This document shows positions 1 through 64,000 of a DNA stretch of 64,000 nucleotides, piece by piece. Location: NCBI GenBank assembly GCA_020161245.1, contig JAIUOK010000021.1, forward strand, positions 1 to 64,000, read 5' to 3'. The notes under the pieces were generated by a model. The model was not told where the DNA came from. It worked only from the letters and a program-made list of their open reading frames with translations, and searched no databases. Both the position numbers and the translations under genes were made by a program. This DNA comes from Actinomycetota bacterium. GTDB taxonomy: Bacteria; Actinomycetota; Actinomycetes; S36-B12; CAIYMF01. Each line of letters starts with the position of its first letter. Position 1 is the stretch's first letter.

Positions 1-456
1 CTCACGCCGAGCCTTCTCTCGGAACTGTTCCACGAGGGTCTGATCACGTCCGTTAAGGAGTTCACGGGCGATGTGCGCAGGTTCTACGAGATCAAGGAAC
101 TCGCGCCCGGCCTAGATGTGAGTATCGGCTCCGACGACGTCACGCTGGAGCTGTCGATAGCTGGCGCGACGGGTTGGATCGCCGGCTACACGAATGTCTT
201 TCCCCGGTCACTGCGCCGGTTGTACGACGCTGCGATCGCCAGCGACCTCCAGACGGCACTACCGATGTACCGCGACCTTCATCCGCTGCTGCGCTGGGAC
301 TCAAAGACTGAGTTCGTCCAAGCGATCAAGCTGTCGATGGACATTGTCGGGCGCCACGGCGGGGCATGCCGTGCGCCACGTGGTCCGCTGGAGCCTGACG
401 ATGCCGCGCTGGTTCGCAACGCGACGGAGTTCGCAGTTGCTCAGGGCTATGCGTGA
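1..456 (+). CDS. DapA/DHDPS-family lyase, C-terminal part (cut by window start)
   Basis: The reading frame is already open at base 1 and ends with a TGA at 454-456, so about 151 residues of a protein usually near 300 are visible. The stretch SVKEFTGD holds the lysine that forms the Schiff base with the keto-acid in the DHDPS/N-acetylneuraminate lyase family; the rest is the helical C-terminal part of that fold. Beside a proline-oxidation operon, a role as the pyrroline-4-hydroxy-2-carboxylate deaminase of hydroxyproline breakdown is a reasonable inference. A true DapA or a sugar-acid aldolase is not excluded. It converges on the RidA gene with 36 bases between the stops. Confidence 0.75.
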   Translation, partial: LTPSLLSELFHEGLITSVKEFTGDVRRFYEIKELAPGLDVSIGSDDVTLELSIAGATGWIAGYTNVFPRSLRRLYDAAIASDLQTALPMYRDLHPLLRWDSKTEFVQAIKLSMDIVGRHGGACRAPRGPLEPDDAALVRNATEFAVAQGYA

Positions 457-492
457 GTCTGGCTGGGATCGGACAACTCCGTTGCGCGTGGG

Positions 493-894
493 TCAAGCGC
501 GTGCCGCGGCCATCGCCGTGATCTCGACCCGCATTCCAGGGACTGCAAGCGCGGAGACCTCCACCGCGCAACGGCCAGGGACCGGCTGCGGGACCCGGCG
601 TCGGTATACCTCGTTGAACGCAAGACGGTCGGCCATGTCGGTGAGGTAGATCGTCACGTGCAGCAGCCGCTCTAGCCCACTGCCGGCCTCCGCAAGCTGC
701 CGCTCGAGGTTGTCGAAGAGGACCTCCGCCTGGCTCGTGATGTCTCCGGTCTCGACAGAGCCGTCTGCGTGCTCGGGTATCTGCGTTGTGATGACGAGTC
801 CTCCGAAGCACACGGCGCCCGCGTAGAGGGGCGCGGTCCCGTCAGTTGGCTCCGTTATGTATCGAGCGATGCTGTTGGCGGTCATGACATCCAT
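493..894 (-). CDS. RidA/YjgF-family protein
   Basis: The 133-residue protein has the RidA fold signature: a C-terminal block with RCAVEVSAL followed by PGMRVEI, in which the arginine corresponds to the substrate-carboxylate-binding arginine of RidA. RidA proteins hydrolyse reactive enamine/imine intermediates in the cytosol. It is the last gene of the leftward proline operon, 90 bases after the proline dehydrogenase stop, so a role in clearing imines formed during proline or hydroxyproline oxidation is likely by context. A second ATG at 885-883 could be the real start; neither start has a clear ribosome binding site. The exact substrate cannot be told from sequence. Confidence 0.85.
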   Translation of the reverse strand: MDVMTANSIARYITEPTDGTAPLYAGAVCFGGLVITTQIPEHADGSVETGDITSQAEVLFDNLERQLAEAGSGLERLLHVTIYLTDMADRLAFNEVYRRRVPQPVPGRCAVEVSALAVPGMRVEITAMAAARA

Positions 895-984
895 CCGTGC
901 TGGCTTGTGGTGACGGGGCCTCGGTAGATCCTGGCAGGCGAAGCAGGCAGTGCATTCGGAACGGGCTGGGGCGAGTCGTGGAGC

Positions 985-1911
985 CTAGCTCTTGGAGGTG
1001 AGCGCTTTGAGGAACAGCTGCAGGTTGGCTGGACGTTCGGCGAGTCGCCGCATGAAGTATCCGTACCACTCGTCGCCGTAGGGCACGTACACGCGTGTGG
1101 CTAGGCCGAGGTCGCGCAGGCGGTCCTGCTCGTCTGGACGGATCCCGTAGAGCATCTGAAACTCGTACGTGTCGGCCGTGCGTTCCATCGCGTCGGCCAT
1201 CTTCAAGGCGCTGCTGATGATGAGCGGGTCGTGTGATGCGACCATGACGTACGCCTGTCCTAGCAGCAGCACCCGAAGCGCATCGAGGTAGCCGGTGTTG
1301 ATGGCTGTGGGTTCTTGGTGAGCGACAGTCGCTGGCTCCCTGTAGGCGCCTTTTGTGACGCGTACGCGTGATCCGGGGTACGCGAGGCGGGCGGCATCGC
1401 TCGGTGTCCGAAGGAGTGCCGCTTGGAGGACGCATCCGACCGTCGGAGTGACGCTGCGCAGTTCTTCGACGATGCGCAAAGTGCTGTCCGTCGTGGTGTG
1501 GTCCTCCATGTCGAAGGTGACCAGAACGCCCGCGCTCTCGGCGTAAGTCACGATCTCGCGGGCACGTTCCAATGCGAATCGCTCCCCCGCGGCCGGTAGT
1601 GATTGACCCAGCGCGCTCAACTTGACCGAGACTTCGTTGCCGGCCGCGAGGTTGGCGGAACGCAGGCCATCAATCAGGTCGTGGTAGGCCTGGACGGTGG
1701 CGTGAGCCTGCTGCAGACCAGTGATGTCCTCGCCTAGGTAGTCGACCGTGACCGCATGGCCGCGGTCCCGCAGGCCCGTGCAGGCTTGTATCGCCTGGTC
1801 GGTGGAGGCGCCGGCTACGAACCGACCAGCGACTCGGCGAGTGACCGGGATGGTCTCGATGGCCTTCCGCATCCCGTTCGAGCGTGAGGCGGCCAGCAAT
1901 GCGTTGCGCAT
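985..1911 (-). CDS. putB: proline dehydrogenase (FAD)
   Basis: This 308-residue protein is a monofunctional proline dehydrogenase, which oxidises L-proline to 1-pyrroline-5-carboxylate with FAD and passes electrons to the quinone pool. The family motifs RVRVTKGAYRE (about residue 190) and YEFQMLYGIRP (about residue 248), both lining the FAD/proline pocket, are present, as is the C-terminal Y-x-P-x-G/x-W-x-x-Y-x-x-R-R-L region. Length matches the single-domain family. The ATG lies only 9 bases after the pruA stop, with GAGGG in front, so the two genes are translated from one message. Codon choice looks less GC-extreme than in genes to the right. Confidence 0.95.
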   Translation of the reverse strand: MRNALLAASRSNGMRKAIETIPVTRRVAGRFVAGASTDQAIQACTGLRDRGHAVTVDYLGEDITGLQQAHATVQAYHDLIDGLRSANLAAGNEVSVKLSALGQSLPAAGERFALERAREIVTYAESAGVLVTFDMEDHTTTDSTLRIVEELRSVTPTVGCVLQAALLRTPSDAARLAYPGSRVRVTKGAYREPATVAHQEPTAINTGYLDALRVLLLGQAYVMVASHDPLIISSALKMADAMERTADTYEFQMLYGIRPDEQDRLRDLGLATRVYVPYGDEWYGYFMRRLAERPANLQLFLKALTSKS

Positions 1912-1920
1912 TCTTGTCCC

Positions 1921-3543
1921 TCAGCCCATGTGGGGGTAGGAGACGGCTGACGGGGGGTCGAACGTCTCCTTTATGGATCTAGTTGACGTCCAACGAAGGA
2001 GATTCTGGGCGCTGCCGGCCTTGTCGTTCGTGCCGGAGGCACGACCGCCCCCGAAGGGCTGTTGGCCGACGACCGCACCCGTGGGTTTGTCGTTGATGTA
2101 GAAGTTGCCAGCGGCGAACCTCAGCTCACGAGTCGCCCACGCGATCGCGCGCCGATCCTGGGCGATGATCGAGCCAGTGAGCGCGTAGGGCGTCACCCTT
2201 TCGATTGTTCGCGCAACAGTTGCGAAGTTCTCGTCGTCGTAGACGTAGATTGCGAGGACGGGCCCGAAGTACTCGGTCCGGAACACCTCATGATCCGGGT
2301 TCGTGCTCACAAGCACGGTTGGGCGGATGAACCAGCCCGTCGCATCGTTGGAGGTGCCACCAGCGATGACGGTGAGGTCGTCGTCTGCGTGTGCAGCGTC
2401 GATGACCTCGGCCAGGCGCGTGAATGCCCGTTTGTCGATTACCGCGCCCATGAAGTTGCTGAGGTCCCTGACGTCCCCTTGCGTCAGGGAGTCGACCTCG
2501 CTTGCCAGGTCGTCCTTCAGTCGAGTCCACAGCGACGCGGGGATGTAGGCGCGCGATGCCGCCGAACACTTCTGGCCCTGGTACTCGAAAGCCCCGCGGA
2601 TGAGCGCCACGCGGAGGACGTCGATGTCGGCGGACGGGTGCGCGAGTACGAAGTCCTTGCCACCGGTCTCGCCGACCAGTCGCGGGTAAGAGTCGTACTG
2701 GGCGATGTTGTCGCCGATCGTGCGCCACATGGACTGGAAGACTGGCGTGGAGCCGGTGAAATGAACGCCGGCGAGCGCCGGATGCGGAAGCACCGCCGAG
2801 CTGATGGCCGAACCATGCCCGGTGACAAGGTTGATCACGCCATCGGGGAGTCCTGCCTCCCGAAGCAGATCCATGGTCATGGTGGCTGCATGCAACTGGG
2901 TGCTCGACGGCTTCCAGACCACCGTGTTGCCCATCAATGCAGGAGCGGTCGGGAGGTTTCCGGCGATGGCGGTGAAGTTGAATGGTGTTACGGCGTATAC
3001 GAAGCCCTCGAGCGGGCGAGCATCAACCCGGTTCCAGACACCCGGCGAGGAGATCGGCTGCTCCGCGCTGATCGCTTCAGCGAATGCGACGTTGAAACGC
3101 CAGAAGTCGATCAGTTCGCATGCGGCGTCGATCTCGGCCTGGATGGCGGTCTTCGACTGGCCCAACATGGTTGATGCGACGAGTCGCTCCCGCCACGGGC
3201 CCGCAAGGAGATCCGCCGCCTTGAGGAAGACCGCGGCTCGGTCCTCGAGTGGTAGATCCCGCCAAGCGGACGCGGCCTGAAGCGCAGCATCGATGGCGTG
3301 GAGGGCGTCCGTTTCCGTCGCCTCGTGGGCGAAGCCAAGCTGGGAGCTATGCGAGTGCGGCTGCGTCACGATGATGGGCGCTCCCGCACCCGTCCGCTGC
3401 ACGCCCCCGATGGTCATCGGCAGCGGGCGCTCCACGGACTGCCGCTGGAGTTCTACCTCGAGGCGCTCCCGCTCCGGACTTCCAGGACCGTACTGACGAA
3501 CAGGCTCGTTGTAGGGGCGGGGGACGGGTGCGTACGAAGCCAC
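1921..3543 (-). CDS. pruA: L-glutamate gamma-semialdehyde (P5C) dehydrogenase
   Basis: This aldehyde dehydrogenase oxidises glutamate semialdehyde, in equilibrium with P5C, to glutamate with NAD+, the second step of proline catabolism. The general-base motif LVGETGGK (Glu at about residue 292) and the nucleophile motif GQKCSAASR (Cys at about 326) are intact, and the N-terminal YNEPVRQYGPGSPER block is typical of actinobacterial P5CDH. I chose GTG at 3543-3541 because GAGAGG lies 6 bases upstream and the resulting 540 residues match the family; an open frame continues upstream to 3609 but adds residues unlike the family. It heads the operon pruA-putB-ridA and is divergent from the PucR-type regulator. 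Confidence 0.95.
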   Translation of the reverse strand: MASYAPVPRPYNEPVRQYGPGSPERERLEVELQRQSVERPLPMTIGGVQRTGAGAPIIVTQPHSHSSQLGFAHEATETDALHAIDAALQAASAWRDLPLEDRAAVFLKAADLLAGPWRERLVASTMLGQSKTAIQAEIDAACELIDFWRFNVAFAEAISAEQPISSPGVWNRVDARPLEGFVYAVTPFNFTAIAGNLPTAPALMGNTVVWKPSSTQLHAATMTMDLLREAGLPDGVINLVTGHGSAISSAVLPHPALAGVHFTGSTPVFQSMWRTIGDNIAQYDSYPRLVGETGGKDFVLAHPSADIDVLRVALIRGAFEYQGQKCSAASRAYIPASLWTRLKDDLASEVDSLTQGDVRDLSNFMGAVIDKRAFTRLAEVIDAAHADDDLTVIAGGTSNDATGWFIRPTVLVSTNPDHEVFRTEYFGPVLAIYVYDDENFATVARTIERVTPYALTGSIIAQDRRAIAWATRELRFAAGNFYINDKPTGAVVGQQPFGGGRASGTNDKAGSAQNLLRWTSTRSIKETFDPPSAVSYPHMG

Positions 3544-3631
3544 TGCGGTCCTCTCGTGTGCGTTGGGCCTCGAAGGTAGGGCGCGCCGGCTGTGTACGTC
3601 GTTGGCCACTTGGCTAGAGATTGGGCGCTAA

Positions 3632-3649
3632 TGTTCGTTATAACGGACA
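3632..3649. promoter_or_regulatory. 18-bp palindrome, candidate operator of the proline regulator
   Basis: The sequence TGTTCGTTATAACGGACA is a near-perfect inverted repeat (16 of 18 positions pair, central CGTTATAACG perfect). It lies in the 122-bp divergent gap between pruA and the PucR-family gene, ending two bases before the AGGAGG ribosome binding site of the regulator. Binding there could block the regulator's own expression and act on pruA. The link to the PucR protein is inference from position. Confidence 0.5.
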
Positions 3650-3665
3650 ATGAGGAGGTCTTTCC

Positions 3666-5234
3666 GTGGCGGCGACGACCCCAAAGGTTCCGGGGCCGTC
3701 ACTTGGCGATGTGGTGGCCGCCTTGGCGGGGCACGCCGAGGCCGTGATAGAGCCCAGGTCAGGCCCACAGGTATCCGTCCGCGGCCTGACGTTGGTCGAC
3801 GGACGAGAACCATCCGACATTCCACCGGGGTACGTGGCACTAGCCATCGGAGCCGGGCGCAGCGGACTCCGGCAGGTTGTTGCCTCCGCGGTTCGGGGCC
3901 GGGCAGCCTGCGTCGTCGCGGCCGGCGTGTCAGCCGAGGATCTCGCCGCGCTTGCCCCACCGGGCAAGACCGAAGTAGCGCTGATCTCCGTTGCGCGTGC
4001 GACGCCGTGGGACCTCGTCCGAGATCTGGTTGCTGCGGTGATCGCCTCGGCTGCCGACCTCCCGCCTGCAGATGGAGGTGCTCTCTTCTCCCTGGCCGGG
4101 ACTCTGCTCAGCACCACCGGCGGCAATGTGAGCATCGAGGACAACAGTCATCGAGTACTGGCGTATGCCGCTGTTCCGGGCGAGGTAGACGAACTGCGCC
4201 TTCATTCGATCTTGAATCGAGAAGGTCCAGAGAACTTCCTTCGCATCCTCCGTGAGCGGGGTGTTTACGAGCGGCTACGGCAGCCCGGGGCAGTCGTTCG
4301 TGTTGACGCCGATGCCGACCTCGGCTGGAACGCACGGATCGCGACAGGCATCTTCAACGGGACGCAGCAGTTGGGCACCATCTGGCTTCAAGAGGGACGA
4401 TCAAGCCTCGCCACCGATGCACACGTGCCCTTGGTCGCTGCCGCTCGACTAGCAGCCCAGGAGCTCGATCGTGAGCGGGTGCGAGCCAGGCCGCGGGCTG
4501 ACGTTCTTCGGGACGCCTTGACGGAGCGCGCCGACTCGACAGTCGCAGCGATGGAACTCCGCATCTCGTCCACGCAAAAGGTTCGCCTCATCGGGATCGA
4601 GCTGGCCGCCCGCGCCGACCAAGCCCAAGCACCGGTCGCCGATTGGCGTGCGCGTCTGGCAGGCCGCCTCGCCCTGTGGGCTGCATCGGAGAGGAGCGAA
4701 GCGGTAACGGCAAGTGTCGGGAGTGTTGTCTACCTGTTGTTGCCCGAGGAGGGGACTGCGTCGGTTGCTGCCCTTAAGCAGGTCGTCGACCGGCTGGCGA
4801 GGGACATGCGGCTGGACCTCGCGGCAGGAATCTCAAGCCTTGGGACGATGCCCGAGCTGTCCCTCCTCCGGAACCAGGCGGAGTCCAGCAGGGCCATAGC
4901 CCTCGCGTCGGGTGAGCGCACGACGCAGTACGAAGAAGTCCGCTCTCGCATCGTGCTGGACGAACTGCTGCACCTCGCCGGGAGCCAAGGCCTCCTCAGG
5001 AACACCGGGATCGATCTACTGTTCAGGCCTGATGGCAGCTGGAGCGACCAAGCAACCACCCTGCTTTCGTTCCTGGCGTGCCAGGGCGATGTCAAGCAGG
5101 TCGCGGACCGTCTTCATGTTCACCCCAACACCGTCCGTTACCGCGTACGTCGAGCTGCTGACGTAGCGGGAGTGAGGTTGGAGAACCCAGATGATCGACT
5201 CCTCGCCTACCTCACGCTGAGGCATCGGCTCTAG
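3666..5234 (+). CDS. PucR-family transcriptional regulator of proline use
   Basis: The 522-residue protein has the PucR layout: an N-terminal PucR-like sensing domain (about residues 10-130), a middle GGDEF-like region (about 290-400) and a C-terminal helix-turn-helix of the HTH_30 type with QVADRLHVHPNTVRYRVRR followed by an R-L-x-L-x-L-R-x-R-L tail. Proteins of this type regulate purine, amino-acid and proline catabolism. Its divergent position to pruA-putB points to control of that operon (inference). The GTG start has AGGAGG about 8 bases upstream. GC content is lower (one line counted at 60%) than in genes to the right. Confidence 0.88.
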   Translation: MAATTPKVPGPSLGDVVAALAGHAEAVIEPRSGPQVSVRGLTLVDGREPSDIPPGYVALAIGAGRSGLRQVVASAVRGRAACVVAAGVSAEDLAALAPPGKTEVALISVARATPWDLVRDLVAAVIASAADLPPADGGALFSLAGTLLSTTGGNVSIEDNSHRVLAYAAVPGEVDELRLHSILNREGPENFLRILRERGVYERLRQPGAVVRVDADADLGWNARIATGIFNGTQQLGTIWLQEGRSSLATDAHVPLVAAARLAAQELDRERVRARPRADVLRDALTERADSTVAAMELRISSTQKVRLIGIELAARADQAQAPVADWRARLAGRLALWAASERSEAVTASVGSVVYLLLPEEGTASVAALKQVVDRLARDMRLDLAAGISSLGTMPELSLLRNQAESSRAIALASGERTTQYEEVRSRIVLDELLHLAGSQGLLRNTGIDLLFRPDGSWSDQATTLLSFLACQGDVKQVADRLHVHPNTVRYRVRRAADVAGVRLENPDDRLLAYLTLRHRL

Positions 5235-5278
5235 AGACATCACCCAAAACGCTGTTCCCGCTGCGGGAGGCAGCACGC

Positions 5279-5593
5279 TCACAGGTCGAGAGCGTCTTGG
5301 AGAGCACCGATGAGCACCTCGCGCCGCAGGAGCGCCGGAGCAGCCGCGTCCACCTGGAACGGCCCGAGGATGTCCGTTGCGCGGTCCCGGAAGGCAGCGA
5401 GCGGACCCAGCCCCCGCTCCAGCACGTCATAGTCCACCAGCAGATCCACGTCCGATCCGCGGTGGCTTTCGCCACGCGCGACCGAGCCGAACACGCGCAC
5501 ACTGCTGACGCCGCATTCCTCCGCAGCCCTCAGAATCTCCTGCCGTCGTGCACGCACGAAGTCCAGCGTCGGAATCGCTGGTCGCTCCTCCAC
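5279..5593 (-). CDS. MNT-type nucleotidyltransferase domain protein (orphan)
   Basis: A small protein of about 104 residues with the minimal nucleotidyltransferase signature GSVARGESHRGSDVDLLVDY: the GS-x10-12-D-x-D arrangement that binds metal and NTP. Such proteins are commonly the antitoxin half of HEPN/MNT toxin-antitoxin pairs, where they modify the HEPN RNase. No HEPN partner is visible on either side, so this is an orphan or a remnant. The start is uncertain: GTG at 5593-5591 matches the family length but has no clear ribosome binding site, and the frame stays open to 5734. It lies at the right edge of the lower-GC segment. Confidence 0.65.
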   Translation of the reverse strand: MEERPAIPTLDFVRARRQEILRAAEECGVSSVRVFGSVARGESHRGSDVDLLVDYDVLERGLGPLAAFRDRATDILGPFQVDAAAPALLRREVLIGALQDALDL

Positions 5594-5928
5594 GTGCGCG
5601 AGGCTAACCGGTGCGTTGAACAACGCGGCGGCACATTTCACCAGCCGACGCCACCTCAGATCGTGGCCCTGACTACCGCTCCGGGAGGCATTCGCTTTTG
5701 GCCAACTCAGCGACAAGGTAGCCGTCGGCGGCAAGCGTCCGCGTGCTCATGGCCCGTCGACACAGCCGTCGAACCTGGCCACTATTCGGATCGGTCCCAA
5801 CGTCCCCGGGGCGCCGCCGGTGGCGGTACGGGAGGGGGCGGGCGGCACCGATGCGCGCAGCCTGGCACGGCGCCGCCCGGCCCGCGAGCGGTCCGAGCAT
5901 CTGGGGCCCGCCCTGCGGGACACCGGCG
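5594..5928. other. gap without convincing gene; composition changes here
   Basis: Between the nucleotidyltransferase gene and csrA no frame has a recognisable protein. On the minus strand a short frame (about 5750-5673) would give a 25-residue peptide ending KSECLPER, possibly a remnant. Bases up to about 5740 are AT-richer like the proline cluster, and from about 5790 on the sequence is very GC-rich, so the junction of two DNA types lies here. Confidence 0.4.
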
Positions 5929-5942
5929 TCAGGCGGTGTCCC
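5917..5942. terminator. hairpin around the csrA stop codon
   Basis: GGGACACCG pairs with CGGTGTCCC (9 bp, 8-base loop). The csrA stop codon (5931-5929, minus strand) lies in the loop, so the last codons form the stem. No T-run follows, as is common in high-GC genomes. Confidence 0.4.
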
Positions 5943-6165
5943 GCTGCTCGGCCGTGGCGACCTCGGCGGCATCGGGCCGCGCACTGCGGCGGCGACGCGG
6001 ACGACGCACCTCGGGGAGCAGGCCGAGCTCGCCGCGGCGGACGCCGAGGCCCTCGGGCGCCTCGATGCCCAGACGCACCAGGCCGGCGCGCGAGGCGAGG
6101 ACGGTGACGGTGATGCGCTCGTCGAGGACGACGCTCTGTCCGGCGCTGCGGGCGATCACGAGCAT
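5929..6165 (-). CDS. csrA: CsrA-like carbon storage / translational regulator
   Basis: The 78-residue protein starts MLVIARSAGQS and continues ITVTVL...VRLGIEAPEGLGVRR, the CsrA core. Against E. coli CsrA the RNA-binding arginines R6 and R44 are kept, as is the RLGIEAP strand; R7 is Ser and H43 is Arg. CsrA dimers bind GGA motifs in mRNA leaders; in Actinobacteria the gene is uncommon and mostly found with flagellar genes, none of which are here. The C-terminal part (about residues 52-78) is an arginine-rich extension beyond the usual 60 residues. The start is well supported by GGGAGG 7 bases upstream of ATG. It is transcribed alone. Confidence 0.85.
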   Translation of the reverse strand: MLVIARSAGQSVVLDERITVTVLASRAGLVRLGIEAPEGLGVRRGELGLLPEVRRPRRRRSARPDAAEVATAEQRDTA

Positions 6166-6339
6166 GGGGAGACCTCCCTGTCATCGTGCGCCCACGACGA
6201 GGGTGGCGCCCGGCCGCCGCGGAGGCACGCCACCTGGCCGTCCGGACGTACCCACACGGCCCAGCGCCGTCGCGCGCGAGCGCCGCCGACGAGGGCCCGC
6301 GCTGGGACGGGCCGACGCCGGAGGTGCTCGCGCGCGGGG

Positions 6340-7389
6340 TCAGACCGAGCGCAGGTGCTCGGCGAGCGCGGCCTGGAACTCCGCGGGGCGCTCGACCAGC
6401 GGGCTGTGGCCGGCGTCGAGGACGACCTCGGTGTAGCGGCCGCCGGCAGCTGCGTAGCGGTCGAGCACGGCACGGGTCTGCGCGACCATCGGCTGCGGCG
6501 GCGCGACGTCCTCCCCGGGCCAGCCCGGGATCGCACCGAGCTTGCCGAGGGTGGCGAGGTCGAACAGCGACTCGTCGGCGACGATCTGGTCCTTGGCCCC
6601 GCGGACCCAGAGGAACGGCGGCTTGTCGGCGAGGTCGACGATGCCGGAGACGTTGTGGTGCTTCGGCGCCATGGTGTTGAGGACGCCGCGGCTGCCGGCG
6701 CCGAACCCGGGCCAGCTCTCGCTGGCGACCAGGTCGCCGGGGTAGTTGTCCTCGCCCGTCGCGGTGGTGAGCATCGACTCGACGTACACGTCCTCGAGCG
6801 GCGCGCGGAACCCGTCCGCGAAGTAGAACCCGTTCATCACGTTGCGCGGCGAGTTGGGCGAGCCGTCGCCGGTGTCGCCGGCCTGGATCGCCGCCACGAA
6901 ATCGGGATTGGCCCCGCCGCCGCCGGCACCGGCGTCGTCGTCCGACGTGCGCTCGCCGTCGAGGCCCTTCGTGGCGCCGAAACCGTACGGCGACACGGGG
7001 TTAACGAGGGTCACCGACGCGACGAGGTCCGGCCGGTCGAGGAGGAGCTGGCTGACGACGCCGCCACCCATGCTCCAGCCGACGACGTGCGCACGGGCGA
7101 TGCCGAGCGTGTCGAGCAGCGATGCGAGGTCGTCGGAGAAGTCGCGCAGGCCGCGCGTAGCGTCGACCGGCTTGGTCTCGCTCGCGCCGAACCCGCGCAG
7201 GTCGGGAGCGAGACCGCGGAAGCCCTCGGGCAGCGCCAGCAGCGTCTCCTGCCAGAACAGCGACGAGCTCACGTTGCCGTGCACGAGCAGGACGACGTCG
7301 CCGTCGGCCTTCCCGTCGGAGATGACGGCCGTGCGGAGTCGGGGGGCCTCGACGTGCTGGAGGGAGAGGCCGGGAAGCAGGTCGGTCAC
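6340..7389 (-). CDS. alpha/beta hydrolase
   Basis: A 349-residue alpha/beta-hydrolase-fold enzyme. The oxyanion region LLVHGN, the nucleophile elbow VGWSMGGG (Ser), an acid in RGAKDQIV and the base in DAGHSPLVE are all present, so a catalytically complete esterase or C-C/C-O hydrolase is expected in the cytosol. An insertion rich in Gly, Asp and Ala (about residues 150-185) forms a flexible cap. The GTG start overlaps the stop of the upstream hydrolase as GTGA, so translation is coupled. It is the third gene of the operon starting with the 3-hydroxybutyrate dehydrogenase. The substrate is unknown. Confidence 0.85.
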   Translation of the reverse strand: MTDLLPGLSLQHVEAPRLRTAVISDGKADGDVVLLVHGNVSSSLFWQETLLALPEGFRGLAPDLRGFGASETKPVDATRGLRDFSDDLASLLDTLGIARAHVVGWSMGGGVVSQLLLDRPDLVASVTLVNPVSPYGFGATKGLDGERTSDDDAGAGGGGANPDFVAAIQAGDTGDGSPNSPRNVMNGFYFADGFRAPLEDVYVESMLTTATGEDNYPGDLVASESWPGFGAGSRGVLNTMAPKHHNVSGIVDLADKPPFLWVRGAKDQIVADESLFDLATLGKLGAIPGWPGEDVAPPQPMVAQTRAVLDRYAAAGGRYTEVVLDAGHSPLVERPAEFQAALAEHLRSV

Positions 7390-8279
7390 GCGTTCTCCTC
7401 GGGAAGGGTGGACGGACGGAGCAGGTCGGCGATCCGCAGGAGCGGCGCCTCGTCGAACACGATCGTGTAGTGGTTGACGTCGTCGATGTCGGCGACGTCG
7501 AGCAGCGGGAGGCGCGACGCCCACTCCTGCGCCTCGGCCGCGGGGTAGAGCGGCTCGGGCTGGTCGAGCAGTCCTCGCGGCGCCCGCAGGAAGACGGCCG
7601 GCACGCGCAGCCGCTCGAGCGCCGGGGTGAGCGTGCCGGGGTCGAGCTGCGAGAGGACGTCGTCGCGCACCAGCTCGGCCGAGACGCAGCTGCGAAAGCC
7701 GTCCGGGGAGTCGACGAGGTCGTAGTCGAAGTAGTCGGCCATCAGCTCGCTGATCCCGTCCTTGAAGGCGGGGTGGGCGGCCCAGAAGTCCTGGTAGGCC
7801 TCGCGGGTCGGGAAGGTCATGCGCAGCCGCGCGGTGGCGGGGCCGAGCGTGGCCTCCATCGTCTGCTCCGGCGTCATGCCGGGCAGCGGGTGCAGCGGCA
7901 GGCCGCCGTCGACGAGGACCAGCCGCTCGACCCGGTCGGCGTGGCGGTCGGCCATCACGACCGACACCAGGCCGCCCATCGAGTGGCCGGCGACGACGAC
8001 CCTCTCAAGGCCGAGGTGGTCGAGCACGCGCGCGAGGTCGTCGGCGTGCTGGCGCAGTCCGGCCGGCCCCGGGAGGTCGCTGCTGCGGCCGCGGCCGCGC
8101 AGGTCCGGCGCGACGATGTCGAGGTCGCCCGCGTTGTCGGCGAGGCATCCCCACGCCCGGTGCGACGCCGTGACGCCGTGGACCGCGAGGACGGTGGCGA
8201 CGGGGTCGGCGTCCGGCGCCCATCGGCCGACGCGCAACGGGCCGCCCCAGACCGGGACGTCGGTCGTGGTGTAGGTCAT
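7386..8279 (-). CDS. alpha/beta hydrolase
   Basis: A 297-residue alpha/beta hydrolase: LAVHGVTASHRAWG, DLRGRGRSSDLPGPAG and the nucleophile elbow VAGHSMGGLVS are typical of the haloperoxidase/esterase-like branch; a histidine near the C-terminus (DVNHYTIV) is the likely base. The ATG overlaps the SDR stop as ATGA and its own stop overlaps the next hydrolase start, so the three genes form one tightly coupled unit. Together with a 3-hydroxybutyrate dehydrogenase-type SDR this suggests hydrolysis of a small ester or hydroxyacyl compound, but no substrate can be named from sequence. Confidence 0.87.
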   Translation of the reverse strand: MTYTTTDVPVWGGPLRVGRWAPDADPVATVLAVHGVTASHRAWGCLADNAGDLDIVAPDLRGRGRSSDLPGPAGLRQHADDLARVLDHLGLERVVVAGHSMGGLVSVVMADRHADRVERLVLVDGGLPLHPLPGMTPEQTMEATLGPATARLRMTFPTREAYQDFWAAHPAFKDGISELMADYFDYDLVDSPDGFRSCVSAELVRDDVLSQLDPGTLTPALERLRVPAVFLRAPRGLLDQPEPLYPAAEAQEWASRLPLLDVADIDDVNHYTIVFDEAPLLRIADLLRPSTLPEENA

Positions 8280-9022
8280 CGTGAGGTCCACCCGCCGTCC
8301 ATCGTGCAGGACGCCCCGGTGATCGAGCCGGCGGCGTCGCCCGCGAGGAAGGAGACGAGCGCGGCCACCTCGTCGGGCTCGATGAGCCGGCGCACGGCGC
8401 TCTCGGCCAGCATGACCTTCTCGACGACCTCGTTCTCCGGGATCCCGTGCATCCGCGCCTGGTCGGCGATCTGCTTCTCGACCAGCGGCGTGCGGACGTA
8501 CGCCGGGTTCACGCAGTTCGACGTGACGCCGTGCGGGCCGCCCTCGAGCGCGATCACCTTCGACAGCCCCTCGAGCGCGTGCTTCGCCGCGACGTACGAG
8601 CTCTTGAACGGCGAGCCGATGAGCCCGTGCACCGACGAGATGTGCACGATCCGGCCCCAGCCGCGCTCGTACATGCCGGGCAGCACCGCGCGTGAGAGCA
8701 GGAACGGCGCCTCGACCATGAGCCGCTGCATGAACCGCCAGGTGTCGGGCGGGAACTCGTGCACGGCATGGATTCGCTGCACGCCGGCGCAGTTGACCAG
8801 GACGTCGACGTCGGGCAGCTCGACGTCCTCGAGAGCCGCGGTGTCGGAGAGGTCGACCTCCCACGCCGAGCCGCCGATCTCGTCGGCCACAGCCCGCGCG
8901 TGCTCCCCCGACAGGTCGGCTACGACGACGTGTGCGCCGTCCGCCGCGAGCCTGCGCGCGCAGGCCTCGCCGATCCCGCTGGCCGCACCGGTGACCAGCG
9001 CCCGGCGTCCGTCGAGTCCCAT
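8276..9022 (-). CDS. bdhA: 3-hydroxybutyrate dehydrogenase (SDR family)
   Basis: Short-chain dehydrogenase of 248 residues with the TGAASGIG nucleotide-binding motif near the N-terminus, NCAG in strand 4 and the S-Y-K triad (ISSVHG, then SYVAAKHA). The segment TPLVEKQIADQA followed by EVVEKVML and VRRLIEP is characteristic of NAD-dependent D-3-hydroxybutyrate dehydrogenase, which interconverts 3-hydroxybutyrate and acetoacetate. I chose ATG at 9022 because GGAGG lies 5 bases upstream; an upstream GTG at 9028 would overlap that site. First gene of a three-gene operon with two alpha/beta hydrolases. Confidence 0.88.
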   Translation of the reverse strand: MGLDGRRALVTGAASGIGEACARRLAADGAHVVVADLSGEHARAVADEIGGSAWEVDLSDTAALEDVELPDVDVLVNCAGVQRIHAVHEFPPDTWRFMQRLMVEAPFLLSRAVLPGMYERGWGRIVHISSVHGLIGSPFKSSYVAAKHALEGLSKVIALEGGPHGVTSNCVNPAYVRTPLVEKQIADQARMHGIPENEVVEKVMLAESAVRRLIEPDEVAALVSFLAGDAAGSITGASCTMDGGWTSR

Positions 9023-9139
9023 CAGCACCTCCGGCGTCCGACGCTAGTGGCTGAGCGGCGGCTGCACCTGCGCGACCGCTGCGGGTTCCCGCCGAGCGGG
9101 CCACCGCCTGCGCCGGACGGCTCCCGCACCCGTTGGATC

Positions 9140-9207
9140 CCGCGAGTAACCGCCGAACGAGTCGTTACGCCGGCCCGGTTGACGACACGTTCGGCGGCTA
9201 CTCGCGG
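9140..9207. repeat. 62-bp palindrome family, copy 1
   Basis: Arms 9140-9165 and 9182-9207 pair with two mismatches. The unit from CGAG (9143) to CTCG (9204) is 62 bp. The outer ends GCGAGTAAC/GCTACTCGC match the family but the inner arm (CGCCGAACG) is different from other copies while still pairing. The TAG stop of the sterol-carrier gene (9200-9198) lies inside the right arm. Confidence 0.85.
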
Positions 9208-9548
9208 ACCTGCTCGGGTGGGAGGGGGAGGTAGGGCGAGAGGTCGCTGCGCTCGCCGCTGGCGCGGACGCGTCCGTCGGCGACGGCGTCGTCCCAGGAG
9301 GCGCGGCCGGACGCGAGCTCGAGCCAGGTGCGGGCGTCGCACTCGACGACGGCGGGCGGCGTGCCGCGCCTATGGGTCGCGCCCTCGATGGCCTGCACCG
9401 CGGCATGCGGCGGCACACGGACCTCGACCGACCTGCCGGGCGCCTTGGCGACGAGCCGCGCGAGCGACTCCTTGACCGCGCCCCGGACGACGGTGCGCTC
9501 GGGCTGCTCCCCCGCGTCCCACGCTGCCAGCAGCTCCTCCGGCGTCAC
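9198..9548 (-). CDS. sterol carrier family protein
   Basis: A 116-residue actinobacterial protein of the SCP2-like group: APGRSVEVRVPPHAAVQAIEG, then HRRGTPPAVVECDARTWLEL and ASWDDAVADGRVRASG are the conserved blocks. The fold binds hydrophobic ligands; the exact cellular role of these stand-alone members is not known. In other Actinobacteria a relative often sits near purine genes, which fits this region. The start at GTG 9548 has CAGGG upstream. Its last codons and stop (R-E-TAG) are made by the right arm of a palindromic repeat, which suggests the repeat reached or replaced the original 3' end. Confidence 0.8.
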   Translation of the reverse strand: MTPEELLAAWDAGEQPERTVVRGAVKESLARLVAKAPGRSVEVRVPPHAAVQAIEGATHRRGTPPAVVECDARTWLELASGRASWDDAVADGRVRASGERSDLSPYLPLPPEQVRE

Positions 9549-9575
9549 GCCCCAACCCTGCCACCTCCCCTGATG

Positions 9576-9643
9576 CCGCGAGTAACTGGCGTTGTCGTCG
9601 GTTCTGAGGCGTCGAAACCGATGACAACTCCAGTTACTCGCGG
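9576..9643. repeat. 62-bp palindrome family, copy 2
   Basis: Arms 9576-9603 and 9616-9643 pair at 26 of 28 positions around a 12-base loop; the CGAG-to-CTCG unit (9579-9640) is 62 bp. It begins 9 bases after the stop of the leftward hydrolase gene (stop at 9652) and sits 27 bases before the next gene's start. Confidence 0.9.
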
Positions 9644-9651
9644 ACCGGGGG

Positions 9652-10500
9652 TCAGCGGGCGGGCGCCGTGCCCCAGGCGGGGAGGGCGGCGGCGAAGTCG
9701 AGGACCGCGTCGAGCACGCGGTCCCAGCCGGCGTCGAGCATGACGTCGTGGCCGATCCCGGGGAACCAGACCGGCTCCACGCCGTAGGCCTCGGCGGTGC
9801 GCCGGACGTCGGCGGCGCGGACGAGCCGGTCGCCCGGCGATCCGACCACCAGCACCGGGCAACGGACTGGCCCGACGCGGCGCGGCAGCAGCAGCTCGTA
9901 CTGCACCAGCGGCGACTCGGTCTGGGTGCGGTCGGCATAGCGTCGCGCCGTCTCCGGGTCGAGGCCCTCGAAGAGCAGCTCGGGGTCCATCGACAGCGTC
10001 TTGCCGACGACGGCGCCGAGCGCGTCGGCGGGCCGGTCGCGCGCGATCTCGAGCAGGTCGCCGACGCCGGAGTGCAGCGGGGCCGGGGTGAGCAGCACCA
10101 GGCCGCGTAGCGGGTAGCGCTCGGCCACGAGCTGCGCGACGACCGCGCCCATCGAGTGGCCGATGAGCACTGGCGGCTCGGGGAGCTCGGTGATGGTCTG
10201 CAGCACGTCGTGCACGTAGTCGCGGGTGAGCGTGGAGCGCAGGTGCCGCTTGCCGCCGGAGTCTCCGTGCCCGCGCAGCGACACGGCGTACGCCGGCCAG
10301 CCGCGCTCGGCGGCGGCCGGGATCCAGTTCTCCGCGAAGCACCAGGCGCCGTGCGCGATGCCGTGGACCATGAGCAGGGGCGGCCGGCCCTCGTCGGACG
10401 CCGGCATCGCCGACACTACCTCGCGGTGGGTGACGGGCCGCGACGGGAAAGCCCAGTCCCACGGCCTCATCGCGACGGTGCCCTTGCGGCTGCGGCTCAT
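9652..10500 (-). CDS. alpha/beta hydrolase (lysophospholipase/monoacylglycerol lipase-like)
   Basis: A 282-residue alpha/beta hydrolase with HGIAHGAWCF near the oxyanion hole, SLRGHGDSGG, the nucleophile elbow LIGHSMGAVVAQ, an acid in GSPGDRLV and the base in GIGHDVML. The catalytic set is complete. Its ATG overlaps the stop of the flavin monooxygenase (ATGA), so the two are co-translated; a monooxygenase followed by an esterase is a usual arrangement for oxidising a ketone or lipid to an ester and then hydrolysing it. That function is inference. A second ATG ten residues in is possible. Confidence 0.85.
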   Translation of the reverse strand: MSRSRKGTVAMRPWDWAFPSRPVTHREVVSAMPASDEGRPPLLMVHGIAHGAWCFAENWIPAAAERGWPAYAVSLRGHGDSGGKRHLRSTLTRDYVHDVLQTITELPEPPVLIGHSMGAVVAQLVAERYPLRGLVLLTPAPLHSGVGDLLEIARDRPADALGAVVGKTLSMDPELLFEGLDPETARRYADRTQTESPLVQYELLLPRRVGPVRCPVLVVGSPGDRLVRAADVRRTAEAYGVEPVWFPGIGHDVMLDAGWDRVLDAVLDFAAALPAWGTAPAR

Positions 10501-12212
10501 GCGGCTCGCTCCAGCTCGTGGATGGCGTCCTGAAGCGCCTGCAGGTAGTCCTGGTGCGCGACCTCGAAGTAGTGGCGCGTCGAGTCCTTGTAGTGGGTGC
10601 CGGCGCTGAACCGTCGTCCGGCCTCCGACTGCGCACGCGACAAGAAGCCGCGCGCCGCGAAAGGCCTGTCGCGCAGGGCTTCTGCGACCCGGGCCGCGAG
10701 CACGCCCTGCCAGTGCGCGAGGGTCCATTGCCCGCTGTCGGGCTGGATCAGCCCGGACACCACGAGGTTGTCGTACGACGGCGTGAACATCTGCAGGAAC
10801 AGCTGCGGATGGTCGCCCGACCAGTTGAGCCACTGCTCGTCGAGGAAGGGGAACGTCACGAGGTAGCCGGTGCAGAACACGACGAGATCGACGTCGGCGC
10901 GGCTGCCGTCCTGGAACACCGCACCCGTCTCGTCGAAACGCTCGATGTCGCGCATCGGCGTGATGTCGCCGTGGCCGACGTAGTAGACGAGCTGCTGGTT
11001 GACGATCGGGTGCGTCTCGAAGAACTTGTGGTCGGGCTTCTGCAGCCCGAACTTGGTGAGGTCGCCGACGGTGAGCTTGAGCGTCGCACCGAAGAGCACC
11101 CGGCGCACCGGCAGCGGCAGACGCATCGCGAGCAGGCTGTCGGCCACTTGGTCGCTAGGCCGGCCGATCGCGAACTTCGGGTTGTAGTAGTAGCCGCGCC
11201 GCGTGCTGTGCCAGGTGTGCGAGGCGTTCTGCGCGCTCTCGACGGCGACGTCGCAGCCGGTGTTCCCCGCACCGACGACGAGCACCCGCCTGCCGCGCAC
11301 GATGTCGGCGCCCTTGTAGTCGGCGGAGTGGATCACCTGGCCGCCGAACTCCTCGAGGCCCGGGTACTGCGGGATCTTCGGGTTCCAGTTGTGGCCGTTG
11401 CTCACGACGAGCCCCGAGTAGCGGTACGTCGCCTCCGCAGCGGAGTCGCGGTCGCGAACCGTCACGTCCCAGCGCGCGCCGCCGTCGACGGGCTCCGCCT
11501 TGACGACGTCGGACCGGAAACGGATGCGGTGGCGCAGCCCGAAGTGGTCGGCGTAGCGGCCGAAGTACTCCTTGACCTGCCGGTGGCTCGGGTAGTCGGG
11601 GTAGGAGTCGGGCATGGGGAAGTCGGGGAACTGCGTGAACGGCTTGCTCGAGATCAGGTGCGTCGACTCGTACACACGGCTGTTCTCGGCGCCGAAGTTC
11701 CAGTTGCCGCCGACGTCGCTCTCGCGCTCGAACCCGTCGGCGTCGATTCCGTGCTGCAGCAGCGCTTTGAGCGCCGACAGGCCGTGCGGGCCGGCGCCGA
11801 CGACCGCCCACGCGCCGCCCCGGTCGACCGGGCCGGAAGACTGCGCGGCCGCTGCCTCCGTCGCGGGCTTGGCGGTGCGTGGCGGCGACGCTCGCCGGGC
11901 CTGGGGAGCGCCAGCCTCGGCGGCTGGCGGGTCGCCCGGCGCCGGCCCGTCCGTCGCGGCGGTGGACGCCGTCGCCGCGCGCGGGCGCGACGCACGTCGC
12001 GGCCTCGGCGCGGGGGCCTCGCCCACCGGCGCGTCGGCGGGCGACGGCTCGTCCGCCGGGCTTGCCGCGGCGTCGGCGGCGTCGGCCGGAGCCACGGGCT
12101 TCGCCGCGCGCGTGCGGGTGCGCCGGGGCTCCGGGGCGGTTCCTGCCCCGGCCGCCCCGGCTGCCTCGACGTCGGGGCGCTCGGCGTCCTCGGGGGTGGG
12201 GGTCTGCGCCAT
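10497..12212 (-). CDS. flavin-containing monooxygenase with long disordered N-terminus
   Basis: A 571-residue protein. The first 130 or so residues are Ala/Pro/Arg/Asp-rich and look disordered; the enzyme starts at AWAVVGAGPHGLSALKALL (FAD-binding GxGxxG). The FMO fingerprint FGGQVIHSADY (F-x-G-x3-H-x3-Y) and the NADPH site VVGAGNTGCDVA follow, and the C-terminal FCTGYLVTFPF is typical. The enzyme should use NADPH and O2 to oxygenate a nucleophilic or carbonyl substrate. Start ATG 12212 has GGCAGGA upstream. It leads an operon with an alpha/beta hydrolase. The N-terminal extension is unusual for the family and could be a late addition or localisation element. Confidence 0.88.
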   Translation of the reverse strand: MAQTPTPEDAERPDVEAAGAAGAGTAPEPRRTRTRAAKPVAPADAADAAASPADEPSPADAPVGEAPAPRPRRASRPRAATASTAATDGPAPGDPPAAEAGAPQARRASPPRTAKPATEAAAAQSSGPVDRGGAWAVVGAGPHGLSALKALLQHGIDADGFERESDVGGNWNFGAENSRVYESTHLISSKPFTQFPDFPMPDSYPDYPSHRQVKEYFGRYADHFGLRHRIRFRSDVVKAEPVDGGARWDVTVRDRDSAAEATYRYSGLVVSNGHNWNPKIPQYPGLEEFGGQVIHSADYKGADIVRGRRVLVVGAGNTGCDVAVESAQNASHTWHSTRRGYYYNPKFAIGRPSDQVADSLLAMRLPLPVRRVLFGATLKLTVGDLTKFGLQKPDHKFFETHPIVNQQLVYYVGHGDITPMRDIERFDETGAVFQDGSRADVDLVVFCTGYLVTFPFLDEQWLNWSGDHPQLFLQMFTPSYDNLVVSGLIQPDSGQWTLAHWQGVLAARVAEALRDRPFAARGFLSRAQSEAGRRFSAGTHYKDSTRHYFEVAHQDYLQALQDAIHELERAA

Positions 12213-12307
12213 GCGGGCATCCTGCCAACGCACCCCGCGACCCGCACGTCACCTGACAGAACCCGTGCGACGGCTCAGATGCACCGGCGGCGGTACCGGG
12301 ACGACGA

Positions 12308-12338
12308 GCGCCCGGCCCCGCGGAGCGGTACCGGGCGC
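12308..12338 (-). terminator. nested hairpin terminator after purL
   Basis: GCGCCCGG pairs with CCGGGCGC, with an inner CCGC/GCGG stem, 15 bases after the purL stop. There is no T-run. The rest of the 140-bp gap to the monooxygenase start shows no gene. Confidence 0.55.
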
Positions 12339-12352
12339 CGATGCCGGGTGGA

Positions 12353-14638
12353 TCAGCCGAACAGTGCCGGAAGCGTCGCGTCGGCCGTGGCCCGCAGCTC
12401 GTCGAGGGTCCACGACGCGGTGCCGCCATAGACGTTCTCGACGACGAGGTCGGCGCCAGGTGCACCGACGACGCCGAGGCGGGTCACCGGCACGCCGTGC
12501 TGGCCCGCGAGCGACTCGAGCGCAGCGACGTCGGACGGCGAGACCGTGACGACCGCGCGGGCGGTCGACTCCGAGAGGAGCAGCACGAACGGGTCGGTGC
12601 CGTCGGGCACGGTCACCGTGGCGCCGACGCCGCCGCGCAGCGACATCTCGACGAGCGCCTGTGCGATGCCGGCGTCCGAGACGTCGTGGGCCGCGGAGAG
12701 CAGGCCGCTGCGCGACCCGGCGACGAGCACCTGCGCGAGCCAGCGCTCGGCGGCGAGGTCGACCTCCGGCGGGATGCCGCCGAGGTGGCCGTGCACGACG
12801 TGCGCCCACTCGGAGCCCGCGAACTCGTCGCGGGTCTCGCCGAGGACGAGCACGACGTCGCCCTCGCGCCCGAGCGCCATGGCGGTGCGCTTCTCGACGT
12901 CGTCGATGACACCGAGCACGCCCACGACCGGGGTCGGGTGGATCGCGACATCGCCGGTCTGGTTGTAGAAGCTGACGTTGCCGCCGGTGACCGGGGTGCC
13001 GAGCTCGAGGCAGGCGTCGGCAAGGCCGCGCACGGCCTCGCTGAACTGCCACATGACCGCGGGGTCCTCTGGCGAGCCGAAGTTGAGGCAGTTGGTGACC
13101 GCGAGCGGCTCGGCGCCGGTGGCCGCGACGTTGCGGTAGGCCTCGGCCAGTGCGAGCTTCGCGCCGTTGTAGGGGTCGAGCTTGGCGAAGCGGCCGTTGC
13201 AGTCGGTGGAGATGGCGACGCCGAGGCCGCTGCCCTCGTCGACGCGGACGACGCCGGCGTCCTCCGGCTGCGCGAGCACGGTGTTACCGAGCACGTAGCG
13301 GTCGTACTGCGAGGTGACCCACGTCTTCGACGCGAGGTTGGGCGAGCCGACGAGCTGCAGCACCGTCGCGCGCACCTCCTCCGCCGACGCGGGGCGCTTC
13401 AACGACGACGGGGCGTCGGCGATGAGGGCGTCCTGCCAGTCGGGACGCTCGATCGGGCGCTCGTACACCGGTCCGTCGTGGGCGACCGTGCGCGGCGGCA
13501 CGTCGACGATGACCTCGCCCTGCCACTCGATGACGAGACGGCCCGTGCCGGTGACCTCGCCGATGATCGCGGCGTCGACGTCCCACTTGCGGCAGACGTC
13601 GAGGAACGCGTCGATGTTGGCGGGGGTGACCACCGCGGCCATGCGCTCCTGCGACTCGCTCATGAGGATCTCCTCAGGAGTGAGCGTGTGGTCGCGCAGC
13701 GGCACCTTGTCGAGCACGACGTGCATGCCGCCGTCGCCGTTGCTCGCGAGCTCGCTGGTGGCGCAGGAGATGCCCGCGGCGCCGAGGTCCTGGATGCCCT
13801 CCACGAGACCGGCGTGCAGCACCTCGAGAGTGCACTCGATGAGCAGCTTCTCCATGAACGGGTCGCCGACCTGAACCGCGGGGCGCTTGGCGGGGCCGCC
13901 GTCCTCGAAGGTCTCCGAGGCCAGGATCGACGCGCCGCCGATGCCGTCGCCGCCGGTCTTCGCGCCATAGAGGACGACGAGGTTGCCGACGCCCTTGGCG
14001 CTCGCGAGGTGGATGTCCTCGTGGCGCAGCGTGCCGAGGCACAGGGCGTTGACGAGCGGGTTGCCCTGGTAGCAGGGGTCGAACACGACCTCGCCGCCGA
14101 TGTTGGGCAGGCCCAGGCAGTTGCCGTAGCCGCCGATGCCGGCGACGACGCCGGGAAGCACGCGACGGGTGTCGGGGTGGTCGGCCGCGCCGAAGCGCAG
14201 CGGGTCCATCACGGCCACCGGGCGTGCGCCCATCGAGATGATGTCGCGCACGATGCCGCCGATGCCCGTGGCCGCGCCCTGGTAGGGCTCGACGTACGAC
14301 GGGTGGTTGTGCGACTCGACCTTGAACGTGACCGCCCAGCCCTGGCCGATGTCGACGACGCCGGCGTTCTCGCCGATGCCCACCAGCAGCTTGTCGGTCT
14401 CGGGCTTCTTGTCGCCGAACTGGCGCAGGTGCACCTTGCTCGACTTGTAGGAGCAGTGCTCGGACCACATCACCGAGTACATGGCCAGCTCGCCGCTCGT
14501 GGGCCGGCGGCCGAGGATCTCCTTGATGCGCTCGTACTCGTTGGCCTTGAGGCCGAGCTCGGCGTAGGGCTGCTCGCGCTCGGGGTGCGCGATCGCGTCG
14601 TCGACGGTGTCTCTGCTCTTGCGGGGGGCAGTGCTCAT
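12353..14638 (-). CDS. purL: phosphoribosylformylglycinamidine synthase subunit PurL
   Basis: The 761-residue small-type PurL makes formylglycinamidine ribonucleotide from FGAR, ATP and ammonia delivered by PurQ, in a complex with PurS (fourth step of purine synthesis, cytosol). The conserved SEHCSYKSS (about residues 59-67), ESHNHPS (about 108-114) and [12 protein letters not shown] (about 121) blocks are present, and the second AIR-synthase-like half follows with [10 protein letters not shown]. Length fits the type that needs PurS and PurQ, both encoded just upstream. ATG 14638 overlaps the purQ stop as ATGA, so expression is coupled. Confidence 0.97.
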
Positions 14639-15306
14639 GCCTCGACGAGACCCTTCAGGATCGAGGTGAAGAAGCCCAGTCCGTCGGTGGTGGGGCCGGT
14701 GAGCGGCTCGACGGCGTGCTCCGGGTGCGGCATGAGCCCGACGACGTTGCCGCGCTCGTTGGCGATGCCGGCGATGTCGCGGCGGCTGCCGTTGGGGTTG
14801 AGCTCGAGGTAGCGGGCGACCACACGGCCCTCGCCCTCGAGACGGTCCAGCGTGGCCTCGTCGGCGACGTAGCCGCCCTCGCCGTTCTTCAGCGGCACCA
14901 CGATCTCCTGGCCCACCTCGTACGACGACGTCCATGCGGTCGACGTCGACTCGATGCGCAGGCGCTGGTCGCGGCAGACGAAGTGCAGGCTGTCGTTGCG
15001 CACGAGCGCTCCGGGCAGCAGGTGCGACTCGCAGAGGATCTGGAAGCCGTTGCAGATGCCGAGCACCGGCAGTCCGCCCTGCGCGGCCTTGACTAGCTCG
15101 CCCATCACCGGTGCGAAGCGGGCGATCGCGCCGCAGCGCAGGTAGTCGCCGTAGGAGAAGCCGCCGGGCAGCACCACGGCGTCGACGCCGTGCAGGTCGG
15201 CGTCGGCGTGCCAGAGGGCCACCGCCTCGCCGCCGGCGATGCGCACCGCGCGGGCGGCGTCGCGGTCGTCGAGCGATCCCGGGAAGGTGACGACGCCGAC
15301 GCGCAT
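14635..15306 (-). CDS. purQ: phosphoribosylformylglycinamidine synthase subunit PurQ
   Basis: The 223-residue class I glutamine amidotransferase supplies ammonia to PurL. The nucleophile motif GICNGFQ (Cys at about residue 85) and the catalytic MPHPEHA near the C-terminus are intact, as are [11 protein letters not shown] and the start [11 protein letters not shown]. The ATG overlaps the purS stop by one base (TGATG), and the stop overlaps purL (ATGA); the three subunits are therefore made in a coupled series. Confidence 0.97.
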
Positions 15307-15554
15307 CAGGCCGTGACCTCTCGGATCACGTAGTCCTCGATCACCGGGTTGGACAGCAGCGAGCCGGCCAGCTCGTGGACCTGGGCGAGGCGCTCCTCGT
15401 CGATCTCGCCGTCGAGCTCGACGGTGAAGGTCTTGCCCTGGCGGACCGAGGTCACCCCCTCGAGGCCCAGGCGCCCGAGGGCCCCTTCGACGGCCTTGCC
15501 CTGGGGGTCCAGGATCTCCGGCTTGAGCATGACGTCGACGACGACGCGGGCCAC
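15306..15554 (-). CDS. purS: phosphoribosylformylglycinamidine synthase subunit PurS
   Basis: The 82-residue PurS dimer bridges PurL and PurQ. The sequence [23 protein letters not shown] at the N-terminus and the strand GKTFTVEL plus NPVIEDYVI are diagnostic. It starts with GTG at 15554 and is the first gene of the purS-purQ-purL operon. The promoter should lie between it and the repeat at 15681-15766; no clear -35/-10 pair stands out. Confidence 0.96.
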
Positions 15555-15680
15555 GGGGCGCTCCAGGCGTAGGTCGGGCGGTACACCGCATCCTACCGAC
15601 CCAAACCCGGCCCCCCGACCACCCGCCTCCCCAGTCCACCCCGCCGCCCATCCGCCCCGAATGCCGGTGGCCAGGTTTGC

Positions 15681-15766
15681 GGTGAAGGTGCCCCTGCTTG
15701 CGATAGAAGCAAGAAATGCGCCCCAGGCTGTCCACAGCTACGGCCTGGGGGCGCGACGCATCCACA
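15681..15766 (-). repeat. TGTGGA/CTTGC element, copy 1
   Basis: Read on the minus strand, a 47-base core (15727-15681) runs from CCTGGGGCGC through the hairpin CTTGCTTCTATCGCAAG to CACCTTCACC and is nearly identical in four places in the window. Upstream of it lie two TGTGGA motifs starting at 15766 and 15736, 30 bases apart. Total 86 bp, as in copies 2 and 3. It starts 28 bases beyond the IMPase stop. Here the core is also flanked by a GCGCCCCAGGC/GCCTGGGGGCGC hairpin. Confidence 0.85.
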
Positions 15767-15794
15767 GCCGCAGCGCCCGCGACCGGCTCCGGTG

Positions 15795-16643
15795 TCAGAC
15801 GCCCGCGTCGCCGAAGACGAGGTCGCGGACGGCGGCCCACGAGCGCTCGTCGCGGGCTGACAGCAGCCCGAGCCGGTCGACGCCGGGCAGGTACGGCGTC
15901 CCGTCGAGATGGCGGACAGCGCCGCCGGACTCGGCCAGGAGCAGCGCGCCCGGGACGTGGTCCCACGGGTAGCTGCGCCAGAACAGCGCGGCGTCGGACT
16001 CCCCGGCGAGCATCCGCACGTAGCCGATCGCGGCCGACATCGGCGGCCGCTCGTCGAGCCGTGCCTTGGCCGCGGGCGTGATGCGCGCACGGACGTCGTC
16101 GGGCAGGTACTTCACCGCGATCCAGCCGTACAGGTCGTCGGCGTCGCGCGCAGGACCCGCAGCAGCGTCCACCCGGACGCCGTCGAGCCACGCCCCGCCG
16201 CCGAGCGACGCCGACGCCAGGACGCCGGTGACGGGCAGCCAGATCCAGCTCGCGGTCGTGACGCCGTCCTCGACGAGCGCAGCCATCACGCCGAAGTCGG
16301 GCGAGCCCTCGACGAAGTTGCCGGTGCCGTCGATCGGATCCACGAGCCAGTACGCCGGAAGCGCGGCGCGTCCCGCCAGCAGCGCCGGATCGGCGGCGAC
16401 CGCCTCCTCGCCCACGACCGGGACGCCGGGCGCGAGCGCGTGCAGCGCCTCGGTGATCAGCTGCTCCGCCTCGACGTCGGCCACAGTGACGAGGTCGTCC
16501 GGGCTGGACTTGGCACGGACGTCGTCGGCGCCGAGCGCCCGCCACCGCGGCAGGACGGCGACGTCGGCCGCGCGCCTGAGAACCTCGGGAACCTCGGGCG
16601 CGCCCGGCGCCGCGAGGCGTTCGAGCGACGGGTTGCGCGGCAC
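15795..16643 (-). CDS. inositol monophosphatase-family phosphatase
   Basis: The 282-residue protein has the Li+-sensitive phosphatase signatures: VVGEEAV (metal-binding Glu), [15 protein letters not shown] (about residues 98-112, DPxDGT) and [18 protein letters not shown] (second metal site). Members hydrolyse myo-inositol-1-phosphate, histidinol-phosphate or related sugar phosphates with Mg2+. Sequence alone does not decide between SuhB, HisN and CysQ-like activity. The GTG start is one base from the galE stop, so the two are co-transcribed; sugar-phosphate metabolism would fit. Confidence 0.88.
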
Positions 16644-16644
16644 G

Positions 16645-17649
16645 TCAGCCCAGGCGCGCGGTGCCCTCGGCAGCCGCGACGTTCCAGGCGTCCCAGGCCG
16701 ACTGCACCATCTCGTGCAGGTCGTACTGCGCGGTCCAGCCGAGATCGGCCTGCGCGCGCTCGGAGCTCGTCACGATCCGTGCGGGGTCGCCGGGACGGCG
16801 CGGGCCGACGTCGTAGGACACGGGGCGTCCGATCACGTCGGCCACCGCCGCGATGATCTCCTTGACCGACACGCCCTCGCCGCGGCCGAGGTTGTAAGCC
16901 GGCGCGATGTCCCTGCCGGCTGCGAGCGCGCGAGCGGCCGCGACGTGAGCGGAGGCGACGTCGGCGACGTGGATGTAGTCGCGCACGCACGAGCCGTCCG
17001 GCGTCGCGTAGTCGTCACCGAACACCGTCGGCGTGCGACCCTCTGTCACGGCCGCCAGCAGGATCGGGAACAGGTTGTGCGGGCTGACGTCGTACACCGT
17101 CGGGATGCCCGAGCCGACGACGTTGAAGTAGCGCAGGCTGGTGTGCCGGAACGGCCTGTCGCCGTTGAGTTCTGCGGCCCGTGCGACGTCGCGCAGCAGC
17201 CACTCGCCGATCAGCTTCGACTCGCCGTACGGCGACTCCGGGTTCTTGGGGGTGTCCTCGGTGACGAGGTCGGTGTCGGGAGTGCCGAACACGGCCGCAC
17301 TGCTGGAGAAGACGACGTTGCGCACGTCGGCCTTGAGGCACTCGTCGAGCAGGATCCTCGTGCCCTCGACGTTGACGCGGTAGGAGTCGAGCGGCTCCCT
17401 CACGCTGACGCCGGCGTACTTCAGCGCCGCGACGTGGACGACGCCCTCCACACCGGGACGCCGCAGCACCTCGGCCACCGCGGGCGCGTCGGTGATCGAG
17501 CCGTGGTGCAGCTCCACGCCGTCAGGCACGAACGCCGTCCGCCCGCTGTTGAGATCGTCGAGCACGATCGAGGGGATCCCCTCAGCGGCGAACGCCGCCA
17601 CGACGTGCGATCCGATGTAGCCGGCGCCTCCGGTCACGACCCAGGTCAT
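16645..17649 (-). CDS. galE: UDP-glucose 4-epimerase
   Basis: The 334-residue extended SDR converts UDP-glucose and UDP-galactose. It has the NAD-binding VVTGGAGYIGSHVV at the very N-terminus, FSSSAAVFG, the catalytic SPYGESKLIGE (Y-x3-K), the substrate segment LRYFNVVGS and the GalE-type SCVRDYIHVADVASAH. Length matches the family. It leads a two-gene unit with the downstream IMPase gene. Start ATG 17649 gives the exact family N-terminus; an open frame upstream to 17829 lacks similarity. Confidence 0.93.
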   Translation of the reverse strand: MTWVVTGGAGYIGSHVVAAFAAEGIPSIVLDDLNSGRTAFVPDGVELHHGSITDAPAVAEVLRRPGVEGVVHVAALKYAGVSVREPLDSYRVNVEGTRILLDECLKADVRNVVFSSSAAVFGTPDTDLVTEDTPKNPESPYGESKLIGEWLLRDVARAAELNGDRPFRHTSLRYFNVVGSGIPTVYDVSPHNLFPILLAAVTEGRTPTVFGDDYATPDGSCVRDYIHVADVASAHVAAARALAAGRDIAPAYNLGRGEGVSVKEIIAAVADVIGRPVSYDVGPRRPGDPARIVTSSERAQADLGWTAQYDLHEMVQSAWDAWNVAAAEGTARLG

Positions 17650-17814
17650 GACGTCCAACCTAGCCGTCGGGGCAGGGCCGCCGACGGGGTCCTCATGACT
17701 CGAACATGACCCGCCCAGGAACCTCGAAACCGAACAGGTCCCTGTGCGGTTCCGGCGTCGGGGCCGGCATGTACGGCGTCCCGCCGACGGCGCACCCGGG
17801 TTACGCGGGACCGC

Positions 17815-17900
17815 TGTGGACGACGGCACGCAGGGGGCGGCTGCTGTGGACAGCCTGGGGCGCTCTTCTTGCTTCTATCGCAAGCGGGGGCACCTTCACC
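17815..17900 (+). repeat. TGTGGA/CTTGC element, copy 2
   Basis: Core 17854-17900 (47 bp) with the hairpin CTTGCTTCTATCGCAAG, and two TGTGGA motifs starting at 17815 and 17845, 30 bp apart; total 86 bp. It lies in the 293-bp gap between galE and purC, 43 bases beyond the purC stop. No gene was seen in the rest of the gap. Confidence 0.88.
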
Positions 17901-17942
17901 GGGAAAGGGGTCCCGCGGGCCTGGGGCGGCTGGGCGGGTGGG

Positions 17943-18836
17943 TCAGGCGAAGCGCTTGCCGGTGAGGCGCTCGTAGGCCTCGATGTACTTGGCGCGGGTC
18001 TTCTCGACGACGTCGTCGGGCAGGGGCGGGGGCGCCTCGCCGCTGTGGCGGTCCCAGCCGCTGGCGGGCGAGGTGAGCCAGTCGCGGACGTACTGCTTGT
18101 CGTACGACGGCTGCGCGTGGCCCGGCTCCCACTGGTCGGCGGGCCAGTAGCGCGACGAGTCGGGGGTGAGCACCTCGTCGGCGAGCACGATCGCGCCGTC
18201 GCCCCGCTGGCCGAACTCGAGCTTGGTGTCGGCGAGCAGCAGCCCGCGGTCGGCCGCGACCGAGGCTGCGCGGTCGTACACCGCGACGGTCAGACGGCGC
18301 AGCTGCTGGGCCTCGTCCTGCCCGATCGCAGCGACGACCTCGTCGAAGGTCACGTTCTCGTCGTGCTCGCCGAGCTCGGCCTTCGTGGCCGGCGTGAAGA
18401 TCGTCTTGGGCAGCTTCGAGCCGTCCTTGAGCCCCGGCGGCAGCCCGACGCCGCACACCGAGCCGCTCGCGGCGTACTCGACCAGGCCCGAGCCGGTGAG
18501 GTAGCCGCGGGCCACGCACTCCACCGGGAACATCTCGAGCTTCGAGCACACCATCGCGCGGCGCTCCACCGCGGCCGGCACGTTGGTGGTGATGACGTGG
18601 TTGGGCACGATGTCGCCGAGCCGGTCGAACCACCACAGCGACATCGCGGTGAGGATGCGGCCCTTGTCCGGGATCGGCGTCGGAAGCACCCAGTCGTAGG
18701 CCGAGATCCGGTCGGACGCGACGAACAGCAGCCTGCCGTCCGGGGTCTCGTAGAGGTCGCGCACCTTGCCGGAGTACACGTGGCGGTACCCCTCGGGGAG
18801 CTCGTACTCGGGGGTCGGTGCCACGGCGCTGCTCAC
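17943..18836 (-). CDS. purC: phosphoribosylaminoimidazole-succinocarboxamide synthase (SAICAR synthetase)
   Basis: The 297-residue enzyme joins CAIR and aspartate with ATP, the eighth step of purine synthesis. HVYSGKVRDLYE at about residue 20 and FVASDRISAYDWVLPTPIPDKG are the PurC nucleotide and substrate motifs; ECVARGYLTGSG and LADTKLEFG follow. Length and order are those of the family. It starts with GTG at 18836 and is transcribed alone or read from mvaB, from which it is separated by a strong palindrome. Confidence 0.96.
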   Translation of the reverse strand: MSSAVAPTPEYELPEGYRHVYSGKVRDLYETPDGRLLFVASDRISAYDWVLPTPIPDKGRILTAMSLWWFDRLGDIVPNHVITTNVPAAVERRAMVCSKLEMFPVECVARGYLTGSGLVEYAASGSVCGVGLPPGLKDGSKLPKTIFTPATKAELGEHDENVTFDEVVAAIGQDEAQQLRRLTVAVYDRAASVAADRGLLLADTKLEFGQRGDGAIVLADEVLTPDSSRYWPADQWEPGHAQPSYDKQYVRDWLTSPASGWDRHSGEAPPPLPDDVVEKTRAKYIEAYERLTGKRFA

Positions 18837-18867
18837 GCGCGAACCCTACCGGCCGCCACGACCCGCT

Positions 18868-18911
18868 CTGGAGGGGTGACGCGTCGGCATACCGACGTCT
18901 CACCCCTCCAG
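18868..18911. terminator. 20-bp-arm palindrome at the mvaB 3' end
   Basis: Arms 18868-18887 and 18892-18911 pair at 18 of 20 positions around a 4-base loop (CATA). The TGA stop of mvaB (18902-18900) is inside the right arm. The sequence (CTGGAGGGGTGA...) is unrelated to the 62-bp family and is only 44 bp long. Likely transcription terminator for the HMG-CoA lyase gene. Confidence 0.7.
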
Positions 18912-19847
18912 ATCGGGGAGGTCCGCCGCGAGGGCCCGGACGACGGCGCTCGGGCTCGGCCGCCCGAGGACGCCGGCCATCCACGCGCTCGTGGCCACCA
19001 GCGACGACAGGTCGACGCCGGTCGAGATGCCCAGGCCGTGCAGCATCCACACGAGGTCCTCGGTGGCGAGGTTGCCGGTGGCGCTCTTGGCGTAGGGGCA
19101 GCCGCCGAGGCCGCCGGCCGAGGAGTCGACCGACGTCACACCGGACTGCAGCGCAGCGAGCGTGTTCGACAGCGCCTGCCCGTAGGTGTCGTGGAAGTGC
19201 ACCGAGATCCGCTCGGGCCCCACACCGGCGTCGCCCAGCGCCTGCAGCAGCGCCGTCGTGTGGCCCGGCGTCGCGACGCCGATGGTGTCGCCGAGGCTCA
19301 GCTCGTCGGCGCCCATGCCGAGCAGCCGGGTGGCGACGCCGACCACCTGCGGGATGGCGACGTCGCCCTCCCACGGGTCGCCGAAGCACATCGACACGTA
19401 CGCGCGGACGACGAGACCCTCGGCCTTGGCCCGGACGACGACCGGCTCGAACATCGCGAACTGGTCCTCGAGCCCGCGGTTGAGGTTGCGCTGCGCGAAG
19501 GTCTCCGTGGCGCTGCCGAAGACGGCGATCTCGCGGACGCCGGCCGCCAGCGCGCGGTCGAGCCCGCGCTCGTTGGGCACCAGCACCGGCGCGCGGACGC
19601 CGTCGAGCGGGCCGAGCTCGGCGAGCAGCTCCTCGGCGTCGGCGAGCTGCGGCACCCACCTCGGCGAGACGAACGAGGTGACTTCGACGGCCGGCAGCCC
19701 CGCGGCGACAAGGCGTCGGACGAACTCGGCCTTGGCCTCGACGGGCACGAGCGCGGACTCGTTCTGCAGGCCGTCGCGGGCGCCCACCTCGTAGACGGTG
19801 ACGCGCTCGGGGAGGCCCTCGGCGCGCACGACCTGCGGCTCGCGCAC
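18900..19847 (-). CDS. mvaB: hydroxymethylglutaryl-CoA lyase
   Basis: The 315-residue TIM-barrel enzyme cleaves HMG-CoA to acetyl-CoA and acetoacetate, the last step of leucine breakdown. VYEVGARDGLQNE (metal/CoA site), SFVSPRWVPQLAD, FGSATETFAQRN and the signature VDSSAGGLGGCPYA with the catalytic Cys are all present. GTG 19847 is preceded by GGGAGG. It is divergent from a TetR gene with a shared operator candidate between them, and an acyl-CoA dehydrogenase with the same operator lies 2 kb away. This suggests a branched-chain acyl-CoA regulon. Confidence 0.93.
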   Translation of the reverse strand: MREPQVVRAEGLPERVTVYEVGARDGLQNESALVPVEAKAEFVRRLVAAGLPAVEVTSFVSPRWVPQLADAEELLAELGPLDGVRAPVLVPNERGLDRALAAGVREIAVFGSATETFAQRNLNRGLEDQFAMFEPVVVRAKAEGLVVRAYVSMCFGDPWEGDVAIPQVVGVATRLLGMGADELSLGDTIGVATPGHTTALLQALGDAGVGPERISVHFHDTYGQALSNTLAALQSGVTSVDSSAGGLGGCPYAKSATGNLATEDLVWMLHGLGISTGVDLSSLVATSAWMAGVLGRPSPSAVVRALAADLPDLEG

Positions 19848-19931
19848 AGCACCTCCCAGGTCCGCCGTCCGTGCCGGACGGCACCTCGGCATTCTCGTCC
19901 GCGAGAGACGCGCGAGCGAGATCCGCCGGAC

Positions 19932-19947
19932 GTTATCAACCGCTAAC
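19932..19947. promoter_or_regulatory. GTTA-N8-TAAC operator candidate (TetR)
   Basis: GTTATCAACCGCTAAC in the divergent gap between mvaB and the TetR gene, 23 bases before the TetR start. The same GTTA-N8-TAAC layout, 12 of 16 bases identical, recurs at 21928-21943 before the acyl-CoA dehydrogenase. Likely bound by the TetR protein encoded beside it. Confidence 0.6.
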
Positions 19948-19969
19948 TTCCGGCGTCTATCCTGGTGCG

Positions 19970-20572
19970 ATGTCGTCGACCGCCGAAAGCGCGCCCGCGC
20001 GCCGCACCGGCGCACGTCGCGAGCAGATCCTGCGCACAGCCGCGGAGCTCTTCGCGCGCAAGGGCTTCAACGGCGTCTCGATCAACGACATCGGCGCCGC
20101 CGTCGGCATCAGCGGGCCGGCCCTCTACCGCCACTTCCCCAGCAAGGACGCGGTGCTCGGCGAGATGCTCGTCGACGTCAGCCAGCGGCTGCTCGAGCAG
20201 GGCCATCAGGTGGTCGCGTCGACGTCCGAGCCTCGCGAGCGGATGGAGCGGCTCATCTCGATGCAGGTCGAGTTCGCCCTCGCCGAGCCGGCGCTCATCA
20301 CGGTGCACAACCGCGACATCGCCAGCCTCGGCGACGCCGACCAGCGCGAGGTGCGCCGCCTGCAGCGCCGGTACGTCGACATCTGGACGTCGGCCATCTC
20401 CGATGCCGTCCCCGGCACCGACGAGTCGCGCGCCCGGGCCGCGGCCCACGCGGCCTTCGGCCTCATCAACTCCACACCCCACAGCGCCCGCGTCGGCCGC
20501 GACGAGATGGCCGTCCTCCTCCGGCGCATGGCCTCCGCCGCCCTCCTCTCCCCCGGCGCCCTCGACACCTGA
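19970..20572 (+). CDS. TetR-family regulator (acyl-CoA/leucine catabolism, inferred)
   Basis: The 200-residue protein has an N-terminal TetR helix-turn-helix: RREQILRTAAELFARKGFNG followed by DIGAAVGISGPALYRHFPSKDAVL (about residues 18-60). The C-terminal part is a helical ligand-binding domain. Start ATG 19970 matches the family; a longer open frame to 19871 runs over the operator. Position between mvaB and an acyl-CoA dehydrogenase, and the shared palindrome at both promoters, suggest it represses these genes and is released by an acyl-CoA. That assignment is inference. Confidence 0.88.
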   Translation: MSSTAESAPARRTGARREQILRTAAELFARKGFNGVSINDIGAAVGISGPALYRHFPSKDAVLGEMLVDVSQRLLEQGHQVVASTSEPRERMERLISMQVEFALAEPALITVHNRDIASLGDADQREVRRLQRRYVDIWTSAISDAVPGTDESRARAAAHAAFGLINSTPHSARVGRDEMAVLLRRMASAALLSPGALDT

Positions 20573-20574
20573 TT

Positions 20575-20642
20575 CCGCGTGCAACACCAGCATGTGCAGC
20601 GAAGTCCGTCGGTGTTGGTGCACATGCTGGTGTTGCACGCGG
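20575..20642. repeat. 62-bp palindrome family, divergent member
   Basis: Perfect 24-bp arms at 20575-20598 and 20619-20642 (left arm begins CCGCGTGCAACACC) around a 20-base loop. From CGTG (20578) to CACG (20639) it is 62 bp, and 68 bp from CCGCG to CGCGG, the same as the GAGTAAC copies at 9140 and 9576 despite almost no shared arm sequence. It starts three bases after the TetR stop. Confidence 0.85.
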
Positions 20643-20676
20643 GCATAGACGGGGGCGGTCGGAGGTTGCAGGACGC

Positions 20677-20967
20677 ATGACGACGCCGCCCACGGTCACG
20701 CGCAACGACGAGCTCAGCCGCTACGAGGCGCGGATCGACGGCGCGCTCGCCGGCTTCGCGCAGTTCCAGCTCACCGACGAGCTCATCGTGTTCACCCACA
20801 CCGAGGTCGACCCGGCCTTCGAGGGCCAGGGCGTCGGATCGGCGCTCGCCCGCACCGCGCTCGACGACGTGCGCGCCCGCGGCGACCGCACGGTGATGCC
20901 GCTGTGCCCGTTCATCTCGGGCTGGATCGGCAAGCACCCCGAGTACGTCGACCTCGTCTACAGCTGA
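20677..20967 (+). CDS. small GNAT-type acetyltransferase (YjdJ/CG group)
   Basis: The 96-residue protein matches the short GCN5-related group found in many bacteria: HTEVDPAFEGQGVGSALARTALDD is the acetyl-CoA-binding loop (normally Q/RxxGxG/A; here QGVGSAL) and MPLCPFISGWIGKHPEYVDLV is the conserved C-terminus with Cys and Trp. Substrate is unknown for the family. ATG 20677 has GGAGG about 11 bases upstream. It is followed 17 bases later by a DksA-type gene and may share its message. Confidence 0.85.
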   Translation: MTTPPTVTRNDELSRYEARIDGALAGFAQFQLTDELIVFTHTEVDPAFEGQGVGSALARTALDDVRARGDRTVMPLCPFISGWIGKHPEYVDLVYS

Positions 20968-20984
20968 GCCGCGGAGGCTCCCTC

Positions 20985-21356
20985 ATGACCGCTCCCCCGC
21001 CGTCTGGCGACGGCCTCGACCGTGAGGCCGTCGCGGGCCGGCTCGACGACGAGCGGCACGACGTCGAGTCTCGCCTCGCCGCCATGCAGCGCGACCTCGC
21101 CTCGGTGTTCGAGGCGTCGGCGGACTCCAACGCCGACGACGAGCACGACCCCGAGGGCCAGACCATCGCCTACGAGCGGTCGCAGCTCGCGGCGCTCATC
21201 ACGTCGGCCGAGGGGCACCTCGCCGGCATCGACGCGGCGCGCCGACGCCTGGACAACGGCACCTACGGGATCTGCGAGGTCTGCGGGGAGCCGATCCCGG
21301 CGGCCCGCCTCGACGTGCGGCCGACGGCACGCACCTGCGTCCAGCACGCGGGCTGA
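20985..21356 (+). CDS. TraR/DksA-family zinc-finger protein
   Basis: The 123-residue protein has a long helical N-terminal half (about residues 10-85, coiled coil) and a C-terminal zinc finger beginning CEVCGEPIPAARL and ending TCVQH, in which the fourth ligand appears to be His in place of Cys. The acidic coiled-coil tip seen in true DksA is not obvious. DksA-like proteins enter the RNA polymerase secondary channel; a role for this one is not established. Start ATG 20985 follows GGAGG. Its final codons belong to a 58-bp tandem duplication. Confidence 0.85.
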   Translation: MTAPPPSGDGLDREAVAGRLDDERHDVESRLAAMQRDLASVFEASADSNADDEHDPEGQTIAYERSQLAALITSAEGHLAGIDAARRRLDNGTYGICEVCGEPIPAARLDVRPTARTCVQHAG

Positions 21357-21459
21357 GTCAGTGCCTCACGAGGACGACGTACTCCCCCTCGTCGCCGTCG
21401 AGCACGCGGGCTGACTCAGTCCTTCACCAGGACGACGTACTCCACTTCGTCGCCGTCGA
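21344..21459. repeat. 58-bp tandem duplication at a convergent gene junction
   Basis: Unit 1 (21344-21401) and unit 2 (21402-21459) are adjacent and identical at 52 of 58 positions, each beginning GCACGCGGGCTGA. Unit 1 holds the last codons and stop of the DksA-type gene; unit 2 holds, on the other strand, the last codons of the broken acetyltransferase. So both gene ends exist twice. Confidence 0.85.
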
Positions 21460-21859
21460 GCAGGTAGCGCTCGGTCTCCACGACCCCCTAGCCGACGGCG
21501 AACGCGAGGCCGTCCTCGTTGGACGCGAGCACGATCGTCTGCAGCGGGCCGCCGCCGAGCGTGTGGGCCGTCGACAGGCAGTGGGCGTACAGCTGGCCGC
21601 CGTACCCGCGATGCCGGTGCTCGGGCAGGATCCGGGCGATCACCGTGACCGGTTCGTCGTCGGTCGCGGGGCGCACGGTCGAGCAGCCGACGAGCACGCC
21701 GTCGGTGTACGCGACGTCGAGGGCGTTGCGGCCGGCCCGCTCACGGACGTCGTCGAGGCCCAGCGGCGCCGTCGGGATCACAGTGTTGTGGACGTGCTGC
21801 CAGTCGCGGATCCGGACGTCGTCGTCCGCGGGCACGATCACGAGCCGGTCGGACGTCAT
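21416..21859 (-). pseudogene. GNAT acetyltransferase interrupted by an in-frame TAG
   Basis: From ATG 21859 the frame reads a GNAT protein: ARILPEHRHRGYGGQLYAHCLS is the acetyl-CoA loop (R-x-x-G-x-G), followed by IVLASNEDGLAFAVG. A TAG then stops it at 21490-21488 after 123 codons. The same frame continues without shift for 23 further codons (GVVETERYLLDGDEVEYVVLVKD) to TGA at 21418-21416, which looks exactly like the missing final strands of the fold. So either a single nonsense mutation, a sequencing error, or readthrough. The tail has also been duplicated next door. Start has no clear ribosome binding site. Confidence 0.7.
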
Positions 21860-21927
21860 GCCCTCAGCGGACCAGCGCGGGCGGGGGCGGGTCAACCCTG
21901 TACCGGCACCTTCCCCGCACGCCGGAT

Positions 21928-21943
21928 GTTAGTTACCGTTAAC
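21928..21943. promoter_or_regulatory. GTTA-N8-TAAC operator candidate before acyl-CoA dehydrogenase
   Basis: GTTAGTTACCGTTAAC, 27 bases upstream of the acyl-CoA dehydrogenase start, shares the half-sites, the spacing and the central ACCG with the site between mvaB and tetR. It should overlap the promoter of the dehydrogenase. Confidence 0.6.
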
Positions 21944-21970
21944 TCACGCAGTCGATCCACGGGAGGAACC

Positions 21971-23116
21971 ATGCCGACGCTGCCCGACGAGCTCGAAGCG
22001 CTGCGCGCCACGGCCGAGCAGCTCGCCCAGAACGTCGTCGCGCCCGTCATCGGCGACCTCTACGAGCGCCACGAGTTCCCCTACGCGATCGTCAAGCAGA
22101 TGGGCGACATGGGCCTGTTCGGCCTGCCGTTCCCCGAGGAGTGGGGCGGCATGGGCGGCGACTACTTCGCCCTGTGCGTCGTGCTCGAGGAGCTCGCGCG
22201 CGTCGACTCGTCGGTGGCCATCACGCTCGAGGCCGCCGTCTCGCTGGGTGCGATGCCGATCTACCGGTTCGGCACCGAGGAGCAGAAGCGCCAGTGGCTG
22301 CCGCAACTCGTGAGCGGCCAGATGCTGGCCGGCTTCGGCCTCACCGAGCCCGGCGCGGGTTCGGACGCCGGCGGCACGCGCACCACCGCGCGGCTCGACG
22401 GCGACGAGTGGGTCATCAACGGCACGAAGGCGTTCATCACCAACTCCGGCACCGAGATCACGGGATTCGTCACCGTCACCGCCGTCACCGGCGAGAAGCC
22501 CGACGGCCGCAAGGAGATCTCCACGATCATCGTGCCGTCGGGCACGCCCGGGTTCGCCGTCGCGCCGGCGTACTCGAAGGTCGGCTGGAACTGCTCCGAC
22601 ACCCACGAGCTGTCGTTCACCGACTGCCGCGTGCCGGCGTCGAACCTGCTCGGCGAGCGCGGTCGCGGCTACGCGCAGTTCCTGTCCATCCTCGACGAGG
22701 GCCGCATCGCCATCGCGGCGCTCGCGACCGGCCTCGCGCAGGGCTGCGTCGACGAGTCGGTGCGCTACGCGCAGACCCGTGAGGCGTTCGGCCGTCCGAT
22801 CGGCGCCAACCAGGCGATCGCGTTCAAGCTCGCCGACCTCGAGGTGCGCGCGCACACCGCGCGGCTCGCCTACTACGACGCCGCCGAGAAGATGCTGGCC
22901 GGCCGGCCGTTCAAGAAGGAGGCCGCGATCGCCAAGCTGGTAGCCTCCGAGAACGCCGTCACCAACGCCCGCGAGGCCACCCAGATCCACGGCGGCTACG
23001 GCTTCATGAACGAGTACCCCGTGGCCCGGATGTGGCGCGACTCGAAGATCCTCGAGATCGGCGAGGGCACCAGCGAGGTGCAGCGCATGCTCATCGCCCG
23101 CGAGCTCGGCGTCTGA
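21971..23116 (+). CDS. acyl-CoA dehydrogenase
   Basis: The 381-residue flavoenzyme oxidises an acyl-CoA to the enoyl-CoA and hands electrons to ETF. FGLTEPGAGSDAGG (FAD/substrate region), FITNSG, QIHGGYGFMNEYPVARMWRDSKI and the C-terminal EIGEGTSEVQRMLIAREL, with the catalytic Glu before GTSE, are typical of the short-chain/glutaryl branch. ATG 21971 is preceded by GGGAGGAA. With mvaB and TetR nearby, a short or branched-chain acyl-CoA is the likely substrate; the catalytic Glu position argues against classic isovaleryl-CoA dehydrogenase. etfD at 58.2 kb would take electrons from such enzymes via ETF. Confidence 0.92.
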   Translation: MPTLPDELEALRATAEQLAQNVVAPVIGDLYERHEFPYAIVKQMGDMGLFGLPFPEEWGGMGGDYFALCVVLEELARVDSSVAITLEAAVSLGAMPIYRFGTEEQKRQWLPQLVSGQMLAGFGLTEPGAGSDAGGTRTTARLDGDEWVINGTKAFITNSGTEITGFVTVTAVTGEKPDGRKEISTIIVPSGTPGFAVAPAYSKVGWNCSDTHELSFTDCRVPASNLLGERGRGYAQFLSILDEGRIAIAALATGLAQGCVDESVRYAQTREAFGRPIGANQAIAFKLADLEVRAHTARLAYYDAAEKMLAGRPFKKEAAIAKLVASENAVTNAREATQIHGGYGFMNEYPVARMWRDSKILEIGEGTSEVQRMLIARELGV

Positions 23117-23137
23117 TCCCTCCCTCGTCGGGAGCGC

Positions 23138-23203
23138 CGCGAGTAACTGGCGTTGTCATCGGTTCCGACCCCTCAGAACCGATGACAGGGGCAGTTACTC
23201 GCG
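23138..23203. repeat. 62-bp palindrome family, copy 3
   Basis: Arms 23138-23164 and 23177-23203 pair at 24 of 27 positions; the CGAG-to-CTCG unit (23140-23201) is 62 bp. It lies between two convergent genes, 21 bases after the acyl-CoA dehydrogenase stop and 12 bases from the purB stop, and can serve both as terminator. Confidence 0.9.
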
Positions 23204-23215
23204 AACTGGCGCGGC

Positions 23216-24649
23216 CTAGAGGATCGGCTCGGGGCTGTAGACGGCGGCGTCGGGGCGCTCGGCCATGAGGTGCTCGACCTCGTCGACGACGGCCGACACC
23301 TGGTCGCGCGCGGCGCCGGTGAACTCGATCGGTTCGGCCACGAGCGAGTCGAGCTGCTCGCGGGTGAGGCCGAGGCGGGGATCGGCGGCGAGCCGGTCGA
23401 ACAGGTCGTTGCCCTCGGTGCCCTTCTCACGCATCTCCAGCGCCACGGCGACGGCGTGCTCCTTGATCGCCTCGTGGGCGGTCTCGCGGCCGACGCCGTT
23501 GCGCACGGCGGCCATGAGCACCTTGGTCGTGGCGAGGAACGGCAGGTAGCGGCGCAGCTCGCGCTCGGCCACGGCGGGGTAGGCGCCGAACTCGTCGAGC
23601 ACGGTCAGGAAGGTCTCGAGCAGACCGTCGATGGCGAAGAACGCGTCGGGCAGCGCCACGCGGCGCACGACCGAGCAGAAGACGTCGCCCTCGTTCCACT
23701 GCGCGCCGGCGAGCTCGCCGACCATCGAGGCGTAGCCGCGCAGGATCACCGCGAAGCCGTTGATGCGCTCGCACGAGCGCGAGTTCATCTTGTGGGGCAT
23801 GGCCGACGAGCCCACCTGGCCGGGCTTGAAGCCCTCGGTCACCAGCTCGTTGCCGGCCATGAGCCGCACGGTGGTCGCGAACGACGACGGGCCCGCAGCG
23901 AGCTGCACCAGCGCGGAGACGACGTCCCAGTCGACCGAGCGCGGGTACACCTGGCCGACGCTGGTGAAGACATGCGCGAAGCCGAGGTGCGCGGCGACGC
24001 GGTCCTCGAGCTCGGTGAGCTTGGCGGCGTCGCCGTCGAGGAGGTCGAGCATGTCCTGCGCGGTGCCGACCGGGCCCTTGATGCCGCGCAGCGGGTAGCG
24101 CGAGATGAGCTCCTCGATGCGGCGGTGCGCGACGAGCATCTCGTCGGCGGCCGAGGCGAAGCGCTTGCCGAGCGTGGTCATCTGCGCGGCGACGTTGTGG
24201 GAGCGGCCGGCGATGGCGAGCTCGTCGTACTCGACAGCGTGGTTGGCCAGGCGCGCGAGCACCGCGACGGTCTTGCCGCGCACGAGCTCGAGCGAGCGCA
24301 GCACCTGCAGCTGCTCGACGTTCTCGGTGAGGTCGCGGCTGGTCATGCCCTTGTGGACGTGCTCGTGGCCGGCGAGCGCCGAGAACTCCTCGATGCGCGC
24401 CTTGACGTCGTGGCGGGTGACCTTCTCGCGGTCGCGGATGGAGTCGAGGTCGACCTGGTCGACGACCGCCTCATACGCCTCGACGACGCCGTCGGGCACG
24501 TCGATGCCGAGGTCGCGCTGAGCCTTGAGCACGGCGATCCAGAGCTGGCGCTCGAGGACGATCTTGTGCTCGGGCGACCAGATCGTCGCCATCGGCGTGG
24601 ACGCGTAGCGGGACGCGAGGACGTCGGGGATCGCGGGCGTGCTGGGCAT
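23216..24649 (-). CDS. purB: adenylosuccinate lyase
   Basis: The 477-residue fumarase-superfamily enzyme acts twice in purine synthesis, splitting SAICAR and adenylosuccinate with release of fumarate. GMTSRDLTENVEQLQ (substrate His/Thr region is varied here), GRSHNVAAQ and the signature loop GSSAMPHKMNSRSCERI (catalytic Ser) are present. Length is the type found in Actinobacteria. ATG 24649 begins MPSTPAIPDVLASRYAST, a family-typical start. It stands alone, converging on the acyl-CoA dehydrogenase. Confidence 0.95.
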   Translation of the reverse strand: MPSTPAIPDVLASRYASTPMATIWSPEHKIVLERQLWIAVLKAQRDLGIDVPDGVVEAYEAVVDQVDLDSIRDREKVTRHDVKARIEEFSALAGHEHVHKGMTSRDLTENVEQLQVLRSLELVRGKTVAVLARLANHAVEYDELAIAGRSHNVAAQMTTLGKRFASAADEMLVAHRRIEELISRYPLRGIKGPVGTAQDMLDLLDGDAAKLTELEDRVAAHLGFAHVFTSVGQVYPRSVDWDVVSALVQLAAGPSSFATTVRLMAGNELVTEGFKPGQVGSSAMPHKMNSRSCERINGFAVILRGYASMVGELAGAQWNEGDVFCSVVRRVALPDAFFAIDGLLETFLTVLDEFGAYPAVAERELRRYLPFLATTKVLMAAVRNGVGRETAHEAIKEHAVAVALEMREKGTEGNDLFDRLAADPRLGLTREQLDSLVAEPIEFTGAARDQVSAVVDEVEHLMAERPDAAVYSPEPIL

Positions 24650-24749
24650 GCGAGAGCCTTCGGCTGGGCGCGGGCGGTACGTCCCATCCTCCCAGATCCG
24701 CGCACCTGCGCCGAACGGCCCCGGCGGCCGGCGGCGGCTCCACGACCGG

Positions 24750-27023
24750 CTACGCGGCGGCCGGTACCCCCACCGCCGCCCGGGCGTCGACCGCGACGGC
24801 GTCGGCGAGCACCGTCATCTGGCCCGCGGTGAGCAGCGGTCGGCCAGCTTCCGGCCACGGCGCCACGACGAGGCGCAGCCGGACGTTGTCGTACTGGCGC
24901 TCGAGCACCCGCGACCGAGCCGGCCCGTAGGACGAGCCGACCGCGGTGAGCAGGATCTGCGCCTCGCTGTAGGAGGCCCCGCCGGAATCGGTCCCGGACT
25001 CGGTGAACCGGTACTCCGCGCACAGGGCGGAGTCGGTGCAGTCGAGGAGGTCGCCGCTGTCGGGTGGCCGGAGCTCCAGCACGACCGTCGCGTAGGACTC
25101 CCGGCCGTCCTCGACCAGGCGGTACTGGCCGGCGTACTGCCCACCGGGCCCCACGGGGCCCTTCCCGGCGTAGTCGGGCCCGCCCGAGACCTGGATCCCG
25201 AGCCCGGCCAGGTATCCCACGACCGTCTGACCCTCCCCGCCATCGGCAGGCGCCACCGCCGCGAAGCCGGACACGATCAGATCGGTGCTCGCACCCGAGC
25301 CGGTCGCGCACGACACCAGTGGCATGAAGTGCCCCACCTGCACGTCCAGCGGCTCGCCGCCCCCGGGCATCGTCACGCGCAGGAGCGAGAACTCGCCGCC
25401 CACGGGCGCGCACGGCTGCACGCGGACGCCGAACTCTGCCCCGGCCCAGCCGCGCAGCACGACGTCTCCACTCGGCGCACGCGGGACGACGACGTACCCC
25501 AGCGGGCCGCCGTCAGAGCGCGGTTCGACATCGGGAACACCGCGCAAGGTGCAGGACACGCCCTCGTTGCGCGGGTACACGCGGACGCGGAGAACCACAT
25601 CGGCCGCCGACGCATCCTCCGGGTCGGGCTCGGCGATCAGCTTGACGTCGCCGCTCGTGCACTCGCGCAGCGAGGAAGGGCCGGACGTCGACGGCTGCGG
25701 CGCCGGTGTCGTCGCGAACTCGGGACGGCCGAGGGCCGAGGCGAGTCCGATGGTCTGGTCGCGGGTGAGGAAGGCGTCGGGCTCGACCGTGATGGGATCG
25801 CAGGCCAGCAGGCACTCGAGCGGCGCCGACGCCACCTCCATCGACGTGCCGTCGTCGTAGCGCAGCAGCGCGATCTGCAGCCCGGACCCGATGACGTAGT
25901 CCTTCGACGTCGTCGTCGCGGCGTAGGTTGTGGGACAGGTCGCCGGGTCGGCGCACTCGCGCTCGGCGACGGCGACGTCGGTGCAGACGCTCTTCGTGCA
26001 GTAGGTGAGGTAGCTGCCCGACGGGTAGGGGTCGCCCACGATGGTCGAGGGGTACGCGGTGACGAACAGGCTCGCGGTGAGGGAGCCGTCGCCCTCGGTC
26101 GGCGTGACCGTGTACTCGACGCGCACCCGGCCGTCGACCGACATCCCCATCGGCATGAGGGCGTCGGTGATGCGGTAGCCGCGCTGCACGAGGTAGGGCT
26201 CGACGATCGCGCGCTGCGCCTCGAGGTACTCCGGCCCGGGCGGCGGGGCGGGCGGCCCGAGCAACGGGTTGCCGAGTTGGCTGAGGAACTGCGAGCCGAT
26301 GAGCCCCCCGGCCATCACGGTCCAGTCGCCCGCAGGGCTCGGCGGAGCCGAGGCGTAGTTCACCATCTCCAGCAGGCCCTGCGGGTACTGCCGGTCGACG
26401 ATGACCGTCCCCTCGGGGAACGGCGCGCCCTTGCCCGCAGTCGCCGCCTGATCGACCGGGCCGCCGATGAACGACGTGGCACCCTGATTGGGGCACACAT
26501 CCTTCGTGCAGCGCTGCAGCGCCGGCCCGGGCTCGGTGCGGCCGGGGAACCACTCGAGCGTGAGACGGCCGGTGCGACCGTCGCCGGATTCGAGCTCCAC
26601 CGTGCGCTCGCCTCCGGAGGCGGTGATCGACACGGGCACCAGCGCGAGGTCGGCGCGGAACCCCGTCGAGGCAGAGCCGCGGACGCTGGACGCGTCCCAG
26701 TCGACGACGGCGAGGACGCTCTGATCGATCAGCGACGGCGAGATGTTCTCGAACCAGGCCTGCGGGACGCCCTCGACGGTGGGCACCTCGCCCACCACGG
26801 GGATCTCCGGAGCGCTCGGGCGCAGCGGGCCGACGACGCCGAGGATGAGGGCCGCGGCCGCCACGATGCCGATGCCGGCCCCCCAGCGGGTGCGGCGCTT
26901 ACGCTGGTAGGCGCGGCCGCGGGCGACGTCGTCCTGAACCGTCCACGGCGACGCTGGCTCGTCGGCGAGCAGCGTGCCGAGGGCCGCGCGGATGTCGCGG
27001 GCGTCGTCGTCGTTGCGGGTCAT
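24750..27023 (-). CDS. large single-pass membrane protein, partner of the SigE-type sigma factor
   Basis: The 757-residue protein has a short cytoplasmic part (residues 1-45, DDDARDIRAALGTLL...), one transmembrane helix (about 47-66, GIGIVAAAALILGVVG), and a large outer part. The outer part contains many cysteines in the repeated form C-T-K-x-V-C or C-x6-C (QRCTKDVC, TYCTKSVC), suggesting disulfides and a repeated domain. No enzyme motif was recognised. It is the second gene after an ECF sigma factor, 55 bases downstream, with AGGAGG before ATG 27023. By position it may be an anti-sigma or sensor protein; this is inference and no ZAS zinc motif is present. Confidence 0.65.
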   Translation of the reverse strand: MTRNDDDARDIRAALGTLLADEPASPWTVQDDVARGRAYQRKRRTRWGAGIGIVAAAALILGVVGPLRPSAPEIPVVGEVPTVEGVPQAWFENISPSLIDQSVLAVVDWDASSVRGSASTGFRADLALVPVSITASGGERTVELESGDGRTGRLTLEWFPGRTEPGPALQRCTKDVCPNQGATSFIGGPVDQAATAGKGAPFPEGTVIVDRQYPQGLLEMVNYASAPPSPAGDWTVMAGGLIGSQFLSQLGNPLLGPPAPPPGPEYLEAQRAIVEPYLVQRGYRITDALMPMGMSVDGRVRVEYTVTPTEGDGSLTASLFVTAYPSTIVGDPYPSGSYLTYCTKSVCTDVAVAERECADPATCPTTYAATTTSKDYVIGSGLQIALLRYDDGTSMEVASAPLECLLACDPITVEPDAFLTRDQTIGLASALGRPEFATTPAPQPSTSGPSSLRECTSGDVKLIAEPDPEDASAADVVLRVRVYPRNEGVSCTLRGVPDVEPRSDGGPLGYVVVPRAPSGDVVLRGWAGAEFGVRVQPCAPVGGEFSLLRVTMPGGGEPLDVQVGHFMPLVSCATGSGASTDLIVSGFAAVAPADGGEGQTVVGYLAGLGIQVSGGPDYAGKGPVGPGGQYAGQYRLVEDGRESYATVVLELRPPDSGDLLDCTDSALCAEYRFTESGTDSGGASYSEAQILLTAVGSSYGPARSRVLERQYDNVRLRLVVAPWPEAGRPLLTAGQMTVLADAVAVDARAAVGVPAAA

Positions 27024-27078
27024 CGCTGCACCTCCTTCGCGGCTCGGGTCGGATCGGGGACGGGGACGGCGGCGCCGG

Positions 27079-27603
27079 TCATGGCTCGACCTCCGCGGCG
27101 GCAAGCACCTCGCGGAGCCGCGCGAGGCCGCGGGCGGCCTGGCTCTTCACGTTGCCGGCGGAGGTGCCGAGGATCGAGGCCGTCTCCTCCACCGAGAGGT
27201 CGTCCCAGTAGCGCAGGACGACGACGGCGCGCTGCGACGGGCCCAGCGAGGCGAGCGCGCGGCGCAGCTGGTCGCGGGAGTCGGAGCCGCCGGACGGGTC
27301 GGCGTACGAGGTCTCGGGCACGGCGTCGGTGGAGCGCTCGCGCCGCCACGGCCGTCGGCCCTCGGCAAGGAACGCGTTGACCACGGTCCTGCGGCAGTAG
27401 GCGTCGATCGAGCCGGACCGCTGGGCCCTGCGCCAGTGGACGTAGAGGCGCGTGAGGGCGTCCTGGACGACGTCCTCGGCGCGGTCCCAGTCGCCGGTGA
27501 GCAGGTACGCCGTGCGGCGCAGGGAGGTGCGGCGCGCGGCGACGTACGACGCGAAGTCGGGCGGCACCGACGTGCCGTCCGCCATCTCGTCCTGGCCGCT
27601 CAT
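27079..27603 (-). CDS. SigE-family ECF RNA polymerase sigma factor
   Basis: The 174-residue protein shows region 2 (LRRTAYLLTGDWDRAEDVVQDAL, about residues 29-51) and region 4 (LPG-like LGPSQRAVVVLRYWDDLSVEETASILGTSAGNVKSQAARGLARL, about 117-160). The TAYLLTGD motif is typical of the actinobacterial SigE-family group common in Nocardioides and Micromonospora relatives. It should direct a small extracytoplasmic regulon, probably including itself and the membrane protein encoded after it. ATG is at 27603. Confidence 0.92.
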   Translation of the reverse strand: MSGQDEMADGTSVPPDFASYVAARRTSLRRTAYLLTGDWDRAEDVVQDALTRLYVHWRRAQRSGSIDAYCRRTVVNAFLAEGRRPWRRERSTDAVPETSYADPSGGSDSRDQLRRALASLGPSQRAVVVLRYWDDLSVEETASILGTSAGNVKSQAARGLARLREVLAAAEVEP

Positions 27604-27662
27604 CCCGCCCCCGTCCGCCTGCTCCTACCCCCTAGATGCGAGCAGGCGGCCCCACGGTTGCA

Positions 27663-27724
27663 CGAGTAACTGGCGTTCTCGTCGGTTTCGAGGGCCCGGA
27701 ACCGACGACAACGCCAGTTACTCG
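27663..27724. repeat. 62-bp palindrome family, copy 4
   Basis: Arms 27663-27687 and 27700-27724 pair at 24 of 25 positions; exactly 62 bp from CGAG to CTCG. It lies 13 bases beyond the purD stop, between purD and the promoter side of the sigma-factor gene. Confidence 0.9.
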
Positions 27725-27737
27725 AACCCGGGGCCGG

Positions 27738-29015
27738 TCAGGGGAGGCGGATCTCGCCGAGCTCGGCGGCCAGCGCGATGTCGCTGCGGTGGTGCGAGCC
27801 GGGCAGGTCGATCGCGTCGACGGCGCCGTAGGCGCGCTCGCGGGCCTCAGCGAGGTCGGAGCCGAGACCGACGACCGACAGCACGCGGCCGCCCGACGAC
27901 ACGACGTCGCCCACCGCGTCGAGCGCCGTGCCCGCGTGCAGCACGTACGCGCCGTCGACCGCGGCGGCTTCGTCGAGCCCGCGGATCGCGGTGCCGGTGA
28001 CCGGCGTGCCGGGGTAGTTCTCGGCCGCGACGACGACCACCACCGCGGCGCCGTCGTGCCAGCGCAGCGGCTCGAGCGTGCCGAGCCCGCCGGTGGCCGC
28101 CGCCTGGAGCAGGCGCGAGATCGGCGTCTGCAGGCGGGCGAGCACCACCTGGGTCTCGGGATCGCCGAAGCGGGCGTTGAACTCGATGACGCGCAGGCCG
28201 CGCGAGGTGATCGCCAGGCCGGCGTAGACGACGCCGACGAACGGCGTGCCGCGTCGGCGCAGCTCGTCGACGGTGGGCTGGACCACTCGGGCGACGACGT
28301 CGTCGACGAGCCCTTCGGGCGCCCACGGCAGCGGCGAGTAGGCCCCCATACCGCCGGTGTTGGGCCCGAGGTCGCCGTCGGACACCCGCTTGAAGTCCTG
28401 CGCGGGCTGCAGGGGCACGACGTGCTCGCCGTCGCTGATGACGAACAGCGAGACCTCGGGACCGTCGAGGTACTCCTCGATCACGACGCGGCCGCCGTCC
28501 TTGGCCAGGCACGCGGCGGCGTGCTCGCGGGCGTCGGTGCGGTCGTCGGTGACGACGACGCCCTTGCCGGCGGCGAGGCCGTCGTCCTTGACGACATAGG
28601 GGGCGCCGAACTGGTCGAGGGCGGCGTCGACCTCGTCGAGGTTCTCGCACACGTGCGCCATCGCCGTGGGCACGCCGGCGGCGGCCATGACGTCCTTCGC
28701 GAACGCCTTGGAACCCTCGAGCGCTGCGGCCTGCTGCGACGGGCCGAACGTCGTGATGCCGGCGTCGCGCAGGCGGTCGGCGACCCCGATCACGAGCGGC
28801 TGCTCCGGGCCGACGACGACGAGGTCGACGCCGAGCGCCTTCGCGAGCGCGACGGCTGCGGCGGTGTCGCCGAGGTCGAGGCGGTGGACCGTGGCGTCGG
28901 CGGCGATACCGGCGTTGCCGGGGGCCGCGTGCAGCTCGGTGACGTCGGGGTCGGCGGCGAGGGAGCGGACCAGCGCGTGCTCGCGCGCGCCCGACCCGAG
29001 TACGAGCACCTTCAC
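27738..29015 (-). CDS. purD: phosphoribosylamine-glycine ligase
   Basis: The 425-residue ATP-grasp enzyme makes glycinamide ribonucleotide, the second step of purine synthesis. VLVLGSGAREHAL at the N-terminus, GPEQPLVIGVADRL, the ATP-grasp core PYVVKDDGLAAGKGVVV and the signature RFGDPETQVVL are intact. It starts with GTG at 29015 and is monocistronic, followed by a 62-bp palindrome. Confidence 0.97.
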   Translation of the reverse strand: MKVLVLGSGAREHALVRSLAADPDVTELHAAPGNAGIAADATVHRLDLGDTAAAVALAKALGVDLVVVGPEQPLVIGVADRLRDAGITTFGPSQQAAALEGSKAFAKDVMAAAGVPTAMAHVCENLDEVDAALDQFGAPYVVKDDGLAAGKGVVVTDDRTDAREHAAACLAKDGGRVVIEEYLDGPEVSLFVISDGEHVVPLQPAQDFKRVSDGDLGPNTGGMGAYSPLPWAPEGLVDDVVARVVQPTVDELRRRGTPFVGVVYAGLAITSRGLRVIEFNARFGDPETQVVLARLQTPISRLLQAAATGGLGTLEPLRWHDGAAVVVVVAAENYPGTPVTGTAIRGLDEAAAVDGAYVLHAGTALDAVGDVVSSGGRVLSVVGLGSDLAEARERAYGAVDAIDLPGSHHRSDIALAAELGEIRLP

Positions 29016-29079
29016 GACGGCGACTCTACGAGACGCCCGGCTCGACGCCGACCGCCCCCTGTGCCGATGCTCGTCGCGG

Positions 29080-29553
29080 TCAGGAGGTGAGCTCGGCGAT
29101 CTGCGACTCGACGAGGTCGCGGTCCTCGGCGTCGGCGATCCGGGCCGCGGCGGTGGCGGCCTCGGCGATGGCGACCGACGCCGACGGGCCGTCGCCGGCC
29201 GCGAGGTAGGCCCGGGCGCGGCCCTCGTGGACCGAGGCGGGGATCCAGTCGGGCAGGTCGTCCTCGTTGCCGGCCAGCAGCGAGAACGCGAGGTCGGCGT
29301 GGCGGACGGCCTCGTCGCCGAGCCCGGCGGAGGCGTAGGCCCGGCTGATCTGCCACTCGCCGACGACGGCCTGCTCGAGCCCGCCGATCCGGCGCCAGAG
29401 GTAGCGGCTGGCGTGGGCGGCGTCGATCATCTCCGCGGTGTCCTCGGGGGTCCGGTCGTCGCCGGCCTCGAGCAGGTCCCACACGCGGTTGAACAGGGCG
29501 ACGGCAATCCGCCGCTGGGTCGCGGCGTCCACCACGTCGTCGTCGAGAGTCAT
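29080..29553 (-). CDS. conserved helical protein of unknown function
   Basis: A 157-residue, all-helical, acidic protein with conserved segments DAATQRRIAVALFNRVWDLL, MIDAAHASRYLWRRIG and VGEWQISRAYASAGLGDEAVRHADLA. It looks like a short TPR-like helical repeat and resembles uncharacterised proteins I know from other Actinobacteria. No catalytic motif is visible. ATG 29553 and ATG 29562 are both possible starts; neither has a strong ribosome binding site. It lies alone between purD and a terminator. Confidence 0.7.
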   Translation of the reverse strand: MTLDDDVVDAATQRRIAVALFNRVWDLLEAGDDRTPEDTAEMIDAAHASRYLWRRIGGLEQAVVGEWQISRAYASAGLGDEAVRHADLAFSLLAGNEDDLPDWIPASVHEGRARAYLAAGDGPSASVAIAEAATAAARIADAEDRDLVESQIAELTS

Positions 29554-29626
29554 GCCGAGCATCGTGTCGGACGCCGTCCGGCCTCGCAGCACATCGGCGG
29601 CACCGACCCGCGTGCGGCCGGAACGC

Positions 29627-29659
29627 AGCAGCCCCCGGCCGATGCGGCCGGGGGCTGCT
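29627..29659 (-). terminator. perfect 14-bp hairpin after the aminotransferase gene
   Basis: AGCAGCCCCCGGCC (29627-29640) pairs perfectly with 29646-29659 around GATGC, about 84 bases beyond the stop of the leftward class III aminotransferase. A lone TGTGGACAGC follows at 29664, similar to part of the TGTGGA element but without its core. Confidence 0.7.
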
Positions 29660-29742
29660 CGCTGTGGACAGCGCTGGCGATGAAGGGTGGAACTGTCTGG
29701 CTCTAGTGGTCCTGGGGACCCCTCATCAGGAACGAGCGCGGG

Positions 29743-31095
29743 TCAGGCGCCGGTGTAGTGGTGGGAGATGGCGGTGAAGGCCTCGTCGAGGACGGCGAGG
29801 CCCTCCTTGGCCTCGGCGTCCGAGACGGTGCACGGGGGCACGACGTGGACGCGGTTGAAGTTCGCGAAGGGCAGGACGCCGCGCTTCTTGATCTCGCCGA
29901 GCAGCTCGGCCATCGCCGGCGACGAGCCGCCGTACGGGGCCAGCGGCTCGCGCGTCGCGCGGTCGCTCACGAGGTCGAGGGCCCAGAAGACGCCGAGGCC
30001 GCGCACCTCGCCGATCACCGGGTGGCGCTCGGCGAGCTCGCGCAGGCCGGGGCCGAGCACCTCCTCGCCGATACGGCGCGCGTTCTCGACGACGCCCTCC
30101 TCCTTCATCGCATCGATCGACGCGACGATGGAGGCGCAGGCCAGGGGGTGGCCGGAGTAGGTGAGGCCGCCGGGGAACACGCGGTCGTCGAACGTCGCCG
30201 CGATCGGGTCGCTGATGACGACGCCGCCCACCGGCACGTAGCCGGAGTTGGAGCCCTTGGCGAAGGTGATGAGGTCGGGGACCACGTCGAAGTGATCGAA
30301 GGCGAACCAGGCACCGGTGCGGCCGAAGCCGGCCATGACCTCGTCGAGGATGAGGACGATGCCGTGCTTGTCGCACAGCGCGCGCACGCCCTCGAGGTAG
30401 CCGGGCGGCGGGATGAGCACACCGGCGGTGCCCACGACGGTCTCGATGAGGATCGCGGCGATCGTGCCCGGGCCCTCGAAGGTGATGACCTGCTCGAGGT
30501 GCTGCAGCGCGCGCTCGCTCTCCTCCTCCGGCGTCGTCGCCCAGAACGACGAGCGGTACAGGTACGGGCCGAAGAAGTGCACGTGGCCGTCGGTGTACTC
30601 GTTGGGCCAGCGGCGCGGGTCGCCGGTGGCGACGATCGCGGCACCCGTGTTGCCGTGGTACGAGCGGTAGAACGACATCACCTTGTCGCGGCCGGTGTGG
30701 ATGCGCGCCATGCGGATCGCGTTCTCGTTGGCGTCGGCGCCGCCGTTGGTGAAGAAGACCTTGGTGAAGCCGTCCGGCGCGAGCTCGACGATGCGCTTGG
30801 CGGCCTCGCCGCGGGCGGCGTTGGCGTGCTGCGGCGCGACGGTGGCGAGCAGCGCGGCCTGCTCCTGGATCCCCGCGACCACCTTCGGGTGCTGGTGTCC
30901 GATGTTGGTGTTGACCAGCTGGCTGGACAGGTCGAGGTAGCGGTTGCCCTCGTAGTCCCAGACGTAGGAGCCCTCGCCGCCGGCGATGAGCATCGGCGCG
31001 AGGGCGGCCTGGGCCGACCAGGAGTGGAAGACGTGGGCGCGGTCGAGGTCGTAGACGCGCTTGCCCTCGGCGGGGTCGGGCGTGGGGACGGTCAT
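29743..31095 (-). CDS. class III PLP aminotransferase (omega-amino acid type)
   Basis: The 450-residue enzyme belongs to fold-type I, class III. The signature VLILDEVMAGFGRTGAWFAFDHFDVVPDLITFAKGSNSGYVP carries the cofactor Asp and the Schiff-base Lys (FAKGS), and FFTNGGADANENAIRMAR binds phosphate. Members move amino groups from taurine, beta-alanine or other omega-amines to pyruvate or oxoglutarate; the VPPCTVSDAEAKEGL tail resembles taurine/omega-amino acid transaminases. It is transcribed alone. Substrate assignment is tentative. Confidence 0.88.
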   Translation of the reverse strand: MTVPTPDPAEGKRVYDLDRAHVFHSWSAQAALAPMLIAGGEGSYVWDYEGNRYLDLSSQLVNTNIGHQHPKVVAGIQEQAALLATVAPQHANAARGEAAKRIVELAPDGFTKVFFTNGGADANENAIRMARIHTGRDKVMSFYRSYHGNTGAAIVATGDPRRWPNEYTDGHVHFFGPYLYRSSFWATTPEEESERALQHLEQVITFEGPGTIAAILIETVVGTAGVLIPPPGYLEGVRALCDKHGIVLILDEVMAGFGRTGAWFAFDHFDVVPDLITFAKGSNSGYVPVGGVVISDPIAATFDDRVFPGGLTYSGHPLACASIVASIDAMKEEGVVENARRIGEEVLGPGLRELAERHPVIGEVRGLGVFWALDLVSDRATREPLAPYGGSSPAMAELLGEIKKRGVLPFANFNRVHVVPPCTVSDAEAKEGLAVLDEAFTAISHHYTGA

Positions 31096-31187
31096 GGATG
31101 CTCCTGGCCGGGCGTGCGGGAGCCGCGCGGCGCTGCGCGGCAGGGCCAGGTTAGGCCGGGAGACGGCCGGGCGTCAGCGGCAGGGTG

Positions 31188-31883
31188 TCAGGCGAGGGCG
31201 TCGTACGCCGTCACCCTGTCGGCCAGGGCGGCGCGGACGTCGGGCCAGCCCTCCGCAGTGATGCTGAACATGACGGTGTCGCGGACGGTGCCGTCGGCTC
31301 GGCGCTGGTAGCGGCGCAGCACCCCCTCGTACGTCGCACCGAGACGGGCGATCGCCGCCTGCGACCGGTGGTTGCGGATGTCGGTCTTGAGCTGCACGCG
31401 CCCCATGTGCAGCTCCTCGAAGGCATAGCTGAGCAGCAGCAGCTTGGTCTCGGGGTTGACCACGGTGCCCCAGACCGCCGGGTCGTAGGCCGTGTTGCCG
31501 ATCTCGAGCCGGGCGTCGTTCGGCGAGATCTCGAGGAAGGACGACCAGCCCACCACGTGCCCGGCGTGGCGCTCGCCGACGTCGCGGCGCAGCGTGACGG
31601 TCCAGGGGAACCAGCCGCGATCGGTCACGGCGGTGATCCACTGACGTGCCACCTGGTCGTCGGGCAGCGGGCCGCCGACGAGGTGCTGCCATACGTGGTC
31701 GTGGTCGAGTGCGAGTCGCAGGCCGTGCGCATCGTGCAGCGTCGTCGGCGTCAGCTCGACCCACGAGCCGCGCAGGTGGATACCGGGCGACGGCGGCCAC
31801 ACCGCGACGGGCCAGTGGACGTCCTCGGGCCGGGGGTCGTCGAGCGGCACGAACCGGCCGTCGCTGCCCTGCGTCTGGTCCAC
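31188..31883 (-). CDS. GNAT N-acetyltransferase, RimJ/RimL-like
   Basis: The 231-residue protein has the RimJ/L-type GNAT core: VELTPTTLHDAHGL at the start of the domain, LEIGNTAYDPAVWGT and VQLKTDIRNHRSQAAIARLGATYEGVLRRYQRR, which is the classic C-terminal acceptor region. Such enzymes acetylate protein N-termini or small amines. The GTG at 31883 was chosen as first start giving a compact N-terminus, but the ribosome binding site is weak. The next gene toward purA is a second GNAT. Confidence 0.82.
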   Translation of the reverse strand: MDQTQGSDGRFVPLDDPRPEDVHWPVAVWPPSPGIHLRGSWVELTPTTLHDAHGLRLALDHDHVWQHLVGGPLPDDQVARQWITAVTDRGWFPWTVTLRRDVGERHAGHVVGWSSFLEISPNDARLEIGNTAYDPAVWGTVVNPETKLLLLSYAFEELHMGRVQLKTDIRNHRSQAAIARLGATYEGVLRRYQRRADGTVRDTVMFSITAEGWPDVRAALADRVTAYDALA

Positions 31884-31957
31884 GGGTCCCACGCTATCCG
31901 CGGCCCGCGCGCTGGGGCCGGTTCTGCCAGGATCTGCCGCGTCACACCCGCTGGCGC

Positions 31958-32428
31958 TCAGGCGATCTCGCGGCACATGAGCACGTGCCCGTGGGAGTCG
32001 GCCTCGAGGCCGCGCGCCGCGACGGGGACGTCGGTCCCGGTCACCACGAAGCCGATCCCGGTGTGGAATGCGACCGACTCCGCGTTCACCGTCGAGGTGA
32101 CGCAGCGGACGCGCCGGACGCCGCGCTCGCGCACGACGTCGGCGAACCCGTCGTGCAGGCGCCGGCCGAGCCCGGTTCCGCGTTCGTGTGGCGCGACGCC
32201 GATCATGTGCACGTACGCCTCGTCGGGGTGGTCCTGCGACACGAACCCCACGAGGAACCCGGCCAGCGCACCGTCGTCGGTCTCGGCGATCAGCGACGTG
32301 CCCGCGAAGTACTCGAGGAACAACGAGGGGACCAGCGCGCGCAGGTCGCGCCCGCCCCACCAGCCTGGCATCACCTCGAGGATGCGCGGATGGTCGTGCG
32401 GCGTCGCCGTCCGCAGCGTCGTCGTCAT
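31958..32428 (-). CDS. GNAT N-acetyltransferase
   Basis: The 156-residue protein shows LRTATPHDHPRILEVMPGWWGG, then VHMIGVAPHERGTGLGRRLHDGFAD with the R-x-x-G-x-G acetyl-CoA loop, and VNAESVAFHTGIGFVVTG, the usual GNAT end. Substrate is unknown. It starts 17 bases after the purA stop on the same strand, so it is probably expressed from the purA message. Confidence 0.85.
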   Translation of the reverse strand: MTTTLRTATPHDHPRILEVMPGWWGGRDLRALVPSLFLEYFAGTSLIAETDDGALAGFLVGFVSQDHPDEAYVHMIGVAPHERGTGLGRRLHDGFADVVRERGVRRVRCVTSTVNAESVAFHTGIGFVVTGTDVPVAARGLEADSHGHVLMCREIA

Positions 32429-32445
32429 GCGCCCGGCGCCGCGGG

Positions 32446-33732
<1,287 letters not shown>

Positions 33733-33826
33733 CGTGACTCCCTCGATGTCGTGTCGCACCACCGAGGGGTGGTGCCACCAGAGACTACCGGCCCCCGGCG
33801 CCCGGGTCCGAATCCCAGCGACCCGC

Positions 33827-33888
33827 TCGAGTAACTGGCGTTGTCATCGGTCTCCGGGCCCCGGAACCGATGAGTCGGGCAGTTACTC
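33827..33888. repeat. 62-bp palindrome family, copy 5
   Basis: From CGAG to CTCG it is 62 bp. Outer arm GAGTAACTG and inner arm CATCGGT pair, but the middle of the arm has several mismatches (GGCGTTG against GTCGGGC). It lies 13 bases beyond the stop of the leftward FAD oxidoreductase gene and about 95 bases before the purA start. Confidence 0.88.
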
Positions 33889-33901
33889 GCGCCGACCGGG
33901 C

Positions 33902-34885
33902 TCAGGCGCCGAGGAGGTCGGCGACCGAGTCCGCAGCGGCCCGGCCCGACAGCCACGCCGTCTGGACGCGGGGACGGGCGCCCCAGGCGTCGCCGCAGAC
34001 CGCGATCGGCCCGTCGAGGGCGTACGCCTCTGTGCGGTGGCCGTCGGGCTTGGCCAGCGACCAGCGCTTCACCTCGTGCCAGGCCGGAGCCGGGACGCCG
34101 AGCACCGCGCCCAGGCGGTCGATGAGCTCGGGCGCCGCAGCGGACGGGTCGTCGAGGCGGTCCGCTGCGAAGGCCGGCGTCGAGTGGGCCACGAGCACCG
34201 GTGCGCCGTCGCCGCGTCGCCTGCCGTCGTCGGCGACGAACGACAGCACCGGGTCGCCGTTGACGAACAGGCCCTCGAGGTCGTCGGGCCAGCGGCGCGA
34301 GGCGAAGGCCGCGACGAGCACCAGGACCGGCTCCCAGACGACGTCGTCGAGCCGGGCCACCAGGGGGTCGTCGTCGCCGAGGACGTCGAGCACCTGGGCG
34401 TCGGGCATCGCGAGCACGGCGGCATCGAACCGGTCGCCGTCGACGAGGACGCCGTCGCCGCTGCGCTCGACGGACTCGACCGCGCGCGGGTTGACGACCG
34501 AGGGGAGCTGCAGCGCGAGGTCGTCGGCGAGGCTGCGCAGGCCGCCCGGGGCCGCGTAGCGCAGGGGGCCGCTCGTGGTGCCGGTGATCCCTGCGGGGCC
34601 GGCTACATGGAAGGTGTCGGTCCACTCGCGGGCCAGGCCGTCTGCGGTCCAGCGGCCCACGAGCTCGACGAAGCCCGGGTCGTCGGCGGTCAGGTACGAC
34701 GCGCCGAGATCGACGATGCGGCCGTCGTAGGGCAGACCCGTGCCGCGCAGCGTGCGCGCGCCCAGGCGGCCGCCGAGGCGCTGGCCGCGGTCGATGACGA
34801 CGACGTCGAGCCCGCGCCGGTGCAGCTCGCCGGCGGCGGCGAGGCCGGACATGCCGCCGCCGACCACGGCGACGGACGCCGGCAC
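33902..34885 (-). CDS. FAD-dependent amine oxidase-like (renalase-like) protein
   Basis: The 327-residue protein begins with the dinucleotide fold VAVVGGGMSGLAAAGELHRRG and continues VVVIDRGQRLGGRLGART, the FAD-binding pattern of renalase/amine-oxidase-like enzymes. The C-terminal GPIAVCGDAWGARPRVQTAWLSGRAAADSV completes the flavin site. The substrate is unknown. GTG 34885 is one base from the stop of the DUF3151 gene, so the two are co-expressed. Confidence 0.85.
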   Translation of the reverse strand: MPASVAVVGGGMSGLAAAGELHRRGLDVVVIDRGQRLGGRLGARTLRGTGLPYDGRIVDLGASYLTADDPGFVELVGRWTADGLAREWTDTFHVAGPAGITGTTSGPLRYAAPGGLRSLADDLALQLPSVVNPRAVESVERSGDGVLVDGDRFDAAVLAMPDAQVLDVLGDDDPLVARLDDVVWEPVLVLVAAFASRRWPDDLEGLFVNGDPVLSFVADDGRRRGDGAPVLVAHSTPAFAADRLDDPSAAAPELIDRLGAVLGVPAPAWHEVKRWSLAKPDGHRTEAYALDGPIAVCGDAWGARPRVQTAWLSGRAAADSVADLLGA

Positions 34886-34886
34886 G

Positions 34887-35312
34887 TCAGCGGCCCTCGA
34901 GCGCGTCCGCAGCCGCAGCGCTGGAGTCGCGGAGGAAGAGCGTGCAGCGGGTGGCCTCGTCCTCCTCGCCGATCGAGCCGGCAGCCCGCGCGAGCGCGTG
35001 CAGGCAGCGCAGGAAGCCGCGGTTGGGCTCGTGCTCCCAGGGGATCGGGCCGTGGCCGCGCCATCCGTTGCGGCGCAGGGAGTCCAGGCCGCGGTGGTAG
35101 CCGGTGCGCGCGAAGGCGTACGACTCGATGACCCGCCCCTCGGCGAAGGCCTGGTCGGCGAGGACGCTCCACGCGAGGCTGCTGGTCGGGTGGGCCGCGG
35201 CGACGGCGTGCGCGTCCTGCCCGGCCTCGAGCGCCTCGCGCGGCGCCGGCTCGTCGGGGAGGAAGGTCGGCGCGGGCCCGCCCACGAGGTTCTGGTCGAT
35301 CGGAGTGGTCAC
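34887..35312 (-). CDS. DUF3151-family protein
   Basis: The 141-residue protein has the whole conserved DUF3151 pattern: APTFLPDEP near the N-terminus, AAAHPTSSLAWSVLADQAF, SYAFARTGYHRGLDSLRRNGW and GPIPWEHEPNRGFLRCLHALARA. The family is restricted to Actinobacteria, often lies near fba, and has no known function. GTG 35312 has an AGGA about 8 bases upstream; the longer open frame to 35396 is low-complexity. Confidence 0.9.
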   Translation of the reverse strand: MTTPIDQNLVGGPAPTFLPDEPAPREALEAGQDAHAVAAAHPTSSLAWSVLADQAFAEGRVIESYAFARTGYHRGLDSLRRNGWRGHGPIPWEHEPNRGFLRCLHALARAAGSIGEEDEATRCTLFLRDSSAAAADALEGR

Positions 35313-35486
35313 CGGTCGATCCTGCCGTACCGGGCGGGGCGGCGCCTCCGGCGGCTGCCTCCGGGGTGGGGGCCCGGTGTCCCCGGTACGGCCCATCGCG
35401 GCGCGTCCCCGGGCGACTCACCACCCCGTCCCCGCTACCGTCGCCCCGACGCGGTCACGGGGGCGGCGTCGGGACGGGGGTCCGGC

Positions 35487-36224
35487 ATGACCGACACGTG
35501 GCAGCAGCGCCCGCAGTGCGACGACGGCGAGGCGCGGCCCGCCGTGGACCGGTGGGGCCTCCCGCCCGAGAACCCGCGCGACACGTGGTCGGCGGCACCG
35601 ACCGGCGCCCCGTACGACGCACCACCGCCGTCAGGCGCGCCCGCGTACCCCGCTCCGGCCTTCGGCGCGCCGACATCCAGCCCTCCGGCGTACGGGGCTG
35701 CGGCGTACGGAGCACCGAGAACGGCGCCCCTGCGGGGTCCGAGCCCGGCGCGCGCGGCGATGCCGTCGTTCCTGCTCGGCACCGCGGTCGCGATCGGCGT
35801 GAGCCTCGCCGGCTACGCGGTGGAGAACAGCCGCAGCGGCGGGATCCTCTGGTTCGGCGGCTACTTCGTGGCGCTCGCGTTCTTCCGCAGCGCCTGGGCG
35901 AAGTACTCGCTGACGAGCAAGCTCACCGGTCAGAAGCTGTCGTCCGGGGCCGTGGCCGTGGCCGGCATCTGTGCCGTGGCCGTCGTCGGCTCGATGATCA
36001 TGTTCGGGTCGGCGTACGCCACCGCCCACACCCCGAGGACCGTGGGGATCGGTTCCTGCTTCACGCAGGAGGGCGACCGCGCCTTCGACGTCGACTGCTC
36101 GGACAGCTCAGCGACCTACGTGGCGGTGGCGCAGGCACCCTCGGTCGACCAGTGCCCGCAGAACGCCGAGGCCGGGGTGCGCCAGGACTCCGGCGCCGGG
36201 GTGCTCTGCCTGGCCCGCAAGTAG
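35487..36224 (+). CDS. proline-rich membrane protein of unknown function
   Basis: The 245-residue protein has a cytoplasmic Pro/Ala/Tyr/Gly-rich N-terminus (about residues 40-90, GAPAYPAPAFGAP-like), then hydrophobic segments at about 92-110, 117-131 and 148-168, and an outer C-terminal domain with four cysteines (GSCFTQ, VDCSDSS, DQCPQN, LCLARK) that could form two disulfides. Such proteins are common in Actinobacteria; no function is known. It is the only rightward gene between 23 and 41 kb and has no obvious operon partner. Confidence 0.7.
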   Translation: MTDTWQQRPQCDDGEARPAVDRWGLPPENPRDTWSAAPTGAPYDAPPPSGAPAYPAPAFGAPTSSPPAYGAAAYGAPRTAPLRGPSPARAAMPSFLLGTAVAIGVSLAGYAVENSRSGGILWFGGYFVALAFFRSAWAKYSLTSKLTGQKLSSGAVAVAGICAVAVVGSMIMFGSAYATAHTPRTVGIGSCFTQEGDRAFDVDCSDSSATYVAVAQAPSVDQCPQNAEAGVRQDSGAGVLCLARK

Positions 36225-36234
36225 CGGTCGGCGC

Positions 36235-36573
36235 TCACCCCCAGCGACCGCCCTCGGTGGGCAAGGGCGTGTAATCCGGGAACAGCGCGCCGGCGTCGGC
36301 TATCTGCGACACCGGGAGGTAGGTGCAGCACTGCTCGTACTCCGCCCACATGGCCCGGACCTCCGGGTGCTCGTGCGCCGAGGCGATGGCCTCCTCCGAC
36401 ACCCACTCGAAGACTTCGACGACGTCGCCGTCCTGTGTCTCCATGGCGATGCCCGGCCGGTCGGTCGCCAGGCCCAGGTCGCGCAGCCGCTGCACATGCG
36501 TGCGCGTCAGCTCGCGCAACTGCTCCTCACCGCCCGGCAGCGGCCGGAAGCAGGCGATCACCACTCGTCCCAT
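36235..36573 (-). CDS. ABM/dimeric alpha-beta barrel-like small protein
   Basis: The 112-residue protein has the order strand-helix-strand seen in antibiotic-biosynthesis-monooxygenase-like barrels: VVIACFRPLPGGEEQLRELTRTHVQRL, then GIAMETQDGDVVEVFEWVSEEAI and HPEVRAMWAEYEQCCTYLPV. Usual catalytic residues are not recognisable, so an enzymatic role is not claimed. The start ATG 36573 has a G-rich region upstream. The stop is 10 bases from the convergent membrane-protein gene. Confidence 0.65.
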   Translation of the reverse strand: MGRVVIACFRPLPGGEEQLRELTRTHVQRLRDLGLATDRPGIAMETQDGDVVEVFEWVSEEAIASAHEHPEVRAMWAEYEQCCTYLPVSQIADAGALFPDYTPLPTEGGRWG

Positions 36574-36598
36574 GCCCCCAGGATGCCGGGACGGGCCA

Positions 36599-36660
36599 CG
36601 AGTAACTGGCGTTGTTATCGGTTTGCAGGCCCCGAAAGCGATGACAACGCCAGTTACTCG
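36599..36660. repeat. 62-bp palindrome family, copy 6
   Basis: Arms 36599-36624 and 36635-36660 pair at 24 of 26 positions around a 10-base loop; exactly 62 bp. The TAA stop of the AbiEi/DUF559 gene (36656-36654) is inside the right arm (GCGAGTAAC read on the minus strand). Confidence 0.92.
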
Positions 36661-37676
36661 CGCGTGGGTGGCCGTCTTGCGTGGCGAGCGGGGACGCCGA
36701 GAGCCCGCGCCGCGCGATTCACCACGACCCCGGCCGGCTCTCCGGTCACCCACCGGACGAACCGCCAGCCCGCCGCCTCGAGGTCGTCCTGCCGCTCGCG
36801 TTGCTCGCGGTAGCGCCGGCGCTGCTCCTCCGCGGTGACGCCGTACTTCTCCAGCCCGTCCGCCTCACCGATGAGCCGGGCGTCCTTCCAGAGGAAGTCG
36901 ACGTAGTAGCGACGGCCCGAAGCCCCCTGCACCGGCCACCCGACGAGCGGGACGGGCAGACCGGCCAACAGGAACTGGCCCCGGGACCAGCTCTCCAGCG
37001 GCGACTCGCTCGCACACTCGAGCAGATCGAGGGCTTGGCGCAGCACCCGCGTGCCCGGCCATGACCACACGGCCGTGAAGGCGTCCTCGAGAGTCTCTCG
37101 TACATCCGCGTACGCAGAGTGCGGCAGCTCGCGTCTGCGGATCGCGGTCGCCACCCGGCCATCTGAGGCGCCGAGCAGATTCCTGGCCGCGCCGTCGATC
37201 GCCATCATCGCCGCAGGCAGAGACCGCCCTCGGCCGAGGTCCATGGCGGTTCGGGCCGGCGTCGTCACGCGGATACCGTCCACCACCTCGACGAACCGCT
37301 CCGGCAGCCGCGAACCGTGGACCGTAAGCCCGCCATCGCTCCGCTCGGCCTGCCCGGCGACGGTGACTTGGACGCCCAGACGCTCCGGCCACGGCACCCA
37401 CAGCCGTTGAAGCCGACCGGCCGTCTCGTGACTGGCTGCGGCTCTGGGATCGAGCCGGCCCATCAGCGCACGCAGGTGCGACGGGTCCTCAGGTTCGCCC
37501 GCGCGTCGCGGCTGTGAGGGCACGTCGTAGAGACCGCGCCGAATGCGGCACACGGCGCCTGAAGCAACGGCGCGGTCGATCTGCTGCGGGCCCCAGCCCG
37601 CCCCGAGCAGCTCGGCCCGGGTCCACGGGCCGGGTCCCAGCGCCTGCACGCGGTCGAGCGTCCGTCTCTGCACCAT
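36654..37676 (-). CDS. AbiEi-antitoxin-like and DUF559 endonuclease-fold fusion protein
   Basis: The 340-residue protein has an N-terminal winged-helix AbiEi-like domain (GPWTRAELLGAGWGPQQIDRAV...IRRGLYDVP, residues 15-52) and a C-terminal PD-(D/E)xK-like DUF559/Vsr domain (ESPLESWSRGQFL, YYVDFLWKDARLIGEADG, DDLEAAGWRFVRWV, about 228-320). The Glu, Asp and Glu-x-Asp expected for a nuclease centre are visible. Such solitary genes are frequent in Actinobacteria and no toxin partner is present, so a defence or DNA-repair role is only a possibility. The final codons R-E-TAA come from a palindromic repeat. Confidence 0.75.
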   Translation of the reverse strand: MVQRRTLDRVQALGPGPWTRAELLGAGWGPQQIDRAVASGAVCRIRRGLYDVPSQPRRAGEPEDPSHLRALMGRLDPRAAASHETAGRLQRLWVPWPERLGVQVTVAGQAERSDGGLTVHGSRLPERFVEVVDGIRVTTPARTAMDLGRGRSLPAAMMAIDGAARNLLGASDGRVATAIRRRELPHSAYADVRETLEDAFTAVWSWPGTRVLRQALDLLECASESPLESWSRGQFLLAGLPVPLVGWPVQGASGRRYYVDFLWKDARLIGEADGLEKYGVTAEEQRRRYREQRERQDDLEAAGWRFVRWVTGEPAGVVVNRAARALGVPARHARRPPTRE

Positions 37677-37754
37677 CCGGCCACGGTGGCCCCAGGTCCC
37701 CGGCCCGTGCGTCGGCCGTCCACAGGCGGCGGGCCGCCACCCTGCCCTCGTCCA

Positions 37755-37816
37755 CGAGTAACTGCCCTAGCCATCGGTTTCGGGCGGCTGAAACCGATGA
37801 CAACGCCAGTTACTCG
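37755..37816. repeat. 62-bp palindrome family, copy 7
   Basis: Arms 37755-37780 and 37791-37816 pair at 22 of 26 positions; exactly 62 bp. Mismatches cluster in the same mid-arm stretch as in copies 3, 5 and 8. It lies between the AbiEi/DUF559 start and the fba terminator. Confidence 0.9.
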
Positions 37817-37838
37817 CGGCCCTTACTCGAGCAACGGC

Positions 37839-37870
37839 GAGGGCCCGCAGGCTGGTGCCTGCGGGCCCTC
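37839..37870 (-). terminator. perfect 13-bp hairpin after fba
   Basis: GAGGGCCCGCAGG (37839-37851) pairs perfectly with 37858-37870 around a 6-base loop, 16 bases after the fba stop. It is followed by no T-run but is placed as an intrinsic terminator. Confidence 0.7.
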
Positions 37871-37886
37871 GTGACGTTCGGGGGTG

Positions 37887-38909
<1,023 letters not shown>

Positions 38910-39024
38910 GGGAAACCTGCTCCTGTAAAGAACGGCGAACCGGGTCCGGGGGCATCGTTGCCTCGCGGTTCTTGACGCCCATCCTTCCACGGTCGCCGCA
39001 AGCGGTTCCACGGGTCCGCGGTAC

Positions 39025-39038
39025 TGACCGGTAGGTCA
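39025..39038. promoter_or_regulatory. palindrome upstream of fba
   Basis: TGACCGGTAGGTCA (perfect TGACC/GGTCA half-sites, 4-base centre) lies at the edge of the MFS gene stop, 116 bases upstream of fba. It shares TACTGACCGGTA with the palindrome before etfD (58079-58092). Its partner protein is unknown. Confidence 0.35.
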
Positions 39039-40352
39039 CACCCGTCCGGTTGCGGACCCCGCAGCGGGGCCGATCGCGCGCAGCCCTCGCACCTGCGGGT
39101 CGAGCAGGGCCAGGCCCGGCACGAGGGCCAGGACGCCGGCCGTGAGGATCGCGGCCTCGAGCCCCACCGCGTCGACGTACGGGCCGACTGCGGCGAGCGC
39201 GAACGGCGTCAGCGCGCTCGAGCCGAGCCAGTCGTACGCCGACACGCGCGACAGCGACTCGCCGGGGATGTGCTGCTGCAGCGCGGTCTCCCACAGCACG
39301 GAGAAGACATCGATCGACACGCCGCCGAGGAACGCCAGGCCGACGAGCGCCCACAGCGGTGCCGGAGGGCCCAGCGCCAGGACGGACAGCCCGAGCACGG
39401 GGGCCACCGCCATCGCGACGAGCATCGGCCTGGCGGGGCGCAGGCGCAGGGCGACGACGACGCCGAGCACCGTGCCGAGGGAGTACGCCGCCACGATGGC
39501 CGCCCATGGCGCGGCGCCTCCGAGGCTCTGGTCGGCCTGCACCGGGCCGAGCACGCCGATCGCGGAGGAGAAGCCGATGTTGCCGACCGCGAAGACCGCG
39601 ACGATCGACACGACCCAGCGCCGCGAGGAGAACTCGTGCCAGCCGTGGCGCAGGTCGTCGAGCATCGAGGGCACGGCGGCGCGGACCGTCGGGAAGCTCA
39701 CGCGCACGAGCAGGATCAGCGCGGCGGATACGACGAAGCTGGCGCCGTCGACGACCAGCGCCCAGCCCGCGCCCACCGTGGCCACCAGCAGGCCGCCGAG
39801 GGCGCTGCCCAGGATGCGTGCGACGTTGCTCGCCAGACGGAGCAGGGCGTTGGCGCTCTGCAGGTCCTCCTTGCGCACGACCTCGGGCACGATGCCGGTG
39901 AGCGCCGGGAAGAACAGGGCGACGGCGACGCCGCTGACCGCCGACAGCATGGCGAGCAGCGGAACGGTGGCGCTGCCGGTCAGGAACAGCGCGCCTGCGG
40001 CGAGCTGCGCCATCGCGGCGAGCACCTCGCTGACCACCATGAGCCGCGATCGGCGGACCCGGTCGGCCGCGACGCCGCCGAGCAGCATGAACAGCACCTG
40101 CGGCACCGCGCCGGCGAAGAGCACGACGCCGATGGAGGTGGCGGTCGCGCCGGGCAGTGCGAGGACGCCGAAGGCCATGGCGACCGGGGCGATCGAGGTG
40201 CCGGTGACCGAGACGAAGCGCGAGGCCGTGAGCAGCGCGAGATCGCGCTGGCGGAGCAGCACCAGGTCGTCGCGCCAGTGGCGCGCGGCGGACGCAGCCT
40301 GCGACGCGGGCTCCTCGGCCCGCGGCTCTTCGGGCTGGAGGTCCTCGCGCAC
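39036..40352 (-). CDS. MFS transporter (EntS/MefA-like)
   Basis: The 438-residue integral membrane protein has about 12 hydrophobic segments starting near residue 38 and ending near 420. The first loop GGVAADRVRRSRLMVVSE matches the MFS motif (G-x3-D-R-x-x-R), and the pattern is that of the EntS/MefA-type drug and siderophore exporters (about 400-440 residues). The first 28 residues are cytosolic and acidic. It starts with GTG at 40352 and is transcribed alone. No substrate is indicated by neighbours. Confidence 0.87.
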   Translation of the reverse strand: MREDLQPEEPRAEEPASQAASAARHWRDDLVLLRQRDLALLTASRFVSVTGTSIAPVAMAFGVLALPGATATSIGVVLFAGAVPQVLFMLLGGVAADRVRRSRLMVVSEVLAAMAQLAAGALFLTGSATVPLLAMLSAVSGVAVALFFPALTGIVPEVVRKEDLQSANALLRLASNVARILGSALGGLLVATVGAGWALVVDGASFVVSAALILLVRVSFPTVRAAVPSMLDDLRHGWHEFSSRRWVVSIVAVFAVGNIGFSSAIGVLGPVQADQSLGGAAPWAAIVAAYSLGTVLGVVVALRLRPARPMLVAMAVAPVLGLSVLALGPPAPLWALVGLAFLGGVSIDVFSVLWETALQQHIPGESLSRVSAYDWLGSSALTPFALAAVGPYVDAVGLEAAILTAGVLALVPGLALLDPQVRGLRAIGPAAGSATGRV

Positions 40353-40442
40353 CCGAGGACCCTGCCATGGCCGGCCGATCGCCAGGACGAACCGCCGGAC
40401 ATCCGGCGCGCCGCCGTAGATCGTCCGGCGTAGCAGCGGCTC

Positions 40443-40823
40443 CTACTGCTGCGGAGCGTGGCGGTCGGGGCCGCCGAGCAGCCCCACGACGACCAGCTCG
40501 GCCACCACGAGGACGACCCCGAGCGCGAGCAGCCCCGACGCCGCGAGCAGCCATGCCGCGACGACGAACAGCACGAGCTCGGCCCCGACCCGCACGGCGA
40601 CCGGGCTCTGCACCCGTCGGCGCGGCGACAGGAAGATGCCCCACACGAGGGCGACGAGCAGCGCCGCCAGGACGCCGATCACCCACCCGGCGAACCCGTC
40701 GACCAGACGCACGACGCCGACCACGATCGCCGCGAGGAGAGCGAGCTCGAGAAGGAACCGGAGGGCCAGGAGCAGCCACAGGCCGCCGGACGGCGCGGTC
40801 CGGGGCTCCGACGCATCAGTCAC
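40443..40823 (-). CDS. DUF2568 (YrdB-like) membrane protein
   Basis: The 126-residue protein has four hydrophobic helices (about residues 14-35, 42-63, 77-94, 96-115) and the conserved segment FAGWVIGVLAALLVALVWGIFLSPRRRV with AVRVGAELVLF, typical of DUF2568/YrdB proteins. Function is unknown. GTG 40823 was chosen; the upstream open frame to 40931 is unlike the family. It overlaps nothing and lies 40 bases after the TrmH-type gene on the same strand, with which it may share a transcript. Confidence 0.82.
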   Translation of the reverse strand: MTDASEPRTAPSGGLWLLLALRFLLELALLAAIVVGVVRLVDGFAGWVIGVLAALLVALVWGIFLSPRRRVQSPVAVRVGAELVLFVVAAWLLAASGLLALGVVLVVAELVVVGLLGGPDRHAPQQ

Positions 40824-40863
40824 ACCACCACCCTGCCAGGAGGCGGCCGGGGTCCGCGGGCGA

Positions 40864-41484
40864 TCAGGCCGGGGGCTGCTCGAAGACGTGGCGGCGGACC
40901 CACGCGTGCATCGCGATGGCGGCCGCCGCACCCACGTTGATCGAGCGCGTGGATCCGAACTGGGCGATGGAGACCGTCGCGGTGCACGCGTCCCGCGCCG
41001 CGCCGGACAGGCCCGTGCCCTCCTGGCCGAACAGCAGCACGCACGCGCGCGGCAGGTCGAAGGTCTCGACCGGCACCGAGCCCGGCAGGTTGTCGACGCC
41101 GATCACGGGCAGCCCCTGCGCCCGCGCCCACGCGGCGAGCGCCGTCGCGTCGTCGTGGTGCTCGACGTGCAGGTACCGGTCGGTCACCATCGCCCCGCGG
41201 CGGTTCCACCGCCGGCGTCCGACGACCCGGACGGACGAGGCGTTGAAGGCGTTCGCCGTGCGCACCACGGAACCGATGTTGAAGTCGTGGGCCAGGTTCT
41301 CGATCGCGACGTGGAAGGGGTGACGCCGGCCGTCGAGGTCGGCCACGATCGCCTCGACCGTCCAGTAGCGGTAGCGGTCGACGACGTTGCGGCGGTCGCC
41401 GTCGCGCAGCAGCTCGGGGTCGAGCCGGGGGTCGTCCGGCCAGGGCAGCGGGTGCGGCCCCACCCCGACGTCGCGCTCGTCCAC
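40864..41484 (-). CDS. TrmH/SpoU-family RNA 2'-O-methyltransferase
   Basis: The 206-residue SPOUT enzyme has the three SpoU motifs: NIGSVVRTANAF (motif 1), VLLFGQEGTGLS (motif 2) and IAQFGSTRSINVGAAAAIAMH (motif 3), which make the SAM-binding trefoil knot. It should methylate a ribose in tRNA or rRNA. Members at this locus in other Actinobacteria also lie near fba and pyrE. The RNA target is not determined by sequence. Start is GTG 41484. Confidence 0.9.
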   Translation of the reverse strand: MDERDVGVGPHPLPWPDDPRLDPELLRDGDRRNVVDRYRYWTVEAIVADLDGRRHPFHVAIENLAHDFNIGSVVRTANAFNASSVRVVGRRRWNRRGAMVTDRYLHVEHHDDATALAAWARAQGLPVIGVDNLPGSVPVETFDLPRACVLLFGQEGTGLSGAARDACTATVSIAQFGSTRSINVGAAAAIAMHAWVRRHVFEQPPA

Positions 41485-41543
41485 GCGGCCGAGCCTAGGG
41501 CGCTCGGCGGGCCGGATCGCCGAGCCCGCTTAGGCTTCCTGGC

Positions 41544-42245
41544 ATGTGGGAGGGCCCGGACCTGACGTCGCTCGGCGCTCTCGCCGTGTACGCCGTCCTC
41601 TGGGGCTTCATCTTCGCCGAGTGCGCGCTGCTGCTCGGTTTCCTCCTGCCCGGCGACACGATCCTGTTCGGCGCCGGCCTGGTCGCCGGCGCGCCCAACA
41701 GCGACGTCAACATCTACCTGCTGGCGGGCGGCGCGTTCGTGGCCGCCGTCGTCGGCAACGAGGTCGCCTATACGACCGGCAAGCGCTTCGGCCGCGACTG
41801 GGTCGAGGGCCGGGAGAAGGGCAGGGCGCGCGAGCAGCTGCGACGTGCCGAGGGCTTCTACGACAAGTACGGCTGGTGGTCGGTCGTCATCGCGCGCTGG
41901 ATCCCGTGGGTGCGCACGTTCATCCCGATCATCGCCGGCACCGCGGCCATGGACCGGCGCGCCTTCACCTCGGCCAACGTCGTCGGCGCCCTCCCCTGGG
42001 CCGTCGGCCTGCCCTTCCTGGGCTACTTCGCCTTCCAGGTTCCAGTGCTGCGCGACATCGCCTACGCGGTCGCCGGCATCGCCATCCTGGGCTTCATCGT
42101 CAGCCTCGTGGTGGCCGGCGCCCGGTCCCGGCGCCGGGCCCGCGAGGAGCGTGACAGCGCAGGACCGGACCGTGACGGGGAGCACGATGTCAGCGATCCC
42201 TCAGCGTCCGCAGAGCCCGCGCGGGATCAGCAGCCGCCGCAGTGA
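41544..42245 (+). CDS. DedA-family membrane protein
   Basis: The 233-residue protein has the DedA/VTT pattern: ECALLLGFLLPGDTILFGAGL (E...F-x-P-G-D), VVGNEVAYTTGKRFG, and the motif IARWIPWVRTFIPIIAGTAAM followed by NVVGALPW. DedA proteins act in membrane lipid (C55-P or phospholipid) flipping. The C-terminal 35 residues are charged and low-complexity. It starts a tandem pair: the second DedA gene begins 9 bases after its stop. Confidence 0.9.
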   Translation: MWEGPDLTSLGALAVYAVLWGFIFAECALLLGFLLPGDTILFGAGLVAGAPNSDVNIYLLAGGAFVAAVVGNEVAYTTGKRFGRDWVEGREKGRAREQLRRAEGFYDKYGWWSVVIARWIPWVRTFIPIIAGTAAMDRRAFTSANVVGALPWAVGLPFLGYFAFQVPVLRDIAYAVAGIAILGFIVSLVVAGARSRRRAREERDSAGPDRDGEHDVSDPSASAEPARDQQPPQ

Positions 42246-42254
42246 CGTAGCCTC

Positions 42255-42965
42255 GTGAGCGTGCTGGCCCACCTGACCTCCACGCTCGCTGTCGCGCCGA
42301 CCCTCGGACCGGACTGGCTGCAGCCCGAGAACATCCTGGAGCGCTTCGGCACCTGGGCGTTCTGGGCCGTCGTCGTCATCGTGTTCGTCGAGTGCGGCCT
42401 GCTCATGTTCTTCCTGCCGGGCGACTCGCTGCTGTTCGTCACCGGGCTGTTCATCGGCGCCGGGACGATCGACATGCCGATCGGCCTGGCCTGCCTGATC
42501 CTCACCGCCGCGGCGATCCTCGGGAACGTGTCCGGCTACTGGATCGGGGCCAAGATCGGGCCAGCCCTGTTCAACCGGCCCAACTCCAAGCTGCTGTCGC
42601 CGGCGAACGTGCAGAAGACCCACGACTTCTTCGTGAAGTACGGGCCGAGGTCGATCATCCTGGCGCGCTTCGTCCCGATCGTGCGCACGTTCATCACGCT
42701 CATGGCGGGCGTCGGGCGGATGGACTTCAAGCAGTACCTGCTCTACTCCTCGATCGGCGGCCTGCTCTGGGGCGGCGGCGTCACGCTGCTCGGCTACTTC
42801 CTCGGCGACGTCCCGTTCGTGCAGAAGAACATCGAGGTCATCGCGATCCTCATCGTGGTGCTCTCGCTGCTGCCCGCCGGCTTCGAGTGGTGGCACGCGC
42901 GCCGGCTCGCGAAGCAGTCGGGCGCGCCTGCCGTCGACGAGCCCGCGGCCGACGACGCCGTCTGA
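42255..42965 (+). CDS. DedA-family membrane protein
   Basis: The 236-residue second DedA protein: VECGLLMFFLPGDSLLFVTGLF, LGNVSGYWIGAKIGPALF, LARFVPIVRTFITLMAGVGRMDFKQYLLYSSIGGLLWGGGVTLLGYFLG. Essential acidic and arginine residues of the family (E near the first motif, R in FVPIVRTF) are present. It starts with GTG 42255 and is co-transcribed with the preceding paralogue. Two adjacent copies that differ clearly in sequence suggest old duplication and separate lipid substrates or partner topology. Confidence 0.92.
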   Translation: MSVLAHLTSTLAVAPTLGPDWLQPENILERFGTWAFWAVVVIVFVECGLLMFFLPGDSLLFVTGLFIGAGTIDMPIGLACLILTAAAILGNVSGYWIGAKIGPALFNRPNSKLLSPANVQKTHDFFVKYGPRSIILARFVPIVRTFITLMAGVGRMDFKQYLLYSSIGGLLWGGGVTLLGYFLGDVPFVQKNIEVIAILIVVLSLLPAGFEWWHARRLAKQSGAPAVDEPAADDAV

Positions 42966-42974
42966 GGCCTGCGC

Positions 42975-43631
42975 TCAGGCGCGGCGGCCGATGCTCGGCA
43001 GCGGCTCCACCGGCCGCATCTGCCGGGCCCGCACGACCTCCTGCACCGCCTGCTGGGTCGGGATCGACCGGCGGTCGGAGTAGGCCTCCCACGGCACCGA
43101 CTGCATGAGCAGGCGCAGGGCCGTGCCGCGGGCGAAGATGTCGAGCGGGTCCAGTCCCTTGCCGCCCCGGGCGATGAGCCGCTCGCCCACCGTCGTCACC
43201 GACTGCAGGGGCGCCGACACCATCGCGTCGCGCACCGGGTTGTCGAAGATGGCCCGGGCCAGCCACGGCTCCGCCGCGCGCAGCACGTAGACGTCGTCGA
43301 AGCGCGGGTCGCCGGTGTGCACCACACGCAGCCCGTCCACGACCGACGCTGCGCCGGCGTCCTTGGGGCGCAGCTCCAGCCGCGGCAGCGACGCCGGCGC
43401 CACCAGCTCGACGACCGCCACGTGCTTGCGGTCCTCGTAGGCCCGGACCGCGACCCCGTCGACGTCGCCCACGAGGACGCCGTCGGTGGTGAGGTGCCAG
43501 CCCATCGCGCGGGCGTAGCGGCGCAGCCGGCCGCGACGGGTGGAGTCGATGAGCCAGGAGACGACCGGCCTGCGGGACAGGGGCCGGGCGTAGGGCATCG
43601 ACACCAGAGGTGGGACGCTGCCCGCTGCCAC
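42975..43631 (-). CDS. conserved protein of unknown function
   Basis: I do not recognise this 218-residue protein. It has a soluble alpha/beta appearance: RRYARAMGWHLTTDGVLVGDVDGVAVRAYED, PRFDDVYVLRAAEPWLARAIFDNPVRDAM, then GLDPLDIFARGTALRLLMQSVP. No signal peptide or long membrane segment is seen. Codon use is typical, and the frame is the best by third-position GC. It starts with GTG 43631 and converges on the DedA pair (9 bases between the stops). It could belong to an actinobacterial domain family of unknown role. Confidence 0.65.
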   Translation of the reverse strand: MAAGSVPPLVSMPYARPLSRRPVVSWLIDSTRRGRLRRYARAMGWHLTTDGVLVGDVDGVAVRAYEDRKHVAVVELVAPASLPRLELRPKDAGAASVVDGLRVVHTGDPRFDDVYVLRAAEPWLARAIFDNPVRDAMVSAPLQSVTTVGERLIARGGKGLDPLDIFARGTALRLLMQSVPWEAYSDRRSIPTQQAVQEVVRARQMRPVEPLPSIGRRA

Positions 43632-43700
43632 GACGAACCCCCGACACGGCTCTCGGCCGTCCCCCCGGACGGCGCAGCCCCAGCGTGGTCCCCGTGCGGC

Positions 43701-43744
43701 GCCCCGTCAGGGGCCGACCGGGTGAGCGGGCCCCGCCGTCACCC
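43701..43744 (-). terminator. two adjacent hairpins after pyrE
   Basis: GCCCC (43701-43705)/GGGGC (43710-43714), and GGGTGAGCGGG (43720-43730) against CCCGCCGTCACCC (43732-43744) with a 2-base bulge, 22 bases beyond the pyrE stop. Likely termination of pyrE. Confidence 0.4.
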
Positions 43745-43766
43745 TCTCGGCCCAGCCGCTGCGGAC

Positions 43767-44312
43767 CTACAGGCCGAGATCGGCCAGCGAGTACGCCGCG
43801 AGGTAGGGGAGCCCGGCCTCCTCGACCTTCGGGGCGGCACCCCGCTCGACGATGACGGCGACGCCGACCACGTCGGCGCCGGCCTCGCGCAGCGCCTCGA
43901 CAGCAGTGAGCACCGAGCCGCCGGTGGTCGAGGTGTCCTCGACGGCGAGCACGCGGCGTCCGGCGACATCGGGGCCCTCGATGCGGCGCTGGAGGCCGTG
44001 GGCCTTCTCGGACTTGCGGACGACGAACGCGTCGAGGGTGCGGCCCTGCGCCGCGGCCGCGTGCAGCATCGCAGTCGCCACGGGGTCGGCCCCCAGGGTC
44101 AGGCCGCCGACGGCGTCGTAGTCGAGGCCGGCCGTCAGCTCGAGCATCACGCGGCCGACCAGCGGGGCGGTGGCGCCGTCGAGGGTGACGCGGCGCAGGT
44201 CGACGTAGTAGTCGGCCTCCTTGCCGCTCGAGAGCACGACCCGGCCGTGGACCACGGCCTTGTCGAGGATGTCCTGGCGCAGCTGCTGGCGGTCGTCCGC
44301 GGGGGTGGTCAC
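43767..44312 (-). CDS. pyrE: orotate phosphoribosyltransferase
   Basis: The 181-residue enzyme joins orotate to PRPP in pyrimidine synthesis. LSSGKEADYYVDLRRVTLD (catalytic loop entry), VVRKSEKAHGLQRRIEG (catalytic loop with the essential Lys) and the PRPP motif VLAVEDTSTTGGSVLTAVEAL are intact. GTG 44312 has AGGAG close upstream. It is the only pyrimidine gene in the window and is monocistronic. Confidence 0.95.
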   Translation of the reverse strand: MTTPADDRQQLRQDILDKAVVHGRVVLSSGKEADYYVDLRRVTLDGATAPLVGRVMLELTAGLDYDAVGGLTLGADPVATAMLHAAAAQGRTLDAFVVRKSEKAHGLQRRIEGPDVAGRRVLAVEDTSTTGGSVLTAVEALREAGADVVGVAVIVERGAAPKVEEAGLPYLAAYSLADLGL

Positions 44313-44356
44313 GGCTCCTGAGGGTATCCGCGCCCGACGTGCGGCAGGCTGGGCGG

Positions 44357-44881
44357 GTGACCCCCGGCACCGTGGCCCTCTGCCCCCCGCTCCCGCTCGC
44401 GCCGGCCCCGGACGGCCCCGACCTGCCCGACCTCGCCGACGCCCTGCTCGACGACCCCCGGCTGTCGGGCGTGCGCGTGCTGCTGCCCGCCGTCCCGGAC
44501 GCCGCGCCCGACGACGACCGCCGCACCGCCAACGCTCACTGGGTGGCCCACCTGGCGATCGGTCTCGCCACGGGCGGCGCTGTCGCGCCGGTGCTCCTGG
44601 TGCTCGTGGGTGCGGCAGGCGAGCTCGCGCCGGCGCTCGGCTTCTCGCAGAAGGCGTCGAGGCGCGCGGTGAGCGGCTACGTGCTCGTCGACGCCGTCGT
44701 CCCGCCCGCCGAGTCGCGCGGCGGCGACTGGCCGGACGCGCCCGTCGTCTTCGTGGCCTCGCCCGCGGCCGATCCGCTCCAGGCCAACCAGGCCCGGCTC
44801 CGGGGCTGGGACGTCGTCGAGGTGCCCGACGCGTCGGCGCCGGCCATCGCCGAGACGCTCGCCCGGATCGTCGCCGGCTGA
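44357..44881 (+). CDS. hypothetical protein, alpha/beta fold
   Basis: I do not recognise this 174-residue protein. The sequence TVALCPPLPLAPAPDGPDLPDLADALLDDPRL leads into VLLVLVGAAGELAPALGFSQKASRRAVSGYVLVDAV and VVFVASPAADPLQANQARLRGWDVVEV, with a small-strand/helix alternation like a degenerate alpha/beta hydrolase. A nucleophile-elbow equivalent (GFSQKA) is present but no catalytic His is evident. Divergent from pyrE, 44 bases between the starts. GTG 44357 is the likely start. Confidence 0.55.
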   Translation: MTPGTVALCPPLPLAPAPDGPDLPDLADALLDDPRLSGVRVLLPAVPDAAPDDDRRTANAHWVAHLAIGLATGGAVAPVLLVLVGAAGELAPALGFSQKASRRAVSGYVLVDAVVPPAESRGGDWPDAPVVFVASPAADPLQANQARLRGWDVVEVPDASAPAIAETLARIVAG

Positions 44882-44890
44882 TCCTGCCCG

Positions 44891-45187
44891 TCAGTCGAAG
44901 AACTCCTCGAGGAAGCTCTTCTTGCGCTTGGGCGGCTTGCCGCCGTAGCCGGACGAGTACTGCTGGGAGTACCCCGTGTTGTGCGACGGGTACTGCTCGC
45001 CGTATCCGCGGTCGTCGTAGCGGGGCTTGGGCGCCTCGGGCCGCGCGCTCGACGCGGCCTCGAGCGAGATGAGGTGCTCCAGCTCCCCGCGGTCGAGGAA
45101 GACCCCGCGGCACTCCGTGCACTGGTCGACCGTGATCCCGTTGCGCTCGTACGAGTGCATCGGGCCCCTGCACTTCGGGCACTCCAT
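44891..45187 (-). CDS. TFIIB-type zinc-ribbon protein
   Basis: The 98-residue protein opens with MECPKCRGPMHSYERNGITVDQCTECRGVFLDRGELEHLI, a zf-TFIIB domain with C-x2-C and C-x2-C ligands and the common FLDRGELE end. The second half is rich in Tyr, Gly, Ser and Gln, followed by a basic stretch (PPKRKKS) and FLEEFFD. Function is unknown; such proteins are often DNA/RNA-associated. It converges with the preceding gene. Confidence 0.88.
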   Translation of the reverse strand: MECPKCRGPMHSYERNGITVDQCTECRGVFLDRGELEHLISLEAASSARPEAPKPRYDDRGYGEQYPSHNTGYSQQYSSGYGGKPPKRKKSFLEEFFD

Positions 45188-45260
45188 GCCGTCGTCCTCC
45201 TCCGGCGCTCGTGGCTCTCGTTCCTAGGACGACGACCCGCGCGGGCCGTGGGTTCCGGCG

Positions 45261-46031
45261 TCAGCCCTTGCGATCGGGGCCGCGGACGCCGCTCGCGCGG
45301 CGGATGAGGGGGCGCGGGGCGTAGCGGGCAACCGTGCTGAGCACCTTGTACTGCGCGCCGGGCACCGACACCGGCTTGCCGCGGCGGAAGTCGGCGAGGG
45401 CGGCCGCGACGACGTCCGGGGCGTCGAGCCACATCCAGTCGGGGAGGTGGTCGACGTCCATGCCCGCGCGCTCGTGGAACTCGGTGTGGGTGAAGCCGGG
45501 GCACAGCGCCGTCACGTGGACGCCGGTCCCCTGCACCTGGCGGTCGACCGCCTCGGAGAACACCGTGACCCATGACTTCGCGGCCGAGTAGGTGCCGCCC
45601 GCGATGAAGCCGGCGACGCTCGACACGTTGATGACGCCGCCCGTGCCGCGACGCACCATGCCGGGCAGCGCGGCGTGGGTGAGCCGGAGGACGGCGGTCA
45701 CCAGCACGTCGAGCTGGCGCTGCTCCTCGTCGAGGTCGCCGTCGAGGAAGAGCTGGTTGGTGCCGAAGCCCGCGTTGTTGACCAGGAGGTCGACCGGTCG
45801 GCCGAGGTCGCGAAGCCGCTCCTCGACGACGGCGAGCTGCGCCCGGTCGGAGAGGTCGGCGGGCAGCACCTCGACGTGGACGCGGTAGCGCTGCGCCAGG
45901 TCGTCCGCCCGCTCCTGCAGCCGTGCGGCATCGCGCGCGACGAGCACGAGATCGTCGCCCCTCGCCGCCAGCTGCCGCGCGAACTCCGCACCCAGCCCGG
46001 CCGTCCCGCCCGTGATCAGCGCCGTCGTCAT
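45261..46031 (-). CDS. SDR-family oxidoreductase (DltE/YqjQ-like)
   Basis: The 256-residue enzyme has TALITGGTAGLGAEFARQLAARG (cofactor site), LVNNAGFGTNQLFL and the catalytic VSSVAGFIAGGTYSAAKSWV (S-Y-K). The arrangement ...DLVLVARDAARLQERADDL prefers NADP(H) because of the Arg after strand 2. The ALCPGFTHTEFHERAGMD segment is typical of the 'classical' SDRs often annotated DltE. Substrate is unknown. It is followed on the same strand, across a 62-bp palindrome, by a second SDR. Confidence 0.85.
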   Translation of the reverse strand: MTTALITGGTAGLGAEFARQLAARGDDLVLVARDAARLQERADDLAQRYRVHVEVLPADLSDRAQLAVVEERLRDLGRPVDLLVNNAGFGTNQLFLDGDLDEEQRQLDVLVTAVLRLTHAALPGMVRRGTGGVINVSSVAGFIAGGTYSAAKSWVTVFSEAVDRQVQGTGVHVTALCPGFTHTEFHERAGMDVDHLPDWMWLDAPDVVAAALADFRRGKPVSVPGAQYKVLSTVARYAPRPLIRRASGVRGPDRKG

Positions 46032-46053
46032 GCCCCCATCCTCGCCCGATCCG

Positions 46054-46115
46054 CGAGTAACTGCCCGAGTCATCGGTTTCGCCCCCTCGAAACCGATGAC
46101 AACGGCAGTTACTCG
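46054..46115. repeat. 62-bp palindrome family, copy 8
   Basis: Arms 46054-46080 and 46089-46115 pair at 24 of 27 positions around an 8-base loop; exactly 62 bp. It begins 8 bases beyond the stop of the upstream SDR gene (46124) and 22 bases before the start of the next. Confidence 0.92.
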
Positions 46116-46123
46116 AGCACAGG

Positions 46124-46870
46124 TCAGCGGCCGCCGGACACGGCGAGGAGGGTGCCGGTCGTGTACGACGACGCGTCGGAGAGCAGCCAGACGACGGCGG
46201 CGGCCACCTCCTCGGGATCGCCCGAACGCTGCATGGGGATGGTGGGGCGCAGCCGGTCCGGGCGGCCCGGCTCGCCGGCCTCGGCGTGCAGCTCGGTGTC
46301 CACCAGCCCGACCGCGACGGCGTTGACGCGGATCCCCTCGGTGGCCACCTCGCGTGCCAGGCCGATGGTCATCGTGTCGAGCGCGCCCTTGGTGGCGGCG
46401 TAGTGCACCCACTCGCCAGGGCTGCCCAGCACCGCGGCGCGCGACGACACGTTGACGATCGCTCCGCCGTCGCCGCCGTTGCGTGTGGACATCCGGCGGA
46501 CCGCTGCACCCGCGCAGAGGAAGGGCGCTGCGACGTTGACCGCGAGGACGTCGGCCAGCGCCTTCTCGTCCAGCTCGTCGACCCGCGACATCCCGCCGGT
46601 GATCCCGGCGTTGTTGACCAGGCCGCGCACGGGCCCGAGAGCGTCTGCGGCTGCGAACAGCCGCTCCACCTCGGCGGCGTCCCGCACGTCGGCCTGCACA
46701 GCGACGGCACGGACTCCGAGCGCCGTGCACCGCGCCACGACGTCGTCCGCCCGGGAGCCGCTCGACGCACGGACGTGGTTGACGACGACGTCCCAGCCCG
46801 CCTTGGCCAGCGCGACGCACGTCGCGGCCCCGATCCCCCGCGACCCACCCGTCACCACGACCACCGCCAT
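46124..46870 (-). CDS. SDR-family oxidoreductase (glucose 1-dehydrogenase/FabG-like)
   Basis: The 248-residue enzyme has VVVTGGSRGIGAATCVALAKAGW, VNNAGITGGMSRV, VNVSSRAAVLGSPGEWVHYAATKGAL (S-Y-K) and the C-terminal LLSDASSYTTGTLLAVSGGR. It is a classical FabG-like SDR; substrate unknown. The ATG start at 46870 gives the standard start; an ATG three codons upstream is possible. It is divergent from the aminotransferase gene, across a degenerate palindrome. Confidence 0.87.
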   Translation of the reverse strand: MAVVVVTGGSRGIGAATCVALAKAGWDVVVNHVRASSGSRADDVVARCTALGVRAVAVQADVRDAAEVERLFAAADALGPVRGLVNNAGITGGMSRVDELDEKALADVLAVNVAAPFLCAGAAVRRMSTRNGGDGGAIVNVSSRAAVLGSPGEWVHYAATKGALDTMTIGLAREVATEGIRVNAVAVGLVDTELHAEAGEPGRPDRLRPTIPMQRSGDPEEVAAAVVWLLSDASSYTTGTLLAVSGGR

Positions 46871-46905
46871 GCCGCGCATCCTGCCGGACGGCGTAGCAAC
46901 GGGTT

Positions 46906-46966
46906 CGCGAGTATCAGGGTGAGTGCTCGGTTGGGGCCCCCTCGGACCTGCGCACTGGTACTCGCG
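46906..46966. repeat. degenerate relative of the 62-bp palindrome
   Basis: Outer arms CGCGAGTA and TACTCGCG pair perfectly and are the same as in the 62-bp family, but the inner arms pair poorly and the CGAG-to-CTCG distance is 57 bp (46908-46964). It lies between two divergent genes, so it is the only copy not at a 3' end. Confidence 0.6.
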
Positions 46967-47005
46967 GAACTGACTCGGGGGGCGCGAGGCCGTAGCCTCA
47001 CGCGG

Positions 47006-48178
47006 GTGAGCCGACGCGTGCCGCCGCTGGTCCCCCGGATGCGTGCGCACGCGGCGTCGGTGTTCGGCGTGATGAGCATGCTGGCGGCGGAGACCGGCTC
47101 GGTGAACCTCGGCCAGGGGTTCCCTGACACCGATGGTCCGCAGTCGGTCAAGGACGCCGCGAGCCGCGCCATCCAGGACGGCCGGGGCAACCAGTACCCG
47201 CCCGTGCACGGGCTCCCCGAGCTGCGCCGTGCGGTCGCCGACCATCAGCGTCGCTTCTACGGGATCGACCTCGACTGGACGACGCAGGTCTGCATCACGA
47301 CCGGCGCGTCCGAGGCCGTCGTCGCCTCGCTGCTCGCACTGGTCGAGGACGGCGACGAGGTCGTGATGTTCGCGCCGTGGTTCGACCTCTACGCCGCCGG
47401 TGTCGCACTGTCCGGCGCACGCCACCTCGAGGTGCCCCTCACGCCGGGTACGTTCCGGCCCGACGTCGACCGGCTGCGCGACACCATCACGCCGCGCACA
47501 CGCGTGCTGCTGCTCAACACGCCGCACAACCCCACGGGCATCGTGTTCACGCGGGCCGAGCTCGAGGCGATCGCCGCCGTCGTCGAGGAGAAGGACCTCT
47601 GGGTGCTCTCCGACGAGGTGTACGAGCACATCGTCTTCGACGGCCACGAGCACATCCCCTTCAGCACGCTGCCCGGCATGGACGAGCGCACCGTCGCCTT
47701 CGGCAGCGCCGGCAAGTCGTTGTCGATGACCGGCTGGAAGGTCGGCTGGGCGACCGGGCCGGCCGACCTCGTCGGCGCCGTCCGGGTCGCACGCCAGCAC
47801 ATGAGCTTCGTCTCCGGCGGGCCGTTCCAGTGGGCTGTGGCCGAGGGCCTCGCACTGCCCGACGACCACTGGACGGAGTTCGCCGCAGGCATGCAGCGAA
47901 GCCGCGACCGCCTGACGACGGGGCTGGAGTCGCTCGGCTTCGGCGTCACGGCGTCGGAGGGCACGTACTACGTCACGACCGACGTGCGGCCCCTGGGCTA
48001 CGACGACGGGCTGACGTTCTGCCGCGAGCTGCCGCACCGCGCCGGCGTGGTGGCGATCCCGCAGCAGGTGTTCCACGACGATCCGGACGCCGGCCGCCCG
48101 TACGTGCGCTGGGCGTTCTGCAAGCGCGACGAGGTGCTCGACGAGGCGCTCGACCGACTCGGACGAGCTCTTGCCTGA
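47006..48178 (+). CDS. class I PLP aminotransferase (DapC/methionine-type)
   Basis: The 390-residue fold-type I enzyme shows NLGQGFPDTDGP near the N-terminus, QVCITTGASEAVVASLLAL, NTPHNPTGIVFTR, SDEVYEHIVFDG and SAGKSLSMTGWKVGWATG, with the PLP Lys in AGKSLSMTGWK. This is the pattern of kynurenine/N-succinyl-DAP/methionine aminotransferases. No operon context decides the substrate. GTG 47006 is the likely start; the 3' end overlaps the upstream part of the next gene's region and the two run in the same direction. Confidence 0.88.
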   Translation: MSRRVPPLVPRMRAHAASVFGVMSMLAAETGSVNLGQGFPDTDGPQSVKDAASRAIQDGRGNQYPPVHGLPELRRAVADHQRRFYGIDLDWTTQVCITTGASEAVVASLLALVEDGDEVVMFAPWFDLYAAGVALSGARHLEVPLTPGTFRPDVDRLRDTITPRTRVLLLNTPHNPTGIVFTRAELEAIAAVVEEKDLWVLSDEVYEHIVFDGHEHIPFSTLPGMDERTVAFGSAGKSLSMTGWKVGWATGPADLVGAVRVARQHMSFVSGGPFQWAVAEGLALPDDHWTEFAAGMQRSRDRLTTGLESLGFGVTASEGTYYVTTDVRPLGYDDGLTFCRELPHRAGVVAIPQQVFHDDPDAGRPYVRWAFCKRDEVLDEALDRLGRALA

Positions 48179-48206
48179 CACCGGAATCGACGGAGGGGGA
48201 GCCCCG

Positions 48207-49133
48207 ATGCACGACGCGCAGGCCCGTCGGGACGCGCTCGCCGACAGCCTCGACGGGCTGTCGGTGGGCGACGCGCTGGGCGAGTCGTTCTTCGGCTGGT
48301 CCCGCACTGCCGACGATCTCCGGGCAGGCTGGCTGCCCGAGGCGCCGTGGCGCTGGACCGACGACACGTGCATGGCCGCGACGCTGGCCGTCCATGTCGT
48401 CGGCTTCGACGGCGTCGACCAGGACCGGCTGGTGCTGGCCTGGGCCCGCGACCTCCAGCCGCGGCGAGGCTACGGCCGGGGCGCCCGCGAGCTGCTCGAG
48501 CCTTTGTCGCTCGGGGTCCCCTGGCAGCAGGCCAGCCGGGAGCTGTTCGACGGCGGCTCCTTCGGCAACGGGTCGGCCATGCGCGTGCCGCCGCTGGGCG
48601 CCTGGCATCTCGGCGATCTCGCGGCCGCGGCGCACGACGGCGCCCGGCAGGCCGAGGTGACGCACGCCCACCCTGCGGGCGTGGCGGGCGGCCAGGTGGT
48701 GGCCGTGGTCGCGTCGTACCTGGCCGGCCTGCGGCTCTCCGACGTCGTGCCTTCGCCCGACGACGTCCTCGGGATCGCGATCGAGCACTGCCCGCCCGGC
48801 GAGCAGCTCGAGCGGCTGCACCATGCCCGCCAGCTGCGCGACGACCCGGCCGAGGAGGTCGCCCTGCTGCTCGGCGCCGGCTACGACGTGGCCTGCCACG
48901 ACACCGTGCCGTTCTGCGTCTGGGTCGCCGCCCACCACGCGGCCGACTACCCGGCGGCGATCGCGGCCACGGTGGCAGGCCGCGGGGACGTGGACACGAC
49001 CTGCGCGATCGTGGGCGGCCTGGTGGCGTCGTTCACCGGCGTCGGCGAACGGCCCGGCGTGACCGGCGTCCCCCCGTCGTGGGTGGCAGCGCGCGAGCCG
49101 CTGCCGTTCGACGCGGCGCGGCTGCGCGGCTGA
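48207..49133 (+). CDS. ADP-ribosylglycohydrolase-family protein
   Basis: The 308-residue protein has the DraG/ARH metal-binding motifs: VGDALGESFFG (about residue 22), RWTDDTCMAATLA, SFGNGSAMRVPPLG, THAHPAGVAGGQ and the C-terminal GRGDVDTTCAIVGG. These enzymes remove ADP-ribose from proteins or from DNA/RNA with Mg2+. ATG 48207 is preceded by GGAGGGGGA; an earlier in-frame start at 48171 would overlap the aminotransferase. No ADP-ribosyltransferase (DarT or similar) lies next to it, so a toxin-antitoxin role is not supported here. Confidence 0.9.
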   Translation: MHDAQARRDALADSLDGLSVGDALGESFFGWSRTADDLRAGWLPEAPWRWTDDTCMAATLAVHVVGFDGVDQDRLVLAWARDLQPRRGYGRGARELLEPLSLGVPWQQASRELFDGGSFGNGSAMRVPPLGAWHLGDLAAAAHDGARQAEVTHAHPAGVAGGQVVAVVASYLAGLRLSDVVPSPDDVLGIAIEHCPPGEQLERLHHARQLRDDPAEEVALLLGAGYDVACHDTVPFCVWVAAHHAADYPAAIAATVAGRGDVDTTCAIVGGLVASFTGVGERPGVTGVPPSWVAAREPLPFDAARLRG

Positions 49134-49226
49134 GGTATAGCCCGTCCGGCCGCTCCAGGTGCGGCACTGGTGCGCCGATCTCCCTCGACGGGGGCCCCTC
49201 CTGGGCCCGGTCGGAGGGTTCTCGGG

Positions 49227-50336
49227 ATGGCGAACGAGCTCGCAGGTCGTCCACTGGTGTCGGCGGCCTGGTCGCTGCTCAAGCGGGATCCGTCGATGGT
49301 GGTGCTGCTCGTGGTGGGCGGCATCGCGTCGTCCGTTGCGTTCGCCCTCGTGGCGCTGCCGCTCTACCTCGTCGTCGGCCTGCCGGCCGAGCGCGGCAGC
49401 GACCCGTGGAGCACGGTCGTCTACGCGCTCGCGCTGTTCGCGTCCACCTTCGTCTCGACCTTCTTCCTCGGCGCCGTGGTGGCGGCCGCGATGCAGCGGG
49501 CCGACGGCGGCGATCCCACCTTCCGCTCCGCGATGGCGGCCGCCTGGGAGCGCCGCGGCCCGCTCGTCGCGTGGGCGGCGATGTCGACCGCCGTCGGCAT
49601 CGCCCTGCGGTTCCTCGAGCGGTTCGGCGTCGCCGGCACGATCGTGCGGCTGCTCGGCGGGCTCGCCTGGGCGGTCGCCACCGTGTTCGCGATCCCCGTG
49701 ATCATGGCCGAGGGCACGATGCCGATCGAGACCGTGAAGCGCTCGGCGTCGGTGCTGACGTCGCGGTTCGGCAGCAACGCCCGCGCCGGCCTGCGCTTCG
49801 GCGTCGTGGTGATCCTGCTCTGGATCGGGCTGTTCGCCGTGTTCATGCTCGGCATCTACGGCGTCTACGACGGGTCGACGCACCGCAACGGGGTGTCCAC
49901 CGCGCTCGGGTTCACGATGATCCTCGCCGCGATCGTCGGCTACTTCGTCGCTTCGGCCGTCGTCCAGGCGCTCGGTGCCTACCTGCGCACCGTGCTCTAC
50001 CGGTATGCCACCGGCCGCCCGACGCCGGGGATCGATCCGACCTATCTGCCGGCGCTGCTGCCGCTACCCGGTTCGCCCGTGCCGGGTGCCGCGCTCGCCG
50101 GGATCCCCGCGCCCCCGTCGGCCGCGTCGTTCGCCTGGATGGACGCTCCGCCGCCCGCAGCCGCACCGGTCCTCGACGCTCCCCCGCCCGTCGACGCCGC
50201 GCCGATGCCGGCGCCGTCCTCCGTCGCCACCGAAGCGCCCGAGCCGGCCGTCCAGGCCGCTGCCGCGCCCGCACCCCGCTCGTCGTTCGCGATGGACGTC
50301 CTGCCGGCGCCTGAGCCCGGACGCCGACGGCGCTGA
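49227..50336 (+). CDS. DUF6159-type multi-pass membrane protein
   Basis: The 369-residue protein has six or so hydrophobic segments between residues 25 and 265 (AAWSLLKRDPSMVVLLVVGG..., VVYALALFASTFVSTFFLGAVVAAAM, VATVFAIPVIMAEG, GVVVILLWIGLFAVFMLG, TMILAAIVGYFVASAVVQAL), followed by a Pro/Ala-rich tail of about 90 residues. The conserved pattern AMAAAWERRGPLVAWA and GTMPIETVKRSASVLTSRFG matches the DUF6159 group, of unknown function. Start ATG 49227 follows GGAGGG. Confidence 0.8.
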   Translation: MANELAGRPLVSAAWSLLKRDPSMVVLLVVGGIASSVAFALVALPLYLVVGLPAERGSDPWSTVVYALALFASTFVSTFFLGAVVAAAMQRADGGDPTFRSAMAAAWERRGPLVAWAAMSTAVGIALRFLERFGVAGTIVRLLGGLAWAVATVFAIPVIMAEGTMPIETVKRSASVLTSRFGSNARAGLRFGVVVILLWIGLFAVFMLGIYGVYDGSTHRNGVSTALGFTMILAAIVGYFVASAVVQALGAYLRTVLYRYATGRPTPGIDPTYLPALLPLPGSPVPGAALAGIPAPPSAASFAWMDAPPPAAAPVLDAPPPVDAAPMPAPSSVATEAPEPAVQAAAAPAPRSSFAMDVLPAPEPGRRRR

Positions 50337-50351
50337 CACCGAGTCGCGGCG

Positions 50352-50380
50352 AAGGGCCTCTCCGATCCGGAGAGGCCCTT
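50352..50380. terminator. bidirectional hairpin between DUF6159 gene and clpB
   Basis: AAGGGCCTCTCCG (50352-50364) pairs perfectly with 50368-50380 around three bases. It starts 15 bases after the rightward stop and 11 bases beyond the clpB stop, so it can serve both strands; the A and T at the base help on both. Confidence 0.8.
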
Positions 50381-50391
50381 GGTCGGGCGGC

Positions 50392-52983
<2,592 letters not shown>

Positions 52984-53069
52984 GAGGGTTCACCTCCGGT
53001 GGTTCGGGCCGGCGTTCGGCCGGCGTTACGTCATAGGGCTGGTGCGGCGCCGGGCTGGGAGGTCCCGGC

Positions 53070-53155
53070 TGTGGACGGTGCGGCGTCCCCGGCGTCGGCT
53101 GGGGACAGCCTGGGGCGCTTTCCTTGCTTCTATCGCAAGCGGGGGCACCTTCACC
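53070..53155 (+). repeat. TGTGGA/CTTGC element, copy 3
   Basis: Core 53109-53155 (47 bp), with TGTGGA at 53070 and TGGGGA at 53100, 30 bp apart; total 86 bp. It lies in the 196-bp gap between clpB start and hspR stop, 24 bases beyond the latter. Confidence 0.88.
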
Positions 53156-53179
53156 TGTTACGTGCGGGGCCCCTCGGGG

Positions 53180-53584
53180 TCAGCGGGAGCGGTCGGCGGG
53201 GCGGGGGCGCCAGACGACCAGGGCGGTGCCGGGCTCGCCGCCCGGACCGGAGGGGCGCGATCCGAGGGTGGGCCGCAGCCGGGCCACCTCGGCGCGCAGC
53301 AGGCCGACCTCCGCGCGGAGGCGGTCGTTGTCGGCTTCGAGGGAGAGGATCCGCTGGATGCCGGCGAGGTTGACACCCTCGCCGGACAGCCGCGAGACCT
53401 CGCGCAGCCGCTCGATGTCGCGCAGCGAGTACAGCCGGTTGCGCCCGCCGGTGCGGTCCGGCGACACCAGGCCGAGCCGGTCGTACTGCCGGAGCGTCTG
53501 CGGGTGCATGCCGGCGATCTGCGCGGCCACCGAGATGACGTACACCGGGGTGGTGTCGTCGGGACGGAGCCTGCTGTCGTCCAT
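53180..53584 (-). CDS. hspR: heat-shock repressor HspR (MerR family)
   Basis: The 134-residue MerR-type protein has [47 protein letters not shown], the winged helix-turn-helix, then a leucine-rich coiled coil ([28 protein letters not shown]). HspR binds inverted HAIR sites and represses dnaK/clpB, with DnaK as corepressor (known of Streptomyces and Mycobacterium). ATG overlaps the dnaJ stop (TGATG), so it is the last gene of dnaK-grpE-dnaJ-hspR. The C-terminal tail is arginine- and proline-rich. Confidence 0.95.
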
Positions 53585-54792
53585 CACGTCGCACCTCCTG
53601 CCGCGTGCTTGCGGGCGCGCTCGAGAAGCTCGCCGCGCGGGTCGTGGTCGGTCGTGGACTCGGCGTAGGCCTTGAGCGCATCGCGCGCCTCGGCCGAGAG
53701 GCGGGCGGGCACCGCGACGTCGATGGTGACGACGAGGTCGCCCTTCGTGCCGTCCTTGCGGCGCACGCCCCGGCCGCGCACGCGCAGCATGCGACCCGAC
53801 TGGGTGCCCTCCGGGATGCGCACCTTGACGGTGCCGCCGCCCGGCGTGGGGACGTCGATATCGCCGCCGAGGACGGCCTCGGTGAAGGTGACCGGGACGG
53901 TGACGGTGAGGTTGTCGCCGTCGCGCCCGAACACCGGGTGCGGCGTGACCGCGACGGTGACGAGCAGGTCGCCGGCCTCGCCGCCGTGCTCGCCCGGCGC
54001 GCCCTTGCCGCGCAGCCGGATCTTGGCGCCGTTGCGGACGCCCGCCGGGATGCGCGCCTGCACCGTGCGGGTCGAGGGCGCGCGGCCGCTGCCCTGGCAG
54101 TTCGCGCACGGGTCGTCGACCACGAGCCCGCGGCCGCGGCAGGCGCGGCACGGCTCGGGGAACGCGAAGCCGCCCGCGTTGCGGTTGACCTGGCCGGCGC
54201 CGTCGCAGCTGGGGCACACCCGCGGAGTGGTGCCGTCCTTGGCACCCGTGCCGCGGCACACCGTGCACGGCGCATCGCTGGTCAGGCGCAGCGGCAGCGT
54301 GACGCCGTCGAGGGCCTCGTCGAAGGACAGCGTCACCGTGCTCTCGATGTCAGCACCGCGACGCGCGCGCTGACGGGAGCCGCCGCCGCGGTTGAACAGG
54401 CCGCCGAGCACGTCGCCGAACCCGCCGCCGCCGTTGCCCGCCGTCGGGCCGCCGCCGGTGTTCATCCGGCCGAGCAGGTCCGAGAGGTCGAAGGGCGCAC
54501 CGCCCCCGCCGGCGTTGGGGTTGAACCCGCCGGGCGGCATCCGGAACCCGCCGCCGCCGAAGAGGCTGCGGGCCTCGTCGTACTCCTTGCGGCGCTGCTC
54601 GTGCGAGAGGACCTCGTAGGCCTCGGAGACCTCCTTGAACTTCTCCTCGGCCTTGGGGTCCTTCTCGGTGGCGTCGGGGTGGTACTTCTTGGCGAGCTTG
54701 CGGAACGACTTCTTGATGTCGTCCTGGCTGGCGTCCTTGGGGACGCCGAGGGTCTTGTAGAAGTCCTTCTCGATCCAGTCCTTCTGGCTCAC
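53584..54792 (-). CDS. dnaJ: chaperone DnaJ (HSP40)
   Basis: The 402-residue co-chaperone has the J-domain ([18 protein letters not shown]... with the HPD motif in [10 protein letters not shown], residues 9-70), a Gly/Phe-rich linker (about 78-140), four zinc-finger repeats ([34 protein letters not shown], about 175-240) and the C-terminal substrate domain. It stimulates DnaK ATP hydrolysis. GTG 54792 has GAGGAGGG upstream. It is separated from grpE by an unusual 386-base hairpin-rich gap. Confidence 0.96.
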
Positions 54793-54921
54793 GGCGTCCC
54801 TCCTCTCTCGGTCGCGCTCGTGCTGGTGATGTTGTGTCCCGTCCTGTCGTACGGCACTGGGTGCTGCTGGCGCTGGTGTGCTTGCGCTGGTCTGCTGGCT
54901 TGCGTCGTGCGTCGGTCGGGT

Positions 54922-54982
54922 TCAGGCAGGGCCCCCGCTGGAAAGGGAGAGCGTTTCTATTTCCATCGGGGGCCCTGCCTGA
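54922..54982. repeat. perfect 16-bp inverted repeat with nested stem
   Basis: Arms 54922-54937 (TCAGGCAGGGCCCCCG) and 54967-54982 pair perfectly around 29 bases. Inside the loop GGAAA (54940-54944) pairs with TTTCC (54960-54964). In a sequence with otherwise few A/T runs this is the strongest single hairpin in the window. Confidence 0.85.
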
Positions 54983-55004
54983 GCCCCTTCCTTGCTTGAG
55001 GGGC

Positions 55005-55030
55005 GGTCTCCACCCTTGAGGGTGGGGACC
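55005..55030. repeat. 11-bp hairpin in grpE-dnaJ gap
   Basis: GGTCTCCACCC (55005-55015) and GGGTGGGGACC (55020-55030) pair at 10 of 11 positions around TTGA. It lies 213 bases before the dnaJ start on the minus strand. Confidence 0.7.
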
Positions 55031-55083
55031 ATGCCCTGCCGTTCGGACCCCGCGAGCGGGGCCCTCCGGCCGGGCGCTTCGCC

Positions 55084-55149
55084 CTCGGCCGTTCCCTTTC
55101 CACCTGAGTGCTTGTTGATCAGGGGTGCGGTGGTCTCGGCCGTTCCCTT
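55084..55149. repeat. 15-bp direct repeat in grpE-dnaJ gap
   Basis: CTCGGCCGTTCCCTT occurs at 55084-55098 and again at 55135-55149, 51 bp apart, exactly identical. Confidence 0.8.
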
Positions 55150-55178
55150 GTCGCTGTGGTGTTGTCGTGGGCTGGCGC

Positions 55179-55769
55179 TTAGCTGGGTTCGGCTACGGCG
55201 ACCATGGCGGCTCGGAGGACTTTGCCGGCGTACTTGTAGCCGGGCTGGAAGACCGCGACGCAGGTGGGGCCGTCGACCTCGTCGGAGTGCGCGTGGCTGA
55301 TGGCCTCGTGCACCGTCGGGTCGAACGGGTCGCCAGGGGCGCCGTACTTCTCCAGGCCCACGCGGGCCACGGTCGCCTCGAGCGACTCGGCGACGGCCTT
55401 GAACGCGCCGTCGAGGTCGCCGTGCTCGCGCGCCCGCCCGATGTCGTCGAGCACCGGCAGGAGCTCGGCGAGGGTGCGGCCCACCGCGTCGTCGCGCACG
55501 ACCTCGCGGTCGCGCTCGACGCGCCGGCGGTAGTTCGCGTACTCGGCGTGGACGCGCTGCAGGTCGGCCGTGAGCTCGCCGACCTTGACGTCCACCTCGG
55601 ACAGACCGGCGTCGACCTCGAGGCCCTCGACGATCTGCTCGAACGCGTCGCCCGCCTGGGGCGCGGCGTCGGGTCCGGGAGCAGCGGGCTGCTCCCGGAC
55701 CTCGCCGGTCTCCGGGTCGATGCGGCGCTTGTCCTGGAAGGAGAAGCCGCCGCCGTCGGGCTCGGTCAC
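55179..55769 (-). CDS. grpE: nucleotide exchange factor GrpE
   Basis: The 196-residue DnaK co-factor has a disordered, proline-rich N-terminal part (1-45), a long helix ([22 protein letters not shown], about 68-90) and the beta-domain with [10 protein letters not shown] and [17 protein letters not shown]. It releases ADP from DnaK. GTG 55769 overlaps the dnaK stop as GTGA, so the pair is translated together. The stop at 55179 is followed by the long structured gap. Confidence 0.96.
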
Positions 55770-57616
55770 TTGTCGTCGCCCTCGTCCACGATCTCCGCGT
55801 CGACGACGTCGTCGTCTGCGGAGGCGCCCGACGACGACCCGCCCGCCGCACCGGCGTCGCCGGCGCCCGCGCTCGACTGAGCGTTGGCGTACATGGCGGC
55901 GCCGAGCGCCTGGCTGGTGGTCGCGACCTTCTCGGCGGCGTCCTTGATCGCGTCGATGTCGTCGCCCTCGAGCGCCTTCTTCAGGTCCGCGAGCGGGCCC
56001 TCGACGTTGCTCTTGGCGTCGGCCGGCACCTTGTCGCCGTTCTCGGCGAGGAACTTCTCGGTCTGGTGCAGCAGCGACTCGGCGCTGTTGCGGACCTCGG
56101 CCTCCTCGCGGCGACGGCGGTCCTCCTCGGCGTGCGCCTCGGCGTCCTTCATCATCCGCTCGATGTCGTCCTTCGGGAGGCCGGAGCCGCCCGTGATCGT
56201 CATCGACTGCTCCTTGCCGGTACCGAGGTCCTTCGCCGCCACGTGCACGATGCCGTTGGCGTCGATGTCGAACGTGACCTCGATCTGCGGCACGCCGCGC
56301 GGGGCCGGCGGCAGACCGGTCAGCTCGAAGGTGCCGAGCTTCTTGTTGTAGGCCGCCATCTCGCGCTCGCCCTGGAAGACCTGGATGAGCACCGAGGGCT
56401 GGTTGTCGTCGGCGGTGGTGAAGATCTCCGAGCGCTTGGTGGGGATGGTGGTGTTGCGCTCGATGAGGCGGGTCATGATGCCGCCCTTGGTCTCGATGCC
56501 GAGCGACAGCGGCGTGACGTCGAGGAGCAGGACGTCCTTCACCTCGCCCTTGAGCACACCGGCCTGCAGGCTCGCGCCGATGGCGACGACCTCGTCGGGG
56601 TTGACGCCCTTGTTGGGCTCCTTGCCGCCGGTGAGCTCCTTGACGACGTCGGTCACGGCGGGCATGCGGGTCGAGCCGCCGACGAGGACGACGTGGTCGA
56701 TGTCGGCCACCGAGATGCCGGCGTCCTTGATAACCGCGGCGAAGGGGGCCTTGGTGCGCTCGAGCAGGTCGGACGTGAGCTTCTCGAACTGCGCGCGCGT
56801 GATGGTCTCGTCGAGGTGGAGCGGGCCCTCGGCCGACGCCGTGATGTAGGGCAGGTTGATCGAGGTCTGCATCGAGCTCGACAGCTCGATCTTGGCCTTC
56901 TCCGCAGCCTCGCGCAGACGCTGCATCGCCATCTTGTCCTTGGTGAGGTCGACGCCGTGCGCGTTCTTGAACTGGGTGGCGAGGTGGTTCATGAGGCGCT
57001 CGTCCCAGTCGTCGCCACCGAGGTGGTTGTCGCCGGACGTGGCCTTGACCTCGACGATGCCGTCGCCGATCTCGAGCAGGGACACGTCGAACGTGCCGCC
57101 GCCGAGGTCGAAGACCAGGATCGTCTGCTCCTTCTCGCCCTTATCGAGGCCGTAGGCGAGCGCGGCCGCGGTGGGCTCGTTGATGATGCGCAGGACGTTG
57201 AGGCCCGCGATCTCGCCGGCCTCCTTGGTGGCCTGGCGCTGGGCGTCGTTGAAGTACGCCGGGACGGTGATGACCGCATCGGCGACGGTGTCGCCGAGGT
57301 AGGCCTCCGCGTCGCGCTTGAGCTTCTGCAGCACGCGCGCGCTGATCTCCTGGGCGGTATAGGCCTTGCCGTCGATGTCGACGTTCCAGGCCGTGCCCAT
57401 GTGGCGCTTCACCGAGCGGATGGTGCGGTCGACGTTGGTGACCGCCTGGCGCTTGGCGACCTCGCCGACGAGCACCTCGCCGTTCTTCGCGAAGGCCACG
57501 ACCGACGGCGTCGTGCGGGCGCCCTCGGCGTTGGGGATGACGGTGGGCTCCCCGCCCTCGAGGACGGAGACCACGGAGTTGGTGGTGCCGAGGTCGATGC
57601 CGACTGCTCGTGCCAT
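55766..57616 (-). CDS. dnaK: chaperone DnaK (HSP70)
   Basis: The 616-residue HSP70 has [22 protein letters not shown] at the start, [33 protein letters not shown] and [19 protein letters not shown] in the ATPase domain, [14 protein letters not shown] at the linker-to-substrate domain junction, and a C-terminal Gly/Ala-rich tail ending [12 protein letters not shown]. Length is usual for Actinobacteria. It is the first gene of the heat-shock operon; promoter and HAIR operator are visible upstream. Confidence 0.98.
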
Positions 57617-57787
57617 GGGTGGTGTGCCTTTCTGCTGCGGGTCTCGCCGGTCGGCCGGAGGGGATCAGGCCGCCGACGGGGGTATCGGTGGGTCGTGCGG
57701 GTGGCCGGGGTGAGGGTGGATCCGTGCGGGTGCGCCCCGTGCTGGGGTGCCCTTCCGGGCCCGGTCTCGCGACGACCGACTGGCTCG

Positions 57788-57816
57788 AGATTGCTCCGCC
57801 TCACAACTGCTGTCAA
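57788..57816 (-). promoter_or_regulatory. dnaK promoter (-35 TTGACA, -10 CAATCT)
   Basis: On the minus strand TTGACA (57816-57811) is followed, after 17 bases, by CAATCT (57793-57788), a good housekeeping-sigma promoter about 170 bases upstream of the dnaK ATG. Confidence 0.6.
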
Positions 57817-57832
57817 CTTCAACCGCAGTTAA

Positions 57833-57853
57833 GTTGCGTCGGATCGACTCAAG
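57833..57853 (-). promoter_or_regulatory. HAIR-like HspR operator upstream of dnaK
   Basis: GTTGCGT-CGGATCG-ACTCAAG fits the HAIR consensus CTTGAGT-N7-ACTCAAG: one half-site is perfect and the other matches 5 of 7, with the correct 7-base spacer. It lies 17 bases upstream of the -35 box. Expected to be bound by HspR. Confidence 0.7.
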
Positions 57854-58078
57854 TCACCTGACATAACCCACCAGTGCACCTTCAGCATCCCCTCGAGGGA
57901 GTGACGCCGGTCACAGCGCCAGAGGCTGCGCGCTGCCGCGCGCGACGGGCGCAGGACCGGGCGCGCCACGCCCCGCCCGGGCGCCGGCCCCGCCGGATGT
58001 CCGGTGGGCGGCACGGCGGGCCGGTCCCGCGGTACACCCGCTCGGTAGCGTGTGCCGCGAGCCGGCCGGTGGCGTAAG

Positions 58079-58092
58079 TTACTGACCGGTAA
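58079..58092. promoter_or_regulatory. TTAC-N6-GTAA palindrome before etfD
   Basis: TTACTGACCGGTAA lies 106 bases upstream of the etfD start, with perfect TTAC/GTAA half-sites. A TetR-type operator is likely by form. The remainder of the 581-bp gap from dnaK to etfD holds the HspR-controlled promoter and no gene. Confidence 0.5.
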
Positions 58093-58197
58093 TCCCAGGT
58101 CCCCGCGCTCGGACGGGCCCTGGTCGGCCGGCCCGCACCCCAGGCCCGGCCCGCACAGCTCGAGCCACAGCGACCGCCCGTCCCGTCGGAGGCCCCG

Positions 58198-60453
58198 GTG
58201 CCCGCCCTGCAGCTGCTCGCGTCGTCCACCGACGTCGCCGCACTGACGCCCTTCTCCGAGACGCACCTGACGGTGCGTCTGGTGCTCGGCGTCGTCATCA
58301 CCGTCGCCGCGCTCTCGCTCGCGGCCTGGCGCGCCAACCGCATCTACACGGTGATCCGCTCAGGCCAGCCGGCGGTGGGGCGCACCGACGACAAGGGCGT
58401 GCGCATCCAGGCCGAGGCCGTGGAGGTGCTCGGCCAGCGCAAGCTGCTCAAGTGGTCGGTGCCCGGCTTCGCGCACTTCGTGACGTTCTGGGGCTTCCTG
58501 GTCCTCGGCCTCACGATCGTCGAGGGCTTCGGCGCCCTGGTCGACCCCGACTTCCACATCCCGCTGATCGGCACGTGGCCGATCGTCGGCTTCCTCGAGG
58601 ACCTCTTCGGCCTGCTGGTGCTCGTCGGCCTGGTGATCTTCACCGTCATCCGCATCAAGCGGAACCCGCACCGCATCGGCCGGCAGTCGCGCTTCTACGG
58701 CTCGCACACCGGCGGTGCGTGGCTGATCCTCGGACTGATCGCGACGATCGTCATCACGCTGTTCGTGTACCGCGGCGCGCAGATCAATACCGGCACGTTC
58801 CCGTTCCAGGACGGCGGCGCGTTCGTGTCGCAGTGGTTCGCGAACCTGCTGCAGCCGCTGGGCCTCGTCGCCAACGAGTGGATCGAGACGGTCTTCATCC
58901 TGCTCTCGCTCGGCGCAGTGCTCGCGACCACGATCGTGGTGCTCTACAGCAAGCACATGCACATCTTCCTGGCGCCGTTCAACGTGCTGTTCTCGCGCCG
59001 GCCCAACGCGCTCGGGCCGCTGCTGCCGATGTACTCCGGCACCGAGAAGATCGACTTCGAGGACCCCGCCGACGACGCGGTGTTCGGCCGCGGCGCCATC
59101 CAGGACTTCACCTGGAAGGGCAACCTCGACATGCTCACGTGCACCGAGTGCGGCCGGTGCCAGTCGCAGTGCCCGGCGTGGAACACCGAGAAGCCGCTGT
59201 CGCCCAAGCTGCTCGTGATGAGCCTGCGCGACAACCTGCTCGGCCAGGCCCCCTACATCGCCGCGCAGGCCAACCCCGGCTACCTCGCCTCCCCCGGTGC
59301 GGGCAAGGCCTCGCAGCCGGTGCCGGTCGAGATCGGCTCGTTCGACCAGTCCGTGCAGGACCAGCACGCGCGGCCGCTCGTCGGCAGCGCGGAGAACGAC
59401 AACGCCGTCATCGACGAGGACGTGCTGTGGTCGTGCACCACGTGCGGCGCCTGCGTCAACCAGTGCCCCGTCGACATCGAGCACATCGACCACATCGTCG
59501 ACATGCGCCGCAACCGCGTCATGATCGAGTCCGAGTTCCCCAGCGAGCTCGCGGGCCTGTTCAAGAACATCGAGAACAAGGGCAACCCGTGGGGGGCGCA
59601 GGCCTCGCAGCGCAACGCGTGGATCGAGGAGGTCGACTTCCCCGTCCGCGTGTTCGGCATGGAGGGCGAGGACGTCGTCCCGGACGACGTCGACTACCTG
59701 TTCTGGGTCGGCTGCGCCGGCGCGTTCGAGGACCGCGCGAAGCGGACCACGAAGGCCGTCGCCGAGCTGCTCAACCTCGCCGGAGTCGAGTTCATGGTGC
59801 TCGGCGAGGGCGAGACCTGCACCGGCGACCCGGCCCGCCGCGCGGGCAACGAGTTCCTCTTCCAGATGCAGGCGATGCAGAACGTCGAGGTCCTCAACGA
59901 GATCAAGGCGAAGAAGATCGTCGTCACCTGCCCGCACTGCCTCAACACCCTCGGCCGCGAGTACCCGCAGGTCGGCGGCCACTACGAGGTCGTCCACCAC
60001 ACGCAGCTGCTCGCGTCGTTGGTGAAGGACGGCAGGCTGACGCCGGTGCAGCCCGTCGAGGCCGCCGGCGCCGTGACCTACCACGACCCCTGCTACCTCG
60101 GCCGCCACAACAAGGTCTACACGCCGCCGCGCGAGCTCATCGGCGCCCTTCCGGGCCTCGAGCTGCGCGAGATGGAGCGCTCGGGCGACCGGTCGTTCTG
60201 CTGCGGCGCCGGCGGTGCGCGGATGTGGATGGAGGAGCGCATCGGCACACGCATCAACCTCAACCGCACCGATGAGGCGCTCGGCACAGGCGCGCAGACC
60301 ATCGCGGTGGCCTGCCCGTTCTGCTCGGTGATGCTCAACGACGGCGTCACGAACCGCTCGCAGGGCCAGGACGAGCCGGTCGCCGTCGTCACCGACGTCG
60401 CCACGCTGCTGCTGTCGACGGTCGACCGCTCGGCCGCGAAGGCCGACGCCTGA
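58198..60453 (+). CDS. etfD: membrane Fe-S oxidoreductase, EtfD-type (ETF:menaquinone)
   Basis: The 751-residue protein has several membrane helices in the first 270 residues (VRLVLGVVITVAAL, HFVTFWGFLVLGL, FGLLVLVGLVIFTVI, LILGLIATIVITL, FILLSLGAVLATTIV), two 4Fe-4S sites CTECGRCQSQCP and CTTCGACVNQCP (about residues 318-430), and two CCG-type domains (TCPHCLNTLG, HDPCYLGRHN, SFCCGAGGARMW). In Mycobacterium the homologue carries electrons from ETF and acyl-CoA dehydrogenases into the quinone pool. GTG 58198 has GGAGG upstream. Confidence 0.92.
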   Translation: MPALQLLASSTDVAALTPFSETHLTVRLVLGVVITVAALSLAAWRANRIYTVIRSGQPAVGRTDDKGVRIQAEAVEVLGQRKLLKWSVPGFAHFVTFWGFLVLGLTIVEGFGALVDPDFHIPLIGTWPIVGFLEDLFGLLVLVGLVIFTVIRIKRNPHRIGRQSRFYGSHTGGAWLILGLIATIVITLFVYRGAQINTGTFPFQDGGAFVSQWFANLLQPLGLVANEWIETVFILLSLGAVLATTIVVLYSKHMHIFLAPFNVLFSRRPNALGPLLPMYSGTEKIDFEDPADDAVFGRGAIQDFTWKGNLDMLTCTECGRCQSQCPAWNTEKPLSPKLLVMSLRDNLLGQAPYIAAQANPGYLASPGAGKASQPVPVEIGSFDQSVQDQHARPLVGSAENDNAVIDEDVLWSCTTCGACVNQCPVDIEHIDHIVDMRRNRVMIESEFPSELAGLFKNIENKGNPWGAQASQRNAWIEEVDFPVRVFGMEGEDVVPDDVDYLFWVGCAGAFEDRAKRTTKAVAELLNLAGVEFMVLGEGETCTGDPARRAGNEFLFQMQAMQNVEVLNEIKAKKIVVTCPHCLNTLGREYPQVGGHYEVVHHTQLLASLVKDGRLTPVQPVEAAGAVTYHDPCYLGRHNKVYTPPRELIGALPGLELREMERSGDRSFCCGAGGARMWMEERIGTRINLNRTDEALGTGAQTIAVACPFCSVMLNDGVTNRSQGQDEPVAVVTDVATLLLSTVDRSAAKADA

Positions 60454-60463
60454 CGGCTCCTCG

Positions 60464-62677
60464 CTACTGCGGCGAGAGCCCTGCAGCTGCGCGCACGAGC
60501 GGGCGCAGCCGCTGCTCGAGGTAGGGCGCGAGCGCGCGTGCGAAGGTCGCCGTGAGGTGGTCGGTGTCGCGGTAGACGAGGTACTTGCCGCGCGTCGCCG
60601 GGCAGCGGTCGGCGTCGCAGATGAGGTCGCTCAGGTCGAGTGCGGCGGCGCGCTCGACGCCCTTGACCATGCCGACGTCGTACTTCGTCGCGTCGAGGGC
60701 GTCGCGGGTGACATCGCAGGCGGCGGGGTCGTCGCGGTTCTGCCCCACGCAGGCGGCCATGTCGCGGCCGGGCCACGGGGTGTCGCGCAGGACGGCCACG
60801 GCGACGCCGGCATCGGTGAGGCGTGCGAGCGTGCGCCGCCATCCGTCCTGCCACTCCGCACCCGCGCGCGCGGTGCCCTCGAGGCGGGCGCCACCGTCGC
60901 GTGCGACCAGCGACTCGGTGCGGGTGCCGGCGGCCACGACCAGCGTGGGCTTCGTCGTCGTCGTGAGCCTGGTCAGCACGGCCTCGCGCCACGCGTCGCA
61001 CTCGTCGTACGGCCGTGCGAGCCGGCGCTGCCAGATCGTCACGTCGGGCGCGGGGCAGCCGGACTTCGTCCACGACAGCAGCCGCCAGCCGCGGTCGTCG
61101 GCCACCTTCTGCAGTGCCGGGAACCACTGGGCCGCGTGCGAATCGCCGATCAGCACCACCGTGACGTCGGACGACGTGGAGCCGAACGCGCAGCCGTCCT
61201 TGGGGGCGGTGACCGGCGGGTCGACATGGCAGCCGTCGCCGTAGATCGACGGCAGGTCGTCGCGGGCGTCCGACGGGTCGGGGGTGAGCGGCCCGGTCGG
61301 CCACACCACGGGCTGGGCGGACGGGGACACGGTCGGCGCCGGGCTGCCGGATCCCGCGCCCGGCGTCGGCGTGGCACTGGGCCGGGCGGTCGCGATGGGA
61401 GCGGCACCGCGATCGCCGTCGGCCGTGGGCGCAGCCGACACCGTGGCGAGCCCGCCGCCGCCCGGGAGCAGCGCGAGGACCAGACCGAACGCTGCGGCGG
61501 AGGCGCTGAGGATCCCGCCGAGCCGCAGCGACCGGCCCGGGTCGGCCGCCAGGGCGGCGTCGTGGCGGACGGGCTGCTCGACCCAGCGGTAGGCGGCCAC
61601 GGCAGGCAGCAGCGAGGCCACCGCCAGCGCGACGGACAGCCAGAGCGGCAGCGGGCCGAGGACCGACGCCGCGAGCACCAGTACCGGCCAGTGCCAGAGG
61701 TACCACGAGTACGAGATGCGGCCGACTGCGCGCATCGGCCCGGTGCCCATGAGGCCCGGCACCCCGCGCAGAGGCCGGTCGGCATCGGCCGGCCGGATGC
61801 CGGCCGCGATGATCGCCGCCGTGCCGAGCACCGGCCACAGGGCTGCGGTACCGGGGAACGGGGTGTCGCTGCTGAGCAGGAGCACGGAGCCGACGAGCAC
61901 CGCGAGGCCGGCCCAGCCCACGAGATGGCGGACGGCGGGCGACCAGCGCGCGATCGTCGTCGCACCGATGGCGAGCAGGCCACCGATCGCGAACTCCCAC
62001 GCGCGCGTGGGCATCGAGAAGAACGCCCACGGCTGCGACCGGTCGGTCAGCCGCAGCGACAGCAGGAACGACGCGATGCCCAGCAGGGCGAGGGATCCGG
62101 CGAGGAAGGCCGGCAGCAGCTCGCGGCCGCGGTGACGGCGCACGAGCAGCCAGACGACCAGCAGCACGAGCAGCGGCCACACGACGTAGAACTGCTCCTC
62201 GACGCCGAGCGACCAGAAGTGCAGGGCGGGCGACGGGGCGGCGTCCTCGGTGAGGTAGTCGGTGGCCTGGAACGCGAAGCGGATGTTGGCGACGTAGAGC
62301 GCGGAGGCCACAAGGTCGAGCCCGACCGTCTGGTGGTCGATCGCCGGGATCATCGCGAACGACGCGACCGCGGTGACGGCGATGACGAGCGTCGCGGCGG
62401 GCAGCAGCCGTCGGGCGCGGCGCGCCCAGAACCTCGACAGCGACACCGTGCCGGTGCGCGCGACCTCGGCGACCAGCAGACCCGTGATGAGGAAGCCCGA
62501 GATCACGAAGAAGACGTCGACGCCGACGAAGCCGCCGGGCAGGAACGGCAGGCCCGCGTGGTAGCCGACGACCGCGAGGATCGCCACGGCGCGCAAGCCC
62601 TCGACGTCGGGCCGGAACGACAGCGAGCGGCCGGTCGTGGCGCCCCTAGCAGCAGGGGCCGTCGTCAAGCCGCTCAC
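60464..62677 (-). CDS. OafA-type acyltransferase with SGNH domain
   Basis: The 737-residue protein begins RPDVEGLRAVAILAVVGYHAG and FFVISGFLITGLL, the acyltransferase-3 start with catalytic His, and has about 11 membrane helices to residue 410, then a Ala/Pro/Thr linker and a C-terminal extracytoplasmic SGNH hydrolase domain (VVLIGDSHAAQWFPALQKV for the Ser block, and DTDHLTATFARALAPYL for the catalytic Asp-x-x-His). It should acylate a surface or exported glycan. GTG 62677 is the likely start. A second gene of the same type follows upstream. Confidence 0.93.
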   Translation of the reverse strand: MSGLTTAPAARGATTGRSLSFRPDVEGLRAVAILAVVGYHAGLPFLPGGFVGVDVFFVISGFLITGLLVAEVARTGTVSLSRFWARRARRLLPAATLVIAVTAVASFAMIPAIDHQTVGLDLVASALYVANIRFAFQATDYLTEDAAPSPALHFWSLGVEEQFYVVWPLLVLLVVWLLVRRHRGRELLPAFLAGSLALLGIASFLLSLRLTDRSQPWAFFSMPTRAWEFAIGGLLAIGATTIARWSPAVRHLVGWAGLAVLVGSVLLLSSDTPFPGTAALWPVLGTAAIIAAGIRPADADRPLRGVPGLMGTGPMRAVGRISYSWYLWHWPVLVLAASVLGPLPLWLSVALAVASLLPAVAAYRWVEQPVRHDAALAADPGRSLRLGGILSASAAAFGLVLALLPGGGGLATVSAAPTADGDRGAAPIATARPSATPTPGAGSGSPAPTVSPSAQPVVWPTGPLTPDPSDARDDLPSIYGDGCHVDPPVTAPKDGCAFGSTSSDVTVVLIGDSHAAQWFPALQKVADDRGWRLLSWTKSGCPAPDVTIWQRRLARPYDECDAWREAVLTRLTTTTKPTLVVAAGTRTESLVARDGGARLEGTARAGAEWQDGWRRTLARLTDAGVAVAVLRDTPWPGRDMAACVGQNRDDPAACDVTRDALDATKYDVGMVKGVERAAALDLSDLICDADRCPATRGKYLVYRDTDHLTATFARALAPYLEQRLRPLVRAAAGLSPQ

Positions 62678-62689
62678 CGCACGAGTCTA

Positions 62690-62765
62690 GGTGGACGGCG
62701 CGCCGGGCCTGTGGATCGCCTGGGGCGCTTTCCTTGCTTCTATCGCAAGCAGGGGCACCTTCACC
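62690..62765 (+). repeat. TGTGGA/CTTGC element, copy 4
   Basis: Core 62719-62765 (47 bp) with the CTTGC/GCAAG hairpin. TGTGGA at 62710 keeps its 9-base distance to the core; the second motif (GGTGGA at 62690) is only 20 bp away here, so this copy is 76 bp. It lies between the two acyltransferase genes, 34 bases beyond the stop of the upstream gene. Confidence 0.85.
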
Positions 62766-62799
62766 TGTAAAGGGGGGCCCGGGACAGGGGGGTGCGGGA

Positions 62800-64000
62800 T
62801 CAGGCCTGGGGGAGGTGCTTGTCGACGATGCGGGCGAGATAGGGGGCCAGGGTGCGGGTGTAGGTGGCAGTGGCGTGGTCGTCGTCGCGCCACACCGCGA
62901 CGCCGCCGATCACCGTGGCGCAGAGCTTCTGCGGGCAGAACATCCACGCCGTGGTGCTGTACGCGACGCCGGCAGCCGACGCCGCTGCCCTCTCGGGCTT
63001 CGGCGTCGCGAGCATCTCCGAGAGGCGCTGGTCGCAGGCTGCCGGGTCGTCCTCGTGGCGCGACAGGCAGTCGACGCGGTCCTCGCCCGGCATCGGGTTG
63101 TCCTGCAGCACCAGCACCTCGCCGGCGTAGCGGTCGAGCTGGCGGTACGACGATGCGAGTCCCGCCGCGATCCGCGGATCCGACGCCGACCTGCCGAGGC
63201 GCTGGCCGCCGGACATCACGTAGTAGTTCTGCCGGTTGGCGGTGAGCACGAGGTCGGGCTTCTCCTGCTGGATCCGCTTGAAGGCGTTGGCCCGCCACTG
63301 GTCGCACTCGGTGTAGGCCCGCTTGAGCACGGGGCTGTAGACCGTCACCGGCGCGATCGTGCACGCGTGCTTGGTCAGGCTCACCAGGCGCCAGCCGCGG
63401 TCGGCGGCGATCTTCTCCAGCGCCGGGAACCACGACGCGGCGTGGGAGTCGCCGAGCAGCACGAGCGTGCGGTCGCCGTCGGCCTTGCCGTACACGCAGT
63501 CGGGGCTCCTCGTGCCGTCGTACTGCTGGTTGCAGCCGTCGGTGTTGACCGCGGCGACGTCCTTGCGGATCTGCGTGAGCGCCGGCACGAAGGCGGTGCC
63601 GGGAGGCGTGCTCGGCGGCGCCGCGGTGGGCTTGGCCGACGCCGACGCCTGCGGGGCACCCGACTCCGAGGCCGTCGGCCCGGCGGCGTCCTGCGGTGCG
63701 CCCAGCACGGCGGCGGCTCCCGGCGCGGAGTCGGGCGGGGGTGCGAAGCGCGCGGCGAGCGTGCCCGGCAGCCACAGGACGAGGCCCGCGACGACGCCGG
63801 CGGCGATGCACGCGGCACCGAGCCGCAGCGCGCGCTGCGGGTAGCGGCTCAGCGTGGGCGAGTGGTGGAAGGGCTCCTCGACCACCTTCTTGCTGACGGC
63901 CGCGACGCCGAGCGTGGCGATCCCGACGAGGACGCCCTGCCAGACCGGCAGCTCGTCGACGCCGAAGTAGACCGCGAGCAGGACGAGCGGCGGCCAGTGC
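62800..64000 (-). CDS. OafA-type acyltransferase with SGNH domain, C-terminal part (cut by window end)
   Basis: The frame is still open at base 64000. The visible part starts within the membrane domain (HWPPLVLLAVYFG, then KKVVEEPFHHSP, the usual end of the acyltransferase-3 core), passes a final helix and an Ala/Pro-rich linker, and ends with an SGNH domain: LVLLGDSHAASWFPALEKIA (Ser), YYVMSGGQRLG and VWRDDDHATATYTRTLAPYL (Asp-x-x-His). Same design as the gene at 60464-62677 but clearly different in sequence. The pair may O-acylate different positions of one polymer. Confidence 0.9.
   Translation of the reverse strand, partial: HWPPLVLLAVYFGVDELPVWQGVLVGIATLGVAAVSKKVVEEPFHHSPTLSRYPQRALRLGAACIAAGVVAGLVLWLPGTLAARFAPPPDSAPGAAAVLGAPQDAAGPTASESGAPQASASAKPTAAPPSTPPGTAFVPALTQIRKDVAAVNTDGCNQQYDGTRSPDCVYGKADGDRTLVLLGDSHAASWFPALEKIAADRGWRLVSLTKHACTIAPVTVYSPVLKRAYTECDQWRANAFKRIQQEKPDLVLTANRQNYYVMSGGQRLGRSASDPRIAAGLASSYRQLDRYAGEVLVLQDNPMPGEDRVDCLSRHEDDPAACDQRLSEMLATPKPERAAASAAGVAYSTTAWMFCPQKLCATVIGGVAVWRDDDHATATYTRTLAPYLARIVDKHLPQA

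Follow-up and report, generated by a model that had tools for sequence, protein, structure and literature searches.

The four copies of a short dispersed element in the window (the entire 64-kb stretch of DNA that was analyzed) are arms, that is, half-elements of a larger inverted-repeat unit, and the repeats show a strong association with genes that encode a putative nuclease. We consider it probable that these repeats are a REP/REPIN-like family that a single-copy nuclease spreads and maintains in trans; no movement of the arms was observed, and we infer their spreading by the nuclease as the most economical reading. The original prediction described a dispersed element with paired TGTGGA motifs and an invariant core; that this element is half of an inverted repeat, that it exists in species-specific versions, and that a nuclease gene is flanked by the same repeat were beyond its view.

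The window, which is 88% coding, contains exactly four matches to the pattern CCTGGGGCGC-N4-CTTGCTTCTATCGCAAG-N2-GGGGCACCTTCACC (15681–15727 on the minus strand, 17854–17900, 53109–53155, and 62719–62765); all four copies are present where they had been predicted, far beyond chance (0 expected in 100 shuffles). The half-element in the hspR-clpB gap (hspR stop at 53180, clpB start at 52983) occupies 53070–53161 on the plus strand, with boxes at 53070–53075 and 53100–53105, a hairpin at 53123–53139, and the outer end CACCTTCACC extending to 53155. The copy between an inositol-monophosphatase-like gene and purS is on the minus strand (15675–15766; boxes at 15766–15761 and 15736–15731, hairpin at 15697–15713), and its outer end is 126 bp ahead of purS; the copies between purC and a galE-like gene (17815–17906; boxes at 17815 and 17845, hairpin at 17868–17884) and between an SGNH-domain gene and an acyltransferase-SGNH gene (62690–62771; boxes 20 bp apart, hairpin at 62733–62749) are on the plus strand. 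The core hairpin is CTTGC-N7-GCAAG with TAG at its apex. The core pattern is shared by all four copies, as predicted, but is not invariant throughout: the 4-nt spacer and the two bases 3′ of the hairpin vary. Likewise, the predicted 30-bp spacing of the TGTGGA pair holds for three copies but is 20 bp in the copy at 62690; the inner box of the copy at 53070 is TGGGGA instead of TGTGGA. A location 24–43 bp beyond a stop codon also describes three of the copies; the one at 15681 is 57 bp past one stop, as counted from its inner box. The SGNH-domain genes that adjoin one another at 60464–63999 have a common 115-bp repeat (61055 and 63361); this is probably a duplication.

The genome that was searched is a 4.29-Mb high-GC draft in 95 contigs (G000) and is probably actinobacterial. 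It has 37 exact occurrences of the 17-mer CTTGCTTCTATCGCAAG, or 46 if as many as two mismatches are allowed, and zero matches to the reversed control; the fuller pattern identifies 48–49 copies, and all 49 are intergenic according to our own gene calls. The region from CTGTGGACAGCCTGGGGCG to GGGGCACCTTCACC, hairpin included, is conserved, and conservation declines past about CNGNAA. The inner box is exactly TGTGGA in 44 of the 48 readable copies. Of the 48 copies, 12 have a direct second box exactly 30 bp upstream (if tight pairs are set aside, 12 of 34; the chance background is 0.013 per 5-bp window), four have one at 18–20 bp, and 20 have an inverted TCCACA box at 17–18, 24, or 29 bp; several of these spacings differ by approximately one helical turn (19/30 for direct boxes, 18/29 for inverted boxes). 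The 30-bp composite is thus real, and it is one among several arrangements in a single family. The outer end points toward the 3′ end of a gene in 32 of 48 copies, and the copies occur in both orientations relative to genes. Two contig ends (C40:1–130 and C53:1–80) break at copies; their outer flanks are nearly identical, which suggests a longer duplicated stretch.

Each arm is ~60 bp and comprises, in order, the outer end TTNCCGGTGAAGGTGCCCC, the 5-bp hairpin with the TAG apex, GCGCCCCA, and one or two TCCACAG boxes. Eleven tight inverted pairs, 71–129 bp apart, are present in which the boxes are always inside and CACCTTCACC is outside, with ~0.1 neighbors expected by chance; more widely spaced neighbors have the same orientation in seven of eight cases. 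One pair, when folded computationally, gave a near-perfect hairpin (z −14.9), and the small hairpin persists when a lone arm is folded; two inverted arms, which together form the full element, can be folded either as one long hairpin or as a clover of small hairpins. In five arms (L019, L026, L031 (two), and L036) an extra ~50-nt hairpin (GGGCCCCCGCTGGTCGG...CGGCCAGTAGGGG) precedes the outer end CTTCACC.

The stem of the hairpin covaries: in 97 distinct sequences we counted 71 compensatory cells (24 in shuffles), with a score of 0.349 (0.093 in shuffles); the alignment was fitted to the model, so the structure is somewhat favored, and the counts are of sequences, not of events. The signal vanishes when the helix is slid, and the covariation argues that the hairpin is under structural constraint. 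Structured RNAs, i.e., terminators or 3′-UTR structures that covary by chance and whose link to the nuclease is secondary, would be consistent with this covariation and with arms often located just past stop codons, their outer ends toward the gene; however, the arms occur in both orientations relative to transcription, no T-run was seen, and no Rfam family matches in the window. RNA elements would also leave unexplained why the arms are missing at the same genes in close relatives and why they are associated with a particular gene, and we regard this explanation as very improbable.

A covariance model of the arm (R1) was used to scan related genomes. Six of the 11 genus genomes are rich in arms, with 38–80 copies (50 in G000, 38 in G001, 80 in G004, 52 in G006, 73 in G007, and 38 in G009), and each has its own version of the sequence; the others have none (G002, G008, and G010) or two to four (G003 and G005). 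The stems are CTTGC/GCAAG in G000, CGTGC/GCACG in G006, GGTGC/GCACC in G007, ACTGC/GCAGT in G009, and GCGGC/GCCGC in G001, with the TAG apex conserved across the versions. In another genus, G014 (an assembly that is 72% complete) has 30 matches and no close form of the nuclease described below.

The gene order purC-galE-IMPase-purS is present in relatives that lack arms, and the arm model detects nothing in their purC-galE and IMPase-purS gaps (the former is 47 bp in G003 vs 293 bp in G000); the arms at 15675 and 17815 are therefore insertions, unless they were lost elsewhere. A composite transposon with galE and the IMPase gene as cargo was considered and rejected: the order is maintained in armless relatives, so cargo status is unsupported. 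The region between purC and purS (15306–18836 in the window) varies in the genus, i.e., it may be empty or contain either one type of galE or a divergent one, with or without the IMPase gene. The hspR-clpB gap contains an arm in G000, G001, G006, and G009 and a variant in G004, in each case with the species' own sequence; according to the arm model, it is armless in G002, G003, G005, G007, G008, and G010. Either a hot spot for insertion or concerted change in place could account for a site that is shared although its versions have diverged. By eye, no target duplication was noticed at the ends of the pairs. The near-identity of the core had been taken to suggest recent spread or strong constraint, and this was right in outline for both: the 49 copies and the sites that are empty in relatives point to spread, and the stem covariation points to constraint.

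In G000, G004, and G006, three of the wider pairs contain homologous genes of ~340 codons between their arms (clade 1). The encoded protein has an N-terminal AbiEi-like winged helix (PADLOC AbiEi, E-value 5.5e-14) and a C-terminal region with a weak match to REase_MTES_1575/DUF559; the Pfam matches of clade 1 to the nuclease domain are below the cut-off, whereas those of five homologs (L219, L221, L223, L228, and L229) exceed it for DUF559. In 13 aligned homologs an S-x-x-E, E-x-D, H pattern is conserved, in which the E, E-x-D, and H are invariant; with both the family match and the catalytic pattern in the sequences, the C-terminal domain is assigned as a Vsr/DUF559-type PD-(D/E)XK domain, that is, a putative nuclease. 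A PDB sequence search with the protein gave no match, and single-sequence structure prediction for the homolog encoded in the window was unusable (pLDDT 42).

The presence of this gene follows the presence of the arms. In a search of 17 genomes, we found one copy of the close form (E-value below 1e-140) in each of G000, G001, G004, G006, G007, and G009, that is, in six of six arm-rich and none of five arm-poor genomes of the genus (Fisher p 0.002, treating the counts as independent), and in all six cases inverted arms are located on both sides of the gene. These six genes are found at four different loci; at the pirin-like locus common to G004 and G007 (L190 and L194), the gene lies in opposite orientations between the arms. 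Neither the arm pattern nor the protein matches viral contigs, phages have no homolog of the nuclease, and plasmids have a single one (Rhodococcus ruber). An AbiEii toxin gene was not recognized by eye among the neighbors of the nuclease that were inspected.

The same arrangement recurs with other repeats. The window itself encodes a member of the superfamily (36654–37676 on the minus strand, 340 residues), with matches to AbiEi_4 (26.4 bits; cut-off 25) and PADLOC AbiEi (E-value 4.4e-16) and weak C-terminal matches to DUF559/MTES_1575. This gene is bracketed by two copies of a different palindrome, D1, at its 3′ end (36599–36660), where the TAA stop codon falls inside the palindrome, and on its 5′ side (37755–37816), where a TGTGGA box lies between the palindrome and the start of the gene. 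D1, which the original prediction had listed as the first dispersed element, has about 37 copies in the genome and constitutes another repeat family of this type, which likewise has a nuclease gene of its own in the window. Two more nuclease genes in G000 (contigs C33 and C59; L219 and L221) are flanked by CGCTTTGGATGGGTGA palindromes, the half-sites of which number 155 in the genome (2 for the reversed control), or ~78 palindromes, with clustering on C33 and C59; G000 thus has three repeat families, each with its own nuclease gene. A second nuclease clade (G003 and G004) is flanked by GTTGC/GCAAC arms, and outside the order the R. ruber homolog (NZ_CP145323) is bracketed by GAATGTCACAT palindromes. 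As a criterion for flanking, we required inverted repeats that score at least 18 on each side, no farther than 400 bp away; it holds for 29 of 55 nuclease homologs, as compared with 0 of 21 ordinary genes in the window (Fisher p 9e-6, computed with 28 instead of 29 of the 55). These counts are not independent, the homologs being related to one another. One additional control gene scored, and this was 36654–37676, itself a homolog; about half of the distant homologs are without clear flanking repeats under this criterion.

Could the nuclease gene be a trapped passenger of ordinary MITEs that are moved by an unidentified DDE-type transposase? Inverted pairs, a patchy distribution, and sites that are empty in relatives would all fit such elements, and the wider pairs in G000 also enclose ordinary genes (galE with the IMPase gene, an LLM-type oxidoreductase, and a GNAT protein). 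However, repeat families that are unrelated to one another all contain a paralog of this nuclease between their copies, and a passenger would not be expected to recur in this way; in addition, presence of the gene predicts presence of the family in 11 of 11 genus genomes, and target duplications were not noticed. We consider the passenger explanation quite unlikely.

Of 36 nuclease genes, 34 have a TCCACA/TGTGGA box no more than 200 bp upstream, as compared with 7 of 59 control genes from the window, and in several members of different clades the upstream boxes are paired 27–30 bp apart. Because boxes recur upstream of the nuclease genes, the paired TGTGGA motifs that were originally noticed in the window can be seen to recur in the system; in the simplest reading, they are a candidate binding site for the AbiEi-nuclease protein. 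A DnaA box was also considered, because TCCACAG resembles part of the actinobacterial DnaA box; the shared extension is on the 3′ side (GG), however, and this identification was not adopted.

If the protein binds these boxes, the repeats might instead be functional sites for it (a regulon, a nucleoid mark, or a self-mark that shields the chromosome from the nuclease) that serve the cell and are retained by selection and not by mobility. AbiEi antitoxins are DNA-binding autoregulators that bind repeats in their own promoters (PMC7319586), and the PADLOC matches, the fixed box spacings (some one helical turn apart), the hspR-clpB site common to five species, and a paralog clade that stays at the same locus near radA in four species are all compatible with conserved sites. 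In contrast, the distribution is patchy in close relatives, the pur sites that were tested are not shared, the arms have both orientations to genes, and the inverted-pair structure is typical of mobile repeats; we judge selection for function alone to be unlikely.

For the preferred explanation, in which the nuclease spreads the repeats, we propose a repeat-plus-nuclease system of which the element is the non-autonomous component. One full element per genome carries the AbiEi/Vsr-type gene, and the others are empty pairs or single arms. The winged helix would bind the TCCACAG boxes and perhaps also repress its own gene in the manner of AbiEi antitoxins; the nuclease would act in trans to cut arms that are folded or form cruciforms; and the arms thereby released would be copied or captured by host repair or replication at new sites between genes. 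If the protein coevolves with its arms, this would account for stems that differ from species to species. Copying is the least certain of these steps, because a PD-(D/E)XK enzyme alone is not expected to perform direct strand transfer; an enzyme that hydrolyzes DNA would depend on host repair or replication for it.

AbiEi-REase fusions have so far been filed as antitoxins or as proteins of unknown function. We give about even odds to the broader proposal that they are the enzymes of a new actinobacterial class of mobile repeats, in which a lone PD-(D/E)XK nuclease would recognize a hairpin arm with TCCACAG boxes and spread palindromic repeats via host repair, with separate protein–repeat pairs evolving side by side in one genome. 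If true, this would provide a function for a protein family that is annotated as antitoxin or DUF559, and AbiEi matches in surveys of defense systems may be repeat-associated nucleases. The dispersed palindromic repeats of bacteria are now ascribed to HUH transposases (RAYTs) or have no associated enzyme, e.g., the CGTC REPs (PMC3733652); a second, unrelated class of enzyme would imply that REP-like systems arose more than once. A single protein and a single 60-bp DNA would suffice for a direct test of the question.

How, then, does this system compare with those already described? Its protein resembles the AbiEi antitoxins of AbiE type IV toxin-antitoxin systems in the N-terminal winged helix and the region that follows (Pfam AbiEi_4 and PADLOC AbiEi), but it adds a C-terminal nuclease-like domain. 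That domain shares the SxxE, E-x-D, and His residues of the Vsr/DUF559/REase_MTES_1575 families, whose members described to date function in repair or are conflict proteins with multiple domains (PMC3710099); in the open-access literature we found no description of members with dispersed palindromic repeats. With MITEs and the ends of IS200/IS605 elements, the repeats share terminal inverted repeats, subterminal hairpins, and empty non-autonomous copies, but no accompanying Y1 transposase was found, and no target duplication was noticed by eye. An earlier description of the pairing of these repeats with an AbiEi-nuclease was not found in the open-access literature, and since the search was confined to that literature (subscription journals and preprints lie outside it), novelty is provisional.

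The closest likeness is to the REP/REPIN-RAYT systems, or "REPtrons," in which a TnpA-REP transposase is paired with its repeats (PMC3116915, PMC8266576, PMC3733652). In both, short palindromes are repeated tens to hundreds of times between genes and form inverted doublets, of which single arms are probably left over, and the repeats flank a chromosomal gene that is present once. Both also have several distinct repeat–enzyme pairs per genome and species-specific repeats that coevolve with the enzyme; both are almost absent from plasmids and phages, as described for RAYTs. The enzymes differ: RAYTs are Y1 HUH transposases, whereas the protein here combines an AbiEi winged helix with a PD-(D/E)XK-type domain. 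The Y1 transposase (PF01797) was detected in 0 of the 17 family genomes, with control genomes positive, and neither a GTAG nor a CGTC foot was found on the palindromes in sequences of seven species, in which TAG is conserved at the hairpin apex instead; membership in the REP/RAYT systems was rejected, because neither of the two features that define them (Y1 transposase and GTAG foot) was found. The system works like a REPtron without being one, and it looks like a previously undescribed counterpart of REP/RAYT systems that is built on an unrelated enzyme.

Follow-up and report, generated by a model that had tools for sequence, protein, structure and literature searches.

The question raised by this locus is why a dnaK operon in which neighboring genes overlap should hold 386 nt between grpE and dnaJ, and what that interval might do. 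The window, i.e., the whole 64,000-nt stretch analyzed, comes from an actinobacterial genome (G000; 4.29 Mb in 95 contigs); the closest relatives with a name are for the most part MAGs of Candidatus Nanopelagicales. Its minus strand carries dnaK, grpE, dnaJ, hspR and clpB in that order, and the RNA therefore corresponds to the reverse complement of the forward-strand letters (Table 1); the identity of ClpB is supported by Pfam. A preliminary description of this DNA had claimed short overlaps for dnaK/grpE and dnaJ/hspR and a 386-nt gap between the two pairs, all of which the gene coordinates confirm: dnaK and grpE overlap by 4 nt, and the dnaJ stop codon (TGA, 53586-53584) overlaps the hspR start (GTG at 53587 or ATG at 53584). 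The putative HspR operator upstream of dnaK agrees at 12 of 14 positions with the HAIR consensus, CTTGAGT-N7-ACTCAAG. Directly after clpB lies a tight hairpin (AAGGGCCTCTCC-GGATC-GGAGAGGCCCTT, 50351-50381), which is the likely end of the clpB transcript.

Table 1. Coordinates of the dnaK operon genes and of the features of the grpE-dnaJ gap in the window.
Feature	Position	Strand	Details
HAIR-like HspR operator, putative	57833..57853	-	upstream of dnaK; CTTGAGT-N7-ACGCAAC
dnaK	55766..57616	-	Pfam PF00012 (HSP70)
grpE	55179..55769	-	Pfam PF01025; stop at 55179
grpE-dnaJ intercistronic gap	54793..55178	-	386 nt; hairpin-rich, U-poor
15-bp direct repeat, copy 1, AAGGGAACGGCCGAG	55135..55149	-	
Small stem CCCCTGATCAACAAGCACTCAGGTGG	55100..55125	-	pair probability 0.92
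15-bp direct repeat, copy 2, AAGGGAACGGCCGAG	55084..55098	-	
Small stem GGGCCCCGCTCGCGGGGTCC	55045..55064	-	pair probability 0.99
Small stem GGTCCCCACCCTCAAGGGTGGAGACC	55005..55030	-	pair probability 1.0
Small stem GCCCCTCAAGCAAGGAAGGGGC	54983..55004	-	minimum-energy fold
Large hairpin	54918..54986	-	27-nt arms, 93% complementary; 15-nt loop UAGAAACGCUCUCCC
Conserved apical core GGAAATAGAAACGCTCTCCCTTTCC	54940..54964	-	sole GGAAATN(4-14)YTTTCC match in G000
dnaJ	53584..54792	-	Pfam PF00226, PF01556; GTG start at 54792
hspR	53180..53587	-	MerR-like repressor by sequence; named by sequence and gene order

The RNA strand is very poor in U within the gap, with 24 T versus 99 A in 386 nt, and the other long gaps of the genus contain 7-10% T. 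It also folds well, with a z-score of -5.05 and none of 100 shuffles as good. The perfect hairpin with 16-bp arms previously described here (54922-54937 pairing with 54967-54982) turned out to be part of a larger one, whose arms at 54918-54944 and 54960-54986 include a 1x1 A.G mismatch and an inner UGGAAA/UUUCCA stem, with a predicted pair probability of about 0.99. At least three smaller stems had been reported as well, and four are found in the minimum-energy fold (pair probability 0.83-1.0); the 15-bp direct repeat is likewise present. No Rfam family reaches the gathering score in the window, and relaxed thresholds yield nothing of significance, the sub-threshold matches being to miRNA-precursor models only, which any long hairpin would explain. 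Beyond short G+C-rich matches, we found no DNA like the gap elsewhere in G000 and no credible homologous alignment in 99 relatives. On the coding strand of the gap, neither an internal sigma-70 promoter nor a U-tailed terminator was found. Two CTTGAG half sites on the plus strand between 54990 and 55025 were considered as an HspR operator within the gap and rejected by eye, being direct and not inverted repeats.

The supposition that such a gap is unusual for this operon holds up against about 100 other Actinomycetes loci, in which the grpE-dnaJ gap is mostly 0-130 nt and, outside the genus, at most 173 nt. Within the genus, long gaps are present in the window (386 nt), G002 (360 nt), G007 (404 nt) and G001 (308 nt as assembled, with a run of N included), and six species have short gaps of 112, 98, 40, 78, 108 and 80 nt; the contig of G009 begins 25 nt before dnaJ and does not span the gap. 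On a tree of GrpE and DnaJ, weakly supported near its root, the long gaps fall into two clades, one comprising the window and G001, the other G002 and G007 beside their short-gap sisters G003 and G010. To be scattered in this way, the element must have been lost repeatedly, gained repeatedly or passed between lineages by exchange. The preliminary description had named short gaps in close relatives as an observation that would speak against a role for the gap; six relatives indeed have them, but three others carry long gaps with a homologous hairpin.

Each of the four long-gap species has a hairpin, 68-78 nt in length, at a distance of roughly 40-120 nt upstream of dnaJ; its position and sense orientation are kept, and its folding z-scores range from -4.0 to -7.9. 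The common plan consists of a long G+C outer stem, an internal loop mostly of G and A, an inner stem of 5-6 bp and a loop of 8-16 nt. The inner stem reads GGAAA/UUUCC in three species and GGACA/UGUCC in G001, where C-G has replaced A-U in a compensatory change. Between species the outer arms share no evident sequence, yet they are paired in each. No such core occurs in the gaps of the six short-gap species (40-112 nt).

For the pattern GGAAAT-N4-14-YTTTCC, G000 and G002 have a single match each and G007 has two, all of them inside the gap; further matches, in the short-gap species G004, G008 and G009, are unrelated. A wider pattern, GGAMAN(8,16)TKTCC, is too loose to be informative. A covariance model of three sequences recovers the site in the species on which it was trained (the window, G002 and G007) at E-values of about 1e-8 to 1e-9 per genome; G001, kept out of the model, scored 20 bits at the right place, and no match was found in the other genomes searched. 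The hairpins of the window and G001 have the start of the loop in common, and the pattern GGAMATAGAAACGCYCT, with no mismatch allowed, has one match in G000 and one in G001, both at the gap hairpin, and no other among 99 genomes. Given these gap-only matches together with the covariance-model and loop-pattern results, the hairpin core is very likely homologous among the long-gap species. Furthermore, in an alignment of three sequences only, chosen with structure in mind, 97.7% of cells pair and both sides have changed in 5 of 15 pairs, which none of 500 shuffles reaches and at which slid controls fail.

The genome is rich in long perfect hairpins, with 95 perfect stems of at least 12 bp in a 451-kb sample of G000 (the window plus 387 kb). 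The longest of these for the most part either have a tight loop and lack a U-tail or come from dispersed families of palindromes, and the dnaK-gap hairpin departs from them by its wide structured loop and its single copy. Among the palindromes, a dispersed 62-bp repeat (CGAGTAACTGGCGTT...AACGCCAGTTACTCG), in which the outer arms are fixed and the middle varies, occupies 17 places in G000; each of the two window copies (27663-27724 and 36599-36660) lies where a long minus-strand ORF has its 3' end, and L194 has a resembling form, CGAGTTACACCTCG. Another repeated palindrome with a short central loop, CGCTCTGGATGSGTSAGCGACG, has three copies in the 451-kb sample (L141:5742-5795, L150:1470-1521, L151:17039-17090), and a third type, starting CCGCGTGTAACAGCCC or CCGCGTGCAACACCAGC, is located at L160:14024-14091, L159:10205-10270 and window 20575-20642.

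The preliminary description had offered an RNA processing site, an attenuator, a temperature-sensing structure or the scar of an inserted element, among which an RNA processing or termination site appears to be the best reading. Specifically, we put a probability of roughly one half (0.52) on the gap being an intercistronic RNA boundary that separates dnaK-grpE from dnaJ-hspR mRNA and lowers or uncouples dnaJ expression. The hairpins, the outlying gap length and the return of a homologous hairpin at the same position in four species are observed; every RNA-level step is one that we infer from them. Between grpE and dnaJ, the stable hairpin cluster, in which one long hairpin dominates and no U-tract follows, might cause RNA polymerase to terminate in part. 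Alternatively, a double-strand RNase, e.g., RNase III, might cut the long stem, or the stem might shield the 3' end of the dnaK-grpE part of the mRNA. Each route would leave dnaK-grpE mRNA in excess of dnaJ-hspR mRNA. In the dnaK operon of Streptomyces coelicolor, transcript levels are reported to be lower for the promoter-distal genes (PMC2687793).

The fold z-score of the gap, the pair probability of its large stem, the retention of the hairpin in four species with outer arms that change together and the confinement of the core to the gap in G000, G002 and G007 all argue for such a boundary, as do unrelated terminator-like hairpins at the same gap in other Actinomycetes: Williamsia (perfect stems of 12-14 bp), L036 (11 bp), L042, L184 (a strong hairpin) and L105. 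These suggest that a structured boundary arises there repeatedly. L105 is the locus of G003, a sister of a long-gap species, and the hairpin in its 112-nt gap, perfect over 12 bp (GCCGGGCCCCGC...GCGGGGCCCGGC), is not the conserved one. In all four species the conserved hairpin offers a helix of the length associated with RNase III (about two turns, at least 22 bp), made up of an outer part of ~14-20 bp and an inner part of 5-6 bp with a small internal loop between them. As a classical terminator it fits poorly: instead of a G+C-rich stem closed by a short loop, the 16-bp G+C-rich outer stem encloses 29 nt (the inner stem plus the 15-nt loop), the 3' flank AACCCGACCGACG contains no U-run, and no terminator match was obtained on the minus strand. 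In favor of a boundary, hairpins of G000 generally lack U-tails, and hairpin clusters without U-trails have been reported as terminators (PMC8355165). Counting against the boundary are the six members of the genus for which 40-112 nt suffice and in which the core is absent, the wide structured loop, which sets the large hairpin apart from the tight-loop terminator-like hairpins of G000, the missing U-run, and additional copies in G007 that run opposite to the direction of transcription.

Those copies bring in the main rival explanation, which we consider unlikely, albeit far from negligible: that the hairpin is a palindromic DNA element of little function, lodged in the gap and duplicating locally, with arms that stay complementary through replication template switching and not through selection on RNA. 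In G007 the core is present four times on a single 12.7-kb contig, in both orientations: two copies lie in the gap (one inverted), and the other two lie ~0.8 kb beyond clpB, where they are flanked by an aminotransferase gene and an unnamed ORF and are antisense to both; partial copies of the arms are present too. This is how a locally duplicating palindrome behaves. The arms differ wholly between species while the core stays, gap length spans ten-fold within the genus, and assemblies break or carry Ns at the gap in G009 and G001. Replication template switching is described as creating and maintaining RNA hairpins (PMC8794818); by that account, arms can arise and persist without selection on RNA, so that covariation alone is no proof of RNA function. 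However, the core is single-copy in the window's genome, as opposed to the many genomic copies of REP or MITE repeats, and also in G002, the orientation of the dnaJ-proximal copy does not vary among the four species, and no gene for a mobilizing enzyme was seen beside the hairpin. The earlier idea of an inserted-element scar is partly plausible, insofar as only some species of the genus have the long gap and G007 has four copies; in the window's genome the copy is single.

A dedicated regulatory RNA that controls dnaJ/hspR expression and has a protein or an RNA as the partner of its conserved tip seems improbable. The apical core is kept while the arms turn over, and the G+A-rich internal loop occurs in all four species, as such a reading would predict; nevertheless, the loop varies in length (8-16 nt) and sequence, pairs with the dnaJ Shine-Dalgarno no better than shuffled loops do, and is absent in close relatives. 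There is likewise a slim chance that a structured RNA element of the dnaK operon, restricted to the genus, with a fixed apical core and G+A-rich internal loop recognized by a factor and with exchangeable arms, sets the dose of DnaJ/HspR relative to DnaK/GrpE. As to an RNA thermometer or a heat-responsive attenuator for dnaJ, the place of the hairpin a short way upstream of dnaJ, within a heat-shock operon, invites the thought, but the folding predictions make it very improbable. The large stem keeps a pair probability of 0.99 from 20 to 70 C with no melting or switch, and the unpaired fraction of the dnaJ Shine-Dalgarno region rises only gradually, from 0.38 to 0.57, over that range. Alternative pairings amount to 10 nt in the window gap and 15 nt in G007 and are not common to both, so that no conserved alternative structure speaks for attenuation. 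Neither suggestion of the preliminary description gains support.

Overall, the gap is real and unusual in length, its conserved hairpin core matches no Rfam family, and its function is what we infer from structure and comparison. HspR acts with DnaK in a feedback loop, and an RNA boundary between dnaK-grpE and dnaJ-hspR, if true, would for this reason tune the gain of that loop. Additionally, the locus provides a natural species series (gaps of 40 to 404 nt) for following the gain of an intercistronic hairpin, the retention of its core and the exchange of its arms, and the same series could show whether covariation reflects RNA selection or template switching.

REP/BIME-type and MITE-like palindromic repeats are known kinds of DNA repeat. 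The gap hairpin resembles them as palindromic DNA with local duplicates in G007, and differs in that it is not dispersed in G000 and its arms are not conserved. Intercistronic stem-loops that are cut by RNase III or protect 3' ends occur in operon mRNAs. Here the likeness is a helix of >20 bp between cistrons with an interior loop, whereas the gap hairpin has a conserved core and is restricted to part of one genus. With the U-less terminators and hairpin clusters reported previously (PMC8355165), the gap shares stable G+C-rich hairpins after a stop codon and the lack of a U-tract. In contrast to those clusters, it lies inside an operon and not at its end, its main hairpin has a wide structured loop and a conserved core, and that hairpin begins ~192 nt past the grpE stop, with the smaller stems nearer, compared with the 80 nt typical in that study.
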